A DNA stretch of 64,000 bases from the NCBI RefSeq assembly GCF_005222785.1, contig NZ_STGH01000002.1, positions 372,001-436,000 of the forward strand, read 5' to 3'. The position numbers and the translations under genes are program-made. Source of the DNA: Rhodobacter sp. SY28-1. GTDB lineage: Bacteria > Pseudomonadota > Alphaproteobacteria > Rhodobacterales > Rhodobacteraceae. The stretch's first letter is position 1, and the number at the start of each line of letters is the position of its first letter. Below are positions 1 to 64,000 of this stretch, piece after piece. A model generated the notes under the pieces. It searched no databases and had not been told where the DNA came from. It saw only the letters and a program-made list of their open reading frames with translations.

Positions 1-231
1 CCTCTCTACCGTAAAGCTCCGGCATTGCCGAAGGGTCCTCCCAAGCGGTATCGCCTTGCGACCCGCGCCGCCTTGCTGGAGACAATACCGGCCAACAGCG
101 ATGCGGCCAGCGAGAAAACAATCAGATTCCATCAGCCCATCAACGGTGAATCCCGCGAGGTTACCGTGCCCAACTACCCGACAATCCGCACATTATGGAT
201 GGACGGCTCAACCCGCAAAATGTTGGCCTAG
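1..231 (+). CDS. Unrecognised ORF end, truncated by the window edge
   Basis: An open frame runs in from the left edge and stops at 229-231, giving about 76 residues of a possible C-terminus. I do not recognise the product and see no conserved motif, membrane segment or signal peptide. It may be the end of a real gene outside the window. It is followed directly by decayed transposase and recombinase sequence, so it could equally be a remnant. Bases 232-377 hold no convincing gene. Confidence 0.25.
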   Translation, partial: PLYRKAPALPKGPPKRYRLATRAALLETIPANSDAASEKTIRFHQPINGESREVTVPNYPTIRTLWMDGSTRKMLA

Positions 232-377
232 GTGTCGTCGAAGCACTTGGCTTTACGCCGATGGTAGTCGCTCGCAAGGAGGCGTTGTCAAAGGAACTTG
301 GCCGCGGCTTGGTACGCTGGCCCGCTAGCGTCGCTGGATGAACAAACGCTCCCCTTTCCAGTACTTAAAGACGAGCC

Positions 378-1007
378 GAGAGAATCCGTCTGGCGGTGAT
401 GCTCTTCGTCCGCTTCCCACTGTCGCTCCGTAACGTCGCGGGTCTCCTGCATGAGCGCGGTATCGAGGTTAGCCACGAGACCGTGCGCAATTGGTGGAAC
501 AGGTTTGGCCCGATGTTCACCGCCGAGATCAGGGACAAGCGGGTCGAAGCGATGCGCGCCCATCGCCACTGGCAGTGGCAGTTGGACGAGGTCTACATGA
601 AAATCAACGGTTGACACGCTACCTCTGGCGGGCGGTTGATCACGAAGGTGAAGTGCGGAAAAGCAGCGTCACCAAGAACAGAGGTTGCAAGGCAGCCTGA
701 AATTCCTCGGCGACGGATCGGTCAAGATCGTGCGGTGCTGTTCTAGAGGACCTGGGCCGCAGTGATGACCGCTAGATGGGGCGCTGGCTCAACAATCGCG
801 CCGAGTACTCGCACCTGCCCTTCTGACGACGAGAATGGGAGATGTTGCGGTACCGGCGCACGCGAACGTTGCAGAAGTATTCCTCAGTCAATGCCTCAGT
901 CCACACCCACTTTCGAACGGAGAGTCACCTCCAGAACCGCGAAATCTACAAGCAGACCGACGCCGCGGCTCTTGCAGAGTGGCCCAGCCTTCTCACTACC
1001 TGATCAT
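378..1007 (+). pseudogene. IS6-family transposase pseudogene, frameshifted and internally deleted
   Basis: Residues encoded from 378 (ERIRLAVMLFVRFPLSLRNV) to 614 match the N-terminal half of IS6-family DDE transposases: the RFPLSLRNV helix, HERGIEVSHETVRNWW, and a WQLDEVYMKING stretch holding the first catalytic Asp. The frame then shifts at about 614: YLWRAVDHEGEV continues in another frame to about 700. From about 785 the family's C-terminus reappears (LNNRAEYSHLPF, then a YRRTRTLQKYSSVNASVHTHF-like stretch). The centre, normally with the second catalytic Asp, is missing, and at least two frameshifts are present. I could not find the terminal inverted repeats, so the element ends are unknown. 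It cannot encode an active enzyme. Confidence 0.8.
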
Positions 1008-1074
1008 TAGCTGAGGCTGGGGTAACGGAGACTACTTCGCATTCTTCTGACAGCCCGACTTGACCTTGAGAATC

Positions 1075-1275
1075 ATGGTGCTGGTGGCTCTGGACGGGCG
1101 CAAGGCGATCTAGCAAAGCACCAAGTAGGCGATGGCGGTGGCCAAGGCGCGGGGGGTGAAGCTGGACATTCCGAACTGGGCTCAAAGCATGCGTCAGGCG
1201 GGAAAAGGGGGTGTGGCGCTCGGGTCGGCTGTGTCAGCAAAAGCGGGTGCATTTGTGGCAGACCTTGCGCCGGTG
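1075..1275 (+). pseudogene. Serine recombinase (resolvase) C-terminal remnant with two in-frame stops
   Basis: Read in the frame of the ATG at 1132, the sequence gives AKARGVKLDIP, then RQAGKGGVALGSAVSAKAGA, then ADLAPV. This matches the region just after the catalytic domain of large site-specific serine recombinases (family pattern LISERTKAALAAAKARGVKLG). Upstream in the same frame, residues IxQSTKxAMAV align one-to-one with that pattern, but two TAG codons (1111-1113 and 1129-1131) stand in for sense residues. Similarity ends near 1272-1275, where the katE upstream region seems to begin; the open frame reaching 1380 is probably noise. The catalytic Ser domain is absent. Confidence 0.65.
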
Positions 1276-1277
1276 CA

Positions 1278-1302
1278 GGAACCATTGGCCCCATCCTGCG
1301 TT
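1278..1302 (+). promoter_or_regulatory. GGAAC-N16-CGTT motif, candidate EcfG-type promoter for katE
   Basis: GGAAC (1278-1282), 16 bases, then CGTT (1299-1302) matches the consensus of alphaproteobacterial general-stress promoters. It sits exactly where the recombinase similarity stops. The inferred transcript would start near 1310 and carry a leader of about 180 nt before katE. Catalases are commonly controlled by this response in alphaproteobacteria. Confidence 0.5.
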
Positions 1303-1490
1303 GCCACAAAGACAAATGTGAGTGGAAAACACCGTAGGGCTCTTCGCGGTTTTCGACACGCAACCTACGAGAACGGCTGAAGTTGGAGCTCCGATTTCAA
1401 GAGGGATCCCATCGGGCGGCCTATCGTCCCGCAGGTCCTGATCCGTCCGTCAACCGCCCGACAACAGCCCTCGAACAAAAGGATGAAACC

Positions 1491-3566
1491 ATGGCGAGCA
1501 ATCAAGAGACGGCTCCTGACATTCCCAAAGGGACAGGCGGAGAAACGCAACAGCGCGGGGGCGACATCCTGACCACAAATCACGGTGTTCCGGTATCAGA
1601 CAATCAGAACTCGCTGAAGGCGGGGCCGCGCGGGCCGACGCTGTTGGAAGATTTCGTGCTCCGCGAGAAGATCTTCCACTTTGACCATGAACGGATTCCC
1701 GAACGCATCGTCCATGCCCGGGGAACTGGCGCGCATGGCACCTTTGAATGCACCGAAGCAATCCCAGAGCTGAGCCGCTCCTCGCTGTTCCAGAAAAAGG
1801 GCGCGAAGGTTCCGGTTTTTGTGCGGTTCTCGACCGTCGCCGGTTCGAAAGGGTCGAAGGATACGCCACGCGACGTGCGCGGGTTCGCGGTCAAGTTCTA
1901 CACCCAAGAAGGCAACTGGGATCTGGTCGGCAACAACATCCCGGTCTTCTTCATCCAGGATGCGATCAAGTTTCCGGACCTTGTGCACGCGGTCAAGCCG
2001 GAGGCCGATCGCGGCTTTCCGCAAGCGGCCTCGGCGCATGACACGTTCTGGGATTTCATCTCGCTGATGCCGGAATCGATGCACATGATCATGTGGGCGA
2101 TGTCGGACCGTGCCTTGCCGCGCAGTTTGCGAATGATGGAAGGCTTTGGCGTCCACACCTTCCGCTTGGTCAATGCCGAGGGCGAGGCGACGTTTGTCAA
2201 GTTCCACTGGCGTCCCCGCCTGGGTGTGCAGTCGACCCTGTGGGACGAGGCCGTGAAGATTTCCGGTGCCGATCCCGACTATCACCGCCGCGACCTCTTC
2301 GACGCGATCAAGGCTGGCGATTTCCCGGAATGGGATCTTGGCATCCAGGTGTTCGACGAGGCCTTCGCCGATGCGCAACCCTATGACGTGCTGGATGCCA
2401 CCAAGCTGATCCCCGAAGAGGACGTGCCGCTGCGCATCATCGGGCGGATGGTGCTGGACCGCTGGCCGGACAATTTCTTTGCCGAGACCGAGCAGGTGGC
2501 CTTCCTGCCCACGAACATCGTGCCGGGGATTGATTTCTCCAACGACCCGCTGTTGCAGGGGCGGCTGTTTTCCTATCTCGACACCCAGAAGTCCCGGCTG
2601 GGCACGACGAACTTTCATCAGATCCCGGTCAACGCGCCCAAGTGCCCGATGCACAATTTCCAGCGCGACGGCATGATGCAGACGATGGTCCCGCAGGGTC
2701 GGGCGAACTATGAGCCCAACAGCCTGAGTGAGGCGGGTGAGGACGGCGGGCCGAGGGCGTCGGACCAGGGCTTTGTATCCGTTGCCCGGTTTGAAGAGCC
2801 CGCAGCCGAAAAGCGCCGGGTCCGTTCGGAAAGCTTTGCCGACCACTTCAGCCAGGCGCGGATGTTCTTCGCCTCGCAGACCGAGGTCGAGCAGGGGCAT
2901 ATCGTCGCCGCACTGGTGTTCGAGCTGTCCAAGGTGCAGCTGCCGCATGTCCGCGAACGGGCGCTGGCACAGTTGCGCAACGTCGGGGAGGATCTGGCCG
3001 CACGGGTTGCCGACGGGCTGGGGGTAGCGCTGCCGCCCGCAATGCCCCCGGCCAAGCCAGTCCTTGATTTGCCGGTGTCGTCCGCCTTGTCGATCCTGAA
3101 GAAGACAGCGCCGTTGACCGGCCGGTGTCTGGGTATCCTGGTCACCGACGGCGCGGAGGGTGAAGTTGTCGCCGCTTTGAAAAGCGCGGCGACAGAGGCA
3201 GGCGCATCCGTAAAGATCATCGCGCCGAAGGTCGGCGGAGTGACGCTAAAAGGCGGAAAGCATCTGCCTGCCGACGAAAAGATCGACGGCGCGCCCTCCG
3301 TTCTTTTTGACGCGGTGGCGCTGGTGCTGTCGGACGCAGGGGCGCAGATGTTGCAGGGTGAGAAAGCCGCCCTGGACTTCGTGTCCGACGCCTACGCGCA
3401 TTGCAAGGCGATCGGCCATTCCCCCGGAGCTCAGGCGCTTCTGGAGAAGGCCGGAGTGACAGCGGACAAGTCCGTCATCGCCTTGCCGGATGGAGTCAAA
3501 AGTCTGGTGGCCCTGCTGTCGTCACGGGAATGGAGTCGCGAGAAGAAGGTCAAACTGCCGGTCTGA
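1491..3566 (+). CDS. katE: Catalase HPII, large-subunit type
   Basis: A 691-residue haem catalase (2 H2O2 to 2 H2O plus O2) of the large clade-2 type. Visible landmarks: the distal His in [12 protein letters not shown], the distal Asn in [17 protein letters not shown], and the proximal haem-ligand Tyr in [14 protein letters not shown]. After about residue 540 comes the C-terminal flavodoxin/DJ-1-like domain typical of large catalases. The ATG at 1491 is chosen because AAAAGGA lies about 8 bases upstream; the frame is open further upstream but those residues are not family-like. It is monocistronic, with a strong hairpin 33 bases after the stop. A general-stress-type promoter motif lies upstream. 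No sign of damage despite adjoining IS debris. Confidence 0.97.
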
Positions 3567-3598
3567 TTGACCGGCCGTTGCCCAAGCGCGCGGAAACT

Positions 3599-3621
3599 GG
3601 GCTGCCCGGATAGGGCAGCCC
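3599..3621 (+). terminator. Hairpin terminator after katE
   Basis: A perfect 9-bp stem, GGGCTGCCC (3599-3607) with GGGCAGCCC (3613-3621), closes a 5-base loop. There is no clear T-tract, so it may be an inefficient intrinsic terminator. It lies between the convergent katE and esterase genes and could serve both. Confidence 0.7.
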
Positions 3622-3692
3622 GTCTGCTTCCGGCGGCTGACCCATGACCAGGAAACGTGACGCTGCACGCCCTGGCCAAAGGTCCGGTGGTA

Positions 3693-4760
3693 CTATACCA
3701 GGAAGAACCGGATGATCTCGGCGCTGGCGTCGGGGCCTTTACTGTCCGTGTAGCTGCCATCGGGTGACCCACCGGACCAGGCATGCCCCAGACCGTCAAT
3801 CTCCCAATGTTCGACCAGGGCAATCCCGGCACCATCGACGGTCACATTTCGGGTGTAGCTGCGACCTGCGGCCTGGCCCCGATCTTCGGTCTGAAGTGTC
3901 TGGACCGGTCCGGCCTCTAGCGCCTGGGCGACGATCTCGTGGCCATTGCGCGGATGAACCGTGCTGTCCGCCGTTCCGTGCAACACTATGGCCCGCGCTG
4001 CAGGCGCGCGCTGGGTCGACGCGCGCGGCATCGGATTGCCCGACATCGCGGCAAAGGCCGAGGGCACATCCTTGGCCGACCCGACCGGCAGTCCGGAATG
4101 CACACCGATGGCGGAAAAGACCTCGGGATAGGTTTCACCCAGGATCGCCGCCATCGCCCCACCAGCCGACAGTCCGGCCGCAAAGACCTTGTCCGACGGA
4201 ACATCGTGCCGCGCGGCAATCTGTTCTGCCAAACCGGCGAGGATGGCGGGCTCACCCCGGTCGCGCATCTGGTCACCACGGCGGAACCAGTTCCAGCAGG
4301 ACTGCGCATTTTCCCCGCGCGACTGATGGGGATAGACGATGAGCAGGCGGTGCTGTTCGGCAAGCGCGTTCATCCGGCTGCCGGCGGCAAAGTCCTCGGG
4401 CGTCTGCGTGCAGCCGTGGAGCATGACGACAAGGCCCTGAAGCCCATCTGATACGCTGGCGGGAAGGTAGGTCAAATAGCGCCGCTCGCCCTCGGTGCAG
4501 GAGAAATTGCTGGCCGTGAAGGAGGCCCCGTCCGGCATCCCTGTGGCCGAGGTTGGCTTTGCCCCCTTGGCCATCTTTGCCGACCTTGGATTTGTCGGCC
4601 CTGCACTTCTTGGCGCAAGGACCGTGTCCTTTGTCTGCGGGGCAAGGCCGTGCTGGGCCAGGGTCCGCCGCACAAGGTCGTTCGCATACTCTGCTGCCGA
4701 ACCGGCGCGCGCGAGGTTTGCCGCCGTGCCGAATGCACGTGGAATCAACGTCTTCATCAT
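3693..4760 (-). CDS. PHB depolymerase-family alpha/beta-hydrolase (esterase)
   Basis: 355 residues. After a weakly conserved N-terminal 85 residues, the alpha/beta-hydrolase core starts at RRYLTYLPA and contains LVVMLHGCTQTPEDFA (oxyanion-hole loop), the nucleophile elbow GLSAGG, a probable acid in HGTADSTVHP and the catalytic His in GLGHAWSGG. This is the pattern of the esterase/PHB depolymerase (TIGR01840) family, which cleaves polyester or acyl-ester bonds; the natural substrate is not predictable. There is no evident signal peptide, so it is probably cytoplasmic or granule-associated. ATG at 4760 follows AAGGAAG. It lies 15 bases after the ribbon-helix-helix regulator gene and is probably co-transcribed with it. 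Confidence 0.85.
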   Translation of the reverse strand: MMKTLIPRAFGTAANLARAGSAAEYANDLVRRTLAQHGLAPQTKDTVLAPRSAGPTNPRSAKMAKGAKPTSATGMPDGASFTASNFSCTEGERRYLTYLPASVSDGLQGLVVMLHGCTQTPEDFAAGSRMNALAEQHRLLIVYPHQSRGENAQSCWNWFRRGDQMRDRGEPAILAGLAEQIAARHDVPSDKVFAAGLSAGGAMAAILGETYPEVFSAIGVHSGLPVGSAKDVPSAFAAMSGNPMPRASTQRAPAARAIVLHGTADSTVHPRNGHEIVAQALEAGPVQTLQTEDRGQAAGRSYTRNVTVDGAGIALVEHWEIDGLGHAWSGGSPDGSYTDSKGPDASAEIIRFFLV

Positions 4761-4775
4761 GTCTTCCTTTGGATT

Positions 4776-5192
4776 CTACCGAATGCGATCGGCCAGGATT
4801 TTCTTCACCTCGGCCGAGGCTTGCAGCCCGCCTAGGACATTTACCGATGCGATCGTCGCGCGCGCCAGTTCGGGGGAGACGTCGCTGGCAATACGCACCA
4901 GTCCGACCATCCTGACATGCACCATCTCGCCTGCAGCGCGCAGCGTCTCAAGTTCATCGCGGGTATAGTCGCGCAGGCCCAACGCCAGCGTCTGGCGTTC
5001 GATGGTGCCACTGACGACATCGCCATGCTGATCCAGTTGCTTTCGGATCGCCGTCCGGATGAAGTCACTCCGGTTGGCGTAGAAACCCTCCTGAACCAGG
5101 AGCTCGATCCGCCCCAGGTCGACATAACCAAGGTTGATCGTCAGCTTTTCGCTGTCAGGCTGCGGTGCGCGCAGTGGTGTTACGTTTTCCAT
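4776..5192 (-). CDS. CopG-type ribbon-helix-helix transcriptional regulator
   Basis: 138 residues. KLTINLGYVDLGRIELLVQ, followed by GFYANRSDFIRTAIRKQL, is a textbook ribbon-helix-helix DNA-binding unit (beta strand, helix, N/D-capped helix), which dimerises to bind operators. The C-terminal 70 residues (YTRDELETLRAAGEMVHVRM and on) have no enzyme motif and probably form a helical ligand-binding or dimer extension. The start chosen is the ATG at 5192, with GGAG nine bases upstream; upstream in-frame starts give unrelated residues. It precedes the esterase gene in a likely two-gene operon. A CCATCTCCATGGATGG-like imperfect palindrome just upstream (about 5198-5213) is a possible autoregulatory operator. 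Confidence 0.8.
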   Translation of the reverse strand: MENVTPLRAPQPDSEKLTINLGYVDLGRIELLVQEGFYANRSDFIRTAIRKQLDQHGDVVSGTIERQTLALGLRDYTRDELETLRAAGEMVHVRMVGLVRIASDVSPELARATIASVNVLGGLQASAEVKKILADRIR

Positions 5193-5368
5193 GTCTACCA
5201 TCTCCATGGATGGTATATGGATGTTGTGCCGGGAAAGCACAAGGACCTGTCTTGCATCGGCTGGCGCCAAAGCGCCTGCGTCGGGCAAGCCGAGGCTCGG
5301 CTGAAAAATCTGGTGCGCCACCGTATCGACCCAGCATCGGGGTCGCTACGGCGGTGCCAACGCTTGCT

Positions 5369-5851
5369 TCAATCAAGGTCGCGCGTGTCTTCCAAGAGCC
5401 CGACAAGTTCGTCACGCATGGCCGAGATGTCGGCGGCATCCTCAGGCGAAAGCGGAAGATCCAATGCGTCGTCGAACGCTTCAAGGACATGGTTTTCGCC
5501 GTTGCGGATGCTGCTCATCACATCCTCGTCGATCTGGTCAAAGAAGGCGCGCAGGCCGACGACGGTTTCATTGATCGTGCCCATCAGGGTCCCGTCCGGA
5601 TCGACGGCGACACCCATGGAAGAAAGCTTCCCGGCCAGGGTAGCTGCGTGCCGTGCGTGAAGGTCGTGGAACCGTTGGGCAACGGGAAGAAACTCTGGCT
5701 CGGCCTTGTCGACCATCTTCACATAGCCCTTCAGCGCATCGACGGTCCGTTCGTGCAAGGTGACAAGCGCGTCCTTGCCCGCTTCTGCGCTGGCGTTCGG
5801 GTCTGTTGATGATGAGTCCAGCATGGCGGCAGCGATTTGGGGGGTCAACAT
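5369..5851 (-). CDS. DUF2383 (PA2169-like) four-helix-bundle protein
   Basis: 160 residues, mainly helical and acidic. ALVTLHERTVDALKGYVKMV and EFLPVAQRFHDLHARHAATL match the DUF2383 domain, a ferritin-like four-helix bundle of unknown biochemical role often found in stress-linked genes. A second helical part (FFDQIDEDVMSSIRNGENHV) contains further acidic residues. ATG at 5851 follows GAGGAG. A minus-strand GGAAC-N17-GGTT motif lies 43-68 bases upstream of the start, one base from the general-stress promoter consensus. It is probably a single-gene unit. Confidence 0.8.
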   Translation of the reverse strand: MLTPQIAAAMLDSSSTDPNASAEAGKDALVTLHERTVDALKGYVKMVDKAEPEFLPVAQRFHDLHARHAATLAGKLSSMGVAVDPDGTLMGTINETVVGLRAFFDQIDEDVMSSIRNGENHVLEAFDDALDLPLSPEDAADISAMRDELVGLLEDTRDLD

Positions 5852-5893
5852 GGCGCTCTCCTCGCGATCCAGATATTGTCCGTTCGCCAGAAG

Positions 5894-5919
5894 AACCCAG
5901 CAGCGTCCGATTCAGTTCC
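5894..5919 (-). promoter_or_regulatory. Near-consensus general-stress promoter motif before the DUF2383 gene
   Basis: On the minus strand, GGAAC (5919-5915), 17 bases, then GGTT (5897-5894). The consensus is GGAAC-N16/17-CGTT, so one base of the -10 element differs. The position, about 43 bases before the DUF2383 start, is suitable. Confidence 0.35.
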
Positions 5920-5933
5920 GCTGGGGCCACGCC

Positions 5934-6836
5934 TTACGCAGGGTCGCCCGGTCCGGCAGGTGAGGCGGCCTCCACCTCTCCGACGTCGACGCTGACGTGC
6001 AGACCCAGACACACGGCGCCGTTTCCCTGAAAGCTGCCCGAGATCGGGGAGGCCTGCTCGGGTGTGCGGGTGGTGGCCACCCGAATCAGGTCACTTCCCG
6101 CCGTGATCCGGTTGGTCGGATCGAATTCGATCCAGCCCTCGCCCGGAACGTAGACATCCGCCCAGGCGTGGGTTGATCCACCGCCCTGCAAACCCAGCCC
6201 CCTTGGTCGGTCGTTCAGGTAGCCGGTGACAAAGCGGGCGGCGAACCCAAGACAGCGTGCGGCCTCCATGAACAGAAAGGCGAAGTCCCGGCAGGTGCCG
6301 ACTCCAAGCTCCAATGTCTCGGCCGCCGATTGCGTGCCCATCTCTTCCCGTGCCGAATAGTGCAGGTTGAGGTGCAGGCAGTCGCTCAGGCTGCGCAGCA
6401 CTGTCAGCGCATCAGCACCGGGCGCATCGAAGGTCGCCGCCAGCCAGGTGCGCAAGGGGGCTTCATCCCCCGGGTTCTGCAGCGCCAGAAACGGAGCGAG
6501 GTCCAACGCTTCATCTTTCGTATATCTAAACGGGAACGGACAGCTGTGTGTTCCCGCTTTCTCGCCGCTCAGATCCGACGTGTAGCGCCGCAAAAGAAGC
6601 TCGCTTTCGATGAGAAGTCGCTTGGTAAGGGTGTCGAACCTCGCCTCTGCGATGGAATTGCCGAAGGTATCGAAGAACCACCGAAGCGATGCCCGAGGAG
6701 AGATCGTCAGATAGGCGTCGTCGACCCACAGGTCATGGCCGTCCCTTGGCCGCAACATCAGCCGGTGCGGGTTCAGCATCACCGGCTGATCATAAAGATA
6801 CTCGGTCGTGTGCAGAATGCGGATGATGCTGGCCAT
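5934..6836 (-). CDS. Transglutaminase-like cysteine protease family protein
   Basis: 300 residues. The N-terminal bacterial transglutaminase-like beta domain (IRILHTTEYLYDQPVMLNPH) is followed by the catalytic core: Cys in GTCRDFAFLF, His in STHAWADVYVPG and Asp in IEFDPTN. This Cys-His-Asp set is the usual one for bacterial proteins that cut or remodel peptide bonds; the substrate is unknown. ATG at 6836 follows GGAAAGG; further in-frame starts upstream would run into the divergent gene. No signal peptide is seen. It is divergent from a second, different transglutaminase-like gene with 88 bases between them. Confidence 0.87.
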   Translation of the reverse strand: MASIIRILHTTEYLYDQPVMLNPHRLMLRPRDGHDLWVDDAYLTISPRASLRWFFDTFGNSIAEARFDTLTKRLLIESELLLRRYTSDLSGEKAGTHSCPFPFRYTKDEALDLAPFLALQNPGDEAPLRTWLAATFDAPGADALTVLRSLSDCLHLNLHYSAREEMGTQSAAETLELGVGTCRDFAFLFMEAARCLGFAARFVTGYLNDRPRGLGLQGGGSTHAWADVYVPGEGWIEFDPTNRITAGSDLIRVATTRTPEQASPISGSFQGNGAVCLGLHVSVDVGEVEAASPAGPGDPA

Positions 6837-6837
6837 T

Positions 6838-6862
6838 GGAACCTTTCCGGTCGCGTAGCGTT
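6838..6862 (+). promoter_or_regulatory. GGAAC-N16-CGTT motif, candidate stress promoter for the rightward transglutaminase gene
   Basis: GGAAC (6838-6842), 16 bases, CGTT (6859-6862): a perfect match to the EcfG-type consensus. It lies 62 bases before the ATG at 6925, inside the 88-base divergent region. GGAAC overlaps the ribosome-binding segment of the leftward gene, so only the rightward gene fits as its target. Confidence 0.55.
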
Positions 6863-6924
6863 GGAAGTCAGGTAGACCTTGCGAAACGGGGCTACCCAAC
6901 GGCATTCCCAAGACAGGCTTCACC

Positions 6925-7818
6925 ATGCTCATTCGGATCGGCTTCGAGATTGAACTTGATAGCACAGCGCCGGTTCCCATGCTGCTTGCGCTTTCCACGC
7001 ACAGCGAGACTGCGGGCCGGATGATCGGCGACGATCTGGTCCATGTGGAGCCGAACGTCGAGACCCATCGCTACAAGGATCGCTTCGGCAACTGGATCAC
7101 CCGGCTTGTCGCCCCCTCGGGCCGGACCAGGATGTTCAGCGACTGCGTCGTCGAAGTGGACGGGTTGCCAGATACAGATGCGCCCGATGCCGCCCAGCAC
7201 GCCATTCAGGACCTGCCGGACGACGTCCTGCAGTACCTTATCCCCAGCCGCTACTGTGACAGCGACAACCTGACCCAAGAGGCCTGGCGGCTATTTGCCT
7301 CGACCCCGGAAGGCTGGGGACGCGCAAAGGCCATCACCGCTTTCGTCCACCAGCATGTCACGTTCGGCTACCAGTTCGGTCGTGCCACCAAGACCGCGTC
7401 TGAGGTCTTTCGGGAAAAGACCGGCGTCTGCCGCGACTTTGCCCATCTGGCAATCTCGCTTTGCCGGGCGATGAACATCCCCGCCCGCTATGCCAGCGGC
7501 TATCTTGGCGACATCGGTGTTCCTTATTCAGGCCCGGGCGATTTCTGCGCCTGGTTCGAAGTGTTCCTTGGCGGCAAGTGGCATACTCTGGACGCGCGCT
7601 ACAACGTCCCGAGGATCGGCCGTGTGCTGATGGTGCGCGGGGCGGATGCGTCGGACGTCGCCATGATCACCTCGTTCGGGGGTTACCAGCTGCGATACTT
7701 CCGGGTCTGGACGGACGAGGTTGACCCGACACTCTCCGACACCGAGTTGACAAAGATGCTGACCGTGCGGCCCGATGGTGAACCCCTGATTTTCCCGTCG
7801 TCTGCCCGCGCGGCATAG
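6925..7818 (+). CDS. Transglutaminase-like family protein
   Basis: 297 residues. It has the same catalytic plan as its divergent neighbour but a different subfamily: an N-terminal domain (MLIRIGFEIELDSTAPVPML), then Cys in GVCRDFAHLA, His in KWHTLDARYN and the following Asp. The conserved YASGYLGDIG and FCAWFEVFLGG segments support the core fold. It probably acts on peptides or protein amides in the cytoplasm, with unknown target. ATG at 6925 gives the family-like N-terminus. A perfect GGAAC-N16-CGTT motif lies upstream. The convergent sigma-factor gene ends 47 bases downstream. Confidence 0.87.
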   Translation: MLIRIGFEIELDSTAPVPMLLALSTHSETAGRMIGDDLVHVEPNVETHRYKDRFGNWITRLVAPSGRTRMFSDCVVEVDGLPDTDAPDAAQHAIQDLPDDVLQYLIPSRYCDSDNLTQEAWRLFASTPEGWGRAKAITAFVHQHVTFGYQFGRATKTASEVFREKTGVCRDFAHLAISLCRAMNIPARYASGYLGDIGVPYSGPGDFCAWFEVFLGGKWHTLDARYNVPRIGRVLMVRGADASDVAMITSFGGYQLRYFRVWTDEVDPTLSDTELTKMLTVRPDGEPLIFPSSARAA

Positions 7819-7865
7819 GCCTTGCTTGCCGTCGGTAATCGTTCGCCGCGTCGGCTCTGGGGATT

Positions 7866-8345
7866 TCAGTGGGGCGCAAGCCTGTCGGCCAGCGATTGCC
7901 GTCCCCGATCGGCTCGATCCAGGATTGCCTCAACGCTGCATCCGCAGATGCTCGCCGCGTCCTCATTTGAAAACCCTGCCGCCACGGTCAAAAGCAAAGC
8001 CTCCCGCTCGATCACCGGCAGTGCCGCAAGTGCTCGTCGGAACTCCGCCAGATCCTGAAGGCCGATCGGGCGGACCAGAAGGTCGCCTGCTCCCGTCTCT
8101 TCGATCGTTGCAGGACCAGATAACTCAGCGATAGGCGATGAGCCGAGGACGGTGCCCAGGATCGTGAACAGCCAGCCGCGAAGATTGTCGCTGGGCGGAA
8201 AGCTGGCGAAATCGCGCCAGGCGGTCCGAAGCGTTTCTTCGGCAAGGTCATCGGCCATCGCCCGGTCGCCAACCAGCAGAAAGGCATGGGCGCGCAACGG
8301 CTGGGCATGGGTGAAGATCTCGTCCCGATGCACTGTCGTGGGCAT
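7866..8345 (-). CDS. Sigma-70 family (ECF-like) RNA polymerase sigma factor
   Basis: 159 residues, short as ECF factors are. Region 2: PLRAHAFLLVGDRAMADDLA, ETLRTAWRDFASF and NLRGWLFTIL, the usual core-binding helices. Region 4: EFRRALAALPVIEREALLLT and AGFSNEDAASICGCSVEAIL, the -35-binding helix-turn-helix. ATG at 8345 has AAGGGA eight bases upstream; an earlier ATG at 8411 lacks support. No anti-sigma gene (NepR- or zinc-type) is adjacent. It sits among genes preceded by GGAAC-N16/17-CGTT motifs and may recognise them, but its own upstream region has no copy, so that is inference only. Confidence 0.8.
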   Translation of the reverse strand: MPTTVHRDEIFTHAQPLRAHAFLLVGDRAMADDLAEETLRTAWRDFASFPPSDNLRGWLFTILGTVLGSSPIAELSGPATIEETGAGDLLVRPIGLQDLAEFRRALAALPVIEREALLLTVAAGFSNEDAASICGCSVEAILDRADRGRQSLADRLAPH

Positions 8346-8665
8346 CTCGATTTCCCTTTCCGCCGAAAGAACCCCGGTGTTGAAACGGGATGCAGGCAAA
8401 TTAAGTGTCATGGTGTTCCCCTTTGTTCAGTCGCCATCAATCCGGAGCAGCGTGATGGCCGGTTACGATCTTGCCGCAGGTCGAGACACCTTGTGCTGAT
8501 GCAGATCAGCGGTAAGGCGGGAAGCAGACGGAACCGCTGGACACATTCGCGCAGGTTGCTGCTGGTTGGTCATGAAGACCAGAACGGCCCCGGCTGACGG
8601 GAACGGGGTTTGGGTGGTGACAAGGCAGTCGTCTTCTGCCCAACAAAGCGTCTTGCGCGGCACAG
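8346..8665. other. Intergenic stretch with no supported gene
   Basis: Between the divergent sigma-factor and Mla genes. Short frames exist on both strands, but none has a family-like product or a good ribosome-binding site. A weak dyad CTGAT-GCAG-ATCAG (8496-8509) is the only element noticed before the promoter motif at 8666. Confidence 0.5.
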
Positions 8666-8691
8666 GGAACCGATTCCGCTTTCGTTTCGTT
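8666..8691 (+). promoter_or_regulatory. GGAAC-N17-CGTT motif, candidate stress promoter of the Mla-type operon
   Basis: GGAAC (8666-8670), 17 bases, CGTT (8688-8691): a perfect EcfG-type match, about 95 bases before the ATG at 8787. If used, transcription would begin near 8698 and include the four transport genes. Confidence 0.5.
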
Positions 8692-8786
8692 TCCCACTCG
8701 GCCTTGCGTTTTCACCGCCCTCAGCGCGCGCAGGATTGCCAGGATTTGCGTGGGAAGGTCCAACGTGAGCAGAAGAAGCTCCAAGC

Positions 8787-9962
8787 ATGACGCCTCTGTC
8801 GTGGGGCGCGGGTGTCCGTGCCCGCGGTCGGCCTGTTCAAGAGCGACAGATGTCCACCGCAACCGGTGAACTTGGCAGCACCTCCCGTGCCAAGATGGTC
8901 GGGGCCGTTACCTTGACCACGCTGGATCGGCAGCGAAGCTTTCTTGATGGACAGGCCGGGGCGACCTGTCTCGATCTGTCCGAGGTCACTCAACTTGACA
9001 CTGCCGGAGCCTGGGCCATCGCCTCCTTCCAGGCCGCTCAAAATTCAAAGGGGCGCGAGGTCACTATCGACAATGCGACCGAGGCGCAGGCCCTTCTTCT
9101 TCGGACCGTCGTGGAAGCGATGCCCTCGCCCCGAAAGCGTCGCCGCCGCTTGCCGCATCACGAAGCGGGCGACGTGCTATTCGAAGTTGGCAAATCCGTC
9201 TCCAGCTTTGTGGTCGGACTGGGCCAGACCATCGGCTTCTTCGGTCTTGTGCTGACCCGGCTGGCAACAACCGCCCTGCATCCGTCGCGCCTGCGGCTTA
9301 CGGCCCTCACCCATCACATGCAGCAGGCAGGTCTGAACGCCGTGCCCATCGTCGGTCTTATGGGGTTCCTGATCGGGATCGTGCTTGCGTTCCAGGGGGC
9401 GTCGCAGCTTGAGCAGTTCGGGGCCGAAATCTACGTCGTCGATCTGATCTCGATTTCGATGTTGCGCGAACTTGGCATCCTTCTGACCGCGATCATCGTT
9501 GCCGGGCGGTCCGCGTCTTCGTTCACCGCAGCCATAGGCTCGATGAAGATGCGCGAAGAGATCGACGCGATGCGGGTGCTCGGCCTTGATCCGATCGAGC
9601 TTCTGGTCCTGCCGCGCATGCTGGCTCTGTTGGTCATGCTGCCGATCCTTGGGTTCGTGGCCAACATGACCGGCCTTGTGGGCGGCGCGCTGATGGCGTG
9701 GATCGACCTCGGGATTTCACCCGCGATGTTCCGGACGCAACTGGCGGCCAATACGTCGGTCACCCACGCCCTGGTCGGGCTGTCCAAGGCGCCGATCTTC
9801 GCGATGATCATCGCGCTGGTCGGTTGCTACCAGGGGCTGCAGGTCGAAGGCAACACCGACTCGCTTGGCAGCCGCACATCCCGTTCGGTGGTCGTGGCGA
9901 TCTTCCTGGTCATTGTCGTCGATGCCATAGCATCGATCTTCTTCTCGATCTGGGGCGTCTGA
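8787..9962 (+). CDS. mlaE: Mla-type ABC lipid transporter permease with N-terminal STAS domain
   Basis: 391 residues. Residues about 20-110 form a STAS domain (ATCLDLSEVTQLDTAGAWAI), fused in front of the MlaE permease core (GLMGFLIGIVLAFQGASQLE; MLRELGILLTAIIVAGRSAS; the conserved EEIDAMRVLG loop that contacts the ATPase; several membrane helices to the C-terminus). MlaE-type permeases with MlaF and MlaD move phospholipids between inner and outer membranes. STAS fusion is common in this subfamily and replaces a separate MlaB. ATG at 8850 is an alternative start, but it would clip the first STAS strand. The stop overlaps the next start (TGATG). Confidence 0.92.
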   Translation: MTPLSWGAGVRARGRPVQERQMSTATGELGSTSRAKMVGAVTLTTLDRQRSFLDGQAGATCLDLSEVTQLDTAGAWAIASFQAAQNSKGREVTIDNATEAQALLLRTVVEAMPSPRKRRRRLPHHEAGDVLFEVGKSVSSFVVGLGQTIGFFGLVLTRLATTALHPSRLRLTALTHHMQQAGLNAVPIVGLMGFLIGIVLAFQGASQLEQFGAEIYVVDLISISMLRELGILLTAIIVAGRSASSFTAAIGSMKMREEIDAMRVLGLDPIELLVLPRMLALLVMLPILGFVANMTGLVGGALMAWIDLGISPAMFRTQLAANTSVTHALVGLSKAPIFAMIIALVGCYQGLQVEGNTDSLGSRTSRSVVVAIFLVIVVDAIASIFFSIWGV

Positions 9963-10753
9963 TGGAGAACACAGTCATCAGCGTCCGGAATCTGACGAAC
10001 CGGTTCGGCAAGACCACCGTCCACCAGAACCTCGACCTCGATGTTCGACGGGGCGAGGTGCTTGGCGTCGTCGGCGCATCGGGAAGCGGAAAGTCCGTCC
10101 TTCTGCGCAGCATCGTCGGCCTGCAGCGCCCTTCTGCCGGGACGATTACGGTTCTCGGCACCGAAGTCCTGACCGATCCCCCTACCGAGGCGGACTCCAC
10201 GGTAGGCAAACCTGACGCCGTGCAGAACAAGTGGGGCGTGATGTTCCAGGATGGCGCGCTGTTTTCGTCCCTGACTGTCCGCGAGAACGTCGAGGCGCCG
10301 ATGCGCGAAAAACTGGCCCTTGATGCGCAGACCCGCTCGGCCCTGGCCGACCTTCGCATCGCGATGGTGGGCCTGCCCGCGACCGCAGGCGATCTTTTTC
10401 CGTCCGAGCTTTCGGGCGGGATGCGCAAGCGCGCGGGGCTGGCGCGTGCCTTGGCGTTGGATCCGCAGATCCTGTTCCTGGATGAGCCGACCGCCGGTCT
10501 TGACCCGATCAGCGCATCCGAGTTCGACAATCTGATCCTCTCGCTGCAAAAGGCCCTCGGGCTGACGGTGTTCCTTGTCACCCACGACCTCGACACCTTG
10601 CACGCCACCTGCGACCGGATCGCCGTTCTGGCGCAGAAGAAGGTGCTGGTGACCGGCACCATGGACGAGATGATGGAGGTCGACGACCCCTGGGTCCGGT
10701 CCTACTTCCATGGCCCCCGTGCGCACGCCGCCCAGCTGCAAGGGGCCGCCTGA
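9962..10753 (+). CDS. mlaF: Mla-type ABC transporter ATP-binding protein
   Basis: 263 residues. Walker A GASGSGKS, Q-loop in GVMFQDGALF, signature LSGGMRKR (the MlaF-type variant), Walker B ILFLDEPTAGLDP and the switch His in VTHDLDT are all present. It powers the MlaE permease on the cytoplasmic face. The start overlaps the mlaE stop by one base (TGATG), and the stop overlaps the mlaD start in the same way, so the three are translationally coupled. Complete length for the family. Confidence 0.94.
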   Translation: MENTVISVRNLTNRFGKTTVHQNLDLDVRRGEVLGVVGASGSGKSVLLRSIVGLQRPSAGTITVLGTEVLTDPPTEADSTVGKPDAVQNKWGVMFQDGALFSSLTVRENVEAPMREKLALDAQTRSALADLRIAMVGLPATAGDLFPSELSGGMRKRAGLARALALDPQILFLDEPTAGLDPISASEFDNLILSLQKALGLTVFLVTHDLDTLHATCDRIAVLAQKKVLVTGTMDEMMEVDDPWVRSYFHGPRAHAAQLQGAA

Positions 10754-11658
10754 TGGAAACGAAAGCCCGCTACATCCTGGTCGGGGCCTTCACCCTGGGC
10801 GCAATGGCCGCCCTTCTTGGCTTCCTTTTGTGGCTCGCCCAGGTCGAGATCACGCGGGCCTACGCGCAGTATGACATCGTCTTCGACACCGTCTCGGGCC
10901 TAAGCCAGGACAGCGTCGTGCGCTACAACGGGGTCGATGTCGGCAAGGTCCTGTCCATTGACCTGGACCGCGAGAACCCGCAGTTCGTGCGCGTCCGCAT
11001 CGAAATCCGCGCCGCCACCCCGGTGCGGAAGGATACCGTTGCGACCCTGTCCTCTCAGGGGGTGACCGGAGTCTCGTTCGTGGCACTCGCGGGCGGCAGT
11101 CCGACGTCCGAAGCTCTCGTCGCCATACCCCCAGCGCCGGTTCCGCTGATCGCGTCGCAGCCTTCCGTCGTCCAGGAACTGACGGATGCCGCCCCCGACC
11201 TTCTCAAGCAATCGATCGCGCTGATCGAGGATGTCCGCCGGTTCACCACGCCCGAAAACCGCGAGGCGGTCACCAGCATCTTGCAAAACGTCGAGAAGGT
11301 CACCGCCCGGGTCGATGCGATTGCAGCGCGCGCAGAAACCCTGGCCACTGCCGCCGAAGGAACCCTGGCCCGCGCTGATGCCGCCTTGGGCAAAGCCGAG
11401 GCTGCGTTCGAAAGTGCGAATGCGGTGATGAAGGACGATATCCCCGGTCTGATCGACGGGCTGAAGGTCACCGTAGCTGACATCGGTGACACCGCGTCCG
11501 AACTTAAGACCTTTGCCCGCACTGCCCTGCCGCAATACCGCGACCTGGCGACCGAAGCGAGCCGGGTGATTGCCGCCATCGGCGCGGTGGCTGACCGCAT
11601 TGGGCGTGACCCGGGGCGCTTTATCCTTGGCACGCAGACCCCCGAATACAGGAACTGA
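10753..11658 (+). CDS. mlaD: MlaD-type MCE domain lipid-binding protein
   Basis: 301 residues. An N-terminal membrane anchor (YILVGAFTLGAMAALLGFLL) is followed by one MCE domain (YDIVFDTVSGLSQDSVVRYN through GVTGVSFVALAGG), which forms a hexameric periplasmic ring in this family. The C-terminal half is a long Ala-rich helix or coiled coil (VEKVTARVDAIAARAETLAT), suggesting a tube or needle extension as in PqiB-like proteins, longer than in E. coli MlaD. It is the third gene of the operon, and the lipoprotein gene follows 3 bases after the stop. Confidence 0.92.
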   Translation: METKARYILVGAFTLGAMAALLGFLLWLAQVEITRAYAQYDIVFDTVSGLSQDSVVRYNGVDVGKVLSIDLDRENPQFVRVRIEIRAATPVRKDTVATLSSQGVTGVSFVALAGGSPTSEALVAIPPAPVPLIASQPSVVQELTDAAPDLLKQSIALIEDVRRFTTPENREAVTSILQNVEKVTARVDAIAARAETLATAAEGTLARADAALGKAEAAFESANAVMKDDIPGLIDGLKVTVADIGDTASELKTFARTALPQYRDLATEASRVIAAIGAVADRIGRDPGRFILGTQTPEYRN

Positions 11659-11661
11659 ATC

Positions 11662-12261
11662 ATGCGCTGGATCTTTGTCGCTTTGATTATCGCCACGTCT
11701 TCTCTTTCTGGCTGCGGGGCTATCTCGTCGCTCTCGAAAGCAGGCGCAGAGCTGGACGCCTACACTCTGTCGCCCGCCAGCGGATCCGGCACCCCAGCGC
11801 GAGGCCGCGGGCACCTGATCGTGGAACTGCCAAGCTCGGCAGGTGCGCTGGCGACCGACCGCATCCTGATCAAGCCGGTCCCGTATCAGGCGCAATACCT
11901 GCCGGGCGGCCGCTGGATCGAACCCGCGCCGGCCCTCTTGCAAACGCTTCTGGTCGCATCCTTCCAGAACCTGGGAGGGTTCGAGCTTGTCGGGCGGACG
12001 GCAAACGGTCTCAATCCCGACTACACCCTGATGACCGAGCTAATGGACTTTCAGGTCGAGCCGTCGGCACCGGATCAGTTTGTCGTCCGGATCACCATGA
12101 TGATGACTCTCATTCGCGAGTCCGACCGCCGCGTTGTCGCCTCCCGCCGCTTTTCTACATCCGAGACCACCGCATCCGACGACACGCAGGTCTTGGTCTC
12201 CGCCTTTGACCGTGCTTTGCATGGATTGTTGCAGGAAATTGTCGCATGGACGCCAAGGTAA
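11662..12261 (+). CDS. ABC-type transport auxiliary lipoprotein (PqiC-like)
   Basis: 199 residues. The signal peptide MRWIFVALIIATSSLSGC ends in a lipobox (LSGC), so Cys18 would be lipidated. The mature domain has the family pattern of PqiC/YmbA-like lipoproteins: a tilde-like strand YTLSPAS, LIVELPSS, DRILIKPVPYQAQYLPGGRW, and a C-terminal ADFQV-type strand region (LMTELMDFQVEP). Such outer-membrane lipoproteins cap MCE transport systems. It is the last gene of the Mla-type operon, 3 bases after mlaD. No clear terminator follows; 12262-12429 holds no gene. Confidence 0.85.
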   Translation: MRWIFVALIIATSSLSGCGAISSLSKAGAELDAYTLSPASGSGTPARGRGHLIVELPSSAGALATDRILIKPVPYQAQYLPGGRWIEPAPALLQTLLVASFQNLGGFELVGRTANGLNPDYTLMTELMDFQVEPSAPDQFVVRITMMMTLIRESDRRVVASRRFSTSETTASDDTQVLVSAFDRALHGLLQEIVAWTPR

Positions 12262-12429
12262 GGGCGAGGGGCAATACGGAACGATAGAGCGAACGGCTGC
12301 GTGCCCCACCCGTCTTGAATCCCACAGTCGTGGATTGGGTTCGACACGAGGCCCGGCCGCTCCAGCCCAAGGGGCTTACGGTAGCCACTCGCCAATCTTT
12401 CTCAATGCTGCCGCTGACCTTCGTCGTGC

Positions 12430-12446
12430 TATGGTCAGGACTCGTT
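12430..12446 (+). repeat. Left inverted end of the IS5-type remnant
   Basis: TATGGTCAGGACTCGTT pairs as an inverted repeat with 12904-12920, 13 of 17 positions matching by eye; the core GGTCAGG is identical. Confidence 0.5.
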
Positions 12447-12452
12447 CTCGCG

Positions 12453-12856
12453 TCATAGCCAGAACGTGACGGTTGCGGCGAGGGCAACGGCATCGAGGAA
12501 GACCTTCGGGCATCTGTCGTAGCGTGCAGCGACCCGCCGCCAGTCCTTCAGCCGCCCGAACAGGATCTCGATCCGGTTGCGGCGTTTGTAACGGCACTTG
12601 TCACGCTTGATGGGTTTGCCGCGCGACGTCCTTCCGGGAATGCAGGGCTTTATCCCCCTTGTATTTCAACGCTTGCCTGGCCCGCGGTCATGAAGAAGCG
12701 GAGAGGGCGGCCCTCGGCGTCGGTGACGGCATGCAACTTGGTGTTCATGCCGCTCATCACCCGCCGGTCATCAACGCGCGGCTTCCCGTGGCTCTTGGGA
12801 AAGAAGGGCTGCAAACGCGTTATCTGCGCGTCCGTCAGCCAGAAAAGGCTGCTCAT
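12453..12856 (-). pseudogene. IS5-family transposase pseudogene with internal deletions
   Basis: The start is intact: AAGGAG, eight bases, ATG at 12856, giving LFWLTDAQITRLQPFFPKSH and GKPRVDDRRVMSG, the classic IS5 N-terminus. Sequence then jumps directly to GMNTKLHAVTDAEGRPLRFF (one deleted block, which holds the first catalytic Asp region), and after MTAGQ to IKPCIPGRTSRGKPIKRDK in a different frame (second deletion). The C-terminus, NRIEILFGRLKDWRRVAARY to TVTFWL and stop at 12453, is complete. Catalytic residues are lost, so there is no function. Confidence 0.85.
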
Positions 12857-12903
12857 GATCCAGTCTCCTTGCGGAGCTTGAGTCAGGCCAAAGACGCATG
12901 ATC

Positions 12904-12920
12904 AATGTGCCCTGACCCTA
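12904..12920 (-). repeat. Right inverted end of the IS5-type remnant
   Basis: Read on the minus strand, TAGGGTCAGGGCACATT; it pairs with 12430-12446. It lies 48 bases upstream of the pseudogene start, the normal place for an IS5 end. Confidence 0.5.
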
Positions 12921-12985
12921 GGACACTCGGCCGCCACTAACCGGTTGGCAGAGCTTTCTTCAACCGACCAACAAGGCCGTGGCCT

Positions 12986-13756
12986 CTACCGCCCCGGCAA
13001 CGGCTCCGCCGCAATCTTGCGCAACAGGCCGATCACGTCGGCGACGAGATGCTCAGCCGTAAGCCGACCCTTATCGGCAGTGGCAAGATGCGCCTCGCCC
13101 ACCACTCCGGCGGGGTTGAGGTCCGACGAGATCCAGGCCTGCGCCACCGGGCCTATGGGGGGGATCGGGGCGGTCTCGGCGGTGGAGCGGAAGTCGCGGG
13201 CGGCGGTCATGTCCACGGTGTCGGGGCGGAAGTGGAGGAGAAGCGAGGTCTCCATGTCGCCGCCATGGATGCCGAAGCGGGTTTCCTGATCCGAATAGAG
13301 CCCTGGCGGCATGCCCATTGCCCCCCAGCCAAGGCGCACGGCCAGCATCCCGGCCTGCACCCGCAACTCACGCGCGACGATCGAGATCAGGTCGGCATTG
13401 CCGCCGTGGCTGTTCAGGATGACGATCTTCCGGACGCCCGCGCGGGCGACGGAGAGGCCAATCTCGGTCCAGGCGGCAAGGGCAGTGGCGGCGGACAGGG
13501 TCAGGGTGCCAGGGGCCCAGAGGTGTTCGTTCGACTTGCCTACGGCCATGACGGGCAGGATGCGCAGGTCGAGGTCTTCGGGCGCGCGGTCGGCGAGCAA
13601 GCGGCAGAGGTGAGTGTTGATGATCGTGTCGGTGCCGACGGGCAAGTGCGGGCCGTGCTGTTCCACCGCTGCCGTGGGCAGGATCGCGATGGTGCGCATC
13701 GGGTCGATGGCGGTGAAATCGGGGGCGCGGAAGTTGGCCCAATCGCGTGCGGTCAT
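12986..13756 (-). CDS. Creatininase-family metal-dependent amidohydrolase
   Basis: 256 residues with the creatininase fold signatures: ILPTAAVEQHGPHLPVGTDT (metal-binding Glu, His and Asp), GKSNEHLWAPGTLTLSA, VILNSHGGNADLI (His) and GIHGGDMETSLLLHF (Glu). Members open cyclic amides or amidines (creatinine, or formamide-type groups in riboflavin and mycofactocin pathways) using Zn or Mn. The start ATG overlaps the preceding gene's stop (ATGA), so it is the coupled last gene of an eight-gene operon. Substrate unknown; the company of a deaminase-like amidohydrolase suggests ring-amide hydrolysis of a heterocycle. Confidence 0.88.
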   Translation of the reverse strand: MTARDWANFRAPDFTAIDPMRTIAILPTAAVEQHGPHLPVGTDTIINTHLCRLLADRAPEDLDLRILPVMAVGKSNEHLWAPGTLTLSAATALAAWTEIGLSVARAGVRKIVILNSHGGNADLISIVARELRVQAGMLAVRLGWGAMGMPPGLYSDQETRFGIHGGDMETSLLLHFRPDTVDMTAARDFRSTAETAPIPPIGPVAQAWISSDLNPAGVVGEAHLATADKGRLTAEHLVADVIGLLRKIAAEPLPGR

Positions 13757-14406
13757 TCGGCGGCCTCGGGGCGCAAAGAGGGTGGTTCGGGCAGCGGCAC
13801 GGGGACCGGGCGGCCGATCAGCCGGTCCATCTTGGCGGCAACGCGGGCAAGGTGGGCCCGGCGGCTTTCGGGGGTAGAGCTGTCCATCAGATAATGCGCC
13901 GCAAAGGCCCGGCGGTGGCGCGGTGTCAGAAGGAACCCGACCCCCCGGCGCAGGGTTCGCCGCCCAGGCGCACCCACGACAAAGGTCAGCCAGCGGCTGG
14001 CCCCGCAGGTGGTGAAGACGCCAAGGCGGGTAATGTGGCGCAGGCCCGGGCGGATGGTCTTGTTCGCTCCATCAGGCATGAGGAACGCCACGTCGGGCAG
14101 AAGCACCCGGTCAAGCCAGCCCTTCAGCATGGCGGGCAGCCCGTACCACCAGGTCGGGTAGACGAAGATCAGAGTATCGCACCAGCGGATGTCCTCGACC
14201 TCGCGGCTGACCGGGGCGCAGTTGGTCGGGCAGGTCAGATAGCCCTCCCATTCCTCGCGGGTCAGGACAGGGGAAAACCCGCTGGCATAAAGGTCATGGA
14301 GCCGTACTTCAGCCCCGGCGGTCTGGAGTTTCGCCATGACCAGGTCACGGACCGCGGCGGTGAAGCTTTTCGGTGAGGGGTGGCAATAGACGACAAGGGC
14401 GCGCAT
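13753..14406 (-). CDS. Flavodoxin-fold NAD(P)H-dependent oxidoreductase (first of a pair)
   Basis: 217 residues. VVYCHPSPKSFTAAV is the phosphate-binding loop of the KefF/NQO1-like flavodoxin fold, and IFVYPTWWYGLPAMLKGWLD is the family's second signature around the flavin. Such enzymes reduce quinones, flavins or nitro/azo compounds with NAD(P)H. The C-terminal RPVPVPLPEPP tail is unusual. It is a tandem paralogue of the next gene upstream (14407-14991), sharing plan and motifs, so the operon holds two reductases. It abuts that gene without a gap and overlaps the creatininase start by 4 bp. Confidence 0.85.
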   Translation of the reverse strand: MRALVVYCHPSPKSFTAAVRDLVMAKLQTAGAEVRLHDLYASGFSPVLTREEWEGYLTCPTNCAPVSREVEDIRWCDTLIFVYPTWWYGLPAMLKGWLDRVLLPDVAFLMPDGANKTIRPGLRHITRLGVFTTCGASRWLTFVVGAPGRRTLRRGVGFLLTPRHRRAFAAHYLMDSSTPESRRAHLARVAAKMDRLIGRPVPVPLPEPPSLRPEAAE

Positions 14407-14991
14407 TCAGAACTGCCTCATCTTCCGTTGCACGCGGGCAAGATAGTCCGCGCGCTGGCGCTGGTCGGCTCGGTTCATGTCGTGGAGCGCCATGTAGAGA
14501 AAGCTATCCGGTCGACAGGCATGGCGAAAGGCCCGCGACATGATCTTGCGGGGCGGATCGCCGGCGAAGAAGGCGCGCATCCGGTCGGCACCGTAGGTAG
14601 TGACGGCGGCGAGCTTGCGGATATGGGTCATCGCGGGTTTCACCCGGCCATCCTGCAGACTGAACGTGATCCCGGGCAGGAAGACGCGGTCGGTATAGCC
14701 CTTCAGGATCGCCGGGAAGCCGAAGTTCCAGACCGGGTGGACGAAGACCAGCGCCTGGGCGGCGCGCAGGCGGTCGACGTGGGATTGCACGGGCGCGGTG
14801 TTCGTCGCGGTGTCGTGATAGCCCCGGCGTTCCTCGGCACCCATCACCGGGTCGAAGCCTTCGGCATAAAGGTCGCAGAGGTCGACTTCCCAACCGCGTT
14901 CCCTCAGCGTGCCAGTCACAGTGTCTCGCAAGGCTGCTGCGAAACTCTCGCCGCAAGGGTGGGCGTAAAGGACCAGCGCGCGGGTGGTCAT
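14407..14991 (-). CDS. Flavodoxin-fold NAD(P)H-dependent oxidoreductase (second of the pair)
   Basis: 194 residues. VLYAHPCGESFAAALRDTV (phosphate loop) and VFVHPVWNFGFPAILKGYTD (flavin-site signature, with WNFG in place of the more usual WWYG) place it in the same NAD(P)H dehydrogenase (quinone)-like family as its neighbour. Both share DLYAEGFDPV/DLYASGFSPV, indicating duplication followed by divergence. ATG at 14991 overlaps the stop of the FAD oxidoreductase gene by 4 bp. It probably supplies reduced flavin or reduces a ring intermediate of the pathway encoded here. Confidence 0.85.
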   Translation of the reverse strand: MTTRALVLYAHPCGESFAAALRDTVTGTLRERGWEVDLCDLYAEGFDPVMGAEERRGYHDTATNTAPVQSHVDRLRAAQALVFVHPVWNFGFPAILKGYTDRVFLPGITFSLQDGRVKPAMTHIRKLAAVTTYGADRMRAFFAGDPPRKIMSRAFRHACRPDSFLYMALHDMNRADQRQRADYLARVQRKMRQF

Positions 14992-16382
14992 CCGGCCTCT
15001 CTCATCCCCGGGTAGGCGTACATGCGGGAATAGTTCCAGTCGGGTGCGTCCCAGGCGATCATCTTGCCGGGGTTCAGGATGCCCTTGGGGTCCGCCTGGC
15101 GCTTGAAATCCAGTTGCGTCGCGTCCGCGGACTGCCGCCCGCCTTCCTCCAACGTGTAGCGGTGGGGGTTGAAGACATGGGCCCCCATCGCCTCGTGCTG
15201 GGCGACAATCTCATCAAGCCGCGCCTCGGTGGTGAACTTGACGAGCGTCAGGCCCGCAAAGCCCAGCTGCCCGCCCATCCGCATGGCTTCGAGGTGCTGG
15301 ATCAGTTCGCCGGGAAAGGCCGCGCGGATGGCGGCGGTCTTCTCCTCATAGACGCCGGGTGCATAGCCGACCTGAAGGTAGGTGATCGAGGGGTCGATCT
15401 TCAGCGCCCGCAGGGTGGTGTGGTTCCAGCCGTATTCGAAAACCGGGCCGGGCTCGCGGTCCCATTTCGTCTGGTCGCTGCGGTAGATCAGTTCCGCGCC
15501 GGGATACCGGGCGAGAAAGGTCAGGAACCCGTCCATCGACTGCGGCGCGATCATCAGGCCAAGGAGGTTGTCCTCTGGCGTCACATGCGGGGCGACGCGC
15601 TGGAAATAGGCGCTGGCTGTCGGGGCCTCGTAGACCGAGATCAGCTTTTTCAGGATGCCGTCCTGATGGCCGAGGTCTCCGGCCAGCTGCACGGCGGTGG
15701 CAAAGTCGCGGTGGGTGACGAAGATTTCGACCCAGTCATAGGCGGGCGCGAGGGGCATCTCCACCTCAGTGATGATGCCGTTCGTGCCATAGGCGTGGCT
15801 GACGCGGTGCAGCTCTTCCCCCGTGAAGTCGTGGACCTGCGGCGTCGCCTCCGCCGTCACGACCCGCAGGCGCAGGATGTTGCCAAGATCGCGCAGGACA
15901 CCCCAGGTGCAGGACCCGACACCGCCCGATCCCCCGCCAATAAAGCCGCCGATAGTGGCCGTCGACCAAGTGGAGGGGTGCATCCGCAGTTCCTGCCCTG
16001 AATGGGCGCGGGTTGCGGCGTCGAGGTCCCTTATCAGGCAGCCGGGTTCGACGATCACCCGGCCCGGATGGATCGCCTTCACCGCCGTCATGTTTTTCAT
16101 GTGCAGGATGATCCCGCCCTTCAGGGGGATCGCCTGGCCGTAGTTCCCGGTCCCTGCCCCGCGCACGGTGACGGGGACGTCGTGGGCATGGGCGGCGGCC
16201 AGGACCTCGATCACTTCGGCTTCGGATCGGGGGGAGACGACGAAATCGGCAGTCAGGTGGTCCATGCGGGCCTTGAGGACCGGGGAATACCAGAAGAAAT
16301 CGCGGGACTTGGCGCGGACGGAGATGGGGTTCTCGTCAATCTCCAGATGGCTGAGGGCAGCTTTCAGGGCTTCGGTCGTCAT
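14988..16382 (-). CDS. FAD-binding oxidoreductase (GlcD/VAO-type)
   Basis: 464 residues. The PCMH-type FAD domain is plain: ADFVVSPRSEAEVIEVLAAA, VTVRGAGTGNYGQAIPLKGG, and MHPSTWSTATIGGFIGGGSG for the pyrophosphate-binding loop. The C-terminus ends DPKGILNPGKMIAW, the hallmark of glycolate/lactate oxidase-like (GlcD) enzymes. These oxidise alpha-hydroxy acids or heterocycle side chains; no substrate can be assigned. Overlaps of 4 bp at both ends couple it to the amidohydrolase and reductase genes. A hydroxy-acid product of ring opening would be a logical substrate (inference). Confidence 0.88.
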   Translation of the reverse strand: MTTEALKAALSHLEIDENPISVRAKSRDFFWYSPVLKARMDHLTADFVVSPRSEAEVIEVLAAAHAHDVPVTVRGAGTGNYGQAIPLKGGIILHMKNMTAVKAIHPGRVIVEPGCLIRDLDAATRAHSGQELRMHPSTWSTATIGGFIGGGSGGVGSCTWGVLRDLGNILRLRVVTAEATPQVHDFTGEELHRVSHAYGTNGIITEVEMPLAPAYDWVEIFVTHRDFATAVQLAGDLGHQDGILKKLISVYEAPTASAYFQRVAPHVTPEDNLLGLMIAPQSMDGFLTFLARYPGAELIYRSDQTKWDREPGPVFEYGWNHTTLRALKIDPSITYLQVGYAPGVYEEKTAAIRAAFPGELIQHLEAMRMGGQLGFAGLTLVKFTTEARLDEIVAQHEAMGAHVFNPHRYTLEEGGRQSADATQLDFKRQADPKGILNPGKMIAWDAPDWNYSRMYAYPGMREAG

Positions 16383-17644
16383 GCGGTCCTCATCAGGTCG
16401 TCAAGCTCGGCATAGTCGGGAAGCGCGGTGTCGATGGGCCGGCCCGCACGCAGGACAGTCCGGTCGGCTTGGGGGCGGGAGAAGAACTCGGTCCAGGACC
16501 GGGCGCGAAAGATCACCAGGTCGGCAGGGGCGCCGGGGGTAAGCGACGGCGCGGGGAAGCCGCACAGCATAGCCGGGGTGGTCAGCACGGACTGCACCCA
16601 GTCCGTCGCGGAATGGTCAAGGTGCGCGATCCGTGTCGCCTCACGCAACACCTCGACCATGTCCAGATCACCGTAGGCATAGAACGGGTCGCGACTGTTG
16701 TCGGAGGCGAAAGCCACCGGGATGCCACGCGCGCGGGCTTCATGCACCAGGGTGATGCCCCGGTTGCGGGGGGTCCGGGCAGGGTGGCGGTCCTGCAGGT
16801 AAAGGTTGCACATCGGCAGGCTGACGATGCCGATCCCAGCCTTGGCGCAGAGGTCGAGAGTGCGCAGCGCCTCCACCTCGGGCATGGTGGACAGCGAACA
16901 GCAATGCCCGGCGACGACGCGACCCTGGAAGCCGGTCTCCAGCGCCGCCTCGGCGATCTGGGCCAGGGTGTTGACTGCGGGGTCCATCGTCTCGTCGGCG
17001 TGGAAATCGGTTTGAAGGCCCCGGTCGGCGGCCAGCTGGAAGAACCGGCGCAGGCGGGCGGGCATGTCGGGCATCGGGAAGGTGAAAAGGCCAAGGGTAC
17101 CGTTGTGGGCCGCCACCCGGTCGGCCAGCACGTCGAAGGCCGGGTCCAGCACCATGTCGCAGCCCGCAAGCGAGGCGGCTTGGAGGTCGATGCGGCCCGC
17201 CCATTCTGCGCGGATTTCGGCAAACAACGGCCAGGAGATCGCGTCCTGCGGCGGGATGCTGTCCAGATGCGTGCGGATCGCGCAAGTCCCGTGGGCGTAG
17301 GCCCCGCGCAGCGCAAAGTCCATGCGGCGGCGAACGTCCTCGGCTGACCAGTACATTTCCCGGTCCGCCCCCGCCGCGCCCAGCGCGCCCATGAAACTGC
17401 CGTCGGGGTTGGGGCTCCGGCCCCAGATCTGGCCCTTGTCGAGATGCGTGTGCATGTCGACGAAGGCCGGCAGGACCATCGCGCCTTTCAGGTCGACCTC
17501 CGCCATGCCGGGAGCCGGCGCGACAAGCTTGCCGCCCGCAAGGGCGAGGTCCAGCCGCACAAGGTCCCCTGCCCCGCCGATCAGGCAGGCGGGCACGGTC
17601 GCGTTGCGCAACGACACCGGACCATCTGGCAGTACCAGGCTCAT
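16379..17644 (-). CDS. Amidohydrolase family protein, cytosine-deaminase-like
   Basis: 421 residues. The metal-binding start VLPAFVDMHTHLDKGQIWGR (HxH) has the Asp-Lys after HTHL typical of the cytosine/isoguanine deaminase (CodA) branch. TDFHADETMDP gives the next His and catalytic Glu, VVAGHCCSLS another His, and VAFASDNSRDPF the metal/catalytic Asp. CodA-type enzymes hydrolyse amino groups or rings of pyrimidine-like compounds. I choose the ATG at 17644 because it overlaps the permease stop as ATGA; ATG 17674 would extend into the permease. Central catabolic gene of the operon. Confidence 0.87.
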   Translation of the reverse strand: MSLVLPDGPVSLRNATVPACLIGGAGDLVRLDLALAGGKLVAPAPGMAEVDLKGAMVLPAFVDMHTHLDKGQIWGRSPNPDGSFMGALGAAGADREMYWSAEDVRRRMDFALRGAYAHGTCAIRTHLDSIPPQDAISWPLFAEIRAEWAGRIDLQAASLAGCDMVLDPAFDVLADRVAAHNGTLGLFTFPMPDMPARLRRFFQLAADRGLQTDFHADETMDPAVNTLAQIAEAALETGFQGRVVAGHCCSLSTMPEVEALRTLDLCAKAGIGIVSLPMCNLYLQDRHPARTPRNRGITLVHEARARGIPVAFASDNSRDPFYAYGDLDMVEVLREATRIAHLDHSATDWVQSVLTTPAMLCGFPAPSLTPGAPADLVIFRARSWTEFFSRPQADRTVLRAGRPIDTALPDYAELDDLMRTA

Positions 17645-18492
17645 TGCCCGCCCCGCATCGCGCTTTCGTGCCATTTGCGCAGCATGAGCCAGGAGACAAA
17701 GCTGGTCAGCACGAAGATCGCGACGCCCACCACGGCGATCAGCGCCAGCGCCGCGAACATGCGGGGGATGTTCAGGCGATACGACGCCTCAAGGATGCGG
17801 AAGGCCAACCCCGACCCCGCGCCGCCGGTGCCCACGACATATTCGGCCACGATGGCCCCGATCAGCGCCAGTCCCCCGGCGATGCGCAGGCCGCCCAGGA
17901 AATAGGGCATGGCGGAGGGCAGTTGCAGGAACAGCAGCCGCTGCACCCGGCTGGCCCCGTAGATCGAGAACAGGTCGCGCAGGTTGTGGTCAGTGGATTT
18001 GAGGCCCAGCGTCGTGTTCGACAGGATCGGAAAGAAGGCCACGATCCAGGCGCAGATCAGGACCCGCGCGGTGGGTTCCTTCACATAGATGAAGATCAGC
18101 GGTGCGATGGAGACGATGGGCGTCACCTGCAGGATCACGGCATAGGGGTAGAAGACCAACTCGGCAAAGCGGCTTTGATCGAAAATGATTGCCAATAGGA
18201 CCCCGCCGATCACCGCGACGGCCAGCGCCATCAGGGTGATGCGCAGGGTGACGAGAAGCGCATCGCCCAGGATCGCCCGGTCCTCGACAAGTTGCTGCCA
18301 GACACGCACGGGTGAGGGCAGGATGTAGTGCGGCACCTCGTTGGCGATCACGAACCACTGCCAGAGACCGAGCGTTGCGAAGACAACGGCGATGGGGACC
18401 AGCCAGCGCGCCACCGCCTCAACCCGCGCGGCGCGGGCGCGGGCGCGTTCCTCGGCGTCCCAGACGGCTGCACGGTCGTCGGCAAGGGTCAT
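17641..18492 (-). CDS. NitT/TauT-type ABC transporter permease
   Basis: 283 residues with about six membrane helices (first around LVPIAVVFATLGLWQWFV). The ABC permease EAA-like loop, LFSIYGASRVQRLLFLQLPS then AMPYFLGGLRIAGG, is the form found in nitrate/taurine/thiamine-precursor importers. It pairs with the ATPase 4 bp upstream and the periplasmic protein. The N-terminal 35 residues are charged and cytoplasmic. It overlaps the amidohydrolase start, linking uptake directly with catabolism. Confidence 0.9.
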   Translation of the reverse strand: MTLADDRAAVWDAEERARARAARVEAVARWLVPIAVVFATLGLWQWFVIANEVPHYILPSPVRVWQQLVEDRAILGDALLVTLRITLMALAVAVIGGVLLAIIFDQSRFAELVFYPYAVILQVTPIVSIAPLIFIYVKEPTARVLICAWIVAFFPILSNTTLGLKSTDHNLRDLFSIYGASRVQRLLFLQLPSAMPYFLGGLRIAGGLALIGAIVAEYVVGTGGAGSGLAFRILEASYRLNIPRMFAALALIAVVGVAIFVLTSFVSWLMLRKWHESAMRGGQ

Positions 18493-19286
18493 GCGGGCTC
18501 TCCCATCGCCTGGGCAAGCGCATCGGACACCACCTGCGCATGGGCGGCATAAGCGGCCGAGGTGCGGGACTCCATCGTCCGGGGATAGGGCGCGTCGACC
18601 TGGATTTCCTGCACCACCCGACCGGGGCGCGGGGCCATGACGACGATCCGGTCCGACAGGAACACGCTTTCGAAGACAGAGTGCGTGACGAAGATCACCG
18701 TGCAGCCGATCTTCTCGCGCATGGCGAGAAGGTCGTTGTTCAGCTTCTGCCGCGTGATCTCGTCCAGCGCCGCAAAAGGTTCGTCCATCAGGATCAGCCG
18801 CGGCCCTGTGACAAGTGCCCGGGCAATGGAGACGCGCATCTTAATGCCGCCGGAAAGCTCACGCGGGTAGGCATCGTGGAAGTTCGCGAGGCCCACCAGG
18901 TCCAGCGCCTCGGCCACCCGCGACCGGACCGCGTCATACCCCTGCCCTCGCAGGCGGAACGGAAGGTAGACGTTCTGCGCCACCGTCGCCCAGGGCATCA
19001 GCGTGGGCTCCTGGAAGACCACCCCAAGGTCGCCCTTCTGCTGACCGCCCGACCACAGGATGCGGCCCTGCGTCGGTTGCATCAGCCCCGCGATCAGCCG
19101 CAGCGCCGTAGACTTGCCGCAGCCCGACGGGCCGAGGAGCGACAGGAAATCGCCCTCGTTCAGGTCAAGGTTCATCCCTTGCAGGGCGGTCACGGTCCCG
19201 TTGAAGACCTTGGCAATCCCCTGCATTTCCAGAAGCTTGCGGCGGCTGCCCAGGGGGCGGATCGAGCGGTGGGCCAGTTCGGTCAT
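18489..19286 (-). CDS. NitT/TauT-type ABC transporter ATP-binding protein
   Basis: 265 residues. Walker A GPSGCGKS, Q-loop GVVFQEPTLMPW, signature LSGGIKMRVSIARAL, Walker B LILMDEPFAALDE and switch His VTHSVFES are intact. The ATG at 19286 is preferred to a GTG at 19331, since family proteins begin shortly before the first strand. It energises import by the neighbouring permease and overlaps that gene's start by 4 bp. Confidence 0.92.
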   Translation of the reverse strand: MTELAHRSIRPLGSRRKLLEMQGIAKVFNGTVTALQGMNLDLNEGDFLSLLGPSGCGKSTALRLIAGLMQPTQGRILWSGGQQKGDLGVVFQEPTLMPWATVAQNVYLPFRLRGQGYDAVRSRVAEALDLVGLANFHDAYPRELSGGIKMRVSIARALVTGPRLILMDEPFAALDEITRQKLNNDLLAMREKIGCTVIFVTHSVFESVFLSDRIVVMAPRPGRVVQEIQVDAPYPRTMESRTSAAYAAHAQVVSDALAQAMGEPA

Positions 19287-19341
19287 GGCGGTCCCCAAAG
19301 CGCTGGCGAAGGCCGACGGCCCCCGCCCCACCCGGATTGCA

Positions 19342-20349
19342 TCAGTTGGCCGGCTTCAAGTCCATGCCCGTCTTCTTGTTCACGAACTGGAGCGTGTAGC
19401 CTTTGCGGATGTCCACCCCATCCGGCAACACCCCCGCCTTGACCATTGAGGCGTAGAACTCGTCCATATGCGCATCGGTCATCGCGCCGATTCCCATGGT
19501 TTCGGCATCGCCGCTGTCGACGATCCCGTGCTCCTTCAGCGCAGCGATGGAATAGGCGATGGCTTCGTCCGACATGTCGGGGTTGTCAGCCTTGATCAGT
19601 TCGATCGCCTTGGCGTTGTCGCCGTAAAGGAAGTTGTACCAGCCGATGGCGGACCCATCGACAAAGCACTGCACCACCTCGGGCCGGTTCGCCACGGTGT
19701 CGGCCATCGTCTCGATGATCGTGGAATAGGCGTTGTAGCCCGCGTCGGCGATCAGCCAGGCGTCGGGTTTGAAGCCTGCTTCCTTCTCGACGAAGAAGGG
19801 CTCGGAGGTAAGGTAACCCTGCATCCCCCAGGTCTTGTTGGCGATCAGGGGGGCCGCGTTGAAGGTGTAGACCTCGCGCTGTTCGGGCTTGAAGCCGTAG
19901 GCGCTGATCATCCAAGCCCAGAACGTGGTGACGCCCCCGTCCGAAATCAGGACCTTGTCCAGCTTGGCGAGGTCCGCAAAGGACGCAGCCACGCCCGGGT
20001 GGGTCAGGATGACCTGCGGGTCCTTCTGGAAGCTGGCGGCCACGGTGACGATGGGCAGGCCTTCGACCACCGCGTTGATCGTGTCGAGCGTCGAGCCCCC
20101 CATATTGAAGTCGACCTGCCCCGCCAGCATCAGCGCGCGGTTGTTCACCTGCGGGCCGCCGGGAAGGACCTTCACATCCAGGCCGCAGGCGGCATAGGTC
20201 CCGTCGGCAACGGCCTGATAATACCCGCCGTGTTCGGCTTGCGCGACCCAGTTGGTTCCGAAGGTGACAGGGACGTTCTGGGCGACTGCAGGCACGGCGG
20301 ACAGCGCCGCGAGTGTCGTGGCAAGCAAGGCTTTCGACATCAAGTGCAT
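19342..20349 (-). CDS. NMT1/THI5-like ABC transporter substrate-binding protein
   Basis: 335 residues. The signal peptide is MHLMSKALLATTLAALSAVP with probable cleavage after AVAQ. The mature part begins VPVTFGTNWVAQAEHGGYYQ, and AACGLDVKVLPGGPQVNNRA plus LAGQVDFNMGGS follow the NMT1 (thiamine-pyrimidine/nitrate/taurine) periplasmic binding family. Several aromatic residues (NW, GGYY) fit a planar ring ligand, but that is inference. ATG at 20349 has AGGAG ten bases upstream. It is the first gene of the eight-gene operon, 55 bases ahead of the ATPase, a usual gap where the binding protein is made in excess. Confidence 0.88.
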   Translation of the reverse strand: MHLMSKALLATTLAALSAVPAVAQNVPVTFGTNWVAQAEHGGYYQAVADGTYAACGLDVKVLPGGPQVNNRALMLAGQVDFNMGGSTLDTINAVVEGLPIVTVAASFQKDPQVILTHPGVAASFADLAKLDKVLISDGGVTTFWAWMISAYGFKPEQREVYTFNAAPLIANKTWGMQGYLTSEPFFVEKEAGFKPDAWLIADAGYNAYSTIIETMADTVANRPEVVQCFVDGSAIGWYNFLYGDNAKAIELIKADNPDMSDEAIAYSIAALKEHGIVDSGDAETMGIGAMTDAHMDEFYASMVKAGVLPDGVDIRKGYTLQFVNKKTGMDLKPAN

Positions 20350-20414
20350 GGAAGACTCTCCTGTTGGCATGGTCGCGGCTCGTTCTGTTGGCGGCCGATT
20401 GACGGTAGTCCGAT

Positions 20415-20424
20415 CTTTGCAAAG
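20415..20424. promoter_or_regulatory. CTTTGCAAAG palindrome upstream of the importer operon
   Basis: A perfect 10-bp palindrome 66 bases before the binding-protein start. Its TTTGCAAA core resembles half-sites reported for ScfR/PccR-type regulators, one of which is encoded at 28305-29699. Only one copy is present, so function is uncertain. Confidence 0.25.
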
Positions 20425-20608
20425 CGCCAGCGCGGCAGACAGCGATTCTCATGGGTTCACCGGCTTCCGATGCCCGAAAATGTCGCGAAGACAGGCCGTG
20501 GCGGACCATCTGCACGATTTTCAAGCATCTCAAGCCGTTCTGACCAGCGCATTTGCCATGCACGACCCTTACAGAGCAGGATGGGCGGGCACTTTTGGGA
20601 GACTCTCG

Positions 20609-21001
20609 ATGCGCAGCCTCGGCCCGCCTGACATCCGCCCACCCTTTGCCGCCTATTCGCATGGGGTAGAGGTGCCCGCAGGATTGCGGTGGGTTTGCAC
20701 ATCTGGACAGCTTGGCTTGACCAAGGCGGAAGAACTGCCCGAAGGCGCCTATGCGCAGGCGGTCCAGTGCCTGAAGAACTGCGCGGCGATCCTGGCTGAG
20801 GCCGGGATGGGCCCGGCGGATGTTGTCCGGATCAACGCATTCGTGACAGACCGGGCGCACATGGCAGGCTACATGCGGGCGCGCGACGAATGGCTTGCGG
20901 GCGTGACGCGACTTCCCGCCTCGACGCTTGTGATCGTCTCGGGCTTCACCCGCCCCGAATTCCTGGTTGAAGTCGAAGTCACTGCGGCAGCGCTACCGTG
21001 A
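20609..21001 (+). CDS. RidA/YjgF-family enamine/imine deaminase
   Basis: 130 residues. GLRWVCTSGQLGLT and ADVVRINAFVTDRAHMAGY with LVIVSGFTRPEFLVEVEVTA match the RidA fold; the C-terminal PEFLVEVE replaces the canonical catalytic-Arg segment of archetypal RidA, so it may be a non-deaminating subgroup. ATG at 20609 follows GGGAGA. Divergent from the catabolic importer operon, it may clear reactive imine intermediates from that pathway. Its stop overlaps the convergent ppsA end by 9 bp. Confidence 0.85.
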   Translation: MRSLGPPDIRPPFAAYSHGVEVPAGLRWVCTSGQLGLTKAEELPEGAYAQAVQCLKNCAAILAEAGMGPADVVRINAFVTDRAHMAGYMRARDEWLAGVTRLPASTLVIVSGFTRPEFLVEVEVTAAALP

Positions 21002-23398
21002 TTTTCGCGATGCCCCGGATGCTTCTGCCGCGGCCACGTTGCGCTTGACGGCGACAAAGCTGTCCGGCGTGACAGAGATCGAGTCGATCCCGGCCTTGAC
21101 CAGAAGCCGGGCGAAGGTCGGGTCGTTCGAGGGGGCCTGACCGCAAAGACCGACCTTTGCCCCGGCCTTGTGGGCGCGGGAAATCAGGCTCTCGATCATC
21201 CAGAGGACGGCGGGATCGGATTCGTCGAACAGCTGGGCCAGATCCTCGGCATCGCGGTCGACCCCCAGGGTCAGTTGGGTCAGGTCGTTCGAGCCGATGG
21301 AGAAGCCGTCGAACCGCTGGGCGAAGGCTTCGGCCAGGATCACATTGGCCGGGATTTCGCCCATCACATAGACCTGCAACCCGTCCTTGCCGCGCTTGAG
21401 CCCGTCCTTTGCCATGGTGGCCAGAACGCGGTCGGCCTCGGCCGGACTGCGGCAGAAGGGGATCATGACGATGACATTGTCAAAACCCATGTCGCGGCGC
21501 AGGCGCAGGATGGCGCGGCATTCCAGCGCGAACCCGGCCTCGTAGCGGGGCGAGTAGTAGCGGGACGCGCCACGGAAGCCGATCATCGGGTTTTCCTCAT
21601 GCGGCTCGAACGCCCGCCCACCCAGAAGTTCGGCGTATTCGTTGGTCTTGAAGTCGGACATCCGGACGATGACGGGGTTCGGGTAGGCCACGGCGGCGAT
21701 CTGCGACAGGCCGCGGGCAAGGCCATCGACGAAGTAATCGGTCTTGTCGGGATAGGCGCGGGTCAGGTCAGCGATGCGGGCCTTGGCGTCCTCGTCCACA
21801 AGTTGGTCGAAATGGACCAGCGCCATCGGGTGGACCTTCAGCGCATTGTTGATGACGAACTCCATCCGGGCAAGGCCGACGCCGTCCGAGGGCAGGCGCC
21901 ACCAGCGGAAGGCGGCAGAGGGATTGGCCATGTTGAGCATGACCTTGGTCTTCGTCTTCGGCAGGTCGTCGAGGCGGAGGTCCTCGCTGATGAAGTCGGC
22001 AATACCTTCGTGGATCACGCCCTCGTCCCCGCCAGAGCAGTTGACGGTGACCTCCTGCTCGTCGTGCAGGATATGGGTGGCGTTGCCACAGCCAGCAATG
22101 GCGGGCAGGCCAAGCTCGCGGCTGACGATGGCGGCGTGGCTGGTCCGTCCCCCGTGGTCGGTCACGATGGCCGAGGCCCGCTTCATGATCGGGACCCAGT
22201 CTGGGTCGGTCGTGGAGGTCACAAGGATCGAGCCGTCGACAAACCGGTCGATATCCTTCGCGCTTTCCAGGATCGAGACGCGGCCGGTGGCGACGGCAGA
22301 CCCGACGGAAAGGCCCTTCAGGAGGACCTTCCCGGCCTTCTTCACCGTGTAGGAGCGGATCAGCCCCGCCTTGGCGCGGGATTGCACGGTTTCGGGCCGG
22401 GCCTGAACGATGAACAACTCGCCCGTGTCGCCGTCGCGGGCCCATTCCATGTCCATCGGCCCGCCATAGTGCGCCTCGATGGTGACGGCCATGCGGGCGA
22501 GCGAAAGGATTTCGCGGTCGCTCAGCACGAAGGCGGCGCGTTCCGCCCTGGAGGTGGGGACGTTCTTCGTCGTGCCGCCCTCAGCACCCCCGTAGATCAT
22601 CTTGATCTCTTTCGCGCCAAGCGACTTCTTGACGATGGGGGTGAGGGATTTCTTCGCAAGGAAGGGTTTGTAGACTTCATACTCGTCGGGGTTCACGGCA
22701 CCCTGGACGACGTTTTCCCCCAGCCCCCAGGCCGCGGTGATGAGGGCGACCTTGTCAAAGCCGCTTTCGGTGTCGATCGAGAACATGACACCCGACCCGC
22801 CGGTGTCCGACCGGACCATGCGCTGGACGCCAATGGACAGCGCGACCTTGGAATGGTCGAACCCCTTCAGCGTGCGGTAGGTGATGGCGCGGTCGGTGAA
22901 CAGCGAAGCATAGCAGCGGCGACAGGCGACAAGGAGGGCGGCCTCGCCGCGCACGTTCAGGAACGTCTCCTGCTGGCCGGCGAAGCTTGCGTCCGGCAGG
23001 TCTTCGGCGGTGGCCGAAGATCGGACGGCGACGGGCAGGTCGGTGGTCTTGGCGCGGCGCGAAAGCTCGCGGTAGGATTTCACGATGTCGGCTTCGATGT
23101 CCCTGGGCCAGGTGCCGTCCAGGATCATCGCTCGGACTTGCGAACCTGCCTCATGCAGGCTGATCCGGTTGTCCTGCCAGCGCCGAAGGGTATCTGCGAT
23201 ACGGTCGGTCAGATTGTTGGCGGCAAGATAGGCGCGGTAGGCGTCGGCTGTGGTCGCAAAGCCGCCGGGGACCTTGATGCCCTTTCGGCCCAGTTGGCGG
23301 ACCATCTCTCCCAAAGAGCTGTTCTTGCCGCCCACAAGCGCGACATCGCCGCGCGACAGGTGTTCGAACCAGAGGACATTTGGGGATTTCTTCGGCAT
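20993..23398 (-). CDS. ppsA: Phosphoenolpyruvate synthase (pyruvate, water dikinase)
   Basis: 801 residues. Pyruvate plus ATP is converted to PEP, AMP and Pi for gluconeogenesis. Domains in order: N-terminal ATP-grasp (VALVGGKNSSLGEMVRQLG; PVAVRSSATAEDLPDASFAG), the swivelling phosphohistidine domain with catalytic His in DHGGRTSHAAIVSREL, and the C-terminal TIM-barrel PEP-binding domain (VGLARMEFVINN; GFRGASRYYSPRYEAGFALE; SIGSNDLTQLTLGVDRD). ATG at 23398 has AGGAGG seven bases upstream; earlier in-frame starts lack this. An FNR-type box lies 66 bases upstream in the divergent region. PEP supply fits with growth on C2 compounds via the pathways elsewhere in the window. Confidence 0.95.
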   Translation of the reverse strand: MPKKSPNVLWFEHLSRGDVALVGGKNSSLGEMVRQLGRKGIKVPGGFATTADAYRAYLAANNLTDRIADTLRRWQDNRISLHEAGSQVRAMILDGTWPRDIEADIVKSYRELSRRAKTTDLPVAVRSSATAEDLPDASFAGQQETFLNVRGEAALLVACRRCYASLFTDRAITYRTLKGFDHSKVALSIGVQRMVRSDTGGSGVMFSIDTESGFDKVALITAAWGLGENVVQGAVNPDEYEVYKPFLAKKSLTPIVKKSLGAKEIKMIYGGAEGGTTKNVPTSRAERAAFVLSDREILSLARMAVTIEAHYGGPMDMEWARDGDTGELFIVQARPETVQSRAKAGLIRSYTVKKAGKVLLKGLSVGSAVATGRVSILESAKDIDRFVDGSILVTSTTDPDWVPIMKRASAIVTDHGGRTSHAAIVSRELGLPAIAGCGNATHILHDEQEVTVNCSGGDEGVIHEGIADFISEDLRLDDLPKTKTKVMLNMANPSAAFRWWRLPSDGVGLARMEFVINNALKVHPMALVHFDQLVDEDAKARIADLTRAYPDKTDYFVDGLARGLSQIAAVAYPNPVIVRMSDFKTNEYAELLGGRAFEPHEENPMIGFRGASRYYSPRYEAGFALECRAILRLRRDMGFDNVIVMIPFCRSPAEADRVLATMAKDGLKRGKDGLQVYVMGEIPANVILAEAFAQRFDGFSIGSNDLTQLTLGVDRDAEDLAQLFDESDPAVLWMIESLISRAHKAGAKVGLCGQAPSNDPTFARLLVKAGIDSISVTPDSFVAVKRNVAAAEASGASRKSR

Positions 23399-23463
23399 CG
23401 CAGGCCTCCTGCCGCGGGTTTCCGCTTCGAACGGAAACATGCGCGTACTTTTCACGCGGGGCG

Positions 23464-23477
23464 TTGATGCGGATCAA
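23464..23477. promoter_or_regulatory. Perfect FNR/FnrL-type box
   Basis: TTGAT-GCGG-ATCAA, an uninterrupted dyad identical to the FNR/FnrL consensus, centred at 23470.5 in the 136-base region between ppsA and the small unknown gene at 23535. It is 65 bases before the rightward ATG and 66 before the leftward one, so either could be the target. Oxygen-responsive control is implied. Confidence 0.7.
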
Positions 23478-23534
23478 GGCGCGGACCAGCGGGGCGGGTC
23501 TATCTGGAACCGACCCAACCAAGGGAGACCCAAG

Positions 23535-23894
23535 ATGAGCAAGAGTGAGATCATCAGCCTGATCGGCAGGATCAAGAGCGAGCCCACGGTGACCGCCGCC
23601 CTGCTGGACGAGGCGGCGGTCCTGGTGCGGCGGGTCTTTCCCAAGACGCCCGAGGTGGCTGGAAAGGCCGATATCGTCGGGCAGCTTCTGCACATGATCG
23701 ACATCTGCCTGCCCGGCTGGACGATCCAGCTGACCGGCAAGGCGCAAGAGCCGGACGGGCACTGGCGCTGCTCCCTGCGTGAGACGCGGGGCAGCGACGA
23801 GGTCGACGTGATCGGGATGGGAACGGGGCGCAGCGTGGACTTGGCACTGCTTGAGGCCCTGTTGCATGTGACCGAACAGCGGGCAGCCCACTAG
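23535..23894 (+). CDS. Conserved-looking small protein of unknown function
   Basis: 119 residues, not recognised. MSKSEIISLIGRIKSEPTVT and VLVRRVFPKTPEV are helical; then QLLHMIDICLPGWTIQLTGK and GHWRCSLRETRG look like beta strands, and VDLALLEALLHVTEQRA is a C-terminal helix. No signal peptide or membrane segment. A good ribosome-binding site (AAGGGAG) precedes the ATG at 23535. It directly follows a perfect FNR box and lies 87 bases before the ABC exporter genes on the same strand, so it may be their operon leader gene. Function unknown. Confidence 0.7.
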   Translation: MSKSEIISLIGRIKSEPTVTAALLDEAAVLVRRVFPKTPEVAGKADIVGQLLHMIDICLPGWTIQLTGKAQEPDGHWRCSLRETRGSDEVDVIGMGTGRSVDLALLEALLHVTEQRAAH

Positions 23895-23981
23895 CCGGGA
23901 CGCTTGCCACGCCGGCACCTTGTGCCGCAGCATGGCCCAGCCTGTGCACAGGGCGCGCCGTCCAGAGGAGCCGGAAGCGAT

Positions 23982-24698
23982 ATGGAGGGACCTGCCGACA
24001 TCGTCTTTCGCGCGTCGGGGCTGACCAAGGTCTACCGCAACGGGGCACTCGAAGTGCATGCCTTGCGCGGCATCGACTTTCAGGCCCGGACCGGCGAGTT
24101 CATCGTGATCCTCGGCCCGTCCGGGTCGGGTAAGTCGACATTCCTCAACATCGTCGGCGGGCTGGACCGTGCAACTTCGGGCGAGGCCTGGTTCGAAGAA
24201 CACCAGTTGACCGCGCTGACGGAACGCGGGCTGACCCAGTACCGTCGCGATCACGTCGGGTTCGTCTTCCAGTTCTACAATCTGGTCCCCAGCCTGACCG
24301 CACGCGAAAATGTTCAACTGGTCACCGAAATCGCCCGTCACCCGATGCCGGCTGACGAGGCCTTGGCATTGGTCGGCCTGTCGGACCGGGCCGACCATTT
24401 CCCGGCGCAGCTATCGGGGGGTGAGCAGCAACGCGTCGCCATTGCCCGCGCCATCGCCAAGAATCCACAGGTCCTTCTGTGCGACGAGCCGACCGGCGCC
24501 CTGGACAGCGCCACCGGGATCAAGGTGCTGGAGGCGCTGACCCAGGTAAATCGGGCGGTCGGGGCGACAACGCTGGTCATCACCCACAACGCCGCGATCC
24601 GGGACATTGCCGACCGGGTGATCCGCTTTGCCGATGGCCGGATTGTCGAGGAAATCGTGAATGCCACCAGAAAGGCACCGTCAGAGGTGTCGTGGTGA
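23982..24698 (+). CDS. MacB/LolD-type ABC transporter ATP-binding protein
   Basis: 238 residues. Walker [10 protein letters not shown]-loop [18 protein letters not shown] (the MacB/LolD hallmark), signature [15 protein letters not shown], Walker [13 protein letters not shown] and switch His [11 protein letters not shown] are intact. It powers the FtsX-type permease encoded next. ATG at 23982 gives the standard family N-terminus; an in-frame upstream start at 23904 would add non-conserved residues. The stop overlaps the permease GTG start. Confidence 0.92.
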
Positions 24699-27055
24699 TC
24701 CCGCCGCTCCGCCGCAAGGTCTTGCGGGACCTGCGCCGCCTGTGGGCGCAGGTGCTGGCGATTGCGCTGGTGCTGGCCGCCGGGGTCGCGACGCTGATCC
24801 TTGGCAATGGCGCCTATGCCTCGCTGCACGAAACCCGGGCACGCTATTATGAGGAGAACCGCTTTGCCGATATCTTCGCCGATGTGACGCGCGCGCCCCG
24901 CGCCTTGCTGGGCGAGGTCCGCGACATCAAGGGCGTGCTTGAGGCGGAAGCGCGGATCGTCCGGCTGGGGCTTCTGGACATCGAAGGGATGAAGGAACCG
25001 GGCTCGGTCCTGTTCGTGTCGCTGCCGGGGGACGAGACGGGACTGAACCAGCTTTTCCTGATGGAAGGCCGACTTCCCGACCCGCAATCGGCACGGGAAA
25101 TCGTGATCTCCGACGGCTTCACCACAGCGCACGGGCTTGGACCCGGCGACACGCTGCCTGTCGTGATGAACGGAAGGCAGCGCCAGCTTCTGGTCACCGG
25201 CGTCGCCCTGTCGCCCGAGTTCATCTATGCGCTGGGCCCCGGCCAGATGATGCCCGACCCGCGGCGCTTTGGCGTGGTCTGGGCCCCGCGCGCGGCCTTG
25301 GAAGCGGCGTTCGATCTGGAGGGCGCGTTCTCGAACCTAGTGCTGAAGCTTGCCCCTGGCACCGATCCCGACCTGGTGATCGAGGCCCTGGATCGCCTGA
25401 CTGCCCCCTATGGCGGAACGGGTGCCGCGCCGCGCAAGGACCAGATCTCGCATGCCTTTCTGGACGCCGAACTGAAACAGCTGTCCGCCATGGTGAAGGT
25501 GCTGCCACCGATCTTCCTGCTGGTCGCGGCCATGCTGGTCAACATGACCCTGTCGCGCCTGATCACGCTGGAACGCGAGCAGATCGGTCTTCTGAAGGCC
25601 ATCGGCTATTCCTCCCGAGCCGTGGCGCAGCACTATATCGAGTTCGTCCTGCTGATCGCCACCATCGGCATCCTGATCGGGATGGCGGCCGGAACCTGGC
25701 TGGGCGCGGGCCTGGCGCAAATGTACGCCCGGTTCTTCTCCTTTCCCTACCTCGTCTTCCTGCGTGACCCCCAGATCTACGGTCTTGCCGCCGTCATCAC
25801 CGTGGGCGCAGCTGTCGGGGGGGCGATCCAGGCGGTTCGCACGGTGGTGCGACTGCCCCCTGCGGTCGCAATGGCGCCCCCTGCCCCGGCAAGCTATCGG
25901 CAGCGAATCGGCTGGGTCAGGCGGCTGGTGCAGTTGCGCCAGACCGGGGTCATGGTGGCCCGGCACCTTTTCCGCTGGCCGTTGCGAACCGCCTCCAGCA
26001 CACTGGGGGTCGCCATGTCCGTGGCGATCCTCGTCGCCTCGCTCTGGTCCTTCGGGTCGATCAATTTCATGATCGACGTCACCTTCTTCCGCACCGAACG
26101 CCACGATGCACAGATCGTCTTCGGCGTGCCGGAACCGCAGCGCGCCCTCTTTGCCGTGCGCCAGATGCCCGGCGTGGTGGTGGCCGAACCCTTCCGTCAG
26201 GTCGCCGCGCGGATCAGCCACCGGAACCTGTCGAAAAAGCTGGCGATCACCGGCCATCCGGCCGGGGCCGGGCTGTCGCGGGTGCTGGATACAGCCCTGC
26301 GGCCGATGGACTTGCCGGACAGCGGACTGATCCTGTCCGAAGCCCTGGCCGATGCGCTGCAGGTGCGGCCGGGCGACCTGGTGACAGTCGAGATGCTGGA
26401 GGGTCGGCGCCCGATCCTGACCCTGCCGGTCAGCGGCATCTCGCTCGGCTATGTCGGGCTGGGTGCGGCAATGGACATCGGGGCGCTGAACCGGCTGATG
26501 GACGAAGGCCCATTGATCTCGGGCGTGAACCTGATGATCGACGGAAGTCAGGACGCAGCCTTCTACGCCGCTGCCAAGGCCGCCCCGAAGACCGAGACGA
26601 TCACTGTCACCGCCCTGATGCTGGAACGGTTTCAGCAGACCCTGGCGGAAAACATCACCGTGATGATCACGGTCTACGTTGTCCTGGCAGCGATCATCGC
26701 GGTCGGGGTGGTCTACAACTTCTCGCGCATCGCGCTGTCTGAACAGGGACGCGAGCTTGCCAGCCTGCGCGTCCTTGGTTTCACCAACCGGGAAGTTTCG
26801 GGCGTTCTCTTCGGCGAACTGGCAACCATTGTCCTGCTTGCCCAGCCGCTGGGATGGCTGATCGGCTACGGCATCGGTCTCGCCATGGTCGCGGCCTTCT
26901 CCTCGGACCTCTATCGCGTGCCCTTCGTCATCGAACGCGAGGTCTATGCCATTGCCAGCCTTGTCGTCCTCGCCGCCGCCCTGGTCTCGGCCCTGGCGAT
27001 CCGGGGGCGGATCAACAATCTCGACATGATCGAAGTCCTCAAGACACGGGAGTGA
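24695..27055 (+). CDS. FtsX/MacB-type ABC transporter permease, double-length
   Basis: 786 residues. Two FtsX permease units: an N-terminal helix ([20 protein letters not shown]), a large extracytoplasmic domain, three helices from about residue 270 ([20 protein letters not shown]), then a second repeat with helices near 420 and three more at the C-terminus ([20 protein letters not shown]). The start is GTG at 24695, overlapping the ATPase stop as GTGA, so the genes are coupled; a GTG three bases earlier is possible. With the ATPase and HlyD-like partner it forms a mechanotransmission-type exporter. The cargo is unknown. Confidence 0.9.
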
Positions 27056-27058
27056 CCG

Positions 27059-28267
27059 ATGCGCCGCCTGATCCCCGTTGCCGCCTTTCTTGTTGTCGCC
27101 GGCCTTCTGGTCTGGGCCTTCCTGCCCCGCCCGGTCGAGGTGGACGCCGCCGAAGTCGCGCTGCGCCCGCTTGAAATTGTGGTCGAGGAAGAGGGCGAGG
27201 CCCGGATCCGCGAGGTCTTCACCGTGTCGGCGACCATCGCAGGCAAGCTGCAGCGCGTCAGCCTGCATGCCGGCGACAGTGTGACAGCGGGTGAGACGGT
27301 CGTCGCGGTCATCGGCCCGGCGGCGCCTGTCCTGCTGGACAGCAGGTCCCGCGCCGTGGCCGAGGCGTCGGCCGCCGCCGCACAGGCCGCGATGGATCTC
27401 GCCCGCGCGCAGCTGGACCAGGCCGAAGCCACGCATGAGTTCACCGCAAGCGAAGCCAATCGCGCCATCGCGCTGTATCAGAAGGGCGCCATCTCGCAGC
27501 GTGCGCATGACAACGCGATCCGCGAGGAGAAGACCGCAAAGGCCGCCGTCAGCAGCGCGCTGGCCAATCTGGCAGTCCGCGAGAAAGAGCTTGAAAGCGC
27601 GCTTGCGGTCCTGCGGCCCGACGGGACGGGCGACGGTACAAGATGCTGTGTCGAGCTGCTGGCCCCCGCGTCCGGGCGCGTGCTGCGGGTCATGACCGAA
27701 AGCGAGCAGGTGGTCCAACCCGGCACGCCGCTGCTGGAAATCGGCGATCCCTCGGAAATGGAGGTCCAGGTCGAACTTCTGTCCCGCGACGCCGTGCGTG
27801 TCCAGGAAGGTGCCACTGCGGTCGTAAGTGGCTGGGGCGGCGCGCCGATCCCGGCGGTGGTCACGCGGGTGGAACCCTTTGCGGTGACCAAGGTCTCGGC
27901 CCTCGGCATCGACGAGCAGCGGGTCAGGGTGATCCTGGCGCTGACCGGCCCGGCAGAGAGTTTCAGCCAGCTTGGCCACGGCTTCCGGGTTATCAGCCGG
28001 ATCACGCTCTGGCACCAGGACGATGTGCTGACCATCCCGGTCGGCGCGCTGTTCCGGGATCAGGGCAACTGGGCAACCTATGTCCTGCGCGACGGGCGGG
28101 CGCGGCTGCAATCGCTGACACTTGGCGAACGCAATGAAACCCTGGCGCAGGTGCTGGACGGCGTTGCGCCGGGGGACAAGGTCATCCTGCATCCGAACAA
28201 CCTGGTTGCCGACGGTGTTTCGATCACCTCGCGATCAGATGCCGGGGTAACGCCAGCCGGGAATTGA
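27059..28267 (+). CDS. HlyD/MacA-type periplasmic adaptor of the exporter
   Basis: 402 residues. An uncleaved N-terminal anchor (LIPVAAFLVVAGLLVWAFLP) is followed by a barrel-sandwich strand pair (VFTVSATIAGKLQRVSLHAG, GDSVTAGETVVAVIGPAAP), an alpha-helical hairpin of about 80 residues (coiled coil), the returning lipoyl half (VELLAPASGRVLRVMTESEQ) and beta-barrel domains. This is the adaptor of MacAB-like or ABC-type tripartite export. Start is 3 bases after the permease stop. No outer-membrane TolC-like gene is adjacent, so a shared channel would be needed. Confidence 0.9.
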   Translation: MRRLIPVAAFLVVAGLLVWAFLPRPVEVDAAEVALRPLEIVVEEEGEARIREVFTVSATIAGKLQRVSLHAGDSVTAGETVVAVIGPAAPVLLDSRSRAVAEASAAAAQAAMDLARAQLDQAEATHEFTASEANRAIALYQKGAISQRAHDNAIREEKTAKAAVSSALANLAVREKELESALAVLRPDGTGDGTRCCVELLAPASGRVLRVMTESEQVVQPGTPLLEIGDPSEMEVQVELLSRDAVRVQEGATAVVSGWGGAPIPAVVTRVEPFAVTKVSALGIDEQRVRVILALTGPAESFSQLGHGFRVISRITLWHQDDVLTIPVGALFRDQGNWATYVLRDGRARLQSLTLGERNETLAQVLDGVAPGDKVILHPNNLVADGVSITSRSDAGVTPAGN

Positions 28268-28304
28268 CGGGCGAACGGCCACCACCATTCCAGCGGGTTC
28301 CGCC

Positions 28305-29699
28305 TCAGCCGTCGAACCGTGTGGCCCCGCGCCGCCGTTCGTCCACCGGCCTTGTGTCGATCACCGCCTGATGCGCCCGCTGGTCGCAGCCGGTGCGCGG
28401 GCAGATGCGGCAGTTGATGCCGATGGGCGTCATCCGTGCGGTTGTCACCGACAGTCCCTCGGCGTAGCCGATCTGCGCCGCATGTTCGATGGCGCAACCC
28501 ATGGCAACGGCCAGCCGGTTGTCCTGCGCGTGGCGGAACCAGGTCGGCCGGTCGACGGTGCGCGACACCACGAAGAACCGGCTGCCGTCCGGCATCTCCA
28601 CAAACTGCGGCACGATCCGCCCCGGCGTCCGGAACGACGTGTGCACGTCCAGCCGCGGGCAGGCCCCGCCATATTCGGCCAGGGGAAACTCGGTCGCGTT
28701 GAAACGCTTGGTCACGTTGCCGCCCTTGTCGATCCGCAGGAAGAAGAACGGCACACCCATCGCCCCTTCCCGCTGGAGAGTTGTCGCGCGGTGGCAGGCC
28801 TGTTCAAAGCTGACGCCAAACCGGGTCGCCATCAGGTCGAAGTCGTATTTGGTGGCCCGCGCCTCGGCCAGGAAGGCAGCATAGGGCATCAGGACCGCTG
28901 CCGCGAAATAGTTCGCCAGTTCTACCCGCAACCGGCTGTCTGCCGTGGGATCCGCCAGACCCGCACGCTCGATCAGGCTGTCCAGAAGGCCCCTGCGCTC
29001 CAGAAGCGCGCACATGTGGACCAGCTGGAAACTGCGGTTCGGGTGGTCCAGCGCCTCGGACAACAGGATCTCGCGCCGGGCTTCGTCATAGGTGCGCAAG
29101 GCACCCGGCATGTCCTCGACCCGCGCCAGCCGCACGGTCACTCCCATGCGGTCACGCAGCCGGGCCTTCAGGCTGGCATACACGTCATCCCGGTCCGGAC
29201 GGCCGCCTTCCCAGAATCCCTCCGCCGCCAGCTCCAGCTCCCGGAAATGGTTGCGGTTGCGACGGAAGATCGCGTGAACAGAGGCCTCTGGGCTGCCCGC
29301 CGGATCCGTCGCGGTCTGTGACAGCGCGGAAAGCCGGTCGATGGCCGAGCCGTAGGCACGATGCAACCGCAGCAACGCCGCCGCCAGGTCCGGCGCATGG
29401 ACGATCGAGGCGCGCAACTGGGCAAGGTCCGGCTGACTGCCGGCGAAGATCGGGTCCTGCAGACAGGCCCGCAGGTCGGCCAACATCGAGCCGGTCTGGT
29501 CGTCTGCCAGATCGCGCCAGTCGACGCCGTATTCCTCCATCAGCCGCAGAAGAACCTGCACCGACACCGATCTTTCGTTGTTTTCCAGCAGGTTGACGTA
29601 AGATGCCGAGATGCCAAGCGTCCGGGCCATAGCGCCTTGGGTCTCGCGCCGCTCCTGCCGCAGGCGGCGCAACTGGGGGCCAATGAAGGTTTTCTGCAT
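28305..29699 (-). CDS. ScfR/PccR-type XRE regulator (short-chain acyl-CoA responsive family)
   Basis: 464 residues. N-terminal XRE helix-turn-helix (LRRLRQERRETQGAMARTLG, ISASYVNLLENNERSVSVQV) is followed by an ImmA/IrrE-like segment (YFAAAVLMPYAAFLAEA) and the Cys-bearing C-terminal DUF2083 domain (INCRICPRTGCDQRAHQ). This layout is that of ScfR regulators such as PccR of Rhodobacter and RamB/McrR of actinobacteria, which sense short-chain acyl-CoAs and control propionate, acetate or glyoxylate-related genes. Start at ATG 29699; a GTG at 29711 with AGGAA four bases upstream is a real alternative. It is divergent from the malyl-CoA gene set with an inverted-repeat operator candidate between. 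Confidence 0.88.
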   Translation of the reverse strand: MQKTFIGPQLRRLRQERRETQGAMARTLGISASYVNLLENNERSVSVQVLLRLMEEYGVDWRDLADDQTGSMLADLRACLQDPIFAGSQPDLAQLRASIVHAPDLAAALLRLHRAYGSAIDRLSALSQTATDPAGSPEASVHAIFRRNRNHFRELELAAEGFWEGGRPDRDDVYASLKARLRDRMGVTVRLARVEDMPGALRTYDEARREILLSEALDHPNRSFQLVHMCALLERRGLLDSLIERAGLADPTADSRLRVELANYFAAAVLMPYAAFLAEARATKYDFDLMATRFGVSFEQACHRATTLQREGAMGVPFFFLRIDKGGNVTKRFNATEFPLAEYGGACPRLDVHTSFRTPGRIVPQFVEMPDGSRFFVVSRTVDRPTWFRHAQDNRLAVAMGCAIEHAAQIGYAEGLSVTTARMTPIGINCRICPRTGCDQRAHQAVIDTRPVDERRRGATRFDG

Positions 29700-29727
29700 A
29701 CCGTCGCACACAAATTTCCTGTTGTAG

Positions 29728-29763
29728 AATTTACAATATTACAAAACCTCACATTTGTAAATT
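29728..29763. promoter_or_regulatory. Inverted-repeat operator candidate of the ScfR-type regulator
   Basis: AATTTACAA (29728-29736) and TTGTAAATT (29755-29763) are exact inverted copies, centres 27 bases apart, set in an AT-rich patch that stands out in this GC-rich DNA. TTTRCAAA-like half-sites are known for this regulator family. It lies between the regulator and the aminotransferase/malyl-CoA genes and could control both directions. Confidence 0.55.
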
Positions 29764-29853
29764 GCTGCATTCACAGCAGAACCCGTCAGCATTTGCCGAA
29801 TTATCGGGCGCGAAGCATGTTCGCTGACAACCGCCGCATTCATAGGACCCGCC

Positions 29854-31053
29854 ATGACCTTCCGCCCCGGCCTGAACCACCTGTACATCCCGGGGCCGAC
29901 CAACGTTCCCGACACCGTCCGCATGGCGATGAACGTTCCGCAGCAGGACCAGCGCGGGCCCGAGTTCGGCGCTTTCGTCCTGTCGATCCTCTCTGACCTG
30001 AAGCCGATCTTCGGCACCACCCAGGGCCGCGTGATGCTGTTTCCGGGCTCTGGCACCTCCGCTTGGGAGGCGGCGATCGTCAACACCCTGTCCCCCGGCG
30101 ACCGCGTGCTGATGGCGCGGCATGGCCAGTTCTCGACCCTCTGGGCCAAGATGGCGGTGGACCTGGGACTTGATGTCGAACTTGTCGACCTCGCCTGGGG
30201 CGCCGCCACCCCAGTCAACGAATTTGCCCGCCGCCTGGGCGCCGACCGCGAAGGCAAGATCAAGGCGGTCTTCGTCACCCACAATGAAACCGCGACCGGC
30301 GTCACCTCGGATGTCGCGGGGGTCCGCCAGGCGCTGGACAGCTCATTCCACGACGCGCTCCTGTTCGTCGACGGGGTCTCCTCCATCGGCTCCATCCCGT
30401 TCCTGATGGACGACTGGGGCGTCGACCTTGCGGTGACCGGCAGCCAGAAAGGCCTGATGTCCCCGGCGGGCCTTGGCATCCTGGGCGTCAGCGACAAGGC
30501 CATGGCGGCGTCAAAGGCAAACGGCATCGCCCGCAGCTTCCTGAAGTTCGACGATTACGCGCTGCAGACCGAAACCGGCTACTTCCCCCACACCCCGCCG
30601 ACCCCAGTCCTGCAAGGGTTGCGTGAGGCGCTGAACCGTATCAACCGCGAAGGCCTGGACATGGTCTTTGCCCGCCACGCCCGCCTCGCCGCTGGCGTCC
30701 GCGCCGGGGTGCAGGCCTGGGGCCTCGACACCTGCGCCGAGCACCCCTCGATTGCCTCGAACACAGTCACCGCGATCCGCACCCCCGCAGGCGTCGACGC
30801 GCGCGAGGTGATCCGGATCGGCCTGACCCGCTACAACACCTCGTTCGGGTCGGGCCTGGCGCAACTGGCGGGAAAGGTCTTCCGCATTGGCCACCTGGGC
30901 GATCTGAACGAAGGCATGTGCCTTACCGCGCTGGCCGTGGCCGAACTGTCGCTGCGCGCCGCCGGGGCGAAGGTGCCCCTGGGTGCAGGCGTCGCTGCGG
31001 CGCAGGAAGTCTATGAACAGGATGCCCGGGTCGTCGCCCTGGCCGCGGAGTGA
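29854..31053 (+). CDS. sgaA: Serine-glyoxylate aminotransferase
   Basis: 399 residues, class-V PLP aminotransferase. LYIPGPTNVPDTVRMAM at the N-terminus, LFPGSGTSAWEAAI (PLP phosphate site), LLFVDGVSSIGSIPF (Asp-binding PLP ring) and the Schiff-base Lys in VTGSQKGLMSPAG are clear. It transfers the amino group of serine to glyoxylate, giving hydroxypyruvate and glycine, in the serine cycle. The related BhcA (aspartate-glyoxylate aminotransferase of the beta-hydroxyaspartate cycle) belongs to the same subfamily and cannot be excluded, but the neighbours are malyl-CoA lyase and malate-CoA ligase, not bhcBCD. The next gene starts 4 bases after the stop. Confidence 0.88.
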   Translation: MTFRPGLNHLYIPGPTNVPDTVRMAMNVPQQDQRGPEFGAFVLSILSDLKPIFGTTQGRVMLFPGSGTSAWEAAIVNTLSPGDRVLMARHGQFSTLWAKMAVDLGLDVELVDLAWGAATPVNEFARRLGADREGKIKAVFVTHNETATGVTSDVAGVRQALDSSFHDALLFVDGVSSIGSIPFLMDDWGVDLAVTGSQKGLMSPAGLGILGVSDKAMAASKANGIARSFLKFDDYALQTETGYFPHTPPTPVLQGLREALNRINREGLDMVFARHARLAAGVRAGVQAWGLDTCAEHPSIASNTVTAIRTPAGVDAREVIRIGLTRYNTSFGSGLAQLAGKVFRIGHLGDLNEGMCLTALAVAELSLRAAGAKVPLGAGVAAAQEVYEQDARVVALAAE

Positions 31054-31057
31054 GACG

Positions 31058-31996
31058 ATGAGCCATACCCTCTACCCCCTGAAGAAACAGCGCCTGCAGC
31101 GGTCGGAACTCGCGGTTCCCGCCAGCAACCCGACGATGATCGACAAGGCCGCAAACGGCCCCGCCGACTACGTCTTCCTCGACCTCGAAGACGCCGTCGC
31201 GCCGCCGGAGAAGGAACAGGCCCGCAAGAACGCGATCCAGGCGCTGAACGACATCGACTGGGCCGCCAAGGGCAAGACCGTGTCGGTCCGCATCAACGGC
31301 CTCGACACCCACTACATGTACCGCGACGTGGTCGACGTTATGGAACAGGCGGGCGACCGCGTCCACACCCTCCTGGTGCCCAAGGTCGGCGTGCCGGGCG
31401 ACCTCTACATGGTCGACGCCATGGTCAACCAGATCGAGATGGCCAAGGGCTTCTCCACCCGCGTCGGGCTGGAGGCACTGATCGAAACCGCGCTTGGCAT
31501 GGCCAATGTCGAAGCCATCGCCCAGTTCGGCGGGCGGCTTGAGGCGCTGCACTTCGGCGTGGCCGACTTTGCCGCCTCGATGCGGGCGCGCACCGTCAAC
31601 ATCGGCGGGCTGAACCCCGACTATCCGGGCGACCAGTGGCATGCCGCCATCGCCCGCATGGTCACCGCCTGCCGCGCCTATGGCCTGCGTCCAATCGACG
31701 GCCCGTTCGGCGATTTCTCGGACCCCGAGGGCTACAAGGCCGGTGCCCGCCGCGCGGCGGCCTTGGGATGCGAAGGCAAATGGGCGATCCACCTGTCACA
31801 GGTGACCTTCGCGAACGAGGTCTTCTCGCCCACCGAGGCCGAGGTGACCAAGGCCCGCCGCATCATCGAAGAACTGCGCGCCGCCGAGGCGCAGGGCAAG
31901 GGCGCGGCCAGCCTGGACGGCAAGATGATCGACGCCGCCAGCGAGAAGATGGCCCGGAACGTGTTGGTCGTCGCTGACGCGATCAGCGCGAAGTAA
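31058..31996 (+). CDS. mcl: L-malyl-CoA lyase (CitE-like), short-loop form
   Basis: 312 residues, HpcH/HpaI-type aldolase. RSELAVPASNPTMIDKAANG, VFLDLEDAVAPPEKEQARKN (Mg-binding Glu-Asp), VSVRINGLDTHYMYRDVVDV, FGVADFAASMRARTVNIGGL and RPIDGPFGDFSDPEGYKAGA closely follow Methylobacterium serine-cycle malyl-CoA lyase. It cleaves malyl-CoA to glyoxylate and acetyl-CoA, or runs in reverse. After NIGGLNPDYPGDQWHAAI the sequence is some 15-20 residues shorter than the well-known Methylobacterium and Rhodobacter enzymes, which carry a loop here (compared from memory). The start follows the aminotransferase stop by 4 bases. A hairpin follows the stop. Confidence 0.9.
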   Translation: MSHTLYPLKKQRLQRSELAVPASNPTMIDKAANGPADYVFLDLEDAVAPPEKEQARKNAIQALNDIDWAAKGKTVSVRINGLDTHYMYRDVVDVMEQAGDRVHTLLVPKVGVPGDLYMVDAMVNQIEMAKGFSTRVGLEALIETALGMANVEAIAQFGGRLEALHFGVADFAASMRARTVNIGGLNPDYPGDQWHAAIARMVTACRAYGLRPIDGPFGDFSDPEGYKAGARRAAALGCEGKWAIHLSQVTFANEVFSPTEAEVTKARRIIEELRAAEAQGKGAASLDGKMIDAASEKMARNVLVVADAISAK

Positions 31997-32001
31997 CATC
32001 G

Positions 32002-32020
32002 GTGGGCCTTCCTGGCCCAC
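32002..32020 (+). other. Intercistronic hairpin between malyl-CoA lyase and mtkA
   Basis: GTGGGCC (32002-32008) and GGCCCAC (32014-32020) form a perfect 7-bp stem with loop TTCCT, just after the malyl-CoA lyase stop. There is no T-run, and the next gene continues on the same strand 94 bases on, so it may be a partial terminator or an mRNA-stabilising processing site. Confidence 0.5.
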
Positions 32021-32090
32021 ATCCACCACCCGCAAGACCTGCAACACGGGCAGACTGTGACCGATCCGGTCATGCCCAAGGAGGACGGAC

Positions 32091-33263
32091 ATGGATATCC
32101 ATGAATACCAGGCGAAGGAAATCCTCGGTCGCTTCGGCGTCCCGGTGCCGAAGGGCGGGCTTGCCTACAGCCCCGAACAGGCGGCCTACCGGGCGCGCGA
32201 GCTGGGCGGCAACGCCTGGGTCGTGAAGGCTCAGGTCCACGCCGGGGGCCGGGGTGCTGCGGGCGGGGTCAAACTGTGCTGCTCGGTGGACGAGGTGCAG
32301 AACTATGCCTCCAGCCTGTTTGGCCGCCAGTTAGTGACCAAGCAGACCGATCAGGCTGGCAAGGGCGTCTACCGCCTTTGGGTCGAACCCGCCTGCGACA
32401 TTGCCAAGGAACTTTACCTCGGCTTCGTCCTCGACCGGAAGACCGAGCGGATCATGATCGTCGCCTCTGCCCATGGCGGGATGGAGATCGAGGACTTGGC
32501 CGAAACCGACCCGCAAAGCCTGCGCCGAATGACCATCGACCCCGCCGCCGGGCTGGTCGAGTTCCAGGCCCGCGAGCTTGCCTTCGGGCTCGGGCTGGCG
32601 GGCAAGCAGGTGAACCAGATGGTGACCGTCCTGCAGGCCTGCTATCGCGCTTACCGCGACCTTGACGCGATGATGGTCGAGATCAACCCGCTGGTCATCA
32701 CCGGCTCGGGCGACCTTCTGGCGGTCGATGCCAAGATGAGCTTCGACACCAACGCCCTCTTCCGCCGCCCGGAGATCGCCGAACTGCGCGACCGCAGCCA
32801 GGAAGACCCGCGGGAATCGACCGCCGGGGACCACGGCCTTGCCTACGTCGGCCTGACCGGGGACATCGGCTGCATCATCAACGGCGCGGGCCTGGCGATG
32901 GCGACGATGGACATGATCAAGCTGGCAGGCGGCGAACCTGCGAACTTCCTCGACATCGGCGGCGGGGCCAGCCCTGAACGTGTGGTCCGCGCCTTCCGCA
33001 CCGTGCTGGCCGACCCGATCGTCAGCGTGATCCTCGTGAACATCTTCGCCGGCATCAACCGCTGTGACTGGGTGGCCGAGGGCGTGGTCAAGGCCTACCG
33101 TGAGGTCGGCATGACCATCCCCGTCGTCGTCCGTCTGGCGGGCACGAACGTCGAGGAAGGCAAGGCGATCCTGCAGGAGTCTGGCCTGCCGCTCATCACC
33201 GCCGACACCCTGGCCGAGGCCGCCGCAAAGGCCGTGGCCGTCCGTCCGAAACTGGCTGCATAA
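32091..33263 (+). CDS. mtkA: Malate-CoA ligase (malate thiokinase) beta subunit
   Basis: 390 residues. [20 protein letters not shown] opens the ATP-grasp domain, with [19 protein letters not shown] for nucleotide binding and [20 protein letters not shown] for Mg/ATP. The C-terminal CoA-ligase part shows [29 protein letters not shown] and [15 protein letters not shown]. It is homologous to SucC; here, beside malyl-CoA lyase, it should make malyl-CoA from malate, ATP and CoA. Excellent ribosome-binding site AAGGAGG before ATG 32091. sucC itself cannot be ruled out by sequence alone, but the gene order mcl-mtkA-mtkB is diagnostic. Confidence 0.9.
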
Positions 33264-33273
33264 GGAGGACACC

Positions 33274-34173
33274 ATGGCCATCCTGATCACCGAAAACACT
33301 CGCGTCATCGTCCAGGGCATGTCGGGCCGTATCGGCCAGTTCCACGCTGCCGACATGATCAAGCACGGCACCAATGTCGTGAGCGGCGTGACCCCCGGCA
33401 AGGGCGGCGAAACGCTGCTGGACCGCCCGCTTTTCAATACGGTCCGCGAGGCCGTGGACGCCACCGGCGCCGAGGCCTCGCTTTTGTTCGTGCCGCCGCC
33501 CTTCGCCGCCGACGCGATCATGGAGGCCGCGGATGCCGGCATCCGGACCGCCGTCTGCGTGACCGACGGCATCCCGGCGCAGGACATGATGCGGGTCAAG
33601 CGCTATCTCCGCCGCTATCCCGAAAGCCGCAAGCTGCGTCTGATCGGGCCGAACTGCGCCGGCATCATCTCGCCCGGCAAGGGCTTCATGGGCATCATGC
33701 CACCGCACATCTACATGCCAGGCCGCGTGGGCATCATCGGCCGGTCGGGCACGCTCGGGTACGAGGCAGCCTCGCAGATGAAGGCGCTTGGCATCGGCGT
33801 CTCGACCAGCGTCGGCATCGGCGGCGACCCGATCAACGGCTCGTCCTTCCGCGACATCCTGGAGCTCTTCCAGCAGGACCCGGAAACCGATGCCGTGATG
33901 ATGATCGGCGAAATCGGCGGCCCGCAAGAGGCCGAAGCCGCCGCCTGGGCCGCCAAGCACATGACGAAGCCCATCGTGGCCTACATCGCCGGGCTGTCGG
34001 CGCCCAAGGGCCGCAAGATGGGCCATGCCGGGGCGATCATCTCGGCCTTCGGCGAAAGCGCGCAGGAGAAGGTGGAAATCCTGACCGCCGCAGGGATCAC
34101 CGTTGCGCCGAACCCTTCGGCGATGGGCGAAACCATGGCCCGTGTCCTGACCCAGCGCCGCGCCGCGGCCTGA
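33274..34173 (+). CDS. mtkB: Malate-CoA ligase (malate thiokinase) alpha subunit
   Basis: 299 residues. CoA-binding Rossmann domain (VIVQGMSGRIGQFHAADMIK), LRLIGPNCAGIISPGKGFMG, IGIGGDPINGSSFRDILELF, and the phosphorylated catalytic His in KGRKMGHAGAIIS. It forms a complex with MtkA. It begins 10 bases after mtkA, with AAGGAGG. A strong hairpin follows the stop by 6 bases, closing the operon. Confidence 0.92.
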   Translation: MAILITENTRVIVQGMSGRIGQFHAADMIKHGTNVVSGVTPGKGGETLLDRPLFNTVREAVDATGAEASLLFVPPPFAADAIMEAADAGIRTAVCVTDGIPAQDMMRVKRYLRRYPESRKLRLIGPNCAGIISPGKGFMGIMPPHIYMPGRVGIIGRSGTLGYEAASQMKALGIGVSTSVGIGGDPINGSSFRDILELFQQDPETDAVMMIGEIGGPQEAEAAAWAAKHMTKPIVAYIAGLSAPKGRKMGHAGAIISAFGESAQEKVEILTAAGITVAPNPSAMGETMARVLTQRRAAA

Positions 34174-34179
34174 TAAACC

Positions 34180-34215
34180 GGCGTCCCGGCAACGCAATCG
34201 CGCTGCCGGGACGCC
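34180..34215 (+). terminator. Strong hairpin terminator after mtkB, possibly bidirectional
   Basis: A perfect 12-bp stem, GGCGTCCCGGCA (34180-34191) with TGCCGGGACGCC (34204-34215), loop of 12 bases, then CTTTGTCT. It sits between convergent mtkB and the membrane-protein gene ending at 34223. Confidence 0.85.
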
Positions 34216-34222
34216 CTTTGTC

Positions 34223-35014
34223 TCAGTCGAAGACCGCCGCGATGTCCTGCACGCTGGCGCCTTCCTTGATCTCGCGCAGCCGGGCGTAGATCAGCGCGAC
34301 CGAGATCGACCCCAGCGCCGCGCCAATGGCCGAGACCAGTCCCAGGACCAGGATGCCGACGACCAGACCCACGCCGGAAAAGCCGGTCGTACCCAGGAAT
34401 ATCCCGACCAGGAACATCGCGACAAAGCCGATGACCGCCGCGATGATGACCAGAAGGATGATCGCGCCGACGATCGGCCAGCGATAGTCCTTGGTCAGGT
34501 TGGCGCTGCGGCTCAGACCTCCGAACCCGACCTTCTCGATCACCACCGCAGCCGGCATCATCGAGAAGACCGCATAGATCCACAGCCCCGGGATAATCAG
34601 CGCGATCATTCCAAGGACCGTCAGGATGCCCCCGGCAAGCCCCAGGATCGCAATCGGGACCGCAGCCGACAGGGCGGGGCCGAAATATGCGCCCAGCCGC
34701 AGCGGCCGCTGCAGCTTGGCATCATAGGCCATCTGCACCATCAGCGCTGTCGTGACGCCGCTCAGGACCAGCTGGACAATGGTATCTATGCCTGCCCGGA
34801 CAAAGTATCCGCCATCCGGCGCCGTTGGCTCAGCCACCCCCAGGGCTTCGTTCCAGCCGTTCAGTAGACCCGAGATCACGATGCCAAGCAGCGTCGGCCC
34901 AAGGCTCAGGACCAGCACCGGACCGAGATGCCGGAACAGGATGGAAAAGCTTTCGCTGATGATCGAGCCGACGCCAAGCGCGGCTACTGGCGGATTGGTG
35001 GTTGCAGAACTCAT
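34223..35014 (-). CDS. Multi-pass membrane protein, YciC/GPDPase-membrane-domain-like
   Basis: 263 residues with about six membrane helices, in long hydrophobic stretches (PVLVLSLGPTLLGIVISGLL; AVPIAILGLAGGILTVLGMI; IVGAIILLVIIAAVIGFVAM; VGILVLGLVSAIGAALGSIS). The pattern GLWIYAVFSMMPAAVVIEKV then RSANLTKDYRWPIVGAI is typical of the broad YciC / glycerophosphodiesterase membrane-domain superfamily, whose role is unclear. ATG at 35014 has AAGGAG seven bases upstream. It lies downstream of the RDD/SpoIIM/MoxR genes on the same strand with a 149-base gap, so it is probably a separate unit. Confidence 0.75.
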   Translation of the reverse strand: MSSATTNPPVAALGVGSIISESFSILFRHLGPVLVLSLGPTLLGIVISGLLNGWNEALGVAEPTAPDGGYFVRAGIDTIVQLVLSGVTTALMVQMAYDAKLQRPLRLGAYFGPALSAAVPIAILGLAGGILTVLGMIALIIPGLWIYAVFSMMPAAVVIEKVGFGGLSRSANLTKDYRWPIVGAIILLVIIAAVIGFVAMFLVGIFLGTTGFSGVGLVVGILVLGLVSAIGAALGSISVALIYARLREIKEGASVQDIAAVFD

Positions 35015-35163
35015 GAGAACTCCTTCCGATGTGACTTCAGCCAGAAAGGCCTTTCGTTCGAATACGGTGCTGCCGATGTTCACGGCTGCGTGAGGATAGG
35101 ACCCGATCCCGCGGATTCCAGCAAGCCGTCCTGCAACCGTGCCTTGCAATTGTGGCAAATTGT

Positions 35164-36078
35164 TCACGCCTGGGTATCGGCCTCGGCGTGATGCTTGTCG
35201 GCGCGGCGATCCCCGAACAGCTGGCGCTGTTCCAGATGCGCGCGCTGGGCGGTGTAGAAGGCCTGCAGGAAGGCTGCATGGTCAGCCGGGGCGACCGGGT
35301 CGGCATAGCCGATCTTGCGGCGGATCTTCTCGATGATCGTGGCAAGGGTCTTGCGGTGGTTGCCATAGGCCGTGGGCGACATCCGCCCGGTGTCGGCGCG
35401 CAACAGGCCTTCCAGCGTCTGCAATTCGAACGCGCCATAATGGTCCAACTGGTGGGACAGGAAGACGATCCGCGTGCCATCGGTCTCGACCGGAATGGCC
35501 TCTTGCGCCAAGTCCTTCAGCAGCACCGGCTGCGGCAGGTGGATCACATGCGTCCCGGCCAGAAGATCGCCCAGGCGTTGCCGGTACGGGTTCAGCAGAG
35601 GGATCAGGAAGGCCATGACGACCCAGGCAAAGGCGATCAGCGACAGCGTGGGCGAGGCGGCATCGAGGGCAAGCAGCAGCGTGCCGGGCAGAAAAATCTC
35701 CGCCTCTTTCAACAGGTTGCGCAGGACAATGGCGTGGGTGCCCAGCGTGCCACCGTCGTGGCTGACGACCTTGATCTTCATCAGCCGCTTGCCCAGCGTC
35801 TGGCCGTTCCAGATCAGCTCGGTGATAACGTAATAGGGCACGCGCGTCAGGAAAAACAGCATCATGGCGATGGCGAACAGCGTGTGCGGCTGGGTCAGCT
35901 GCATAAGGTCAAGAAGCAGAAGGATCGCCCCTGCCCCGGCCATGGTCAGCAAGACGTCGGCAAGTTGCGCCGCGACCCGGACGCCAACCCCCGCCACCTT
36001 CAGCGTCAGGGGCACGCCCTCCGGCGACAGGATCGTGTCGGGCGACGGACGCGGTTTCTTGCGGCGAAAGATCCTCAT
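35164..36078 (-). CDS. RDD family membrane protein
   Basis: 304 residues. The RDD domain starts GVGVRVAAQLADVLLTMAGA (Arg and Asp at conserved positions), with helices near residues 40-60, 65-90 and 150-175, and the conserved LIWNGQTLGKRLMKIKVVSH and NPYRQRLGDLLAGTHVIHLP. The C-terminal 110 residues are soluble, with LRADTGRMSPTAYGNHRKTL, not typical RDD. The ATG overlaps the SpoIIM-family stop (ATGA). Last gene of the MoxR cluster. Role unknown; RDD proteins are proposed transporters or membrane-stress factors. Confidence 0.82.
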   Translation of the reverse strand: MRIFRRKKPRPSPDTILSPEGVPLTLKVAGVGVRVAAQLADVLLTMAGAGAILLLLDLMQLTQPHTLFAIAMMLFFLTRVPYYVITELIWNGQTLGKRLMKIKVVSHDGGTLGTHAIVLRNLLKEAEIFLPGTLLLALDAASPTLSLIAFAWVVMAFLIPLLNPYRQRLGDLLAGTHVIHLPQPVLLKDLAQEAIPVETDGTRIVFLSHQLDHYGAFELQTLEGLLRADTGRMSPTAYGNHRKTLATIIEKIRRKIGYADPVAPADHAAFLQAFYTAQRAHLEQRQLFGDRRADKHHAEADTQA

Positions 36079-37073
36079 GCCCGACCTCGTCCCGCCAGCA
36101 TGGCCCAGGCCAGCCAGAGCAGACCGATCCCCCAGCCGATGGCATAGCGGGTGGTCATATCCTGCACCGTCTGGCGGAAGAAGCCCTCCAGGATCGCCGC
36201 AACAACCAGCATCACCGCAGCGACCAGCGCCAGCTTCACCGCGTCGCGCCCGGCACGCTGCAGGGCCTCGCGCCGGGTCAGATCGCCGGGAAACAGGATC
36301 GCCGCCCCCATCTGGATGCCCCCGCCGCAAGCGATGCAGATCGCCGACAGCTCGGTCACGCCATGGATCGACAGCCACCCCCCCATGTCCCAGCCCAAGC
36401 CCCGGTCGACATGCAACGCCAGCATCGCCCCAAGCCCAAGCCCGTTGTAGAAGGTCAGGGCAATCGCTGGCAGGCAGACAAACACCCCCAGCCCGAAGAC
36501 AAAGATCGCGATGCGGGTGTTGTGCGAGAACAGGAAGGTCGCAAAGGCCCCAAGCCCGGTGGTGTCCGGATCATTCGAATAGATGACCGATCGCAGATAC
36601 GAGGTCGTCGCATCCGGGCTGCGGCCGCCGGCAAGCTCGGGCGGAAGAAAGACAAAGTACCAGGACGGGTTTTCCAGATACAGAAGAAATCCCGTCAGCC
36701 CCCCCAGCGCCATGCAGAGGAAACCCACCAGGATAAACGCCCAAGACCGGCGCAACGCCTGCGGGGCGGATGCGGTGAAGAACCGGCGCACCAATCCACC
36801 AAGCCGTTCCTGCGGGGCATAGACGCAAAGATAGGCCCGCGCGGTCAGCGCCTCCAGGTAGTCCAACAGCGCCCGGTCCAGCGAGATTTCCCGCGCGATG
36901 GCCAGGGATGTCGTAGCCCGCCGATAGCTTGCCGCAAGGTCGCGCGCGGCGGCAAAGTCCATCCGGTGCAGCCCGCGACGCTCGGCCTGGGTGACGAGCG
37001 ATTCCAGAAGCCGCCAGTCAGCCTCGCGTTCGGCGCGGAACCGGGCAGAGCGGAGGGTAAGCGTCTCTGCCAT
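36075..37073 (-). CDS. SpoIIM/stage II sporulation M-like membrane protein
   Basis: 332 residues. A soluble helical N-terminus (WRLLESLVTQAERRGLHRMD), then five or six membrane helices (SWAFILVGFLCMALGGLTGF; IFVFGLGVFVCLPAIALTFY; LALVAAVMLVVAAILEGFFR) and the family signature WLSIHGVTELSAICIACGGG (HG..E). Found in non-sporulating bacteria next to MoxR/DUF58/RDD genes, and thought to help membrane-protein assembly or trafficking. ATG at 37073 overlaps the DUF58 stop (TGATG). Belongs to the six-gene MoxR cluster. Confidence 0.85.
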   Translation of the reverse strand: MAETLTLRSARFRAEREADWRLLESLVTQAERRGLHRMDFAAARDLAASYRRATTSLAIAREISLDRALLDYLEALTARAYLCVYAPQERLGGLVRRFFTASAPQALRRSWAFILVGFLCMALGGLTGFLLYLENPSWYFVFLPPELAGGRSPDATTSYLRSVIYSNDPDTTGLGAFATFLFSHNTRIAIFVFGLGVFVCLPAIALTFYNGLGLGAMLALHVDRGLGWDMGGWLSIHGVTELSAICIACGGGIQMGAAILFPGDLTRREALQRAGRDAVKLALVAAVMLVVAAILEGFFRQTVQDMTTRYAIGWGIGLLWLAWAMLAGRGRA

Positions 37074-38335
37074 CAGATCAGGTCCCGCGCCTTGATGTCG
37101 AGATAGGTGGACACCAGCCGGGCCGTCACCGTGTTCGGCTTGGCATCGACGATGGTCACCCCAAGCCGCACCAGCCGCTCCAGCACGCGGCGGCGGTCCT
37201 GGACCCACTGGTTCGCCGCGACCAGAGTCACCACGCCGTCCAGATCGTCGGGGGCCTGCTCCACCACCGCCTCAAGCTCGGGGTCGCGGATGGTGACGAA
37301 GACCACCAGATGGCGGCGCGACAGGATGCCGATGTTCTCGATCATCAGCTCGGCCGAAGTGGTGTCGATGAAGTCGGTGAAGATGATGATCAGGCTGCGC
37401 TTGGGCGTTCGGGCGTTCAGGTCGGTCAGCGCCAGCGTGTGGTTCGTCTCGCGTCCCACGGGGGCCAGATCGGCGGTCCAGCTGCGCAGGCGGGCAAAGG
37501 CCTGACGACCCGGACGCGGCGCGATGAAGGTCGTGGGGCGCGCATCATAGGCGAAATAGCCCACCAGATCGCCCCCGACCGCCGCCGCCCATGCCGTGGC
37601 CAGCGCCGCCGTGGTGGCATGGTCGATCTTCGGCAGACCCATCACCTCTTCCTGCATCAGGTAGCCGGTGTCAAAGGCCAGGATGACATGGTGGTTGCGC
37701 TCGGCCTGAAGTTCGCGCGCGACCAGCGACCGGCGCCGGGCCGACCGCTTCCAGTCGATGCTTTTCACGTCCATCCCGCGGACAAAGTCGCGCAGCTGGT
37801 GAAACTCGGACCCCTCGCCGATCGCCCGGTTTTCCTTCATGCCATAGAGGCTCGACATCACCCTGGTGGTGATCTCGCCGGACTGGACCGGCCGGATGTT
37901 CGGCACCACACGGCTCTCCACCGCGACGGCGAGACGCGGCGTGAACTCGAATAAACCCAGCCGCGATGGCCATGAGAGCCAGAGCCGCGTCAACCGCCAC
38001 ACCCCGCGCCGGACCGCCAGACAGGTGACCCTGACCGCATCGCCCGCAAACTGGCAGTCGGCTGGACCGCTCAGCCCTTCGGGCCAGTCGAACCGCACCG
38101 TCAGACCGGCAGGCGCGGGAGTGACCGACAGGGTCAGGTCGGCGCTTTCGCCAAGGAAGATTTCCGGCGCAAGGCTGGCGGTGACCGACTTCCCGCGCGA
38201 CAGCGACAGAAGGATATCGGCAAAGGCCACCGCCATCAGCACCAGCCAGGGCCCCAGCGCAAACTCGCGCAGCGCCCCGCCCCAGAGCCCGGCCGCGACC
38301 GAGGCCAGCAGCGCAGCCACGGCTGCCTTCAGCAA
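37073..38335 (-). CDS. DUF58 domain protein (VWA-like partner of MoxR)
   Basis: 420 residues. Two N-terminal membrane helices, a beta-rich middle, then the DUF58 signature GEGSEFHQLRDFVRGMDVKS, IDWKRSARRRSLVARELQ, and a VWA-like fold (VILAFDTGYLM; LIIIFTDFIDTTSAELMIEN; LVVFVTIRDPE). DUF58 proteins work with the MoxR AAA ATPase encoded 17 bases upstream, as chaperone or assembly adaptors. It ends overlapping the SpoIIM-family start. Confidence 0.88.
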   Translation of the reverse strand: MLKAAVAALLASVAAGLWGGALREFALGPWLVLMAVAFADILLSLSRGKSVTASLAPEIFLGESADLTLSVTPAPAGLTVRFDWPEGLSGPADCQFAGDAVRVTCLAVRRGVWRLTRLWLSWPSRLGLFEFTPRLAVAVESRVVPNIRPVQSGEITTRVMSSLYGMKENRAIGEGSEFHQLRDFVRGMDVKSIDWKRSARRRSLVARELQAERNHHVILAFDTGYLMQEEVMGLPKIDHATTAALATAWAAAVGGDLVGYFAYDARPTTFIAPRPGRQAFARLRSWTADLAPVGRETNHTLALTDLNARTPKRSLIIIFTDFIDTTSAELMIENIGILSRRHLVVFVTIRDPELEAVVEQAPDDLDGVVTLVAANQWVQDRRRVLERLVRLGVTIVDAKPNTVTARLVSTYLDIKARDLI

Positions 38336-38352
38336 TCTGGGCGAAGGGCGGA

Positions 38353-39298
<946 letters not shown>

Positions 39299-39309
<11 letters not shown>

Positions 39310-40603
39310 TGGCAATCAACTCCAGGATCTGTTCCAGGTCTTCGACATGTTGGATCGCGACGGTCGCGGGAATGCGGGCGGGCAGCGCCTTCACCCGTCC
39401 GATAACCTCCTCCAGCCGCGCGGCGAGGTCGGGGCGGCGGCGGGCCAGATAGCGCAGGAATGCCCGCTCCTCGCCGATCTGTCGGGCATGACCGGGCCCG
39501 ACCAGCCGCGCGGCGGTGGCGGCAACCCGGGCCGCGGCATAGTCTGCCAGAAGCGCACCATCCTGCCCGGTCAGCCGCATCAGCCGCGCCCGCGCCCGGA
39601 TCGCCAAGAGCTTGCCACTGTCCGCCACCTTCGTGCGAAGAACCGGCCCGGCCCGCCGGAAGGATCGCCACAGGACCAGAGCCAGCGTGATACCGCCGCC
39701 CAGCCAAAGCGCCAGGAACGGCGGCTGGAAGAACCGCAACAGGTCCGCCCAGGTTCGTTCCCGCTGGATCGGCTCTTCGGTCGAGGCCAGCCAGTTGTCG
39801 CGGCTGTAGTCGATGACCAGACTGCCGTCACCGGCGGCGGACAACAGGAAATCCCGCGCGATCTGGGCATTGTCGCCCAGCCGCAGGCCGTGGTTGTTCA
39901 GAAGGTCCGGGTCCGACAGGATCAGGACCGTCCCGTTGGAACCGGCAACCGGGCAGGACGCCAAGAGCGTCTCGGCCCCCTGCCCGATGATCGGCGCGCA
40001 GGCCGACCCGTCGAACAGTTGCGCCGCGTAAAGTTCGGCCTCCATCCCGACCCCGGACTGCGACCGGTAGGGCAAGCTGGTGAACACCCGACGGACGCGC
40101 GACAAACGGATGGTCTTTTCTCCGGTAAGCGAGCGCAAAAGGGCATTCAGCCGGGCCTCTTCCACCAGCAGCGCCGGATGGGCGATCCCCGTCAGCCGCA
40201 TGCCGCTGCGCCATTTCGGCAGGACGATCAACCCGGGCAGCGTCTCGATCTTTTCCCGCAACGGACGCCAGTCCAGGTCCGATTCATCCTGCTGGTAGAG
40301 AAGCTGCAGCTTGTCCAGCGCAGGCTCAAGATCGCGGCCCGGCACCGTGTCGAAAACCGGCAGGACCAGAAGGCCGATGCTGGCCGGATCCAGCAGCCAG
40401 CCCCCGGTAAAGTTCTGCGCGCTGCCCCCTTCCGAGGCGAGCCAAACCTGCAACCCATCGAACCCCACGGGCGAGCGACGCAGTTCCTGCTGCGCTTGTG
40501 ACAACAGATACAGAAGTCCGGCCAGCACCAGCCCGGCCACCAGACCCACGATCACCAGATCGGTCCGAATCGGCGCGGGGCTCTGGGTGCTGGTGTCCGT
40601 CAT
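39299..40603 (-). CDS. DUF4350 domain protein with N-terminal membrane helix
   Basis: 434 residues. The N-terminal helix [20 protein letters not shown] is followed by the DUF4350 domain ([47 protein letters not shown]), a second helix near residue 290 ([20 protein letters not shown]) and a soluble C-terminal part. Function unknown; its place between DUF4129 and MoxR genes is conserved in alphaproteobacterial MoxR clusters. It overlaps the DUF4129 stop by 4 bp and the MoxR start by 11 bp. Confidence 0.82.
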
Positions 40604-41316
40604 GCTGCAGGCCCCGTCATCAGGGGACGGATCTTGGCGACATGGGACTGGAATTCCTCTTCGGACACATCCCGGTTGCCGAACAGCACCCTCTCTCCGG
40701 CCATCACCAGGGCGCGCAGAGCGTCAAGATGCGCCTGCGCCTTCGGAATATGGCGCAGCGCGTCCCGCATCGTCCAGCTTGGCTGCAGGATCACTCCGTT
40801 CGCCGCGATGGTGCGCGCAAGGGCGGCCTGGACCAGCATCACCAGCGCGCGCCTGCGGTCTGCTGTCGTAAGGATCGCCTGCAGATCCGCCGGAGTGCCG
40901 ATGTCGGCGAGCGACTGCTGCCCCCGCAGCCGCCGGGACCGGGCCGGGTTCTGCACCTCGCCCTCCAGCGAAAACGTCAGCCCACCCCCGAACTGCAGGA
41001 AGATCAGCATCACCCCGATCAGGATAGCCACGGCAATCACGATAATCACCAGGTCCGACGGCGCATGAATCTCGGTCGTTCCGTCACTTTCCGTCGGCGC
41101 CTTCTGCGGGTCCTGCCTGGTCTCCAGCGGGGGCAAGGCGCCAGTTGGATCATAGTAGCCGACGTCGGTGTCGATGCCACGGTAGCCCAGAGAGTCCAGA
41201 TAAGCCTCGCCGGACGGCCTGATCTCCAGCGGTTGAGCAGTCACCTCCTGCGCGCTTGCCGCGAAGGGGGAAAGGGAAAGACACAGAACAAGAATTGCGC
41301 AACGAAAAGACCGCAT
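40600..41316 (-). CDS. DUF4129 domain protein with signal peptide
   Basis: 238 residues. Signal peptide (CAILVLCLSLSPFAASAQ), a periplasmic stretch of about 60 residues, one membrane helix (LVIIVIAVAILIGVMLIFLQ), then the DUF4129 core (ALVMLVQAALARTIAANGV; LQPSWTMRDALRHIP; LVMAGERVLFGNRDVSEEEF). DUF4129 is often fused to transglutaminase-like proteins, but here it stands alone as the first gene of the MoxR operon. ATG at 41316 gives the signal peptide; a TTG at 41352 is the alternative. Stop overlaps the next start. Confidence 0.8.
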   Translation of the reverse strand: MRSFRCAILVLCLSLSPFAASAQEVTAQPLEIRPSGEAYLDSLGYRGIDTDVGYYDPTGALPPLETRQDPQKAPTESDGTTEIHAPSDLVIIVIAVAILIGVMLIFLQFGGGLTFSLEGEVQNPARSRRLRGQQSLADIGTPADLQAILTTADRRRALVMLVQAALARTIAANGVILQPSWTMRDALRHIPKAQAHLDALRALVMAGERVLFGNRDVSEEEFQSHVAKIRPLMTGPAA

Positions 41317-41416
41317 GGCAATAGGGTTAGCCGAACAAATGCCCTGCCGCAATCGGCCTGCGCCTCAGGGCCATTGCCCTTTTGCCCCTCCGTCTGGGTT
41401 GTGGCCGGATGCGCTG

Positions 41417-42229
41417 TCAGCCGCGGTCCGGCCCGGTCCGCCCGGTATCCAGATGCGGGATCATGAGCGCGAAGAGTTCCGCCTGGGACGAAATCCCGCA
41501 GCGTTCATAGATTTGTCGGCGGAACACCTTGACGGTCAGCGGCGACAGGCCCAGCCGCTGCGCGATCGACGCGGTCGAATGCCCGCGCAGGATCAGAAGC
41601 GCTACCTCGCTTTGCCGACCCGACAGGAGGATGCCCCTATCCCGCTCCAGCGCCTTCTTCATGCGGGCCAGGGCATCGGGCCCAGCCTGCGCCGGGGCGG
41701 CAATGTCGGGCCAGTGCCGCTCGGCCAGTGCTGTGACGATGGGGGCGATCCGGTGACAGGTCTCGATTGCCCGGGCCGAAAAGGCACGGCCCGAACTCGC
41801 GTCACGCGCCAGGCACAAGGTCAACCCGACACCGGGGCGCGGATAGAGAAGAAAGCCGACCTCATCCAGGATCGTCGTCTGCTGGTAGTATTCCTGGAAA
41901 TAGCGGCTGCGGTGAAAGGCATCCGGGGCGATCTCCAACAGCCGGTAGGCCCCTGGCGGCGCCTCTGACAACTGAAGCTCATAGAGGGGGTCCAGAAGAT
42001 AGGCCCCATCGACATAGGTTGTCTCGATCTGGGCAAAGACCCTGGGGTCCGATGCCTTGTGAAACAGCACCTGCGGCGCATTGCCCTTGGGAAAGGCCAG
42101 GATGACCAGATTGTCCGCCTCGGTCGCCGCGACAAGATAGTCGAACAGGGCTGCCGGAAAATCGGGCGTTCCGGTTGCCCGGATGGCAGCGGCAAGACCG
42201 CTTTCTATCGAATTCTGGTCTGTGCGCAT
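41417..42229 (-). CDS. LuxR-type transcriptional regulator
   Basis: 270 residues. The C-terminal GerE helix-turn-helix is clear ([40 protein letters not shown]). The N-terminal 180 residues ([32 protein letters not shown]) look like a GAF/autoinducer-like sensor but lack an assured acyl-homoserine-lactone motif. It is divergent from the amine importer/oxidoreductase operon with only 78 bases between, containing repeated GGGTAT motifs, so it is the likely pathway regulator. Similar solitary LuxR proteins sense metabolites. Confidence 0.85.
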
Positions 42230-42243
42230 CGATACCTCTGCGG

Positions 42244-42300
42244 GGGTATATACAACCTGAAACGCCCCAAGATACCCTTTCTTACCGAATCAAGGGGTAT
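42244..42300. promoter_or_regulatory. Three GGGTAT motifs in the divergent LuxR/importer promoter
   Basis: GGGTATA (42244-42250), its inverse ATACCC (42272-42277) and GGGTAT (42295-42300) lie in the 78-base divergent region. The second and third form an imperfect inverted repeat (ATACCCTT / AAGGGGTAT), and the first and third are direct repeats 51 bases apart. They are plausible binding sites for the LuxR-type regulator. Confidence 0.45.
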
Positions 42301-42307
42301 ACCATAC

Positions 42308-43366
42308 ATGCAGACGGCGATCTCGATCCGCCAGGCCGTGAAACGCTATGGACCGATCACCGCCCTGCATGGCGTGTCGATGGATATCGCCGATAATGAG
42401 TTCTTCACGCTCCTCGGCCCCTCGGGCTGCGGCAAGACCACGCTTTTGCGGATGCTTGCCGGGTTCGAGGATGTGACCGAAGGCGAGATCCACTTGTTCG
42501 GCGAAAGGATCGCGTCCCTCCCCCCGGAAAAGCGCCCGGTCAACACGGTCTTCCAGCAATACGCGCTGTTTCCACACCTGACCGTGCTGGAAAACGTGGC
42601 CTTCGGCCTGAAGATGAAGGGCGTCCCCTTGTCCGACCGGAACGCGCGCGCCGGAAAGATGCTGGAGCTTGTGCACCTCTCGGGCTTCGCCGACCGCAAG
42701 CCCTCCCAGCTTTCGGGCGGCCAACAGCAACGCGTTGCCCTTGCCCGCGCGCTGGCGCCGCAGCCGAAGGTCCTGCTTCTGGACGAACCCCTGTCAGCGC
42801 TTGACCTGAAGCTACGGCAAGCGATGCGGGTGGAACTGAAGTTACTGCAGGAAGAAACCGGGATCACCTTCATCTTCGTCACCCATGACCAGGAGGAAGC
42901 CCTGGCCATGTCCGACCGGATCGCCGTGATGTCCTCAGGCCAGGTCCAGCAGATCGGCACGCCGCGCGAAATCTACGAAGCTCCCGTCAACCGCTTCGTC
43001 GCCGACTTCATCGGCGAGACCAACCTGATCGAGGTGGACGTGGACACCGTAACCGACGGCCAGGCCACCGTCACACTTCCCGGTGGCCACACCGTGGTCT
43101 GCGCGGCGGCCTCCAACAACAGCGGACGCCATGCCCTGTCGATCCGGCCCGAACGCGTTGCCATCACCGACCATGCCCCCGACCTGCAGGCCACGGTCGA
43201 ACGGGTGATCTACCTTGGCACTGACCTGCACCTGATCACCCGGCTGGACGGAGGTGAACCGTTCTCCCTTCGCTTGCAGAACGCCTCCCGCGTGGCCCTG
43301 CCGGAACCCGGCGCGCGGATCGGGCTTAAACTGGAGGAAGGCGCGGCCCGCCTTCTGGCCGACTGA
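42308..43366 (+). CDS. potA: PotA-like ABC importer ATP-binding protein (polyamine type)
   Basis: 352 residues. Walker [29 protein letters not shown] (PotA-type Q-loop), [30 protein letters not shown] and [19 protein letters not shown], then a C-terminal TOBE domain ([30 protein letters not shown]). It energises uptake of a polyamine or similar cation. ATG at 42308 follows AAGGGG. First gene of a tightly overlapped operon; its stop shares a base with the next start. Substrate is inferred from family only. Confidence 0.92.
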
Positions 43367-44295
43367 TGGCCGGGGCTGCACCCACCCCCTCGCCCGAAGC
43401 AGGCGGCAGCGACGCCACCTATGCGCGCCTGCGCCGACCCCTTCTGGCGCCAACCTGGACGGTGATCGGCGTCTTCCTGCTGCTGCCCGTTCTCCTGATG
43501 GTCGTCTACTCCTTCCTGACCAAGGAATTCCGCGGCGGCGTCGAATGGGATTTCACCCTTGCCGCCTATGACCAGTTCTTCGTCACGCGCGGCCTTTTTG
43601 GGGACGAGCCCGCCCAGATCGAATGGACCTACATCACCATCTTCTGGCGATCGATCTGGCAGGCCGGGCTGGCCACGTTCCTCTGCCTGCTGATCGGCTT
43701 TCCCACCGCCTGGTTCATCGCCACCAGGCCTGAGGCCTCGCGCCCCATCTGGCTGTTCCTGATAACCATCCCCTACTGGGTCAACCTCCTAATCCGCACC
43801 GTCTCCCTCCGCTTCATCCTGCGCGACCAGGGCCCGATGAACGACGCACTGATCGGACTTGGCGTGATCTCCCAACCGCTTGAGATCCTGAACACCAACC
43901 TCGCCGTGCAGCTTGGCCTCTTCTACAGCTACCTCCCCTTCATGGTCCTGCCGATCTACGCCGCAGTCGAGCGCTACAACTTTGCCCTCTCCGAAGCCGC
44001 TGCCGACCTTGGCGCCAACCGCTGGCGCGCGCTGTTCGAGGTCGTCCTGCCGGTCGTCCGCCCCGGCATCGTCGCCGGCTGCATCCTGGTCTTCGTCCCG
44101 GCCCTCGGCGCCTTCCTCGCGCCCGACCTTCTTGGCGGTGCCAAGACCTTCATGATCGGTTCGCTGATTGACGAACAGTTCCGCGGCAGCCAGGGCAACT
44201 GGCCCTTCGGAGCTGCCGTCTCGGTCATCCTGATGACGCTGGTGCTGATCGTTCTGATGATCCAGGCCCGCGCTGCGGCGAGGGCCGGGCAATGA
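43366..44295 (+). CDS. potB: PotB-like ABC importer permease
   Basis: 309 residues, six membrane helices ([20 protein letters not shown] at the start). The EAA loop reads [30 protein letters not shown] in two parts, the PotB/PotC class pattern. It pairs with the next permease. The start overlaps the ATPase stop by one base and the stop overlaps the next gene by 4 bp. Confidence 0.9.
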
Positions 44296-45092
44296 AGGGC
44301 GTCCGTCATTATCCCGGCTTTCTGGCCGTCACGCTCCTTTGCCTTCTGGTCCTCTACCTGCCGCTGACCGTTGTGGCGGCCTATTCCTTCAATGGCTCCA
44401 CCTCGATCACTACCTGGGGCGGCTTCTCGCTGCGCTGGTATGCCGATGTCTTCACCGGGCCGGAGGCCACGCGCTTTGGCCAAGCCGCCTGGAACTCGCT
44501 GACCATCGCCATCATCGCCTCGACAGTTTCGACCGTGATCGCCACGGCGGCGGCACTGGCGATGATCCGCAGTGGCCGGTTCCGCGGCAAGACCGCCAGC
44601 TACGCCCTGATCAACCTGCCGCTTCTGGTGCCCGAAATCGTGATCGCCGTCGCGACCCTGATCTTCTTCACCACAATCGGGCTGACCACGGGTTACCTGA
44701 CCATCCTCATCGCCCACATCACCTTCTGCATCCCCTTCGCCTACCTGCCCATCGCCGCCCGGCTGTCGGGGATCGAAGGCCACTACGAACAGGCCGCCCG
44801 CGACCTTTACGCCAGCCCCTGGCAGGCCTTCCGCCTGATCCTGCTGCCCCTTCTGGGCCCCGGCATCCTGTCGGGCTTCCTTCTGGCCTTCATCATCAGC
44901 CTCGACGACTTCATCATCACCAACTTCGTCAAAGGCGCCGGGATGGAGACCCTTCCGACCGCGATCTTCGGGTCGGTCAAGCAGGGGATCAAACCCAACA
45001 TCATGGCGATCTCGACCATGATGCTGGGGGTTTCCGTCCTTTTCGTCAGCCTCAGCTATCTGATCAACCGCAAGGGCCGCCCGGCCCGATAA
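44292..45092 (+). CDS. potC: PotC-like ABC importer permease
   Basis: 266 residues, six helices ([20 protein letters not shown] first). The [17 protein letters not shown] motif after helix 1 and the EAA loop [20 protein letters not shown] are characteristic of PotC. It forms a heterodimeric channel with PotB. Start ATG overlaps the PotB stop (ATGA). Confidence 0.92.
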
Positions 45093-45109
45093 GCACAGGG
45101 AGACACCGC

Positions 45110-46126
45110 ATGAAACGACTTCTGGCTCTCACCACCCTTCTCGCCACCCCGGCCTTTGCCGAGGGCGAGCTGAAGGTCTATCACTGGTTCGAATACATCC
45201 CGCAGGAACTGGTCGACAAGTTCACCGCCGAAACCGGGATCACCGTCACCATCGACACCTACGACAGCAACGAGGCGATGCTGGCCTCGCTGAAAGCCGG
45301 GAAACTCGGCCAGTACGACGTGGCCGTCCCCGGCGACTACATGGTCGAGATCATGCGCGGCGAGGGGATCCTTGGTGAATACGCGCCCGAGGAAATGCCG
45401 AACTTCGCCAACATCGAACCGCAATGGCTGGACGTCCCGTTCGACCCGGGCCGCAAGCACTCGATCCCCTACCAGTGGGGCTCGACCGCGTTCTCGGTGA
45501 ACCGCGACGTCTACCAGGGCGACATCAACAGCCTCGGCATCATCTTCAACCCGCCGGAAGAGCTGAAGGGCAAGATCAACGTCCTCGACAGCCAGGGCGA
45601 GGTTCTGGCGCTCGGCTCACTGTATCTGGGCATCCCCCAATGCACCACCGACCGCGAACAGCTGAAGGCGCTGAACGACATGCTGCTGGCGGCAAAGGAA
45701 AATTGGGCCTCGTTCGGGTCCGACATTGCCAAAGACGTTCTGGTCTCGGGCGATGCGGCGGCCGGGATGATCTACAACGGCTTTTCCGCAAAGGCCCGGG
45801 CCGAGGGCGCGAATGTCGAATATGCCTTCCCCAAGGAAGGCTACGTCCTGTGGATGGACAACATGGTGCTGCTGAAGGACGCCCCGAACCGCGACAACGC
45901 GATCAAGTTCATGAACTTCCTGCTTGATCCCCAGAACGCCGCCGCCGTCACCAACTACGCCGCCTACAGTCCCGGCGTCAAAGGCGCGACCGAGTTCCTG
46001 GATGCCGCGATCAAGGACTCGCCGGAAAACAACCCGCCTGCAGACCAGAAAGGCGAATTCATCATCGCCTGCGATGCCGAAACCCAGGCGCTGTACGACG
46101 CGATCTGGACCAACCTGAAAAAGTAA
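45110..46126 (+). CDS. potD: PotD/PotF-like periplasmic polyamine-binding protein
   Basis: 338 residues. A short signal peptide (MKRLLALTTLLATPAFA) is followed by LKVYHWFEYIPQELVDKFTA, the standard start of polyamine-binding PotD/PotF. YDVAVPGDYMVEIM, YQWGSTAFSVNRDVY and PKEGYVLWMDNMVLLKDA follow family order; aromatic and acidic residues (W, E, D) line the usual pocket. ATG 45110 has AGGGAG. It is last of the four importer genes, before the hydrolase gene (gap 66 bases). Confidence 0.9.
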   Translation: MKRLLALTTLLATPAFAEGELKVYHWFEYIPQELVDKFTAETGITVTIDTYDSNEAMLASLKAGKLGQYDVAVPGDYMVEIMRGEGILGEYAPEEMPNFANIEPQWLDVPFDPGRKHSIPYQWGSTAFSVNRDVYQGDINSLGIIFNPPEELKGKINVLDSQGEVLALGSLYLGIPQCTTDREQLKALNDMLLAAKENWASFGSDIAKDVLVSGDAAAGMIYNGFSAKARAEGANVEYAFPKEGYVLWMDNMVLLKDAPNRDNAIKFMNFLLDPQNAAAVTNYAAYSPGVKGATEFLDAAIKDSPENNPPADQKGEFIIACDAETQALYDAIWTNLKK

Positions 46127-46192
46127 CGCCAACCCTTGTGCGCCTTGCCCGACCGCACGATCCGGCAGGGCGCCCCACCCGATGGTGACCTG

Positions 46193-46948
46193 ATGCGCCT
46201 TGCCGTCCTCCAAGCCCCCTCTGCCGGGGGTGACCTTTCTGCTGCCTGCGTGGCGGTCGAGCAGGCCCTTGCCGCCGCCGCCGCCGCGGGCGCGACCGTC
46301 CTTGTCGTGCCCGAGGTCTTCCTGCCCGGCTACAACCACCCCGAAGTGGCCCGGCTTGCCCTTGCCGACGACGCCCCAGCGCTGCAGCGCGTGCGTCAGG
46401 CAGCGCGGACGGCAGGCACCGCCCTTGTCGTAGGCTATGCCGAAGCGGACGCCGGTCTGGTCTGGAACACCGCCCTCTGCATCGGGCCGGACGGGCACGA
46501 CTTTGCCCGCTACCGCAAGATCCAGCTCTACGGCCCGCGGGAAAAGTCGATCTACACGCCGGGCGACCGCTTTGTGACCTTCACCCTTGCGGGCCGGAAA
46601 CTCGCCCTTCTCATCTGCTACGACGTGGAATTCGCCCCCCATGTCGCCGCCCTCGCCGCCGAAGGGGTCGAGGCGATCCTAGCCCCCACCGCCAACATGA
46701 TGCCCTTCACCCATGTCGTGCGGCACACCGTCCCCGCGATGGCCGCCAACCACGGCCTTGCCATCGCCTACGCCAACTTTTGCGGCACCGAGGGCGATCT
46801 GACCTATGTCGGCGGCAGCCTCATCGCCGGCCCGCATGGAGAGGTTCTGGCGCAGGCGGGGGAACATCCCGCCCTCCTGATCGCCGACATTCCGCCGGTC
46901 GATCCGCAGCGGATCACGACCCAGGCCCAGGATTACCGGAAAGTCTGA
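46193..46948 (+). CDS. Carbon-nitrogen hydrolase (nitrilase superfamily)
   Basis: 251 residues. The Glu-Lys-Cys catalytic set is intact: Glu in VLVVPEVFLPGYN, Lys in ARYRKIQLYGPREK, Cys in LALLICYDVEFAP. The closest subfamily look is that of N-carbamoylputrescine amidase or omega-amidase-like aliphatic amidases. It would cut an amide, carbamoyl or nitrile group from the imported compound or its product. The ATG at 46193 has GGTGA nearby; an earlier frame start at 46136 lacks conserved residues. The flavoprotein gene follows in 4 bases. Confidence 0.87.
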   Translation: MRLAVLQAPSAGGDLSAACVAVEQALAAAAAAGATVLVVPEVFLPGYNHPEVARLALADDAPALQRVRQAARTAGTALVVGYAEADAGLVWNTALCIGPDGHDFARYRKIQLYGPREKSIYTPGDRFVTFTLAGRKLALLICYDVEFAPHVAALAAEGVEAILAPTANMMPFTHVVRHTVPAMAANHGLAIAYANFCGTEGDLTYVGGSLIAGPHGEVLAQAGEHPALLIADIPPVDPQRITTQAQDYRKV

Positions 46949-46952
46949 ACCC

Positions 46953-49046
46953 ATGACCCGCGACCCCCGCTATGACATCCTGTTCGACCCCGTTCAGATC
47001 GGGCCAAAACGGGCGAAGAACCGCTTCTACCAGGTCCCCCATTGCAACGGTGGCGGCTACCGTGACCCCTCGGCCGTGGTCGAGATGCGCCGCACCAAGG
47101 CCGAAGGCGGCTGGGGCGTGATCTTCACCGAACAGACCGAAATCCATCCCTCGTCCGAGATCACCCCCTTCATCGAACAGCACCTGTGGGAGGACAAGGA
47201 TATCCCCGCCCTCGCCCGCATGGCAGAGGCGATGAAAAGCCACGGCGCGCTGGCGGGCATCCAGCTGGCCTATTCCGGCATCAACGGCCCGAACCTTTAT
47301 TCCCGCGATGTGCCGCTTGCCGTGACGGGCGGCCCGATCCTGACCTTCACCTCCGACCCGGTGCAGGCCCGCACCCTGGACCGAGAGGACATCCGCGACC
47401 TCCGCCGCTGGTTCCGCCACGCCTTCCGCCGCGCCCAGACCGCGGGCTTCGACCTGATCTGCCTTTACGGCGCGCATGGCTTCGGCATCTTCCAGCACTT
47501 CCTGTCGCGCGCCACTAACCACCGCACCGATGAATACGGCGGGTCTCTGGAAAACCGTGGCCGCTTCCTGCGCGAAGTGATCGACGAGGCCCGGGAAGAG
47601 ACCAAGGGCGAACTGGCCATCACCTACCGGATGAGCCTGCACGAAGACGGCCCCTACGGCTTTTCCAACGCCGAGGTGCGCGACTTCGTCGAAATGCACG
47701 GCGACCTCCCCGATCTCTGGGACCTCGCCCACGGGACATGGGAGGCCTGCAGCGGTACCTCGCGTTTCAAGGGCGAAGCCGCACAAGAGGATCTCGTGCG
47801 CGGCATCAAGGCGCTTACCTCGCGCCCGGTTGTCGGCGTCGGTCGCTTCACCAGCGCCGATGCCATGGTGCGCCAGATCAGGTCCGGCATCCTCGATTTC
47901 ATCGGCGCAGCCCGCCCCTCAATCGCCGACCCCTTCCTGCCAAAGAAGATTCAGGAAGGCCGGATCGAGGACATCCGCGAATGCATCGGCTGCAACATCT
48001 GCGTCACCGGTGACATGACCGGCAGCATCAGCCGCTGCACCCAGAACACCGCATTCATGGAGGAATGGCGCAAGGGCTGGCACCCCGAACGCCCGCGTCC
48101 CAAGGGGCCTTCAACCAGCGTCCTGATCGTCGGCGCAGGCCCCACCGGGCTGGAGGCCGCCCTACAATCCGCCCGGCGCGGCTATCAGGTGACGCTCGCC
48201 GAGGCGACGACGACCCTCGGCGGCCGCGTGGCCAAGGAACGCCTTCTCCCCGGCCTCTCCGCCTGGGGCCGCGTGGCCGACTACCGCAACGGCCAGATCG
48301 CGCCTCTCACGAACCTCGATGTCTACCGAGACAGCCGCCTGACCGCCGACGACATCCTCGCTATGGGGGCCGAACACGTGGCCATCGCCACCGGCGCCAC
48401 CTGGCGGCGCGATGCCGTGGCGCGGCTGTATCTGCACCCGATCCCGACCGACCCCGCAATGCCCGTCTTCACCCCCGACGACCTGATGGCAGGCGGTGGA
48501 CCGACGGGCGGGCGCGTCACGCTCTACGACGACGACCATTTCTACATGGGCTCGGTCCTGGCCGAGCTTCTGGTCGCGCGGGGCTGCACCGTCGATCTCG
48601 TTTGCCCCGCGACAAAGATCGCCGAATGGGCGAAGAACACGCTGGAACAAGGCATCATCATGCGCCGGATGCTGGACATCGGGGTCAACGTCATCGTCAA
48701 CAAAGCCCCCGAAGCCATCGGCGCGGGAGAGGTCATTCTCGCCTGCACCTGGACCGGTCGCACCGAAACCCTCCCCGCCGACGCCGTGGTCATGGTCACC
48801 TCCCGCACGCCGCAGGACGCGCTCTACCACGATCTCCGCGCCCGGCAGTCCGAGTGGGAAGCCTCAGGCATCCGCTCCGTCAAGCTGATCGGCGATGCCG
48901 CCGCCCCCGGCCCCATCGCCTGGGCCACCTACGCCGGTCGCCGCTTTGCCGAGGAACTGGACATACCCGACGACCGCGGCGACACCCCCGCCTTCCGGCG
49001 CGAGGTCGCAGCCCTAGACCCCCTCCCCTCACGCCTTCCCGCCTGA
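46953..49046 (+). CDS. TMADH/DMADH-like FMN/4Fe-4S/FAD-domain oxidoreductase
   Basis: 697 residues, close to the family's 729. N-terminal FMN barrel: DILFDPVQIGPKRAKNRFYQ, with Cys31 in YQVPHCNGGG at the site of the 6-S-cysteinyl-FMN Cys of trimethylamine dehydrogenase, and YGAHGFG keeping the catalytic Tyr-His. Cys344, 347, 350 and 362 (CIGCNIC then SRC) bind the 4Fe-4S cluster. The C-terminal Rossmann part starts VLIVGAGPTGLEAALQSARR. TMADH's substrate-cage Tyr60 is Gln61 here and the Trp264/Asp267 stretch is not conserved (GTWEACSGTSRF; aligned from memory). It is therefore probably an N-dealkylating amine dehydrogenase for a substrate other than trimethylamine, such as a methylated amine or betaine. 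Confidence 0.9.
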   Translation: MTRDPRYDILFDPVQIGPKRAKNRFYQVPHCNGGGYRDPSAVVEMRRTKAEGGWGVIFTEQTEIHPSSEITPFIEQHLWEDKDIPALARMAEAMKSHGALAGIQLAYSGINGPNLYSRDVPLAVTGGPILTFTSDPVQARTLDREDIRDLRRWFRHAFRRAQTAGFDLICLYGAHGFGIFQHFLSRATNHRTDEYGGSLENRGRFLREVIDEAREETKGELAITYRMSLHEDGPYGFSNAEVRDFVEMHGDLPDLWDLAHGTWEACSGTSRFKGEAAQEDLVRGIKALTSRPVVGVGRFTSADAMVRQIRSGILDFIGAARPSIADPFLPKKIQEGRIEDIRECIGCNICVTGDMTGSISRCTQNTAFMEEWRKGWHPERPRPKGPSTSVLIVGAGPTGLEAALQSARRGYQVTLAEATTTLGGRVAKERLLPGLSAWGRVADYRNGQIAPLTNLDVYRDSRLTADDILAMGAEHVAIATGATWRRDAVARLYLHPIPTDPAMPVFTPDDLMAGGGPTGGRVTLYDDDHFYMGSVLAELLVARGCTVDLVCPATKIAEWAKNTLEQGIIMRRMLDIGVNVIVNKAPEAIGAGEVILACTWTGRTETLPADAVVMVTSRTPQDALYHDLRARQSEWEASGIRSVKLIGDAAAPGPIAWATYAGRRFAEELDIPDDRGDTPAFRREVAALDPLPSRLPA

Positions 49047-49059
49047 AAGGACCCAGACG

Positions 49060-50280
49060 ATGAACACCGAACATGTCGATACCCTGGTGATCGGGGCCGG
49101 ACAGGCAGGCATCGCGACCTCGGTCCATCTGGGCCGCAAGGGAGTGCCGCATCTGGTGCTGGAACGCCACCAGATCGCCCACCGCTGGCGGGCCGAACGC
49201 TGGGATTCCCTCGTCGCAAATGGCCCCGCCTGGCATGACCGCTTTCCCGACATGGAATTCGCCACCGATCCCGACGCCTTCCCGGGGAAAGAGGACGTGG
49301 CCGACTACCTCCGCGCCTTCGCCCGCGCGAACAAGGCCCCGATCCGCGAAGGGGTCGAGGTCACGCATCTGACCCAAGGCGACGACGGCCTCTTCCACGC
49401 CACCACCCCCGCCGGAACGATCACCGCGCGCAACGTGGTCTCCGCCACCGGCTCCTTCCAGAAACCGATGATCCCGCCGCTGGTCCCCGCCGACCTTGGC
49501 CTGATGCAGATCCACTCCACCCACTACCGCAACCCCGCGCAACTGCCACCGGGTGGCGTTCTGGTCGTCGGCGGCGGCTCCTCCGGCACCCAGATCGCCG
49601 ACGAGTTGAACCGCGCAGGCCGCAAGACCTGGCTCTCGCTTGGCCCCCACGACCGCCCGCCCCGGCGCTACCGCGGCAAGGATTTCGTCTGGTGGCTAGG
49701 CGCGCTGGGGAAATGGGACCTCGAAGCCCCCGCCCCGGGAACCGAGCATGTGACCATCGCCGTCTCGGGCGCCTATGGCGGACTGAACATCGACTTCCGC
49801 CGTCTGGCCGGTGAGGGGCTGCACCTTCTTGGCCGGACCGAAGCCTGCAAGGACGGCGTCCTGTCCATTGCCGACGACCTGCAACGAAACATCGCGAACG
49901 GCGACAGCTACCTGGCCAACCTCCTCGACGAATGTGACGCACACGTCCAAGAACAGGGCCTCGACCTGCCCGAGGACCCCGAGGCCCGCCGCATCTACCC
50001 CGACCCGGACTGCCTGACCCGCCCGACCCGTATGCTGGACCTGAAGGCGCAAGGCATCGGAACGATCATCTGGGCCACCGGTTTCACCTATGACTACGGC
50101 TGGCTGGACCTGCCCGTGCTGACCCCCGAAGGTCGGCCAGACCATTCCCGGGGCGTAACGCGCGTCCCCGGCTTCTACTTCGTCGGCCTGCCCTGGCTGA
50201 CACGGCGCGGCTCCAGTTTTATCTGGGGCTGCTGGAAAGACGGCGAACACATTGCGACCCAGGTCGCGTCCAGGACATGA
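49060..50280 (+). CDS. Flavin-containing monooxygenase / NAD(P)/FAD oxidoreductase
   Basis: 406 residues. The FAD Rossmann motif is DTLVIGAGQAGIATSVHLGR (GxGxxG); the NADPH site is GVLVVGGGSSGTQIADELNR (GxGxSG); ATGF near the end (IIWATGFTYDYGWL) is the FMO-type linker motif. It belongs to the CzcO/FMO-like group that hydroxylates nitrogen, sulphur or carbon atoms. It lies 13 bases after the TMADH-like gene and before RidA, so it may open the substrate by N-oxygenation. A single NADPH-flavin site, with no electron-transfer partner needed. Confidence 0.87.
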   Translation: MNTEHVDTLVIGAGQAGIATSVHLGRKGVPHLVLERHQIAHRWRAERWDSLVANGPAWHDRFPDMEFATDPDAFPGKEDVADYLRAFARANKAPIREGVEVTHLTQGDDGLFHATTPAGTITARNVVSATGSFQKPMIPPLVPADLGLMQIHSTHYRNPAQLPPGGVLVVGGGSSGTQIADELNRAGRKTWLSLGPHDRPPRRYRGKDFVWWLGALGKWDLEAPAPGTEHVTIAVSGAYGGLNIDFRRLAGEGLHLLGRTEACKDGVLSIADDLQRNIANGDSYLANLLDECDAHVQEQGLDLPEDPEARRIYPDPDCLTRPTRMLDLKAQGIGTIIWATGFTYDYGWLDLPVLTPEGRPDHSRGVTRVPGFYFVGLPWLTRRGSSFIWGCWKDGEHIATQVASRT

Positions 50281-50290
50281 GGCACGGAAA

Positions 50291-50710
50291 ATGACCACTC
50301 ACACTCGCTATCGCAAGTTCAACACCAAGGTAACCTACCCCGAACAGAACCTGGACAACGACCTTTGCCACCTGGTCGCGACCCGGGGCGGCACGACCCT
50401 CTGGTTCCGCGGCGCCTGCCCGCAGGACCTCGACACGTCCAAAAGCCTGATGACCACCGACGCGGCGGAACAGGCGCACAAGGTGATGCAGAACATCAAG
50501 CAACTGATCGAGGAAGCCGGCGGCAAGATGGAGCATCTGGTCAAGCTGGTCGTCTACCTGACCGACGTCCGCCACCGCGAGCCGGTCTACCGGGTGATGG
50601 GCGAATACATCAAGGGCGTCCACCCGGTCTGCACCGGGCTGACCGTCGTCGCCCTCGCCCGCCCGGAATGGCTGGTCGAGATCGACGCAACCGCCGTCAT
50701 CCCCGACTGA
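50291..50710 (+). CDS. RidA family protein
   Basis: 139 residues. TLWFRGACPQDLDTSKSLM, AHKVMQNIKQLIEEAGGKME, LVKLVVYLTDVRHREPVYRV and GLTVVALARPEWLVEIDATA match RidA/YjgF. The ending EWLVEIDATAV keeps the family pattern but the canonical active-site Arg is replaced by a PEW-type segment, as in non-archetypal Rid groups. As last gene of the operon (10 bases after the monooxygenase), it probably hydrolyses imine products of the amine dehydrogenase. A small GGGGC/GCCCC hairpin follows at 50734-50748. Confidence 0.87.
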   Translation: MTTHTRYRKFNTKVTYPEQNLDNDLCHLVATRGGTTLWFRGACPQDLDTSKSLMTTDAAEQAHKVMQNIKQLIEEAGGKMEHLVKLVVYLTDVRHREPVYRVMGEYIKGVHPVCTGLTVVALARPEWLVEIDATAVIPD

Positions 50711-50755
50711 CCGCACCTTCCCCGATCAGGGTTGGGGCCTCGCGCCCCGCCCGGC

Positions 50756-51412
50756 TCAGGCCGCAACCGGCTCGATCAACTGCGCCCCAAAGGCGCGGTT
50801 GGAGTTCACCTCGACCCCCACGCGATAAGGCTTGGTCATCACTCCCTCGGCGGTGGCCTTCATTAGGACCGCTGCCCCATGCCCCGCCTCACCCAGCCAC
50901 AAGGGCCAGTCCTCGCGCTCCAGGATCACCGGCTCGCGGTGGTGGATCGCCCCCATCCCCGGCCCGGCTTCCGTCGAGACGATGGCGACCGTATCCATGT
51001 CGCCCCAGCGCTGCCAGACTCCCGCCAGCGCCATCGGCAGACCGTCCGCCCGGGTGAAATACCACGGCAGCCGCGCCTTGTTCTCGCCCTCGCTCCATTC
51101 ATAGAAGCCACTGGCCGGGACGATGCACCGCCGCTCACGGATCGCGGCCTTGAAGGCGGGCTTCGTCGCCACCGTATCCGACCGCGCATTGATGATCAGC
51201 GGCCCGTCATTCGGCGCCTTGTACCAGCTTGGGATGAACCCCCAGCGCATCGCCCGCAGCCGCCGGACCCCGCCGTCCGAGGTCACCACGGCCACCGTAT
51301 TCGTCGGGCAGACGTTGAAGTTCGGCGTCATCGGCAGGTCATTACCCGGTACGGCATCGAACAGCGCCGCCAGCGCCTCGTTCGGATGGGTGATGGTGAA
51401 ACGCCCGCACAT
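50756..51412 (-). CDS. yedK: SRAP-family (YedK/HMCES) abasic-site DNA-protein crosslink protein
   Basis: 218 residues. Met1 is followed by the catalytic Cys2 (MCGRFTITHPNEALAALF), which binds abasic sites covalently after Met removal. NVCPTNTVAVV, RAMRWGFIPSWYK, INARSDTV, RRCIVPASGFYEW (active-site Glu) and AIHHREPVILE (catalytic His) complete the SRAP domain. It protects abasic sites in single-stranded DNA. Convergent with the preceding RidA gene. Stop at 50756. Confidence 0.94.
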   Translation of the reverse strand: MCGRFTITHPNEALAALFDAVPGNDLPMTPNFNVCPTNTVAVVTSDGGVRRLRAMRWGFIPSWYKAPNDGPLIINARSDTVATKPAFKAAIRERRCIVPASGFYEWSEGENKARLPWYFTRADGLPMALAGVWQRWGDMDTVAIVSTEAGPGMGAIHHREPVILEREDWPLWLGEAGHGAAVLMKATAEGVMTKPYRVGVEVNSNRAFGAQLIEPVAA

Positions 51413-51528
51413 CGGCCAAAGATAGGCCCAAGTCCGGCCCAGGCCAAGCCGCTGGGGGAGTGAAATTGGCGCCTTCCCGCGCTATGCTGTCGCACACCGC
51501 GAGGACGCCACCAGACCAAGGGATCCCC

Positions 51529-51885
51529 ATGACCCCGCTTTCGCAATTGTCCCGCCGCGTCAAAAACCTCGACCGCGCCCGCGCGTTCTGGCGCGACACC
51601 CTGCAAATCCCCGAGCTCTACGCCTTCCCCGGCCTCGCCTTCTTCGACCTGGGTGGCACCCGGCTGATGCTACGCGAAACCGGCACGCAGGACGAGGCGG
51701 ACATCCTCTACCTTTCCACCCCCGACATCACGTCAGCCCATGCCGCACTAGCGGAACGGGGCGCCAACATGACCGGCGCCCCGCACATGATCCATAAACA
51801 CCCTGACGGGGCCGAGGAATGGATGGCTTTCTTCAAGGATGATGAAGGCCGCGACCTCGCCCTGCACTCCGTGGTGCGGCCCTGA
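51529..51885 (+). CDS. VOC/glyoxalase-fold protein
   Basis: 118 residues with the betaalphabetabetabeta glyoxalase fold: LSRRVKNLDRARAFWRDTLQ, GLAFFDLGGTRLMLRE, ILYLSTPDITSAHAALAERG and EWMAFFKDDEGRDLALHSVV. The metal-site His/Glu set is not obvious, so it could be a dioxygenase-like or binding protein. ATG at 51529 with AAGGGAT upstream. Function unassigned. Convergent with the 5'-nucleotidase-like gene, 3 bases apart. Confidence 0.82.
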   Translation: MTPLSQLSRRVKNLDRARAFWRDTLQIPELYAFPGLAFFDLGGTRLMLRETGTQDEADILYLSTPDITSAHAALAERGANMTGAPHMIHKHPDGAEEWMAFFKDDEGRDLALHSVVRP

Positions 51886-51888
51886 TCC

Positions 51889-53388
51889 TTACTGCCCCAG
51901 CTTCTTGATCCGCCCCTCAACGGCGATATTCACCGTGCCCAGCTTCTCGACATAGGCCATCACGTCATTGGCCACGAGCTGCCCCGTCGGCCCTTCCGTG
52001 ATGATCCGGCCTCCGCCAAGGCTGGCATAGCCATCCCCACCGCCAAGGATGTAATCATTGACTGCGACCGTGTAGAGCTTGTCCGCCTCCAGAGGCGCTC
52101 CGCCCACCATTACCTCACTGACCCGCGACCCAGCCGGGGCCGAAGCGTCGAAAGCAAAGGTCACGCCCGAGACCTGGGCGAACCGCCCCGCTCCATTCTC
52201 GACCTGGCTCACCCCATTCTCCAAGGCCAGCAGCACCTGCGACCCCGGCAGCTCGGTCACCACCGTGGTATTGCCGAAGGGTAACTCGGTCAGAATGTCC
52301 CGCCGGGTCAGTTTCCGGCCCGCCTCATAGGTCGTATCACCGCGAATACCGCCGCCGTTCATGATCGCGATATCCGCCCCCGTCGCATCCCGCAGCGCAT
52401 CGGTGATCAGGTTGCCCATCGTGGCTTCCTCGGCCCGCACCACATTGCGGCGGCTGTCGAGCGGCGCCTCCACGGTGCCAATCTCGACATTCAGGTTCTC
52501 ATCCATCGTCGCCCGCAAGGCATCCGCCATGGCAACCGAGTCCGGGTCCGGGGTCACTGCGGCGGTATCGATAAACCGGAAAGCCGGGACCCAAGAGATC
52601 TCGCGCTTGCCGTCATCGGTCGTGGTGACCTCGACCGTCAGGTCGATCGGCGACAGGAACTGCCCGTCGATCGAGGTTTCGACATAGGCCGTCCGCCCGT
52701 CATAGGCCGTGGCATAGGAATGGTCGTCGCCCGACAGGATCACGTCGAAGGCCCCGCTCGCCATCAGCGCCCGGTCGTTCTCCATGTTGGTCTGCACCAC
52801 GCCCACCACGAGATCCGCACCCTCTTCCCGCGCCTTCTCTGCCGCGGCCACCCCGGTCTCCACCGTAGGCAGGAACTTCAGGCTGCCGGTCGACGACACT
52901 TCGGGCGAAGTATCCTGCGCCACCGGGATCAGCGCGATCTTCAGACCGGCCACTTCCTTCACCATGACGCCGCCCAGGCCCTCGATGGCCGACCCGTCGT
53001 CATTGGTGATGTTGATCGCCGCCCACGGGTATTTCGACGCCTTCATCTTCTCCATGAAGTTTTCTGGCCCGAAGTCGAACTCGTGGTTCCCCGGCACCGC
53101 CAGATCGAAGGGCACGAGGTTGGTGAAGTCGATCGTGTTCTGCCCCTTGTCGAACCCCGAGGCCAGCGAGGGCGACAGCATGTCCCCATTGAATAGATAC
53201 AGCGTGTTGGGGTTCGCCGCGCGCTCGGCCTTGGCCACCGCGTTAAGACGCGCAAAGCCGCCACGGCCATCCTCTTCCTCAAAATTGTAGACGTCTCCGA
53301 CGCCCAGAAGCGTCAGCTTCACCGTCTCCGCTGCGGCAGGACTTGCGGCAATCGCCGCGATGATGGCGAGTCTCGAAATCCGTTTCAT
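51889..53388 (-). CDS. 5'-nucleotidase/UshA-like metallophosphoesterase, periplasmic
   Basis: 499 residues. Signal peptide MKRISRLAIIAAIAASPAAA. The metallophosphatase domain shows LTLLGVGDVYNFEEEDGRGG, LYLFNGDMLSPS, AVPGNHEFDFG and ILSGDDHSYAT; the C-terminal nucleotidase domain has ADIAIMNGGGIRGDTTYE, LPFGNTTVVTELPGSQVLLA and VAVNDYILGGGDGYASL. The first metal motif is D-V-Y, where UshA has D-x-H, so one metal ligand is changed; DVY is a recurrent subfamily form. It probably cleaves 5'-nucleotides or related phosphates. ATG 53388 follows AAGGAG. Confidence 0.9.
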   Translation of the reverse strand: MKRISRLAIIAAIAASPAAAETVKLTLLGVGDVYNFEEEDGRGGFARLNAVAKAERAANPNTLYLFNGDMLSPSLASGFDKGQNTIDFTNLVPFDLAVPGNHEFDFGPENFMEKMKASKYPWAAINITNDDGSAIEGLGGVMVKEVAGLKIALIPVAQDTSPEVSSTGSLKFLPTVETGVAAAEKAREEGADLVVGVVQTNMENDRALMASGAFDVILSGDDHSYATAYDGRTAYVETSIDGQFLSPIDLTVEVTTTDDGKREISWVPAFRFIDTAAVTPDPDSVAMADALRATMDENLNVEIGTVEAPLDSRRNVVRAEEATMGNLITDALRDATGADIAIMNGGGIRGDTTYEAGRKLTRRDILTELPFGNTTVVTELPGSQVLLALENGVSQVENGAGRFAQVSGVTFAFDASAPAGSRVSEVMVGGAPLEADKLYTVAVNDYILGGGDGYASLGGGRIITEGPTGQLVANDVMAYVEKLGTVNIAVEGRIKKLGQ

Positions 53389-53536
53389 CGGAAGTCTCCT
53401 TGTGATTGAACGGTGAATGCCCCAGCATGCGTCTGTCGCGGGGCATCTGTCAAAGAACCTTCGCTCGAAATCGTGACAAACGGGTGATTTTTGGCAAACC
53501 ATTGCCAGTCCCGTTAACCTTGGGTATTCGGCCAGC

Positions 53537-53875
53537 ATGCTGATCCTGAAGATCTTCCGCCGCCCCGAATGGGATGCGTTCAAGGACGCCGGGGAAACCC
53601 TGGGCGCACCGATCGATCTCGCCGACGGCTATATCCACTTCTCTACCCCCGCCCAGGTCGCCGAAACCGCCGCCAAGTGGTTCGCCACCGAAAGCGACCT
53701 GGTCCTCGTGGCCTTCGACCCCGACCGGCTTGGCCCGGCGCTGAAGTGGGAGCCTTCCCGCGGCGGCCAGCTTTTTCCGCATCTCTACCGCGCCCTGCGG
53801 CTGGACGAAGTGGTCTGGGACAAGTCCCTGCCGCTTGGGGCCACCGGCCATATCTTCCCCGAGGGGCTCTGGTGA
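53537..53875 (+). CDS. DUF952 domain protein
   Basis: 112 residues. [37 protein letters not shown] (the DUF952 hallmark G-(F/Y)IHxS), [37 protein letters not shown]. This small alpha/beta fold is related to ADP-ribose- or tRNA-related enzymes, of unknown activity. Its stop overlaps the pyrD start (GTGA), a linkage common in this group, so it is co-translated with pyrD. Confidence 0.9.
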
Positions 53876-54933
53876 AGAGGTTTGAGCGTCTGGGCCTCGC
53901 GGCCCTGCACCGGCTGGACCCCGAACGTGCGCATGGCCTGTCGCTTCTGGCCCTGCGCGCGGGCCTTGCCCCGCACCCAGGTCCGGTCGACCTGCCCCGC
54001 CTGCACGTCACGCTTGCGGGCATGCCTCTGCTCAACCCGGTCGGCCTCGCTGCCGGCTACGACAAGAACGCCGAAGCCATTACTCCCCTCTCGCGCGCGG
54101 GTTTCGGTTTTCTTGAGGTCGGTGCGGCCACGCCGCTGCCGCAGCCCGGCAATGACCGCCCGCGTCTGTTCCGGCTGACCGAAGACCGCGCCGCGATCAA
54201 CCGCTTCGGCTTCAACAACAAGGGCATGCAGGCCATTGGCGCCCAGCTGGCCGCACGCAGCCGAGGCCCGGTGCCGGTGGGCCTGAACCTTGGCGCGAAC
54301 AAGACCTCGGAAAACCGCGCCGGCGATTTCGCCAAGGTCCTTGCGCATTGCGGCCCGCATGCCGATTTCGCCACGGTGAACGTCAGCTCTCCCAATACCG
54401 AGGGCCTGCGCAACCTTCAGGGCCGGACGATGCTGGCCGGGCTTCTGACGCAGGTCATGGAGGCGCGGCTGAAACTCGCGCGCCCGCTTCCGGTTTTCCT
54501 GAAGATCGCCCCCGACCTGTCGCCGGGCGAGTTGGAAGACATCGTCGAAGTTGCCCTGGCCGCAAAAGTCGCGGGGATCATTGCGACCAACACCACGCTG
54601 TCCCGCGAAGGTTTGAAATCTGCAAACCAAGGGGAAACTGGAGGACTTTCAGGGGCGCCTTTGTTCGAAAAGTCTACAAGGGTGCTGGCCCGGCTGTCGC
54701 AGCTCACCCACGGCCTTCTGCCGCTGATCGGGGTCGGCGGTGTCGGATCGGCCGAGCAGGCCTATGAAAAGATCCGCGCCGGCGCCACGGCCGTCCAGCT
54801 TTATACAGCCATGGTCTATCAGGGGATTTCGATGGTCCCAAAGGTCGCCACCGGGCTTGACGCACTGCTGGCCCGCGACGGCTATGCCAGTGTCTCGCTT
54901 GCCGTGGGCACCGGACGCAGCGCCTGGCTGTGA
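53872..54933 (+). CDS. pyrD: Dihydroorotate dehydrogenase (quinone), class 2
   Basis: 353 residues. Membrane-associated N-terminal helices ([20 protein letters not shown]), then [66 protein letters not shown] (catalytic Ser region of class 2), [31 protein letters not shown] and [20 protein letters not shown]. It oxidises dihydroorotate to orotate with quinone in pyrimidine synthesis. The GTG start at 53872 overlaps the DUF952 stop. Two hairpins follow the stop. Confidence 0.95.
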
Positions 54934-54934
54934 C

Positions 54935-54958
54935 CAAAATTCTTTAGCAAGAATTTTG
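54935..54958 (+). terminator. Terminator hairpin after pyrD
   Basis: Perfect 10-bp stem CAAAATTCTT (54935-54944) / AAGAATTTTG (54949-54958), loop TAGC, directly at the pyrD stop. Followed by a second hairpin, so termination is tandem. Confidence 0.75.
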
Positions 54959-54960
54959 AC

Positions 54961-54982
54961 AAGTTCCTTTCTCAAGGAATTT
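54961..54982 (+). terminator. Second, near-perfect hairpin after pyrD
   Basis: AAGTTCCTT (54961-54969) pairs with AAGGAATTT (54974-54982) with one G-T wobble, loop of four bases. It is similar in design to the first hairpin and may back it up or act on the convergent Lrp-domain gene. Confidence 0.6.
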
Positions 54983-55004
54983 GGGTACCCGGTCGCGGCG
55001 ACGG

Positions 55005-55241
55005 TCAGAACGCCTTGAACGTCATCGTCGTCAGCGTCCGCTGTATGCCGGGGATGTCGAACAGCCTGGACGACAGATAATGGCCCACGTCCTGGTCGTC
55101 CGGGATATAGACCTTGGCGATCAGGTCATAATCGCCGCTGGTGGAATACAGCTCGCTCACCACCTCGCGGTCCCAGATCGCGTTGGCGACCTCATAGGTC
55201 TGGCCTGGGGTGCAGCGGAACTGGACGAAAACCAAAGCCAT
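55005..55241 (-). CDS. Lrp/AsnC ligand-binding domain protein, stand-alone
   Basis: 78 residues comprising only the C-terminal RAM/ACT-like effector domain of Lrp regulators: ALVFVQFRCTPGQTYEVANA, VVSELYSTSGDYDLIAKVYI, then VGHYLSSRLFDIPGIQRTLT. The helix-turn-helix half is absent, and no truncated partner is nearby. Such stand-alone domains bind amino acids and may modulate full-length Lrp proteins. ATG at 55241 has GGAGG six bases upstream; the upstream ATG at 55253 overlaps that site. Confidence 0.87.
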   Translation of the reverse strand: MALVFVQFRCTPGQTYEVANAIWDREVVSELYSTSGDYDLIAKVYIPDDQDVGHYLSSRLFDIPGIQRTLTTMTFKAF

Positions 55242-55296
55242 CGGGGCCTCCATTCTTGCTTACAACTCTAGCCCGCCCGACCCGCAAGGAAAAGCC

Positions 55297-56847
55297 TCAC
55301 TCCGCCTCGCCCAAAGCCAGTGGGGCAGGCTCCCGCCGCAGATCGTCCACGGTCAACGGCCCCGCAGGCCGCGCCAGCCGGTTCCGCACCACCCAGTACA
55401 GCCGCGTCTGCGCCCGGGTGATCGCCACATAGGCCAGCCGCTTCCACAATGGCACCCCGGCCTCGGACCGCCCCGACTGCGCGGCCGCATAAAGGTCGGG
55501 CGCAAAAACCTGCACTTCGTCCCACTGGCTGCCTTGGGCCTTGTGGATCGTCACCGCTGCCCCGTGCAGGAAGGCCGCCCCCATTCGCGCAGCGTGCGGG
55601 ATGAAGGGTTCCTCCTCGTCCGGCTTCTCGATCTTGATGATGCTCGCCGCGCTGACCTGAGGCTCCTCCGCCCCCACCACATGCAGCCGCGCAAACCCCT
55701 CGCGGTTGCCCTCGCCCAGATAAATGACCTGCGCGCCCTTGATCAGCCCCCGCGCCTCCAGGTCGATCCGCTTTTTCCGATGCTTCAACGGCAATTCGAT
55801 CCCGTCGCAGATCAGCGGCTCTCCCGGCAATAGCGCATCCTCCGGTGCGCCATAGGCGTTGCGGAAGGCCTGGATCAGCCGCACCCGCGTCGCATTGCGC
55901 CAGACCAGCACCGGAGACCGCGCCATCAGCCCCGCCTCGACCCGTTCCGCCCAGACCACCCGATCATCGGCCCGCGCCTTTTCCTGCACCAGAGCCTCGA
56001 AATCGTCGAACCCCAGCCGGTCGTCGCCCAGAGCATGAGCCAGGTCCAGGATCGGGTTGTCCTCGGTCTGCCGGTGGATGCGATGCAGGATCAGCTTCCG
56101 CCCTTCGGACAGCTTGTCGAACACCATCTCGCCCGACTGCCCCACCGGCGCAAGCTGAGCGGGATCGCCGAACAGGACGAGCGTCGGGAATATCTCGCGC
56201 AAGTCGTCGAACTGGCGTTCGTCCAACATCGACGACTCATCGACAAAACCCACATCCAGCGGCTCCTCGCGCCGCTTCCAGCCCTTGATGAAATCGGAAC
56301 CTTTCAGCCCCGCCGACGCCAGCGCACCCGGGATTGACGCAACCTGGCTGTAGAACGCATGCGCCCGGTCCAGCGCGACATCCGTCAGCCCAGCAATCGC
56401 GAGGCTGTCGATCACCGGCCGCGACCCTGTCCCCGCCAGCCACTCCGCGATCTTCTCGTACTCCGGGTCATAGACCGGCGTGTACAGGATCCGGTGGATT
56501 GTCGTCGCCGGCACGCCCCGCAACCGCAACACGCTCGCCGCCTTGTTCGTCGGCGCCAGGATCGCCAAAGTCCGCCGGTCCTTGCGCTTGCGCCCCTCAT
56601 AGTCGCCCGAGATCACCTCGACCCCGGCCGCCTTCAGGCCCCTGTAAAGCTCGGCCAGAAGCATGGTCTTGCCCGAGCCCGCCTTGCCCACAACCGCCAG
56701 AACCGACGTCCGCCCCTCGGCCATCGGGGACAGCTCACCCTCGGCCAGGTCGATCCCGGCCCCGATGAAGGCGGCTGCCAGCCGGTCAAAGGCCTCGGCC
56801 TGGTCGTCGGAAAAGGTCAGCGCGGGGGCCTGCATGGGCCCGACCAT
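55297..56847 (-). CDS. RecD-like ATP-dependent DNA helicase
   Basis: 516 residues, superfamily 1. FSDDQAEAFDRLAAAFIGAG (Q motif area), Walker A GKAGSGKT, LAILAPTNKAASVLR (motif Ia), VGFVDESSMLDERQFDDL (Walker B), LVLFGDPAQLAPVGQSGEMV (motif III), HRIHRQTEDNPI (motif IV), then GAAVTIHKAQGSQWDEVQVF (motif V) and YVAITRAQTRLYWVV (motif VI) in the UvrD/RecD2-like C-terminal half. It probably unwinds DNA in repair; it is not part of a RecBCD operon here. ATG 56847 or 56835 are both possible starts, with weak ribosome-binding sites. Confidence 0.9.
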   Translation of the reverse strand: MVGPMQAPALTFSDDQAEAFDRLAAAFIGAGIDLAEGELSPMAEGRTSVLAVVGKAGSGKTMLLAELYRGLKAAGVEVISGDYEGRKRKDRRTLAILAPTNKAASVLRLRGVPATTIHRILYTPVYDPEYEKIAEWLAGTGSRPVIDSLAIAGLTDVALDRAHAFYSQVASIPGALASAGLKGSDFIKGWKRREEPLDVGFVDESSMLDERQFDDLREIFPTLVLFGDPAQLAPVGQSGEMVFDKLSEGRKLILHRIHRQTEDNPILDLAHALGDDRLGFDDFEALVQEKARADDRVVWAERVEAGLMARSPVLVWRNATRVRLIQAFRNAYGAPEDALLPGEPLICDGIELPLKHRKKRIDLEARGLIKGAQVIYLGEGNREGFARLHVVGAEEPQVSAASIIKIEKPDEEEPFIPHAARMGAAFLHGAAVTIHKAQGSQWDEVQVFAPDLYAAAQSGRSEAGVPLWKRLAYVAITRAQTRLYWVVRNRLARPAGPLTVDDLRREPAPLALGEAE

Positions 56848-56878
56848 AATCGGGATGCATGGCAAGCGTAAGTCCGGC

Positions 56879-57064
56879 CTAATGCATGTGGCGGCCCGAT
56901 GGCGGAGGCGACTGCGGCGGCTCGTCCGGCCCGTCCAGCAGCGCCAGTTCCTGCCGCGCCTCCGAGATCGCCTCTGCAACCCGCACGGCCAGACGAGGCA
57001 GATCGTTCTGATTTGCGTAGGCTAATAGATCCGACAAGACGTCGAAAACCCAGTCGTGGCTCAT
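56879..57064 (-). CDS. Small conserved alphaproteobacterial protein of unknown function
   Basis: 61 residues. SHDWVFDVLSDLLAYANQND, LPRLAVRVAEAISEARQELA: two helices with acidic surface, then a Pro-rich tail ending GRHMH. A similar short protein family is common in Rhodobacteraceae; I have no function for it. ATG at 57064 follows GAGGGAG, supporting translation. It precedes the helicase gene on the same strand by 31 bases and may be co-transcribed. Confidence 0.65.
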   Translation of the reverse strand: MSHDWVFDVLSDLLAYANQNDLPRLAVRVAEAISEARQELALLDGPDEPPQSPPPSGRHMH

Positions 57065-57188
57065 GACTCCCTCGGCCCGCAACAGTGCTGCCAGAGACGC
57101 GGACCCAACCAGGGGCCACCTCTCACTGGCTGCGCCACTAAAGCACAGATATGCAGGCAAAGGGTGAATTCGTTGGCTTCGGTTGATA

Positions 57189-58481
57189 TTACATCAGCCG
57201 ACTCGCCTCCAGCGTGTCCTCAAAGGTCCGCAGGCCCGTGCGCGGCGCCTGCACCAGCACGGCCATGTTGCCCGGCTTGTGCTGGTTCTTCCACATCAGC
57301 GTATGCGCACGCGGGATCTCGGCCCAGGGAAAGACCTCGGACATGCAGGGATCAAGCCGCCTCTCGCACATCAGCTTGTTGGCCGCCGAAGCCTGCTTCA
57401 GATGCGCGAAATGGCTGCCCTGCAGGCGTTTCTGGTGCATCCACATATACCGCACGTCGAAGGTGCAGTTGAAGCCAGAGGTCCCGGCGCAGATCACCAC
57501 CATGCCGCCCTTCTTGCAAACCAGCGACGAGACTGGGAAGGTCGCCTCACCCGGATGCTCGAACACCATGTCGACGTTCACACCCTTGCCGGTGATGTCC
57601 CAGATCGCCTTGCCAAAGCGCCGCGCCTCTTTCAGCCAGGTGTTGTATTCCTCCGAGTTCACCTTCGGCAGCTGGCCCCAGCACTTGAACTCGTTGCGGT
57701 TTATGACCCCTTTGGCCCCCAGCGACATCACGAAGTCGCGCTTCGATTCGTCGCTGATGACGCCAATTGCATTGGCCCCCGCCGTGTTGATCAGCTGGAT
57801 CGCATAGGACCCAAGGCCGCCCGACGCGCCCCAGACCAGCACGTTCTGCCCCGGCTTCAGGTCATGCGGCTCGTGCCCGAACAGCATCCGGTAGGCCGTC
57901 GCCAGCGTCAGCGTGTAACAGGCCGACTCCTCCCAGGTCAGGTGCTTGGGCCGCGGCATCAACTGCTGCGCCTGCACCTTGGTGAACTGGGCAAACGACC
58001 CGTCCGGCGTCTCATAGCCCCAGATCCGCTGGCTGGGCGAAAACATCGGATCGCCGCCGTTGCACTCCTCGTCGTCGCCGTCATCCTGGTTGCAGTGGAT
58101 CACCACCTCGTCGCCGACCTTCCAGCGCTTGACCTTGTCACCCACCGCCCAGACGATGCCCGACGCATCCGATCCTGCGATATGATAGGCAGCCGTGTGC
58201 CCATCAAACGGGCTGATCGGCTGGCCAAGGCCCGCCCAGACGCCGTTGTAGTTGACGCCTGCGGCCATCACCAGGACCAGCACTTCGTTGCTGTCGATGG
58301 TCCAGGTGTCCACCACCTCCTGCACCATGGCCTGTTCCGGCGCGCCATGCCGCTCGCGCCGGATTGCCCAGGCGTACATCTTGGCCGGCACATGACCCAG
58401 GGGCGGCATCTCGCCCAACTCGTACAGGTCCTTCTTCGGCGCGTCGTAGATTACTTGGGCGTTTTGCGTATCCAAAGCCAA
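57189..58481 (-). CDS. ccrA: Crotonyl-CoA carboxylase/reductase
   Basis: 430 residues. It reductively carboxylates crotonyl-CoA to ethylmalonyl-CoA with NADPH and CO2, the key step of the ethylmalonyl-CoA pathway. LDTQNAQVIYDAPKKDLYEL is the Ccr N-terminus; zinc-lacking MDR fold follows, with VLVWGASGGLGSYAIQLINT for NADPH and KRDFVMSLGAKGVINRNEF and CAGTSGFNCTFDVRYMWMHQ as Ccr-specific segments. The start is TTG at 58481: GGAGG lies five bases upstream and it gives the family length and MALDTQ-type start; the upstream ATG would add 27 non-conserved residues. Divergence from ecm is separated by the acyltransferase gene. Confidence 0.95.
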   Translation of the reverse strand: MALDTQNAQVIYDAPKKDLYELGEMPPLGHVPAKMYAWAIRRERHGAPEQAMVQEVVDTWTIDSNEVLVLVMAAGVNYNGVWAGLGQPISPFDGHTAAYHIAGSDASGIVWAVGDKVKRWKVGDEVVIHCNQDDGDDEECNGGDPMFSPSQRIWGYETPDGSFAQFTKVQAQQLMPRPKHLTWEESACYTLTLATAYRMLFGHEPHDLKPGQNVLVWGASGGLGSYAIQLINTAGANAIGVISDESKRDFVMSLGAKGVINRNEFKCWGQLPKVNSEEYNTWLKEARRFGKAIWDITGKGVNVDMVFEHPGEATFPVSSLVCKKGGMVVICAGTSGFNCTFDVRYMWMHQKRLQGSHFAHLKQASAANKLMCERRLDPCMSEVFPWAEIPRAHTLMWKNQHKPGNMAVLVQAPRTGLRTFEDTLEASRLM

Positions 58482-58544
58482 CTTAGCCTCCAACCAGATG
58501 CCGCGCCGCAGAATCGCCGCGCCGTTGAGAGGCAGATAATATTC

Positions 58545-58562
58545 TTGCGCGCAACTTTGCAA
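58545..58562. promoter_or_regulatory. TTGCGCGCAA palindrome with adjacent TTTGCAA upstream of ccrA
   Basis: A perfect 10-bp palindrome TTGCGCGCAA (58545-58554) is followed after one base by TTTGCAA (58556-58562), about 65-80 bases before the ccrA start. TTTGCAA-like elements recur in short-chain acyl-CoA regulator sites. A candidate binding site, not proven. Confidence 0.3.
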
Positions 58563-58614
58563 TAGTATGATCGGCTATTCTTGAAATTTTATGTCTGCGG
58601 CGTTGCAGCGACGC

Positions 58615-59949
58615 CTAGACCTCGGGCACCGAGGCCGCATAGAATGCAAGCAGGGCCCGTCCAGACGCCAACGGCTGCAGGTCCTCGCGCACCAGCCCGC
58701 GCCGGATCAACGGCGTCAGCCCTTCCTCAACCGTGACCGCCAGCCCCTGCGGTGGCAGCTTCAGGACCGCCCCCGCCGCCTGCAACCGCCCGATCAGCGC
58801 CTCCACCCGCGTCGTCAACTCCTCCCGGCTGGCCACGCCCTCGCCCAGCGCCTTCGCCACCAGCGGCACCGGCAGGACCGGCACCACCGCCGCAATCGCC
58901 GCCATCAACCGCTCACCCAGCGCCTCGACCGTCCCGCCCGCCGCCAGATGAGCCCGCAGACTGAGAGGGGCGCCAAACCCTGCCGCCGCCGTCCCAAAAC
59001 CCTTCGTCCGGCCTCGGAACCGCGCCCACAGGAACCGCGCGGCATGCCAGGCCACACGAACCGGTCGATTACGAAACCGTCGCGTCCCCGCCGCCGCCGC
59101 CTCGACCAGCACCCGGTCCTCCAGTACCCGGTCATAGGCCAGCCCCACCGGCACGAAGACCACGTCGCGCTCGTCCGGCTCCCAGCCCTCGACGATATAG
59201 CTCAAGAGCCCCAGCTTCGCCGGTCCGACCCGCCCATCCAGGCTCAACCCGCCCTCGGGGAAGATCGCCTGAGTCGTTCCCTCCTCGGTCGCCAGCTGCA
59301 CATAGCGCGCTAGCACCTTCCGGTAGAGCGCGTTTCGCTCGCCGCGCCGGATGAAATAGGCCCCCATCGACCGGATCAGCGCCGACAGCGGCCAGATTCG
59401 CGCCCATTCACCCACCGCATAACTGATCGCAGACCGGTCCGACACCAGCCAGGTCACAAGCACATAATCCACGTTTGATCGGTGGTTCATCACGAAGATC
59501 ACCGTGGCCCTCGGGTCCAGATGCCCCAGTTCCTTGTCCACCTTCCCGACCCGCACCCGATAGAGAAGCCGCGACAGCCACTTCGCCGCACGTGTCCCAA
59601 AGCCGAAATAGACCGTAGCCGAAAAGCCCGGCACGATCTCGCGGGCATAGCGTCGGGCCTCCTCGAAGGCGACCTCCCCCGGCACCCCGGTCTCGGCCGC
59701 ATGCGCCATGGCCGCCTCGACCACCTTCTGGTCATAGGCCAGCCGCGCCACCATGTCGGATCGCTGCGCCAGCTTGAACAGGTCGATCTTCCGGTCCAGC
59801 CGGGCGTTCAGCCGCGACAGGGCGCGCTCGGCCCGGCGCCGGAAGAACCAGCGGACGGAGGGGAACAGGAAATGCGTGGCAAAGCTGATCGCCGCAAAGC
59901 CGAGGATCAGGACAAGCAACCAGACCGGAACCGCCACCGTGCCGAACAT
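58615..59949 (-). CDS. PlsB/PlsC-family acyltransferase with N-terminal membrane segment
   Basis: 444 residues. An N-terminal helix (VAVPVWLLVLILGFAAISFA) is followed by a domain of about 100 residues, then the acyltransferase block: VIFVMNHRSNVDYVLVTWLV (NHRSNVD, HX4D motif), GAYFIRRGERNALYRK, TTQAIFPEGGLSLDGRVGP and DVVFVPVGLAYDRVLE. This is the glycerol-3-phosphate/1-acyl-glycerol acyltransferase superfamily, acting at the inner membrane in phospholipid synthesis. ATG 59949 is preceded by CAGGG. It follows the divergent ecm promoter and lies between ccrA and ecm, an arrangement recurring in this group; whether it serves the pathway is unclear. Confidence 0.87.
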   Translation of the reverse strand: MFGTVAVPVWLLVLILGFAAISFATHFLFPSVRWFFRRRAERALSRLNARLDRKIDLFKLAQRSDMVARLAYDQKVVEAAMAHAAETGVPGEVAFEEARRYAREIVPGFSATVYFGFGTRAAKWLSRLLYRVRVGKVDKELGHLDPRATVIFVMNHRSNVDYVLVTWLVSDRSAISYAVGEWARIWPLSALIRSMGAYFIRRGERNALYRKVLARYVQLATEEGTTQAIFPEGGLSLDGRVGPAKLGLLSYIVEGWEPDERDVVFVPVGLAYDRVLEDRVLVEAAAAGTRRFRNRPVRVAWHAARFLWARFRGRTKGFGTAAAGFGAPLSLRAHLAAGGTVEALGERLMAAIAAVVPVLPVPLVAKALGEGVASREELTTRVEALIGRLQAAGAVLKLPPQGLAVTVEEGLTPLIRRGLVREDLQPLASGRALLAFYAASVPEV

Positions 59950-60134
59950 GGTCCCACCCTGCCCCAATCCGCAAACCTCGTCGATGACTTCGTCACTCCC
60001 CGGCTGACCCCAGCGATGAGAAGCCGAAGGCGAATGAGGAGCATCGCCGCAGCGCAGCGATTGACATTGGCATGATCTTTCCCGTATCCCATCCGTGACG
60101 CAATAAAATTACCCGCTCGATTCACGAGGCCACG

Positions 60135-62087
60135 ATGACCGAAAAGCCCTGGCTCTTCCGCACCTACGCCGGTCACTCCACCGCCGCAGCCTCGAACGCG
60201 CTCTACCGGACGAACCTTGCCAAGGGTCAGACCGGCCTCTCCGTGGCCTTCGACCTGCCCACGCAAACCGGCTACGACAGCGACGACCCCCGCTCGCGCG
60301 GCGAGGTCGGCAAGGTCGGCGTGCCTATCGCCCACCTTGGCGACATGCGCGCCCTCTTCGCGGACATCCCGCTCGACCAGATGAACACCTCGATGACGAT
60401 CAACGCCACCGCCCCCTGGCTTCTCGCCCTCTATATCGCCGTGGCCGAGGAACAGGGCGCCGACATCGGGGCCCTTCAGGGCACCGTCCAGAACGACATC
60501 ATCAAGGAATACCTCTCGCGCGGCACCTACATCCTGCCGCCGCAACCCTCCTTGCGTCTCATCACCGACGTTGCCGCCTACACCGGGAAACACCTGCCGA
60601 AGTGGAACCCGATGAACGTCTGCAGCTACCACCTGCAAGAGGCCGGGGCCACGCCAGAGCAGGAGTTGGCCTTCGCCCTCGCAACTGCCTGCGCGGTCCT
60701 TGATGATCTAAAAGTGAAAGTTTCACCCGAGGATTTCCCCGCAATGGCGGGCAGAATGTCGTTTTTTGTAAATGCCGGCATCCGCTTCGTGACCGAGCTC
60801 TGCAAGATGCGCGCGTTCACCGCGCTGTGGGACGAACTCCTTGAATCCCGCTACGGCATCACCGATCCGAAGTTCCGTCGCTTCCGCTATGGCGTGCAGG
60901 TCAACTCGCTTGGCCTCACCGAACAGCAGCCGGAAAACAACGTCTACCGCATCCTTCTGGAAATGCTGGCCGTCACCCTGTCGAAAAACGCCCGCGCCCG
61001 CGCCGTGCAACTCCCCGCCTGGAACGAGGCGCTCGGCCTGCCCCGTCCCTTCGACCAGCAGTGGTCGCTGCGGATGCAGCAGATCCTCGCCTTTGAAACC
61101 GACCTTCTGGAATACGACGACCTTTTCGACGGCAACCCCGCCATCGACCGCAAGGTCGAAACCCTCAAGCAAGGCGCGCTGGAAGAGCTCGCCCATATCG
61201 ACGCGATGGGGGGCGCCGTTGCCGCCATCGCCTACATGAAGGGCCGCCTGGTTGAGGCCAACGCCGAACGCCTGGCAAAGATCGAATCCGGCGCGACCAC
61301 TGTCGTCGGCGTCAACAGGTTCACCACCACAGAACCCTCCCCCCTCGCCACCGGCGAAGGCGCGATCATGACCGCCGACCCAAAGGCCGAGGCCGACCAA
61401 TGCGCCCGCCTCGCCCAATGGCGCGCACAGCGCGACCCGGGCAAAGTCCAGGAAGCCCTCGCGGCGCTGCGGAAAGCCGCCCAGTCCGGCGAAAACATCA
61501 TGCCAGCCTCCATCCTGTGCGCCAAGGCAGGCGTCACCACCGGCGAATGGGGCGGGGCGATGCGCCAACTCTACGGCGAATACCGCGCGCCCACCGGCGT
61601 CTCCCAGCACCCCTCGAACCGCACCGAAGGCCTGGAACCCGTCCGCGACGCCGTGGCCCAAGTCGCCACCAAACTCGGCCGCCCGCTTCGCCTCCTCCTC
61701 GGCAAGCCCGGCCTCGACGGCCACTCGAACGGCGCGGAACAGATCGCCGCCCGCGCCCGCGACTGCGGGATCGAGATCACCTACGACGGCATCCGCCTCA
61801 CCCCGCAGGAGATCGTCACCGCCGCCGTCGAGAAACAGCCCGATGTCATCGGCCTCTCCATCCTCTCAGGCAGCCACCTGCCCTTGATCCGCGAAACCCT
61901 GGACCTCATGCAAAAGCAGGGCCTCACCCAACCCCTTGTGGTCGGCGGCATCATCCCCGACGACGACGCGACAACGCTCAAGGCGATGGGCGTGGCGCAG
62001 GTCTACACGCCGAAGGACTTCCAGCTGAACCGGATCATGCTCGACCTCGTGGCACTCGCCGATCCCGCCCCGGTCGCTGCCGAATAG
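60135..62087 (+). CDS. ecm: Ethylmalonyl-CoA mutase
   Basis: 650 residues, a B12-dependent mutase converting (2R)-ethylmalonyl-CoA to methylsuccinyl-CoA in the ethylmalonyl-CoA pathway. PWLFRTYAGHSTAAASNALY, LSVAFDLPTQTGYDSDDPRS, MNTSMTINATAPWLLALYIA and QPENNVYRILLEMLAVTLSK belong to the TIM-barrel substrate domain. The C-terminal cobalamin domain has LGKPGLDGHSNGAEQ, the DxHxxG base-off motif, and LSILSGSHLPLIRETLDLMQ. It matches the MeaA-type branch rather than methylmalonyl-CoA mutase. ATG 60135. Paired functionally with ccrA, which lies beyond the acyltransferase gene. Confidence 0.95.
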   Translation: MTEKPWLFRTYAGHSTAAASNALYRTNLAKGQTGLSVAFDLPTQTGYDSDDPRSRGEVGKVGVPIAHLGDMRALFADIPLDQMNTSMTINATAPWLLALYIAVAEEQGADIGALQGTVQNDIIKEYLSRGTYILPPQPSLRLITDVAAYTGKHLPKWNPMNVCSYHLQEAGATPEQELAFALATACAVLDDLKVKVSPEDFPAMAGRMSFFVNAGIRFVTELCKMRAFTALWDELLESRYGITDPKFRRFRYGVQVNSLGLTEQQPENNVYRILLEMLAVTLSKNARARAVQLPAWNEALGLPRPFDQQWSLRMQQILAFETDLLEYDDLFDGNPAIDRKVETLKQGALEELAHIDAMGGAVAAIAYMKGRLVEANAERLAKIESGATTVVGVNRFTTTEPSPLATGEGAIMTADPKAEADQCARLAQWRAQRDPGKVQEALAALRKAAQSGENIMPASILCAKAGVTTGEWGGAMRQLYGEYRAPTGVSQHPSNRTEGLEPVRDAVAQVATKLGRPLRLLLGKPGLDGHSNGAEQIAARARDCGIEITYDGIRLTPQEIVTAAVEKQPDVIGLSILSGSHLPLIRETLDLMQKQGLTQPLVVGGIIPDDDATTLKAMGVAQVYTPKDFQLNRIMLDLVALADPAPVAAE

Positions 62088-62145
62088 CGAAACGCGCCAA
62101 ATCCCCGGTCTCTCGCAAAGAAGTCCTCGCCGTGGCAGACCGCAC

Positions 62146-62159
62146 TTGACGCAGGTCAA
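62146..62159. promoter_or_regulatory. FNR/FnrL/Dnr-type box
   Basis: TTGAC-GCAG-GTCAA, a perfect dyad matching the FNR/FnrL/Dnr-type consensus TTGAY-N4-RTCAA. It lies 58-72 bases before the DUF6455 ATG at 62218 and about 60 bases after the ecm stop. Oxygen- or nitric-oxide-dependent control of that small gene is likely. Confidence 0.65.
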
Positions 62160-62217
62160 GGCGGTAAGCCTCTTCCTGCCCGACGCTTGGCCATCCTCCC
62201 GACGCCAAGGGCTTCCA

Positions 62218-62577
62218 ATGTTCGACCGTATCCGCTCCCTGATCCACCGCCTGCACGAGGTCACCGAGGCCGACACCCTTTCCGACCGCGACCTCCACGA
62301 CCTCGGCATCAGCCGCGACCAGCTCCTCGATTTCCTCCGCATGCCGCAGGACATCACTGAACGGGTGACCGCGATGGCCGCCATCTTCGGCGTGCCCTTG
62401 GCCGACCTCAAGCGCAACTATCCGCAATGGATCGACCTTCTGACCACCTGCGGCCATTGCGCCGACCGCGGCGCCTGCCGCAAGGTCCTCGACAAGGGTT
62501 CGGCGGCGCGGCCGGATGAGGCAGGCTTCTGCGGCAACCGCGCCGTCTTTGCCGACTTGTCACACCAGATGGTCTGA
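62218..62577 (+). CDS. DUF6455-family protein, Cys-rich C-terminus
   Basis: 119 residues. LIHRLHEVTEADTLSDRDLH, DLGISRDQLLDFLRMPQDI, RVTAMAAIFGVPLADLKRNY, then TTCGHCADRGACRKVLDK and GFCGNRAVF. The helical N-terminus matches small proteins of the Rhodobacteraceae, and four Cys (CxxC-x5-C plus a distal C) suggest metal or Fe-S binding. ATG 62218 follows AAGGG. A FNR-type box upstream predicts low-oxygen expression. Function not known. Confidence 0.8.
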   Translation: MFDRIRSLIHRLHEVTEADTLSDRDLHDLGISRDQLLDFLRMPQDITERVTAMAAIFGVPLADLKRNYPQWIDLLTTCGHCADRGACRKVLDKGSAARPDEAGFCGNRAVFADLSHQMV

Positions 62578-62583
62578 GACCAT

Positions 62584-63324
62584 TCAGCCCTCTGGCGCGG
62601 GGTCTGCCTTGCGCCAGACCGAGGCGCCGTTTTCATACAGCTTCACCAGCCCCACATCCGCCCGGGCCTGCCGCCCGATGTCCTGCACCAGCTCGCGGTG
62701 CGTGCTGCCCCGCAGGAACATGCAGCGCCGCGGCAGGGCATGCGCCTCAAGGTCCGGATTGATCTGCCGGTAGAACTGCTTTTCCGGGTCGAGCCCCGGC
62801 TTCATCCGCCGTGCCGCCTCGCGCAGGAAATCCCCCTCGAACACGCCCGGAGAGGTGGAGAACGCGTTGACCAGGGTATCCTCGACGATACGGCGCCCCT
62901 TCTTCACCACCCGGCGTGAGGTCTGGTGGTACAGCCCCCGTGTGTGCTTGTTCACGCACATGAAGGTCACCGCGCCCACGTCCGGCTCGAACAGGGGCTC
63001 GATCCGCTCGGGGCCGAATGGTTCCAGCGCGATCCAGTCGTCCTCCAGATGCAGCACCCGAGGCGCCGTTGTCGCCGCCCAGACCCGCATCACGGCCGAA
63101 GCGAAATCCGGCGTCTCGGGCCGGAAGATCAGCGCATCCGGGAAATGGCTGCGGATCATCGCCTCGCAGCGGTCGCCCTCGGCCTCGTCGCCCATGAAAC
63201 GGTCGATGTTCGCAATCAGCCGGCGGATGTTGAAGTTCGGAAAGACATCCCGCGTGAACGACTCCAGCGTTCGCGCCAGCAGCGCCTCGCGGTGACCTGC
63301 GATCAGCGTAATGTCGTAGTCCAA
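62584..63324 (-). CDS. Glycosyltransferase-like protein
   Basis: 246 residues from a TTG start at 63324, with GGAGG ten bases upstream; it then begins DYDITLIAGHREALLARTLE, the natural start of a nucleotide-sugar domain. PRVLHLEDDWIALEPFGPER holds the DDW metal-binding motif. Also ALPRRCMFLRGSTHRELVQD near the C-terminus. The frame stays open upstream to an ATG at 63549, but those residues look non-coding and overlap the divergent deoD start region. The acceptor is unknown; it may decorate a surface glycan. Convergent with the DUF6455 gene, 6 bases apart. Confidence 0.65.
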   Translation of the reverse strand: MDYDITLIAGHREALLARTLESFTRDVFPNFNIRRLIANIDRFMGDEAEGDRCEAMIRSHFPDALIFRPETPDFASAVMRVWAATTAPRVLHLEDDWIALEPFGPERIEPLFEPDVGAVTFMCVNKHTRGLYHQTSRRVVKKGRRIVEDTLVNAFSTSPGVFEGDFLREAARRMKPGLDPEKQFYRQINPDLEAHALPRRCMFLRGSTHRELVQDIGRQARADVGLVKLYENGASVWRKADPAPEG

Positions 63325-63535
63325 GCCTCTATGCCCTCCCGCCGCATCCCCATCCGGATAGCGCAGGTCGGACGGGCGGACAAACCGGATTTTGCACCCT
63401 TGCCGGTCAGACCGCTGCACCGCATTAATGGTCAGATCCAGGGACGCTTGACCTTGCCACCCGACCAGACCGGACACCACCGGAAAGCCGCGCAAGCACA
63501 AGGCCTTAGCCGCAGACACGACAGGGAATCGGAAA

Positions 63536-64000
63536 ATGACCTTCCACATCGGCGCCAAGCCCGGCGACATCGCCGAAACCGTGCTTTTGCCCGGCGACCC
63601 CTATCGCGCCCGCTGGGCCGCGCAGACCTTCCTCTCCGACGCAGTGCTGGTGAACGAGGTGCGCGGCATGCTCGGCTATACCGGAACCTGGAACGGCCAC
63701 CGCGTCACCATCCATGGTTCGGGCATGGGGATGCCGTCCCTGTCGATCTACGCCAACGAGCTGATCCGCGACTATGGCGCCAAGACCCTGATCCGCATCG
63801 GGTCCGCCGGTGCGCTGCCGACCCACGTCAAGGTCCGCGACGTGATCCTGGCCCAGACCGCCTCGACTGTCGGCTCGCCCTCCCGCACCATCTTCAAGGA
63901 ACTGAACTTCGCCCCCTGCGCCGATTTCACCCTCCTCCAGAAGGCCCACGCCGCCGCCACGGCCAAGGGCACCCCGGTCCATGTCGGCGGCATCTACTCG
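63536..64000 (+). CDS. deoD: DeoD-type purine nucleoside phosphorylase, truncated by window end
   Basis: The first 155 residues are present, with no stop before 64000. [20 protein letters not shown] is the hexameric (NP-I family) N-terminus with the phosphate-binding GD-P loop ([10 protein letters not shown]); [20 protein letters not shown] and [20 protein letters not shown] follow the family. It cleaves purine (deoxy)nucleosides with phosphate. ATG 63536, with AGGGAAT about eight bases upstream. The full gene is about 235 residues, so some 80 are outside the window. Confidence 0.93.

Follow-up and report, generated by a model that had tools for sequence, protein, structure and literature searches.

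A putative histamine catabolism operon with a divergent LuxR-type regulator in Rhodobacter sp. SY28-1

Genes and features of the locus

The window is a stretch of 64,000 nucleotides from Rhodobacter sp. SY28-1, and the locus analysed here covers its positions 41417-50710 (Table 1). A preliminary description of these letters had placed a divergent LuxR-type regulator next to an importer, a C-N hydrolase, a flavoprotein, a monooxygenase and a RidA protein, and all nine genes are indeed present in this arrangement. On the plus strand, neighbouring genes share 1-4 bases or are separated by gaps of 4-66 bases, which makes it plausible that they form one operon. A sigma-70 scan of positions 41300-50900 yielded no promoter (0 found, 1.2 expected).

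Table 1 Features of the locus, with coordinates in the window
Feature	Coordinates	Strand	Basis or remark
LuxR-type regulator, VqsR/LasR-like ligand-binding fold and GerE DNA-binding domain	41417..42229	-	GerE 5.3e-10; fold from predicted model
Candidate operator GGGGGTATATACAACC	42242..42257	.	Two mismatches to palindrome GGGGGTATATACCCCC
Possible second operator-like site, shortened, GGGGTATACC	42294..42303	.	Read off sequence; just before potA
PotA-like ABC ATPase	42308..43366	+	TIGR01187 potA subfamily, over its cut-off
PotB-like permease	43366..44295	+	Best NCBIfam match PotB, under curated cut-off
PotC-like permease	44292..45092	+	Best NCBIfam match PotC, under curated cut-off
PotD-like substrate-binding protein	45110..46126	+	Homology to PotD
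C-N hydrolase (nitrilase superfamily)	46193..46948	+	PF00795 3.9e-44
Histamine dehydrogenase (HDH) by sequence, 6-S-Cys-FMN, 4Fe-4S, clade A	46953..49046	+	
FAD monooxygenase (FMO), HinF-like	49060..50280	+	Imidazoleacetate monooxygenase label from gene-order correspondence
RidA-family protein, HinL-like	50291..50710	+	Label from gene order

The best matches of the four importer proteins are PotA, PotB, PotC and PotD, the curated cut-off being passed by PotA only. The binding pocket of the PotD-like protein, to which we take the six compared positions to belong, is altered relative to PotD: the equivalents of E171 and D257 are kept, and T35, S83, D168 and W229 are replaced by F, G, S and Y, respectively.

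The dehydrogenase and its clade

The flavoprotein is by its sequence a histamine dehydrogenase. It scores 1070 bits with the HDH of Rhizobium (6de6), to which it is 68% identical, 810 bits with the HDH of Nocardioides and 478 bits with TMADH, and over its whole length it is closer to HDH than to TMADH. The FMN-binding cysteine (C31), the Fe-S cysteines (CIGCNIC...C, following CxxCxxC...C) and the residues Tyr172 and His175 are kept. Among 20 active-site columns, chosen mostly from residues in PMC10180351, 19 are the same as in the Rhizobium enzyme, and the nine pocket residues of the latter (Gln60, Ile69, Phe72, Glu74, Asn110, Tyr171, Phe176, Trp263 and Asp354) are all identical in the window protein. 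The comparison of residues given in the preliminary description (cofactor cysteines and Tyr-His kept, Tyr60 replaced by Gln61) agrees with the alignment.

The remaining column concerns the catalytic triad, as the window enzyme has Ala265 where Rhizobium HDH has Asp265 and thus lacks the triad acid at this position. Saturation mutagenesis of position 265 in Rhizobium HDH gave no active substituted clone, and Asp was reported as needed (PMC10180351). The Rhizobium enzyme falls in clade B, the sister of the window's clade A, the records of which are mostly titled as Rhodobacteraceae or Rhodobacterales genera; an acid at position 265 is found in all 44 clade B rows, Rhizobium HDH among them, but just 3 of the 38 rows of clade A have one. 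The two clades are separated by 28 columns (85% conservation in each), including columns 76 and 77 beside the pocket residue Glu75. Nocardioides HDH has Gly in the 265 column and Asp in the next one, where the window enzyme and Rhizobium HDH have Cys, so the column of the triad acid is not constant within the HDH family. The distribution of the acid and the clade-separating columns would also suit an enzyme shifted to a related amine (N-methylhistamine, agmatine or 1,3-diaminopropane) that still feeds a similar pathway, and for Rhizobium HDH the rates on agmatine and 1,3-diaminopropane amount to 10% and 13%, respectively, of that on histamine (PMC10180351). We regard such a shift as rather unlikely, however, as the other 19 checked columns are unchanged, FMO, RidA and DUF1028 genes accompany both HDH clades, and an imidazoleacetate monooxygenase would be needless for the products of agmatine or diaminopropane.

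The aromatic bowl of TMADH, which we take to consist of Tyr60, Trp264 and Trp355, is absent as a set: the Tyr60 column holds Gln61, the pocket Gln of HDH, the Trp355 column is a gap beside the HDH residue Asp354, and Trp263 is kept. The preliminary description had likewise stated from Tyr60 that the trimethylamine cage is not kept, but it missed that Gln is the HDH residue at this place, and the changed specificity which it took for a new property is that of an already known family. Sequence of the TMADH superfamily and the cofactor cysteines would be shared by a trimethylamine or dimethylamine dehydrogenase operon, which is nevertheless highly improbable in view of Gln61, the gap opposite Trp355 and a Rhizobium HDH score more than twice the TMADH score. 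A 6-hydroxypseudooxynicotine-type dehydrogenase for N-heterocyclic alkaloids has in its favour that such an enzyme, Pno, is 46-48% identical to HDHs (PMC5500553); it is equally improbable, since the window enzyme shares 68% identity and the pocket residues with Rhizobium HDH. Catabolism of homarine (N-methylpicolinate), also considered, was set aside upon the match to HDH.

The downstream module, the regulator and the palindrome

In the available parts of the sources, the histamine pathway of Pseudomonas begins with an aminotransferase (PMC8231116; PMC6467879), the hin genes follow the order hinF (EC 1.14.13.5), hinL, hinH, hinG, and a table labels HinL an enamine deaminase (PMC6467879). Genes for FMO, RidA, DUF1028 and M20 occur in the order hinF-hinL-hinH-hinG on plasmids of Mycolicibacterium, Burkholderia and Ideonella. 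A Leisingera plasmid cluster reads FMO-RidA-DUF1028-aldehyde dehydrogenase-LysR-HDH-dodecin-M20-aspartase-ABC importer, and a Mesorhizobium locus unites FMO, DUF1028, aldehyde dehydrogenase, LysR, M20 and HDH. By gene order and the table of PMC6467879, FMO and RidA of the window probably correspond to HinF, the imidazoleacetate monooxygenase (AWA45229 in P. putida), and HinL (AWA45230); these labels, like HinH and HinG, stem from gene order and annotation. The N-dealkylation or N-hydroxylation proposed earlier does not fit this assignment, in which HDH would deaminate a primary amine and the monooxygenase would act as HinF, while imine clearance by RidA is possible. A literature search for DUF1028 found no paper. 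The LysR regulators of the relatives may be counterparts of HinK; the solved structures that they match best are 6m5f and 3fzv, titled 'Probable transcriptional regulator'.

The operon of the window contains no gene for an aldehyde dehydrogenase, DUF1028 or M20, and an FMO gene directly 3' of the HDH gene has a parallel in a single clade A locus out of 37 (L020). The hin-type set of monooxygenase, RidA, DUF1028 and M20 candidate is complete within the genome: a DUF1028 gene at C4:194314-194982 shares 87% identity with the copy of L014, a clade A locus, and C2:980259-981389 encodes an M20 candidate, although this protein is only 51% identical to the M20 of Leisingera and could be another deacylase. 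Of the aldehyde dehydrogenases in the genome, the best candidate shares 48% identity with that of Leisingera and is not encoded next to the module. The C-N hydrolase has matches in 32 of the 37 loci of clade A; the idea that it replaces HinG finds no support, as an M20 candidate is also present in 16 of 18 hydrolase-bearing genomes.

Co-occurrence was analysed in 120 genomes from the family to which the window belongs, with presence defined by a threshold. FMO is present in 22 of 24 HDH genomes, and among the 41 FMO genomes DUF1028 is found in 40 and M20 in 37. At this threshold 19 of these 41 have no HDH, so the module is not confined to genomes with this enzyme. HDH and the same downstream module occur together in 22 of the 120 genomes, and histamine, an amine of animals and food, may therefore be a common food for this family.

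Homologues of the LuxR-type regulator are encoded in 29 of 37 clade A loci. The predicted model of the regulator (mean pLDDT 85) contains an autoinducer-binding fold, its best match being the ligand-binding domain of VqsR (5xhx), followed by CviR, QscR, RhlR, LasR and others; in the sequence itself, the Pfam autoinducer-binding domain was not matched and GerE was the only match at E 0.001. The palindrome GGGGGTATATACCCCC lies at the junction of regulator and operon and is found within two mismatches at all 29 luxR-bearing loci among L007-L086, and the reversed pattern used as control was found 0 times in 1.46 Mb. The regulator presumably binds this palindrome and controls the operon. A scan of the own genome with three mismatches gave no sign of a wider regulon, with 6 places as compared with 4 when the pattern was reversed; of these 6, the window site and C3:469361 have two mismatches. 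L105, the locus with the DUF1028 gene, reaches the end of its contig and shows no site within four mismatches.

Proposed route and comparison with known systems

Taken together, the operon very probably serves to import histamine, deaminate it and oxidise imidazoleacetate. The computed basis of this reading is formed by homology, pocket residues, gene order, co-occurrence and conservation of the palindrome. The earlier prediction that the operon, with its importer, monooxygenase and RidA next to the divergent LuxR-type regulator, serves the catabolism of some amine that is not trimethylamine is borne out, and among the candidate amines listed with it histamine is favoured by homology, pocket residues and genome context. 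Histamine would enter via the PotABCD-type ABC transporter and be oxidatively deaminated by HDH to imidazole-4-acetaldehyde and ammonia, and an aldehyde dehydrogenase encoded elsewhere would form imidazole-4-acetate. The HinF-like monooxygenase would then use O2 and NAD(P)H to attack the imidazole ring, and RidA (HinL-like), DUF1028 (HinH-like) and an M20 deacylase (HinG-like), the last two encoded elsewhere, would finish the route to aspartate, with the divergent LuxR-type regulator controlling the operon through the palindromic operator. We infer all substrates, the electron acceptor, the serving aldehyde dehydrogenase and M20 enzyme, the ligand and sign of the regulator, its binding to the palindrome and the role of the C-N hydrolase. 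A more elaborate version is tentative and has the odds somewhat against it: a LuxR-type, quorum-sensing-like receptor would have become a sensor of histamine or imidazole-4-acetate that acts via the palindrome, the HDH clade would work without the triad Asp, perhaps by another base or with a shifted substrate, and the C-N hydrolase would open an extra entry, e.g., for histamine amides.

No paper on histamine catabolism in Rhodobacteraceae was found by title among the matches listed, and no title containing 'histamine dehydrogenase' announces such an operon. The HDH family and the hin-type module are already known; less usual here are the LuxR-type regulator with its palindrome, the accessory C-N hydrolase and the loss of Asp265 in an HDH clade. 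The operon is a source of further HDHs, which are of interest for assays of histamine in food, and supplies a candidate switch of the LuxR type whose palindrome is defined; the clade A enzymes offer a natural test of the need for the triad aspartate.

With the HDHs of Rhizobium sp. 4-9 (6de6) and Nocardioides simplex (3k30) the window enzyme shares homology over the whole length, the FMN-Cys, the Fe-S cysteines and the pocket Gln, Ile, Phe, Glu, Asn, Tyr, His, Arg, Trp and Asp; it differs from the Rhizobium enzyme in Ala265 instead of Asp265 and in belonging to a separate clade. A HinF-like monooxygenase and a HinL-like RidA are common to the window and the Pseudomonas hin system (hinABCD, hinFLHG), and the DUF1028 and M20 companions of the hin module occur in relatives and elsewhere in the window's genome, so that the counterparts of the hin genes are split between the operon and other places. 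Where Pseudomonas has the aminotransferase HinC and the permease HinA, the window operon has HDH and an ABC importer, and a LuxR-type regulator takes the place of the LysR-type regulator of the relatives and Pseudomonas. A predicted autoinducer-binding sensor fold and a GerE domain are shared with LuxR solos and VqsR, but unlike these the window regulator adjoins a putative histamine operon and the palindrome.

Identity of the dehydrogenase and loss of an active-site acid

In a comparison with all solved chains, the FMN/Fe-S dehydrogenase matched the histamine dehydrogenase (HDH) of Rhizobium best (6de6, 1070 bits); the scores were 810 bits for HDH of Nocardioides (3k30), 648 bits for 6l6j, a relative whose name is not telling, and 478 bits for trimethylamine dehydrogenase (TMADH; 1djn), and judged by sequence the protein is a histamine dehydrogenase. 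The replacement of Tyr60 of TMADH by Gln61, noticed in the preliminary description, is borne out by the alignment, in which the two residues stand opposite each other. Of 20 compared columns, comprising active-site and tunnel residues of the Rhizobium enzyme taken from excerpts of PMC10180351 and a few added neighbours, 19 are identical in Rhizobium HDH and the window protein, the sole change being Asp265 to Ala. Gln65, Ile74, Phe77, Glu79, Asn115, Trp267, and Asp358 (Nocardioides numbering) are common to the window protein and Nocardioides HDH. A second TMADH/HDH-like protein of the own genome (46-47% identity) has alanine at the position of the FMN-cysteine and tyrosine at that of Gln61, and its function is likely to differ.

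A scan of genome contigs yielded at least 358 relatives, of which the best 80 (L007-L086) were kept, and the sample is therefore biased to close relatives; the nearest named ones among these 80 are from Tabrizicola, Rhodobacter, Gemmobacter, and similar genera. In a tree of this selection (quick method, SH-aLRT support, midpoint root), two groups are separated, one containing the window protein (support 94) and one containing Rhizobium HDH (support 87). For counting, rows were assigned by identity to the window protein, clade A comprising the latter and L007-L043 (38 rows) and clade B comprising Rhizobium HDH and L044-L086 (44 rows); L045 was thus assigned to clade B, but is located at the base of clade A in the tree. 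Within these best 80 of at least 358 relatives plus the two references, position 265 is occupied in clade B by Asp (42) or Glu (2) and in clade A by Ala (25), Gln (5), Asn (4), Asp (2), Glu (1), or Ser (1). According to the excerpts of PMC10180351, every active clone obtained by saturation of Asp265 in Rhizobium HDH was unsubstituted (about 90 colonies screened per library). Acidic residues gained in clade A are located at positions 220, 561, and 667, none of them close to 265 along the chain. Either clade A has a hidden compensation for the lost acid or its kinetics or substrate are altered, and this loss is the main result opposing a simple reading.

Operon layout, importer, and LuxR-type regulator

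The window corresponds to C2:372001-436000 of a 4.28-Mb genome with a completeness of 98.9%. All genes of the set first described (divergent LuxR-type regulator, importer, C-N hydrolase, flavoprotein, monooxygenase, RidA) are present, the closely packed plus-strand series being potA-, potB-, potC-, and potD-like genes, C-N hydrolase, dehydrogenase, FAD monooxygenase (FMO), and RidA.

Coordinates of features (plain numbers, window; C, contigs of the own genome G000; L, fetched loci); gene starts in the window were set by eye using the ORF list, the sequence, and alignments
Feature	Location	Strand	Remark
LuxR-type regulator gene	41417-42229	minus	divergent from plus-strand series
Palindrome, window copy	42242-42257		GGGGGTATATACAACC; two mismatches
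FMO gene	49060-50280	plus	
RidA gene	50291-50710	plus	
Second TMADH/HDH-like gene	C4:176593-177585		in L002, L104
Palindrome-like site	C3:469361-469376		GGGGGTATGTGCCCCC; in L133
DUF1028 gene	C4:194314-194982		near contig end
PhoU-like gene (by eye)	L105:7123-7830		adjoins DUF1028 gene in own genome
PhoU-like gene (by eye)	L041:2-748		adjoins luxR in Tabrizicola locus
Dodecin gene, Leisingera	L089:12079-12285		immediately after HDH gene
RidA gene, Tabrizicola sp. SY72	L073:7719-8135		clade B cluster; 90% identity to window RidA

The operon is predicted to serve histamine catabolism and is, as such, ordinary in kind; no description of its particular layout was found in the papers searched. Two loose ends are the most interesting: a LuxR-type switch and an active-site position that lacks its aspartate. 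The PotD-like protein retains Trp34, Glu36, Tyr37, Tyr85, Glu171, Ser211, Trp255, and Asp257 of PotD and differs by Thr35 to Phe, Ser83 to Gly, Asp168 to Ser, and Trp229 to Tyr, these positions having roles in PotD; a pocket changed in this way might accommodate a primary amine that differs from spermidine. The C-N hydrolase, matched in 32 of the 37 clade A loci and absent from the annotation in 22 kb of a complete-looking Leisingera cluster, therefore looks accessory; our guess is that it frees histamine from an amide or removes formamide.

Of the 37 loci of clade A, 29 have a similar luxR gene that lies upstream of the operon in divergent orientation, and in each of these the junction contains the palindrome GGGGGTATATACCCCC (without mismatch in 19, with one in 7, and with two in 3). 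Over the 1.46 Mb of loci scanned, the pattern gave 29 matches and its reversal 0. When up to two mismatches were allowed, the palindrome was absent from all 43 loci of clade B (L044-L086), and among 24 loci of 5 kb including that of the window (L108-L131) it occurred in the same three that have a luxR match (L111, L127, and L128), the HDHs of L127 and L128 being only 65-66% identical to that of the window. A second site of the own genome within two mismatches may be due to chance. The sequence of the regulator matched GerE alone in Pfam; a structure model (27 sequences, mean pLDDT 85) resembled most the ligand-binding domain of VqsR, followed by CviR, QscR, RhlR, LasR, and other receptors. The regulator is thus of the LuxR type, its modelled fold is like that of autoinducer domains, and the palindrome is its likely operator. 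We infer that the regulator binds the palindrome and that its ligand would be histamine or imidazole-4-acetate.

The proposed imidazoleacetate module and the Pseudomonas hin system

In Pseudomonas, according to excerpts of PMC8231116 and PMC6467879, histamine is converted to imidazole-4-acetate via HinC and HinD and further to aspartate via HinF (FAD-monooxygenase, EC 1.14.13.5), HinL (enamine deaminase), HinH (amidase), and HinG (amidase, EC 3.5.1.8). FMO and RidA of the window would belong to such a module. Among the fetched loci, 10 of the 37 in clade A and 27 of the 43 in clade B have an FMO match within their DNA, many loci being truncated by contig ends. FMO immediately 3' of HDH was seen, besides the window, only in L020 among the 37 clade A loci, and the FMO of the Tabrizicola sp. 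SY72 cluster is only 62% identical to that of the window, as against 90% for RidA; a patchwork origin is possible.

In 120 genomes of the family (one draw, one per genus, own genome included), HDH was present in 24, FMO in 41, DUF1028 in 43, M20 in 43, and the C-N hydrolase in 18, at thresholds set by us. FMO accompanied HDH in 22 of 24 genomes and the C-N hydrolase in 15 of 18, and FMO genomes also had DUF1028 (40/41) and M20 (37/41); the Fisher p values for these associations take no account of shared ancestry. As 19 of the 41 FMO genomes lack HDH at threshold, the module must be supplied by different initial reactions in those genomes. Two genomes (G013 and G054; loci L130 and L131) have HDH but no FMO at threshold; their HDHs are the most distant (53-54% identity) and adjoin PotC/PotD-like genes, and DUF1028 and M20 are present in both genomes. 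The own genome encodes a DUF1028 protein with 87% identity to its counterpart in L014 (clade A). A candidate M20 enzyme is encoded on C2; it is 51% identical to Leisingera M20 and could be a plain acetylornithine deacetylase; a search of this genome for the aldehyde dehydrogenase of the pathway singled out no particular gene.

Five annotated plasmid regions were chosen from the listed matches without sampling. The order FMO-RidA-DUF1028-M20 is found in Mycolicibacterium, Burkholderia, and Ideonella, and Acetobacter has a rearranged set. No HDH is annotated in the Mycolicibacterium and Burkholderia stretches inspected; on the Ideonella plasmid, a gene resembling HDH (58%) is situated about 9 kb past the module. 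The Leisingera set is accompanied by genes for aldehyde dehydrogenase, LysR, HDH, dodecin, M20, and aspartase and by an ABC importer. Two further kinds of gene are found repeatedly close to the module, one for a GMC oxidoreductase (in L091 by annotation, in L052 and L055 by eye) and one for a cytosine-permease-like transporter (in L091 and L088, by annotation in both).

A LysR gene adjoins HDH in several clade B loci, resembling in this respect the hin system with its LysR-type regulator HinK, and one clade A locus (L023) has both LuxR-type and LysR genes. The plasmid order resembles hinF-hinL-hinH-hinG of Pseudomonas, and by this analogy DUF1028 would correspond to HinH and M20 to HinG.
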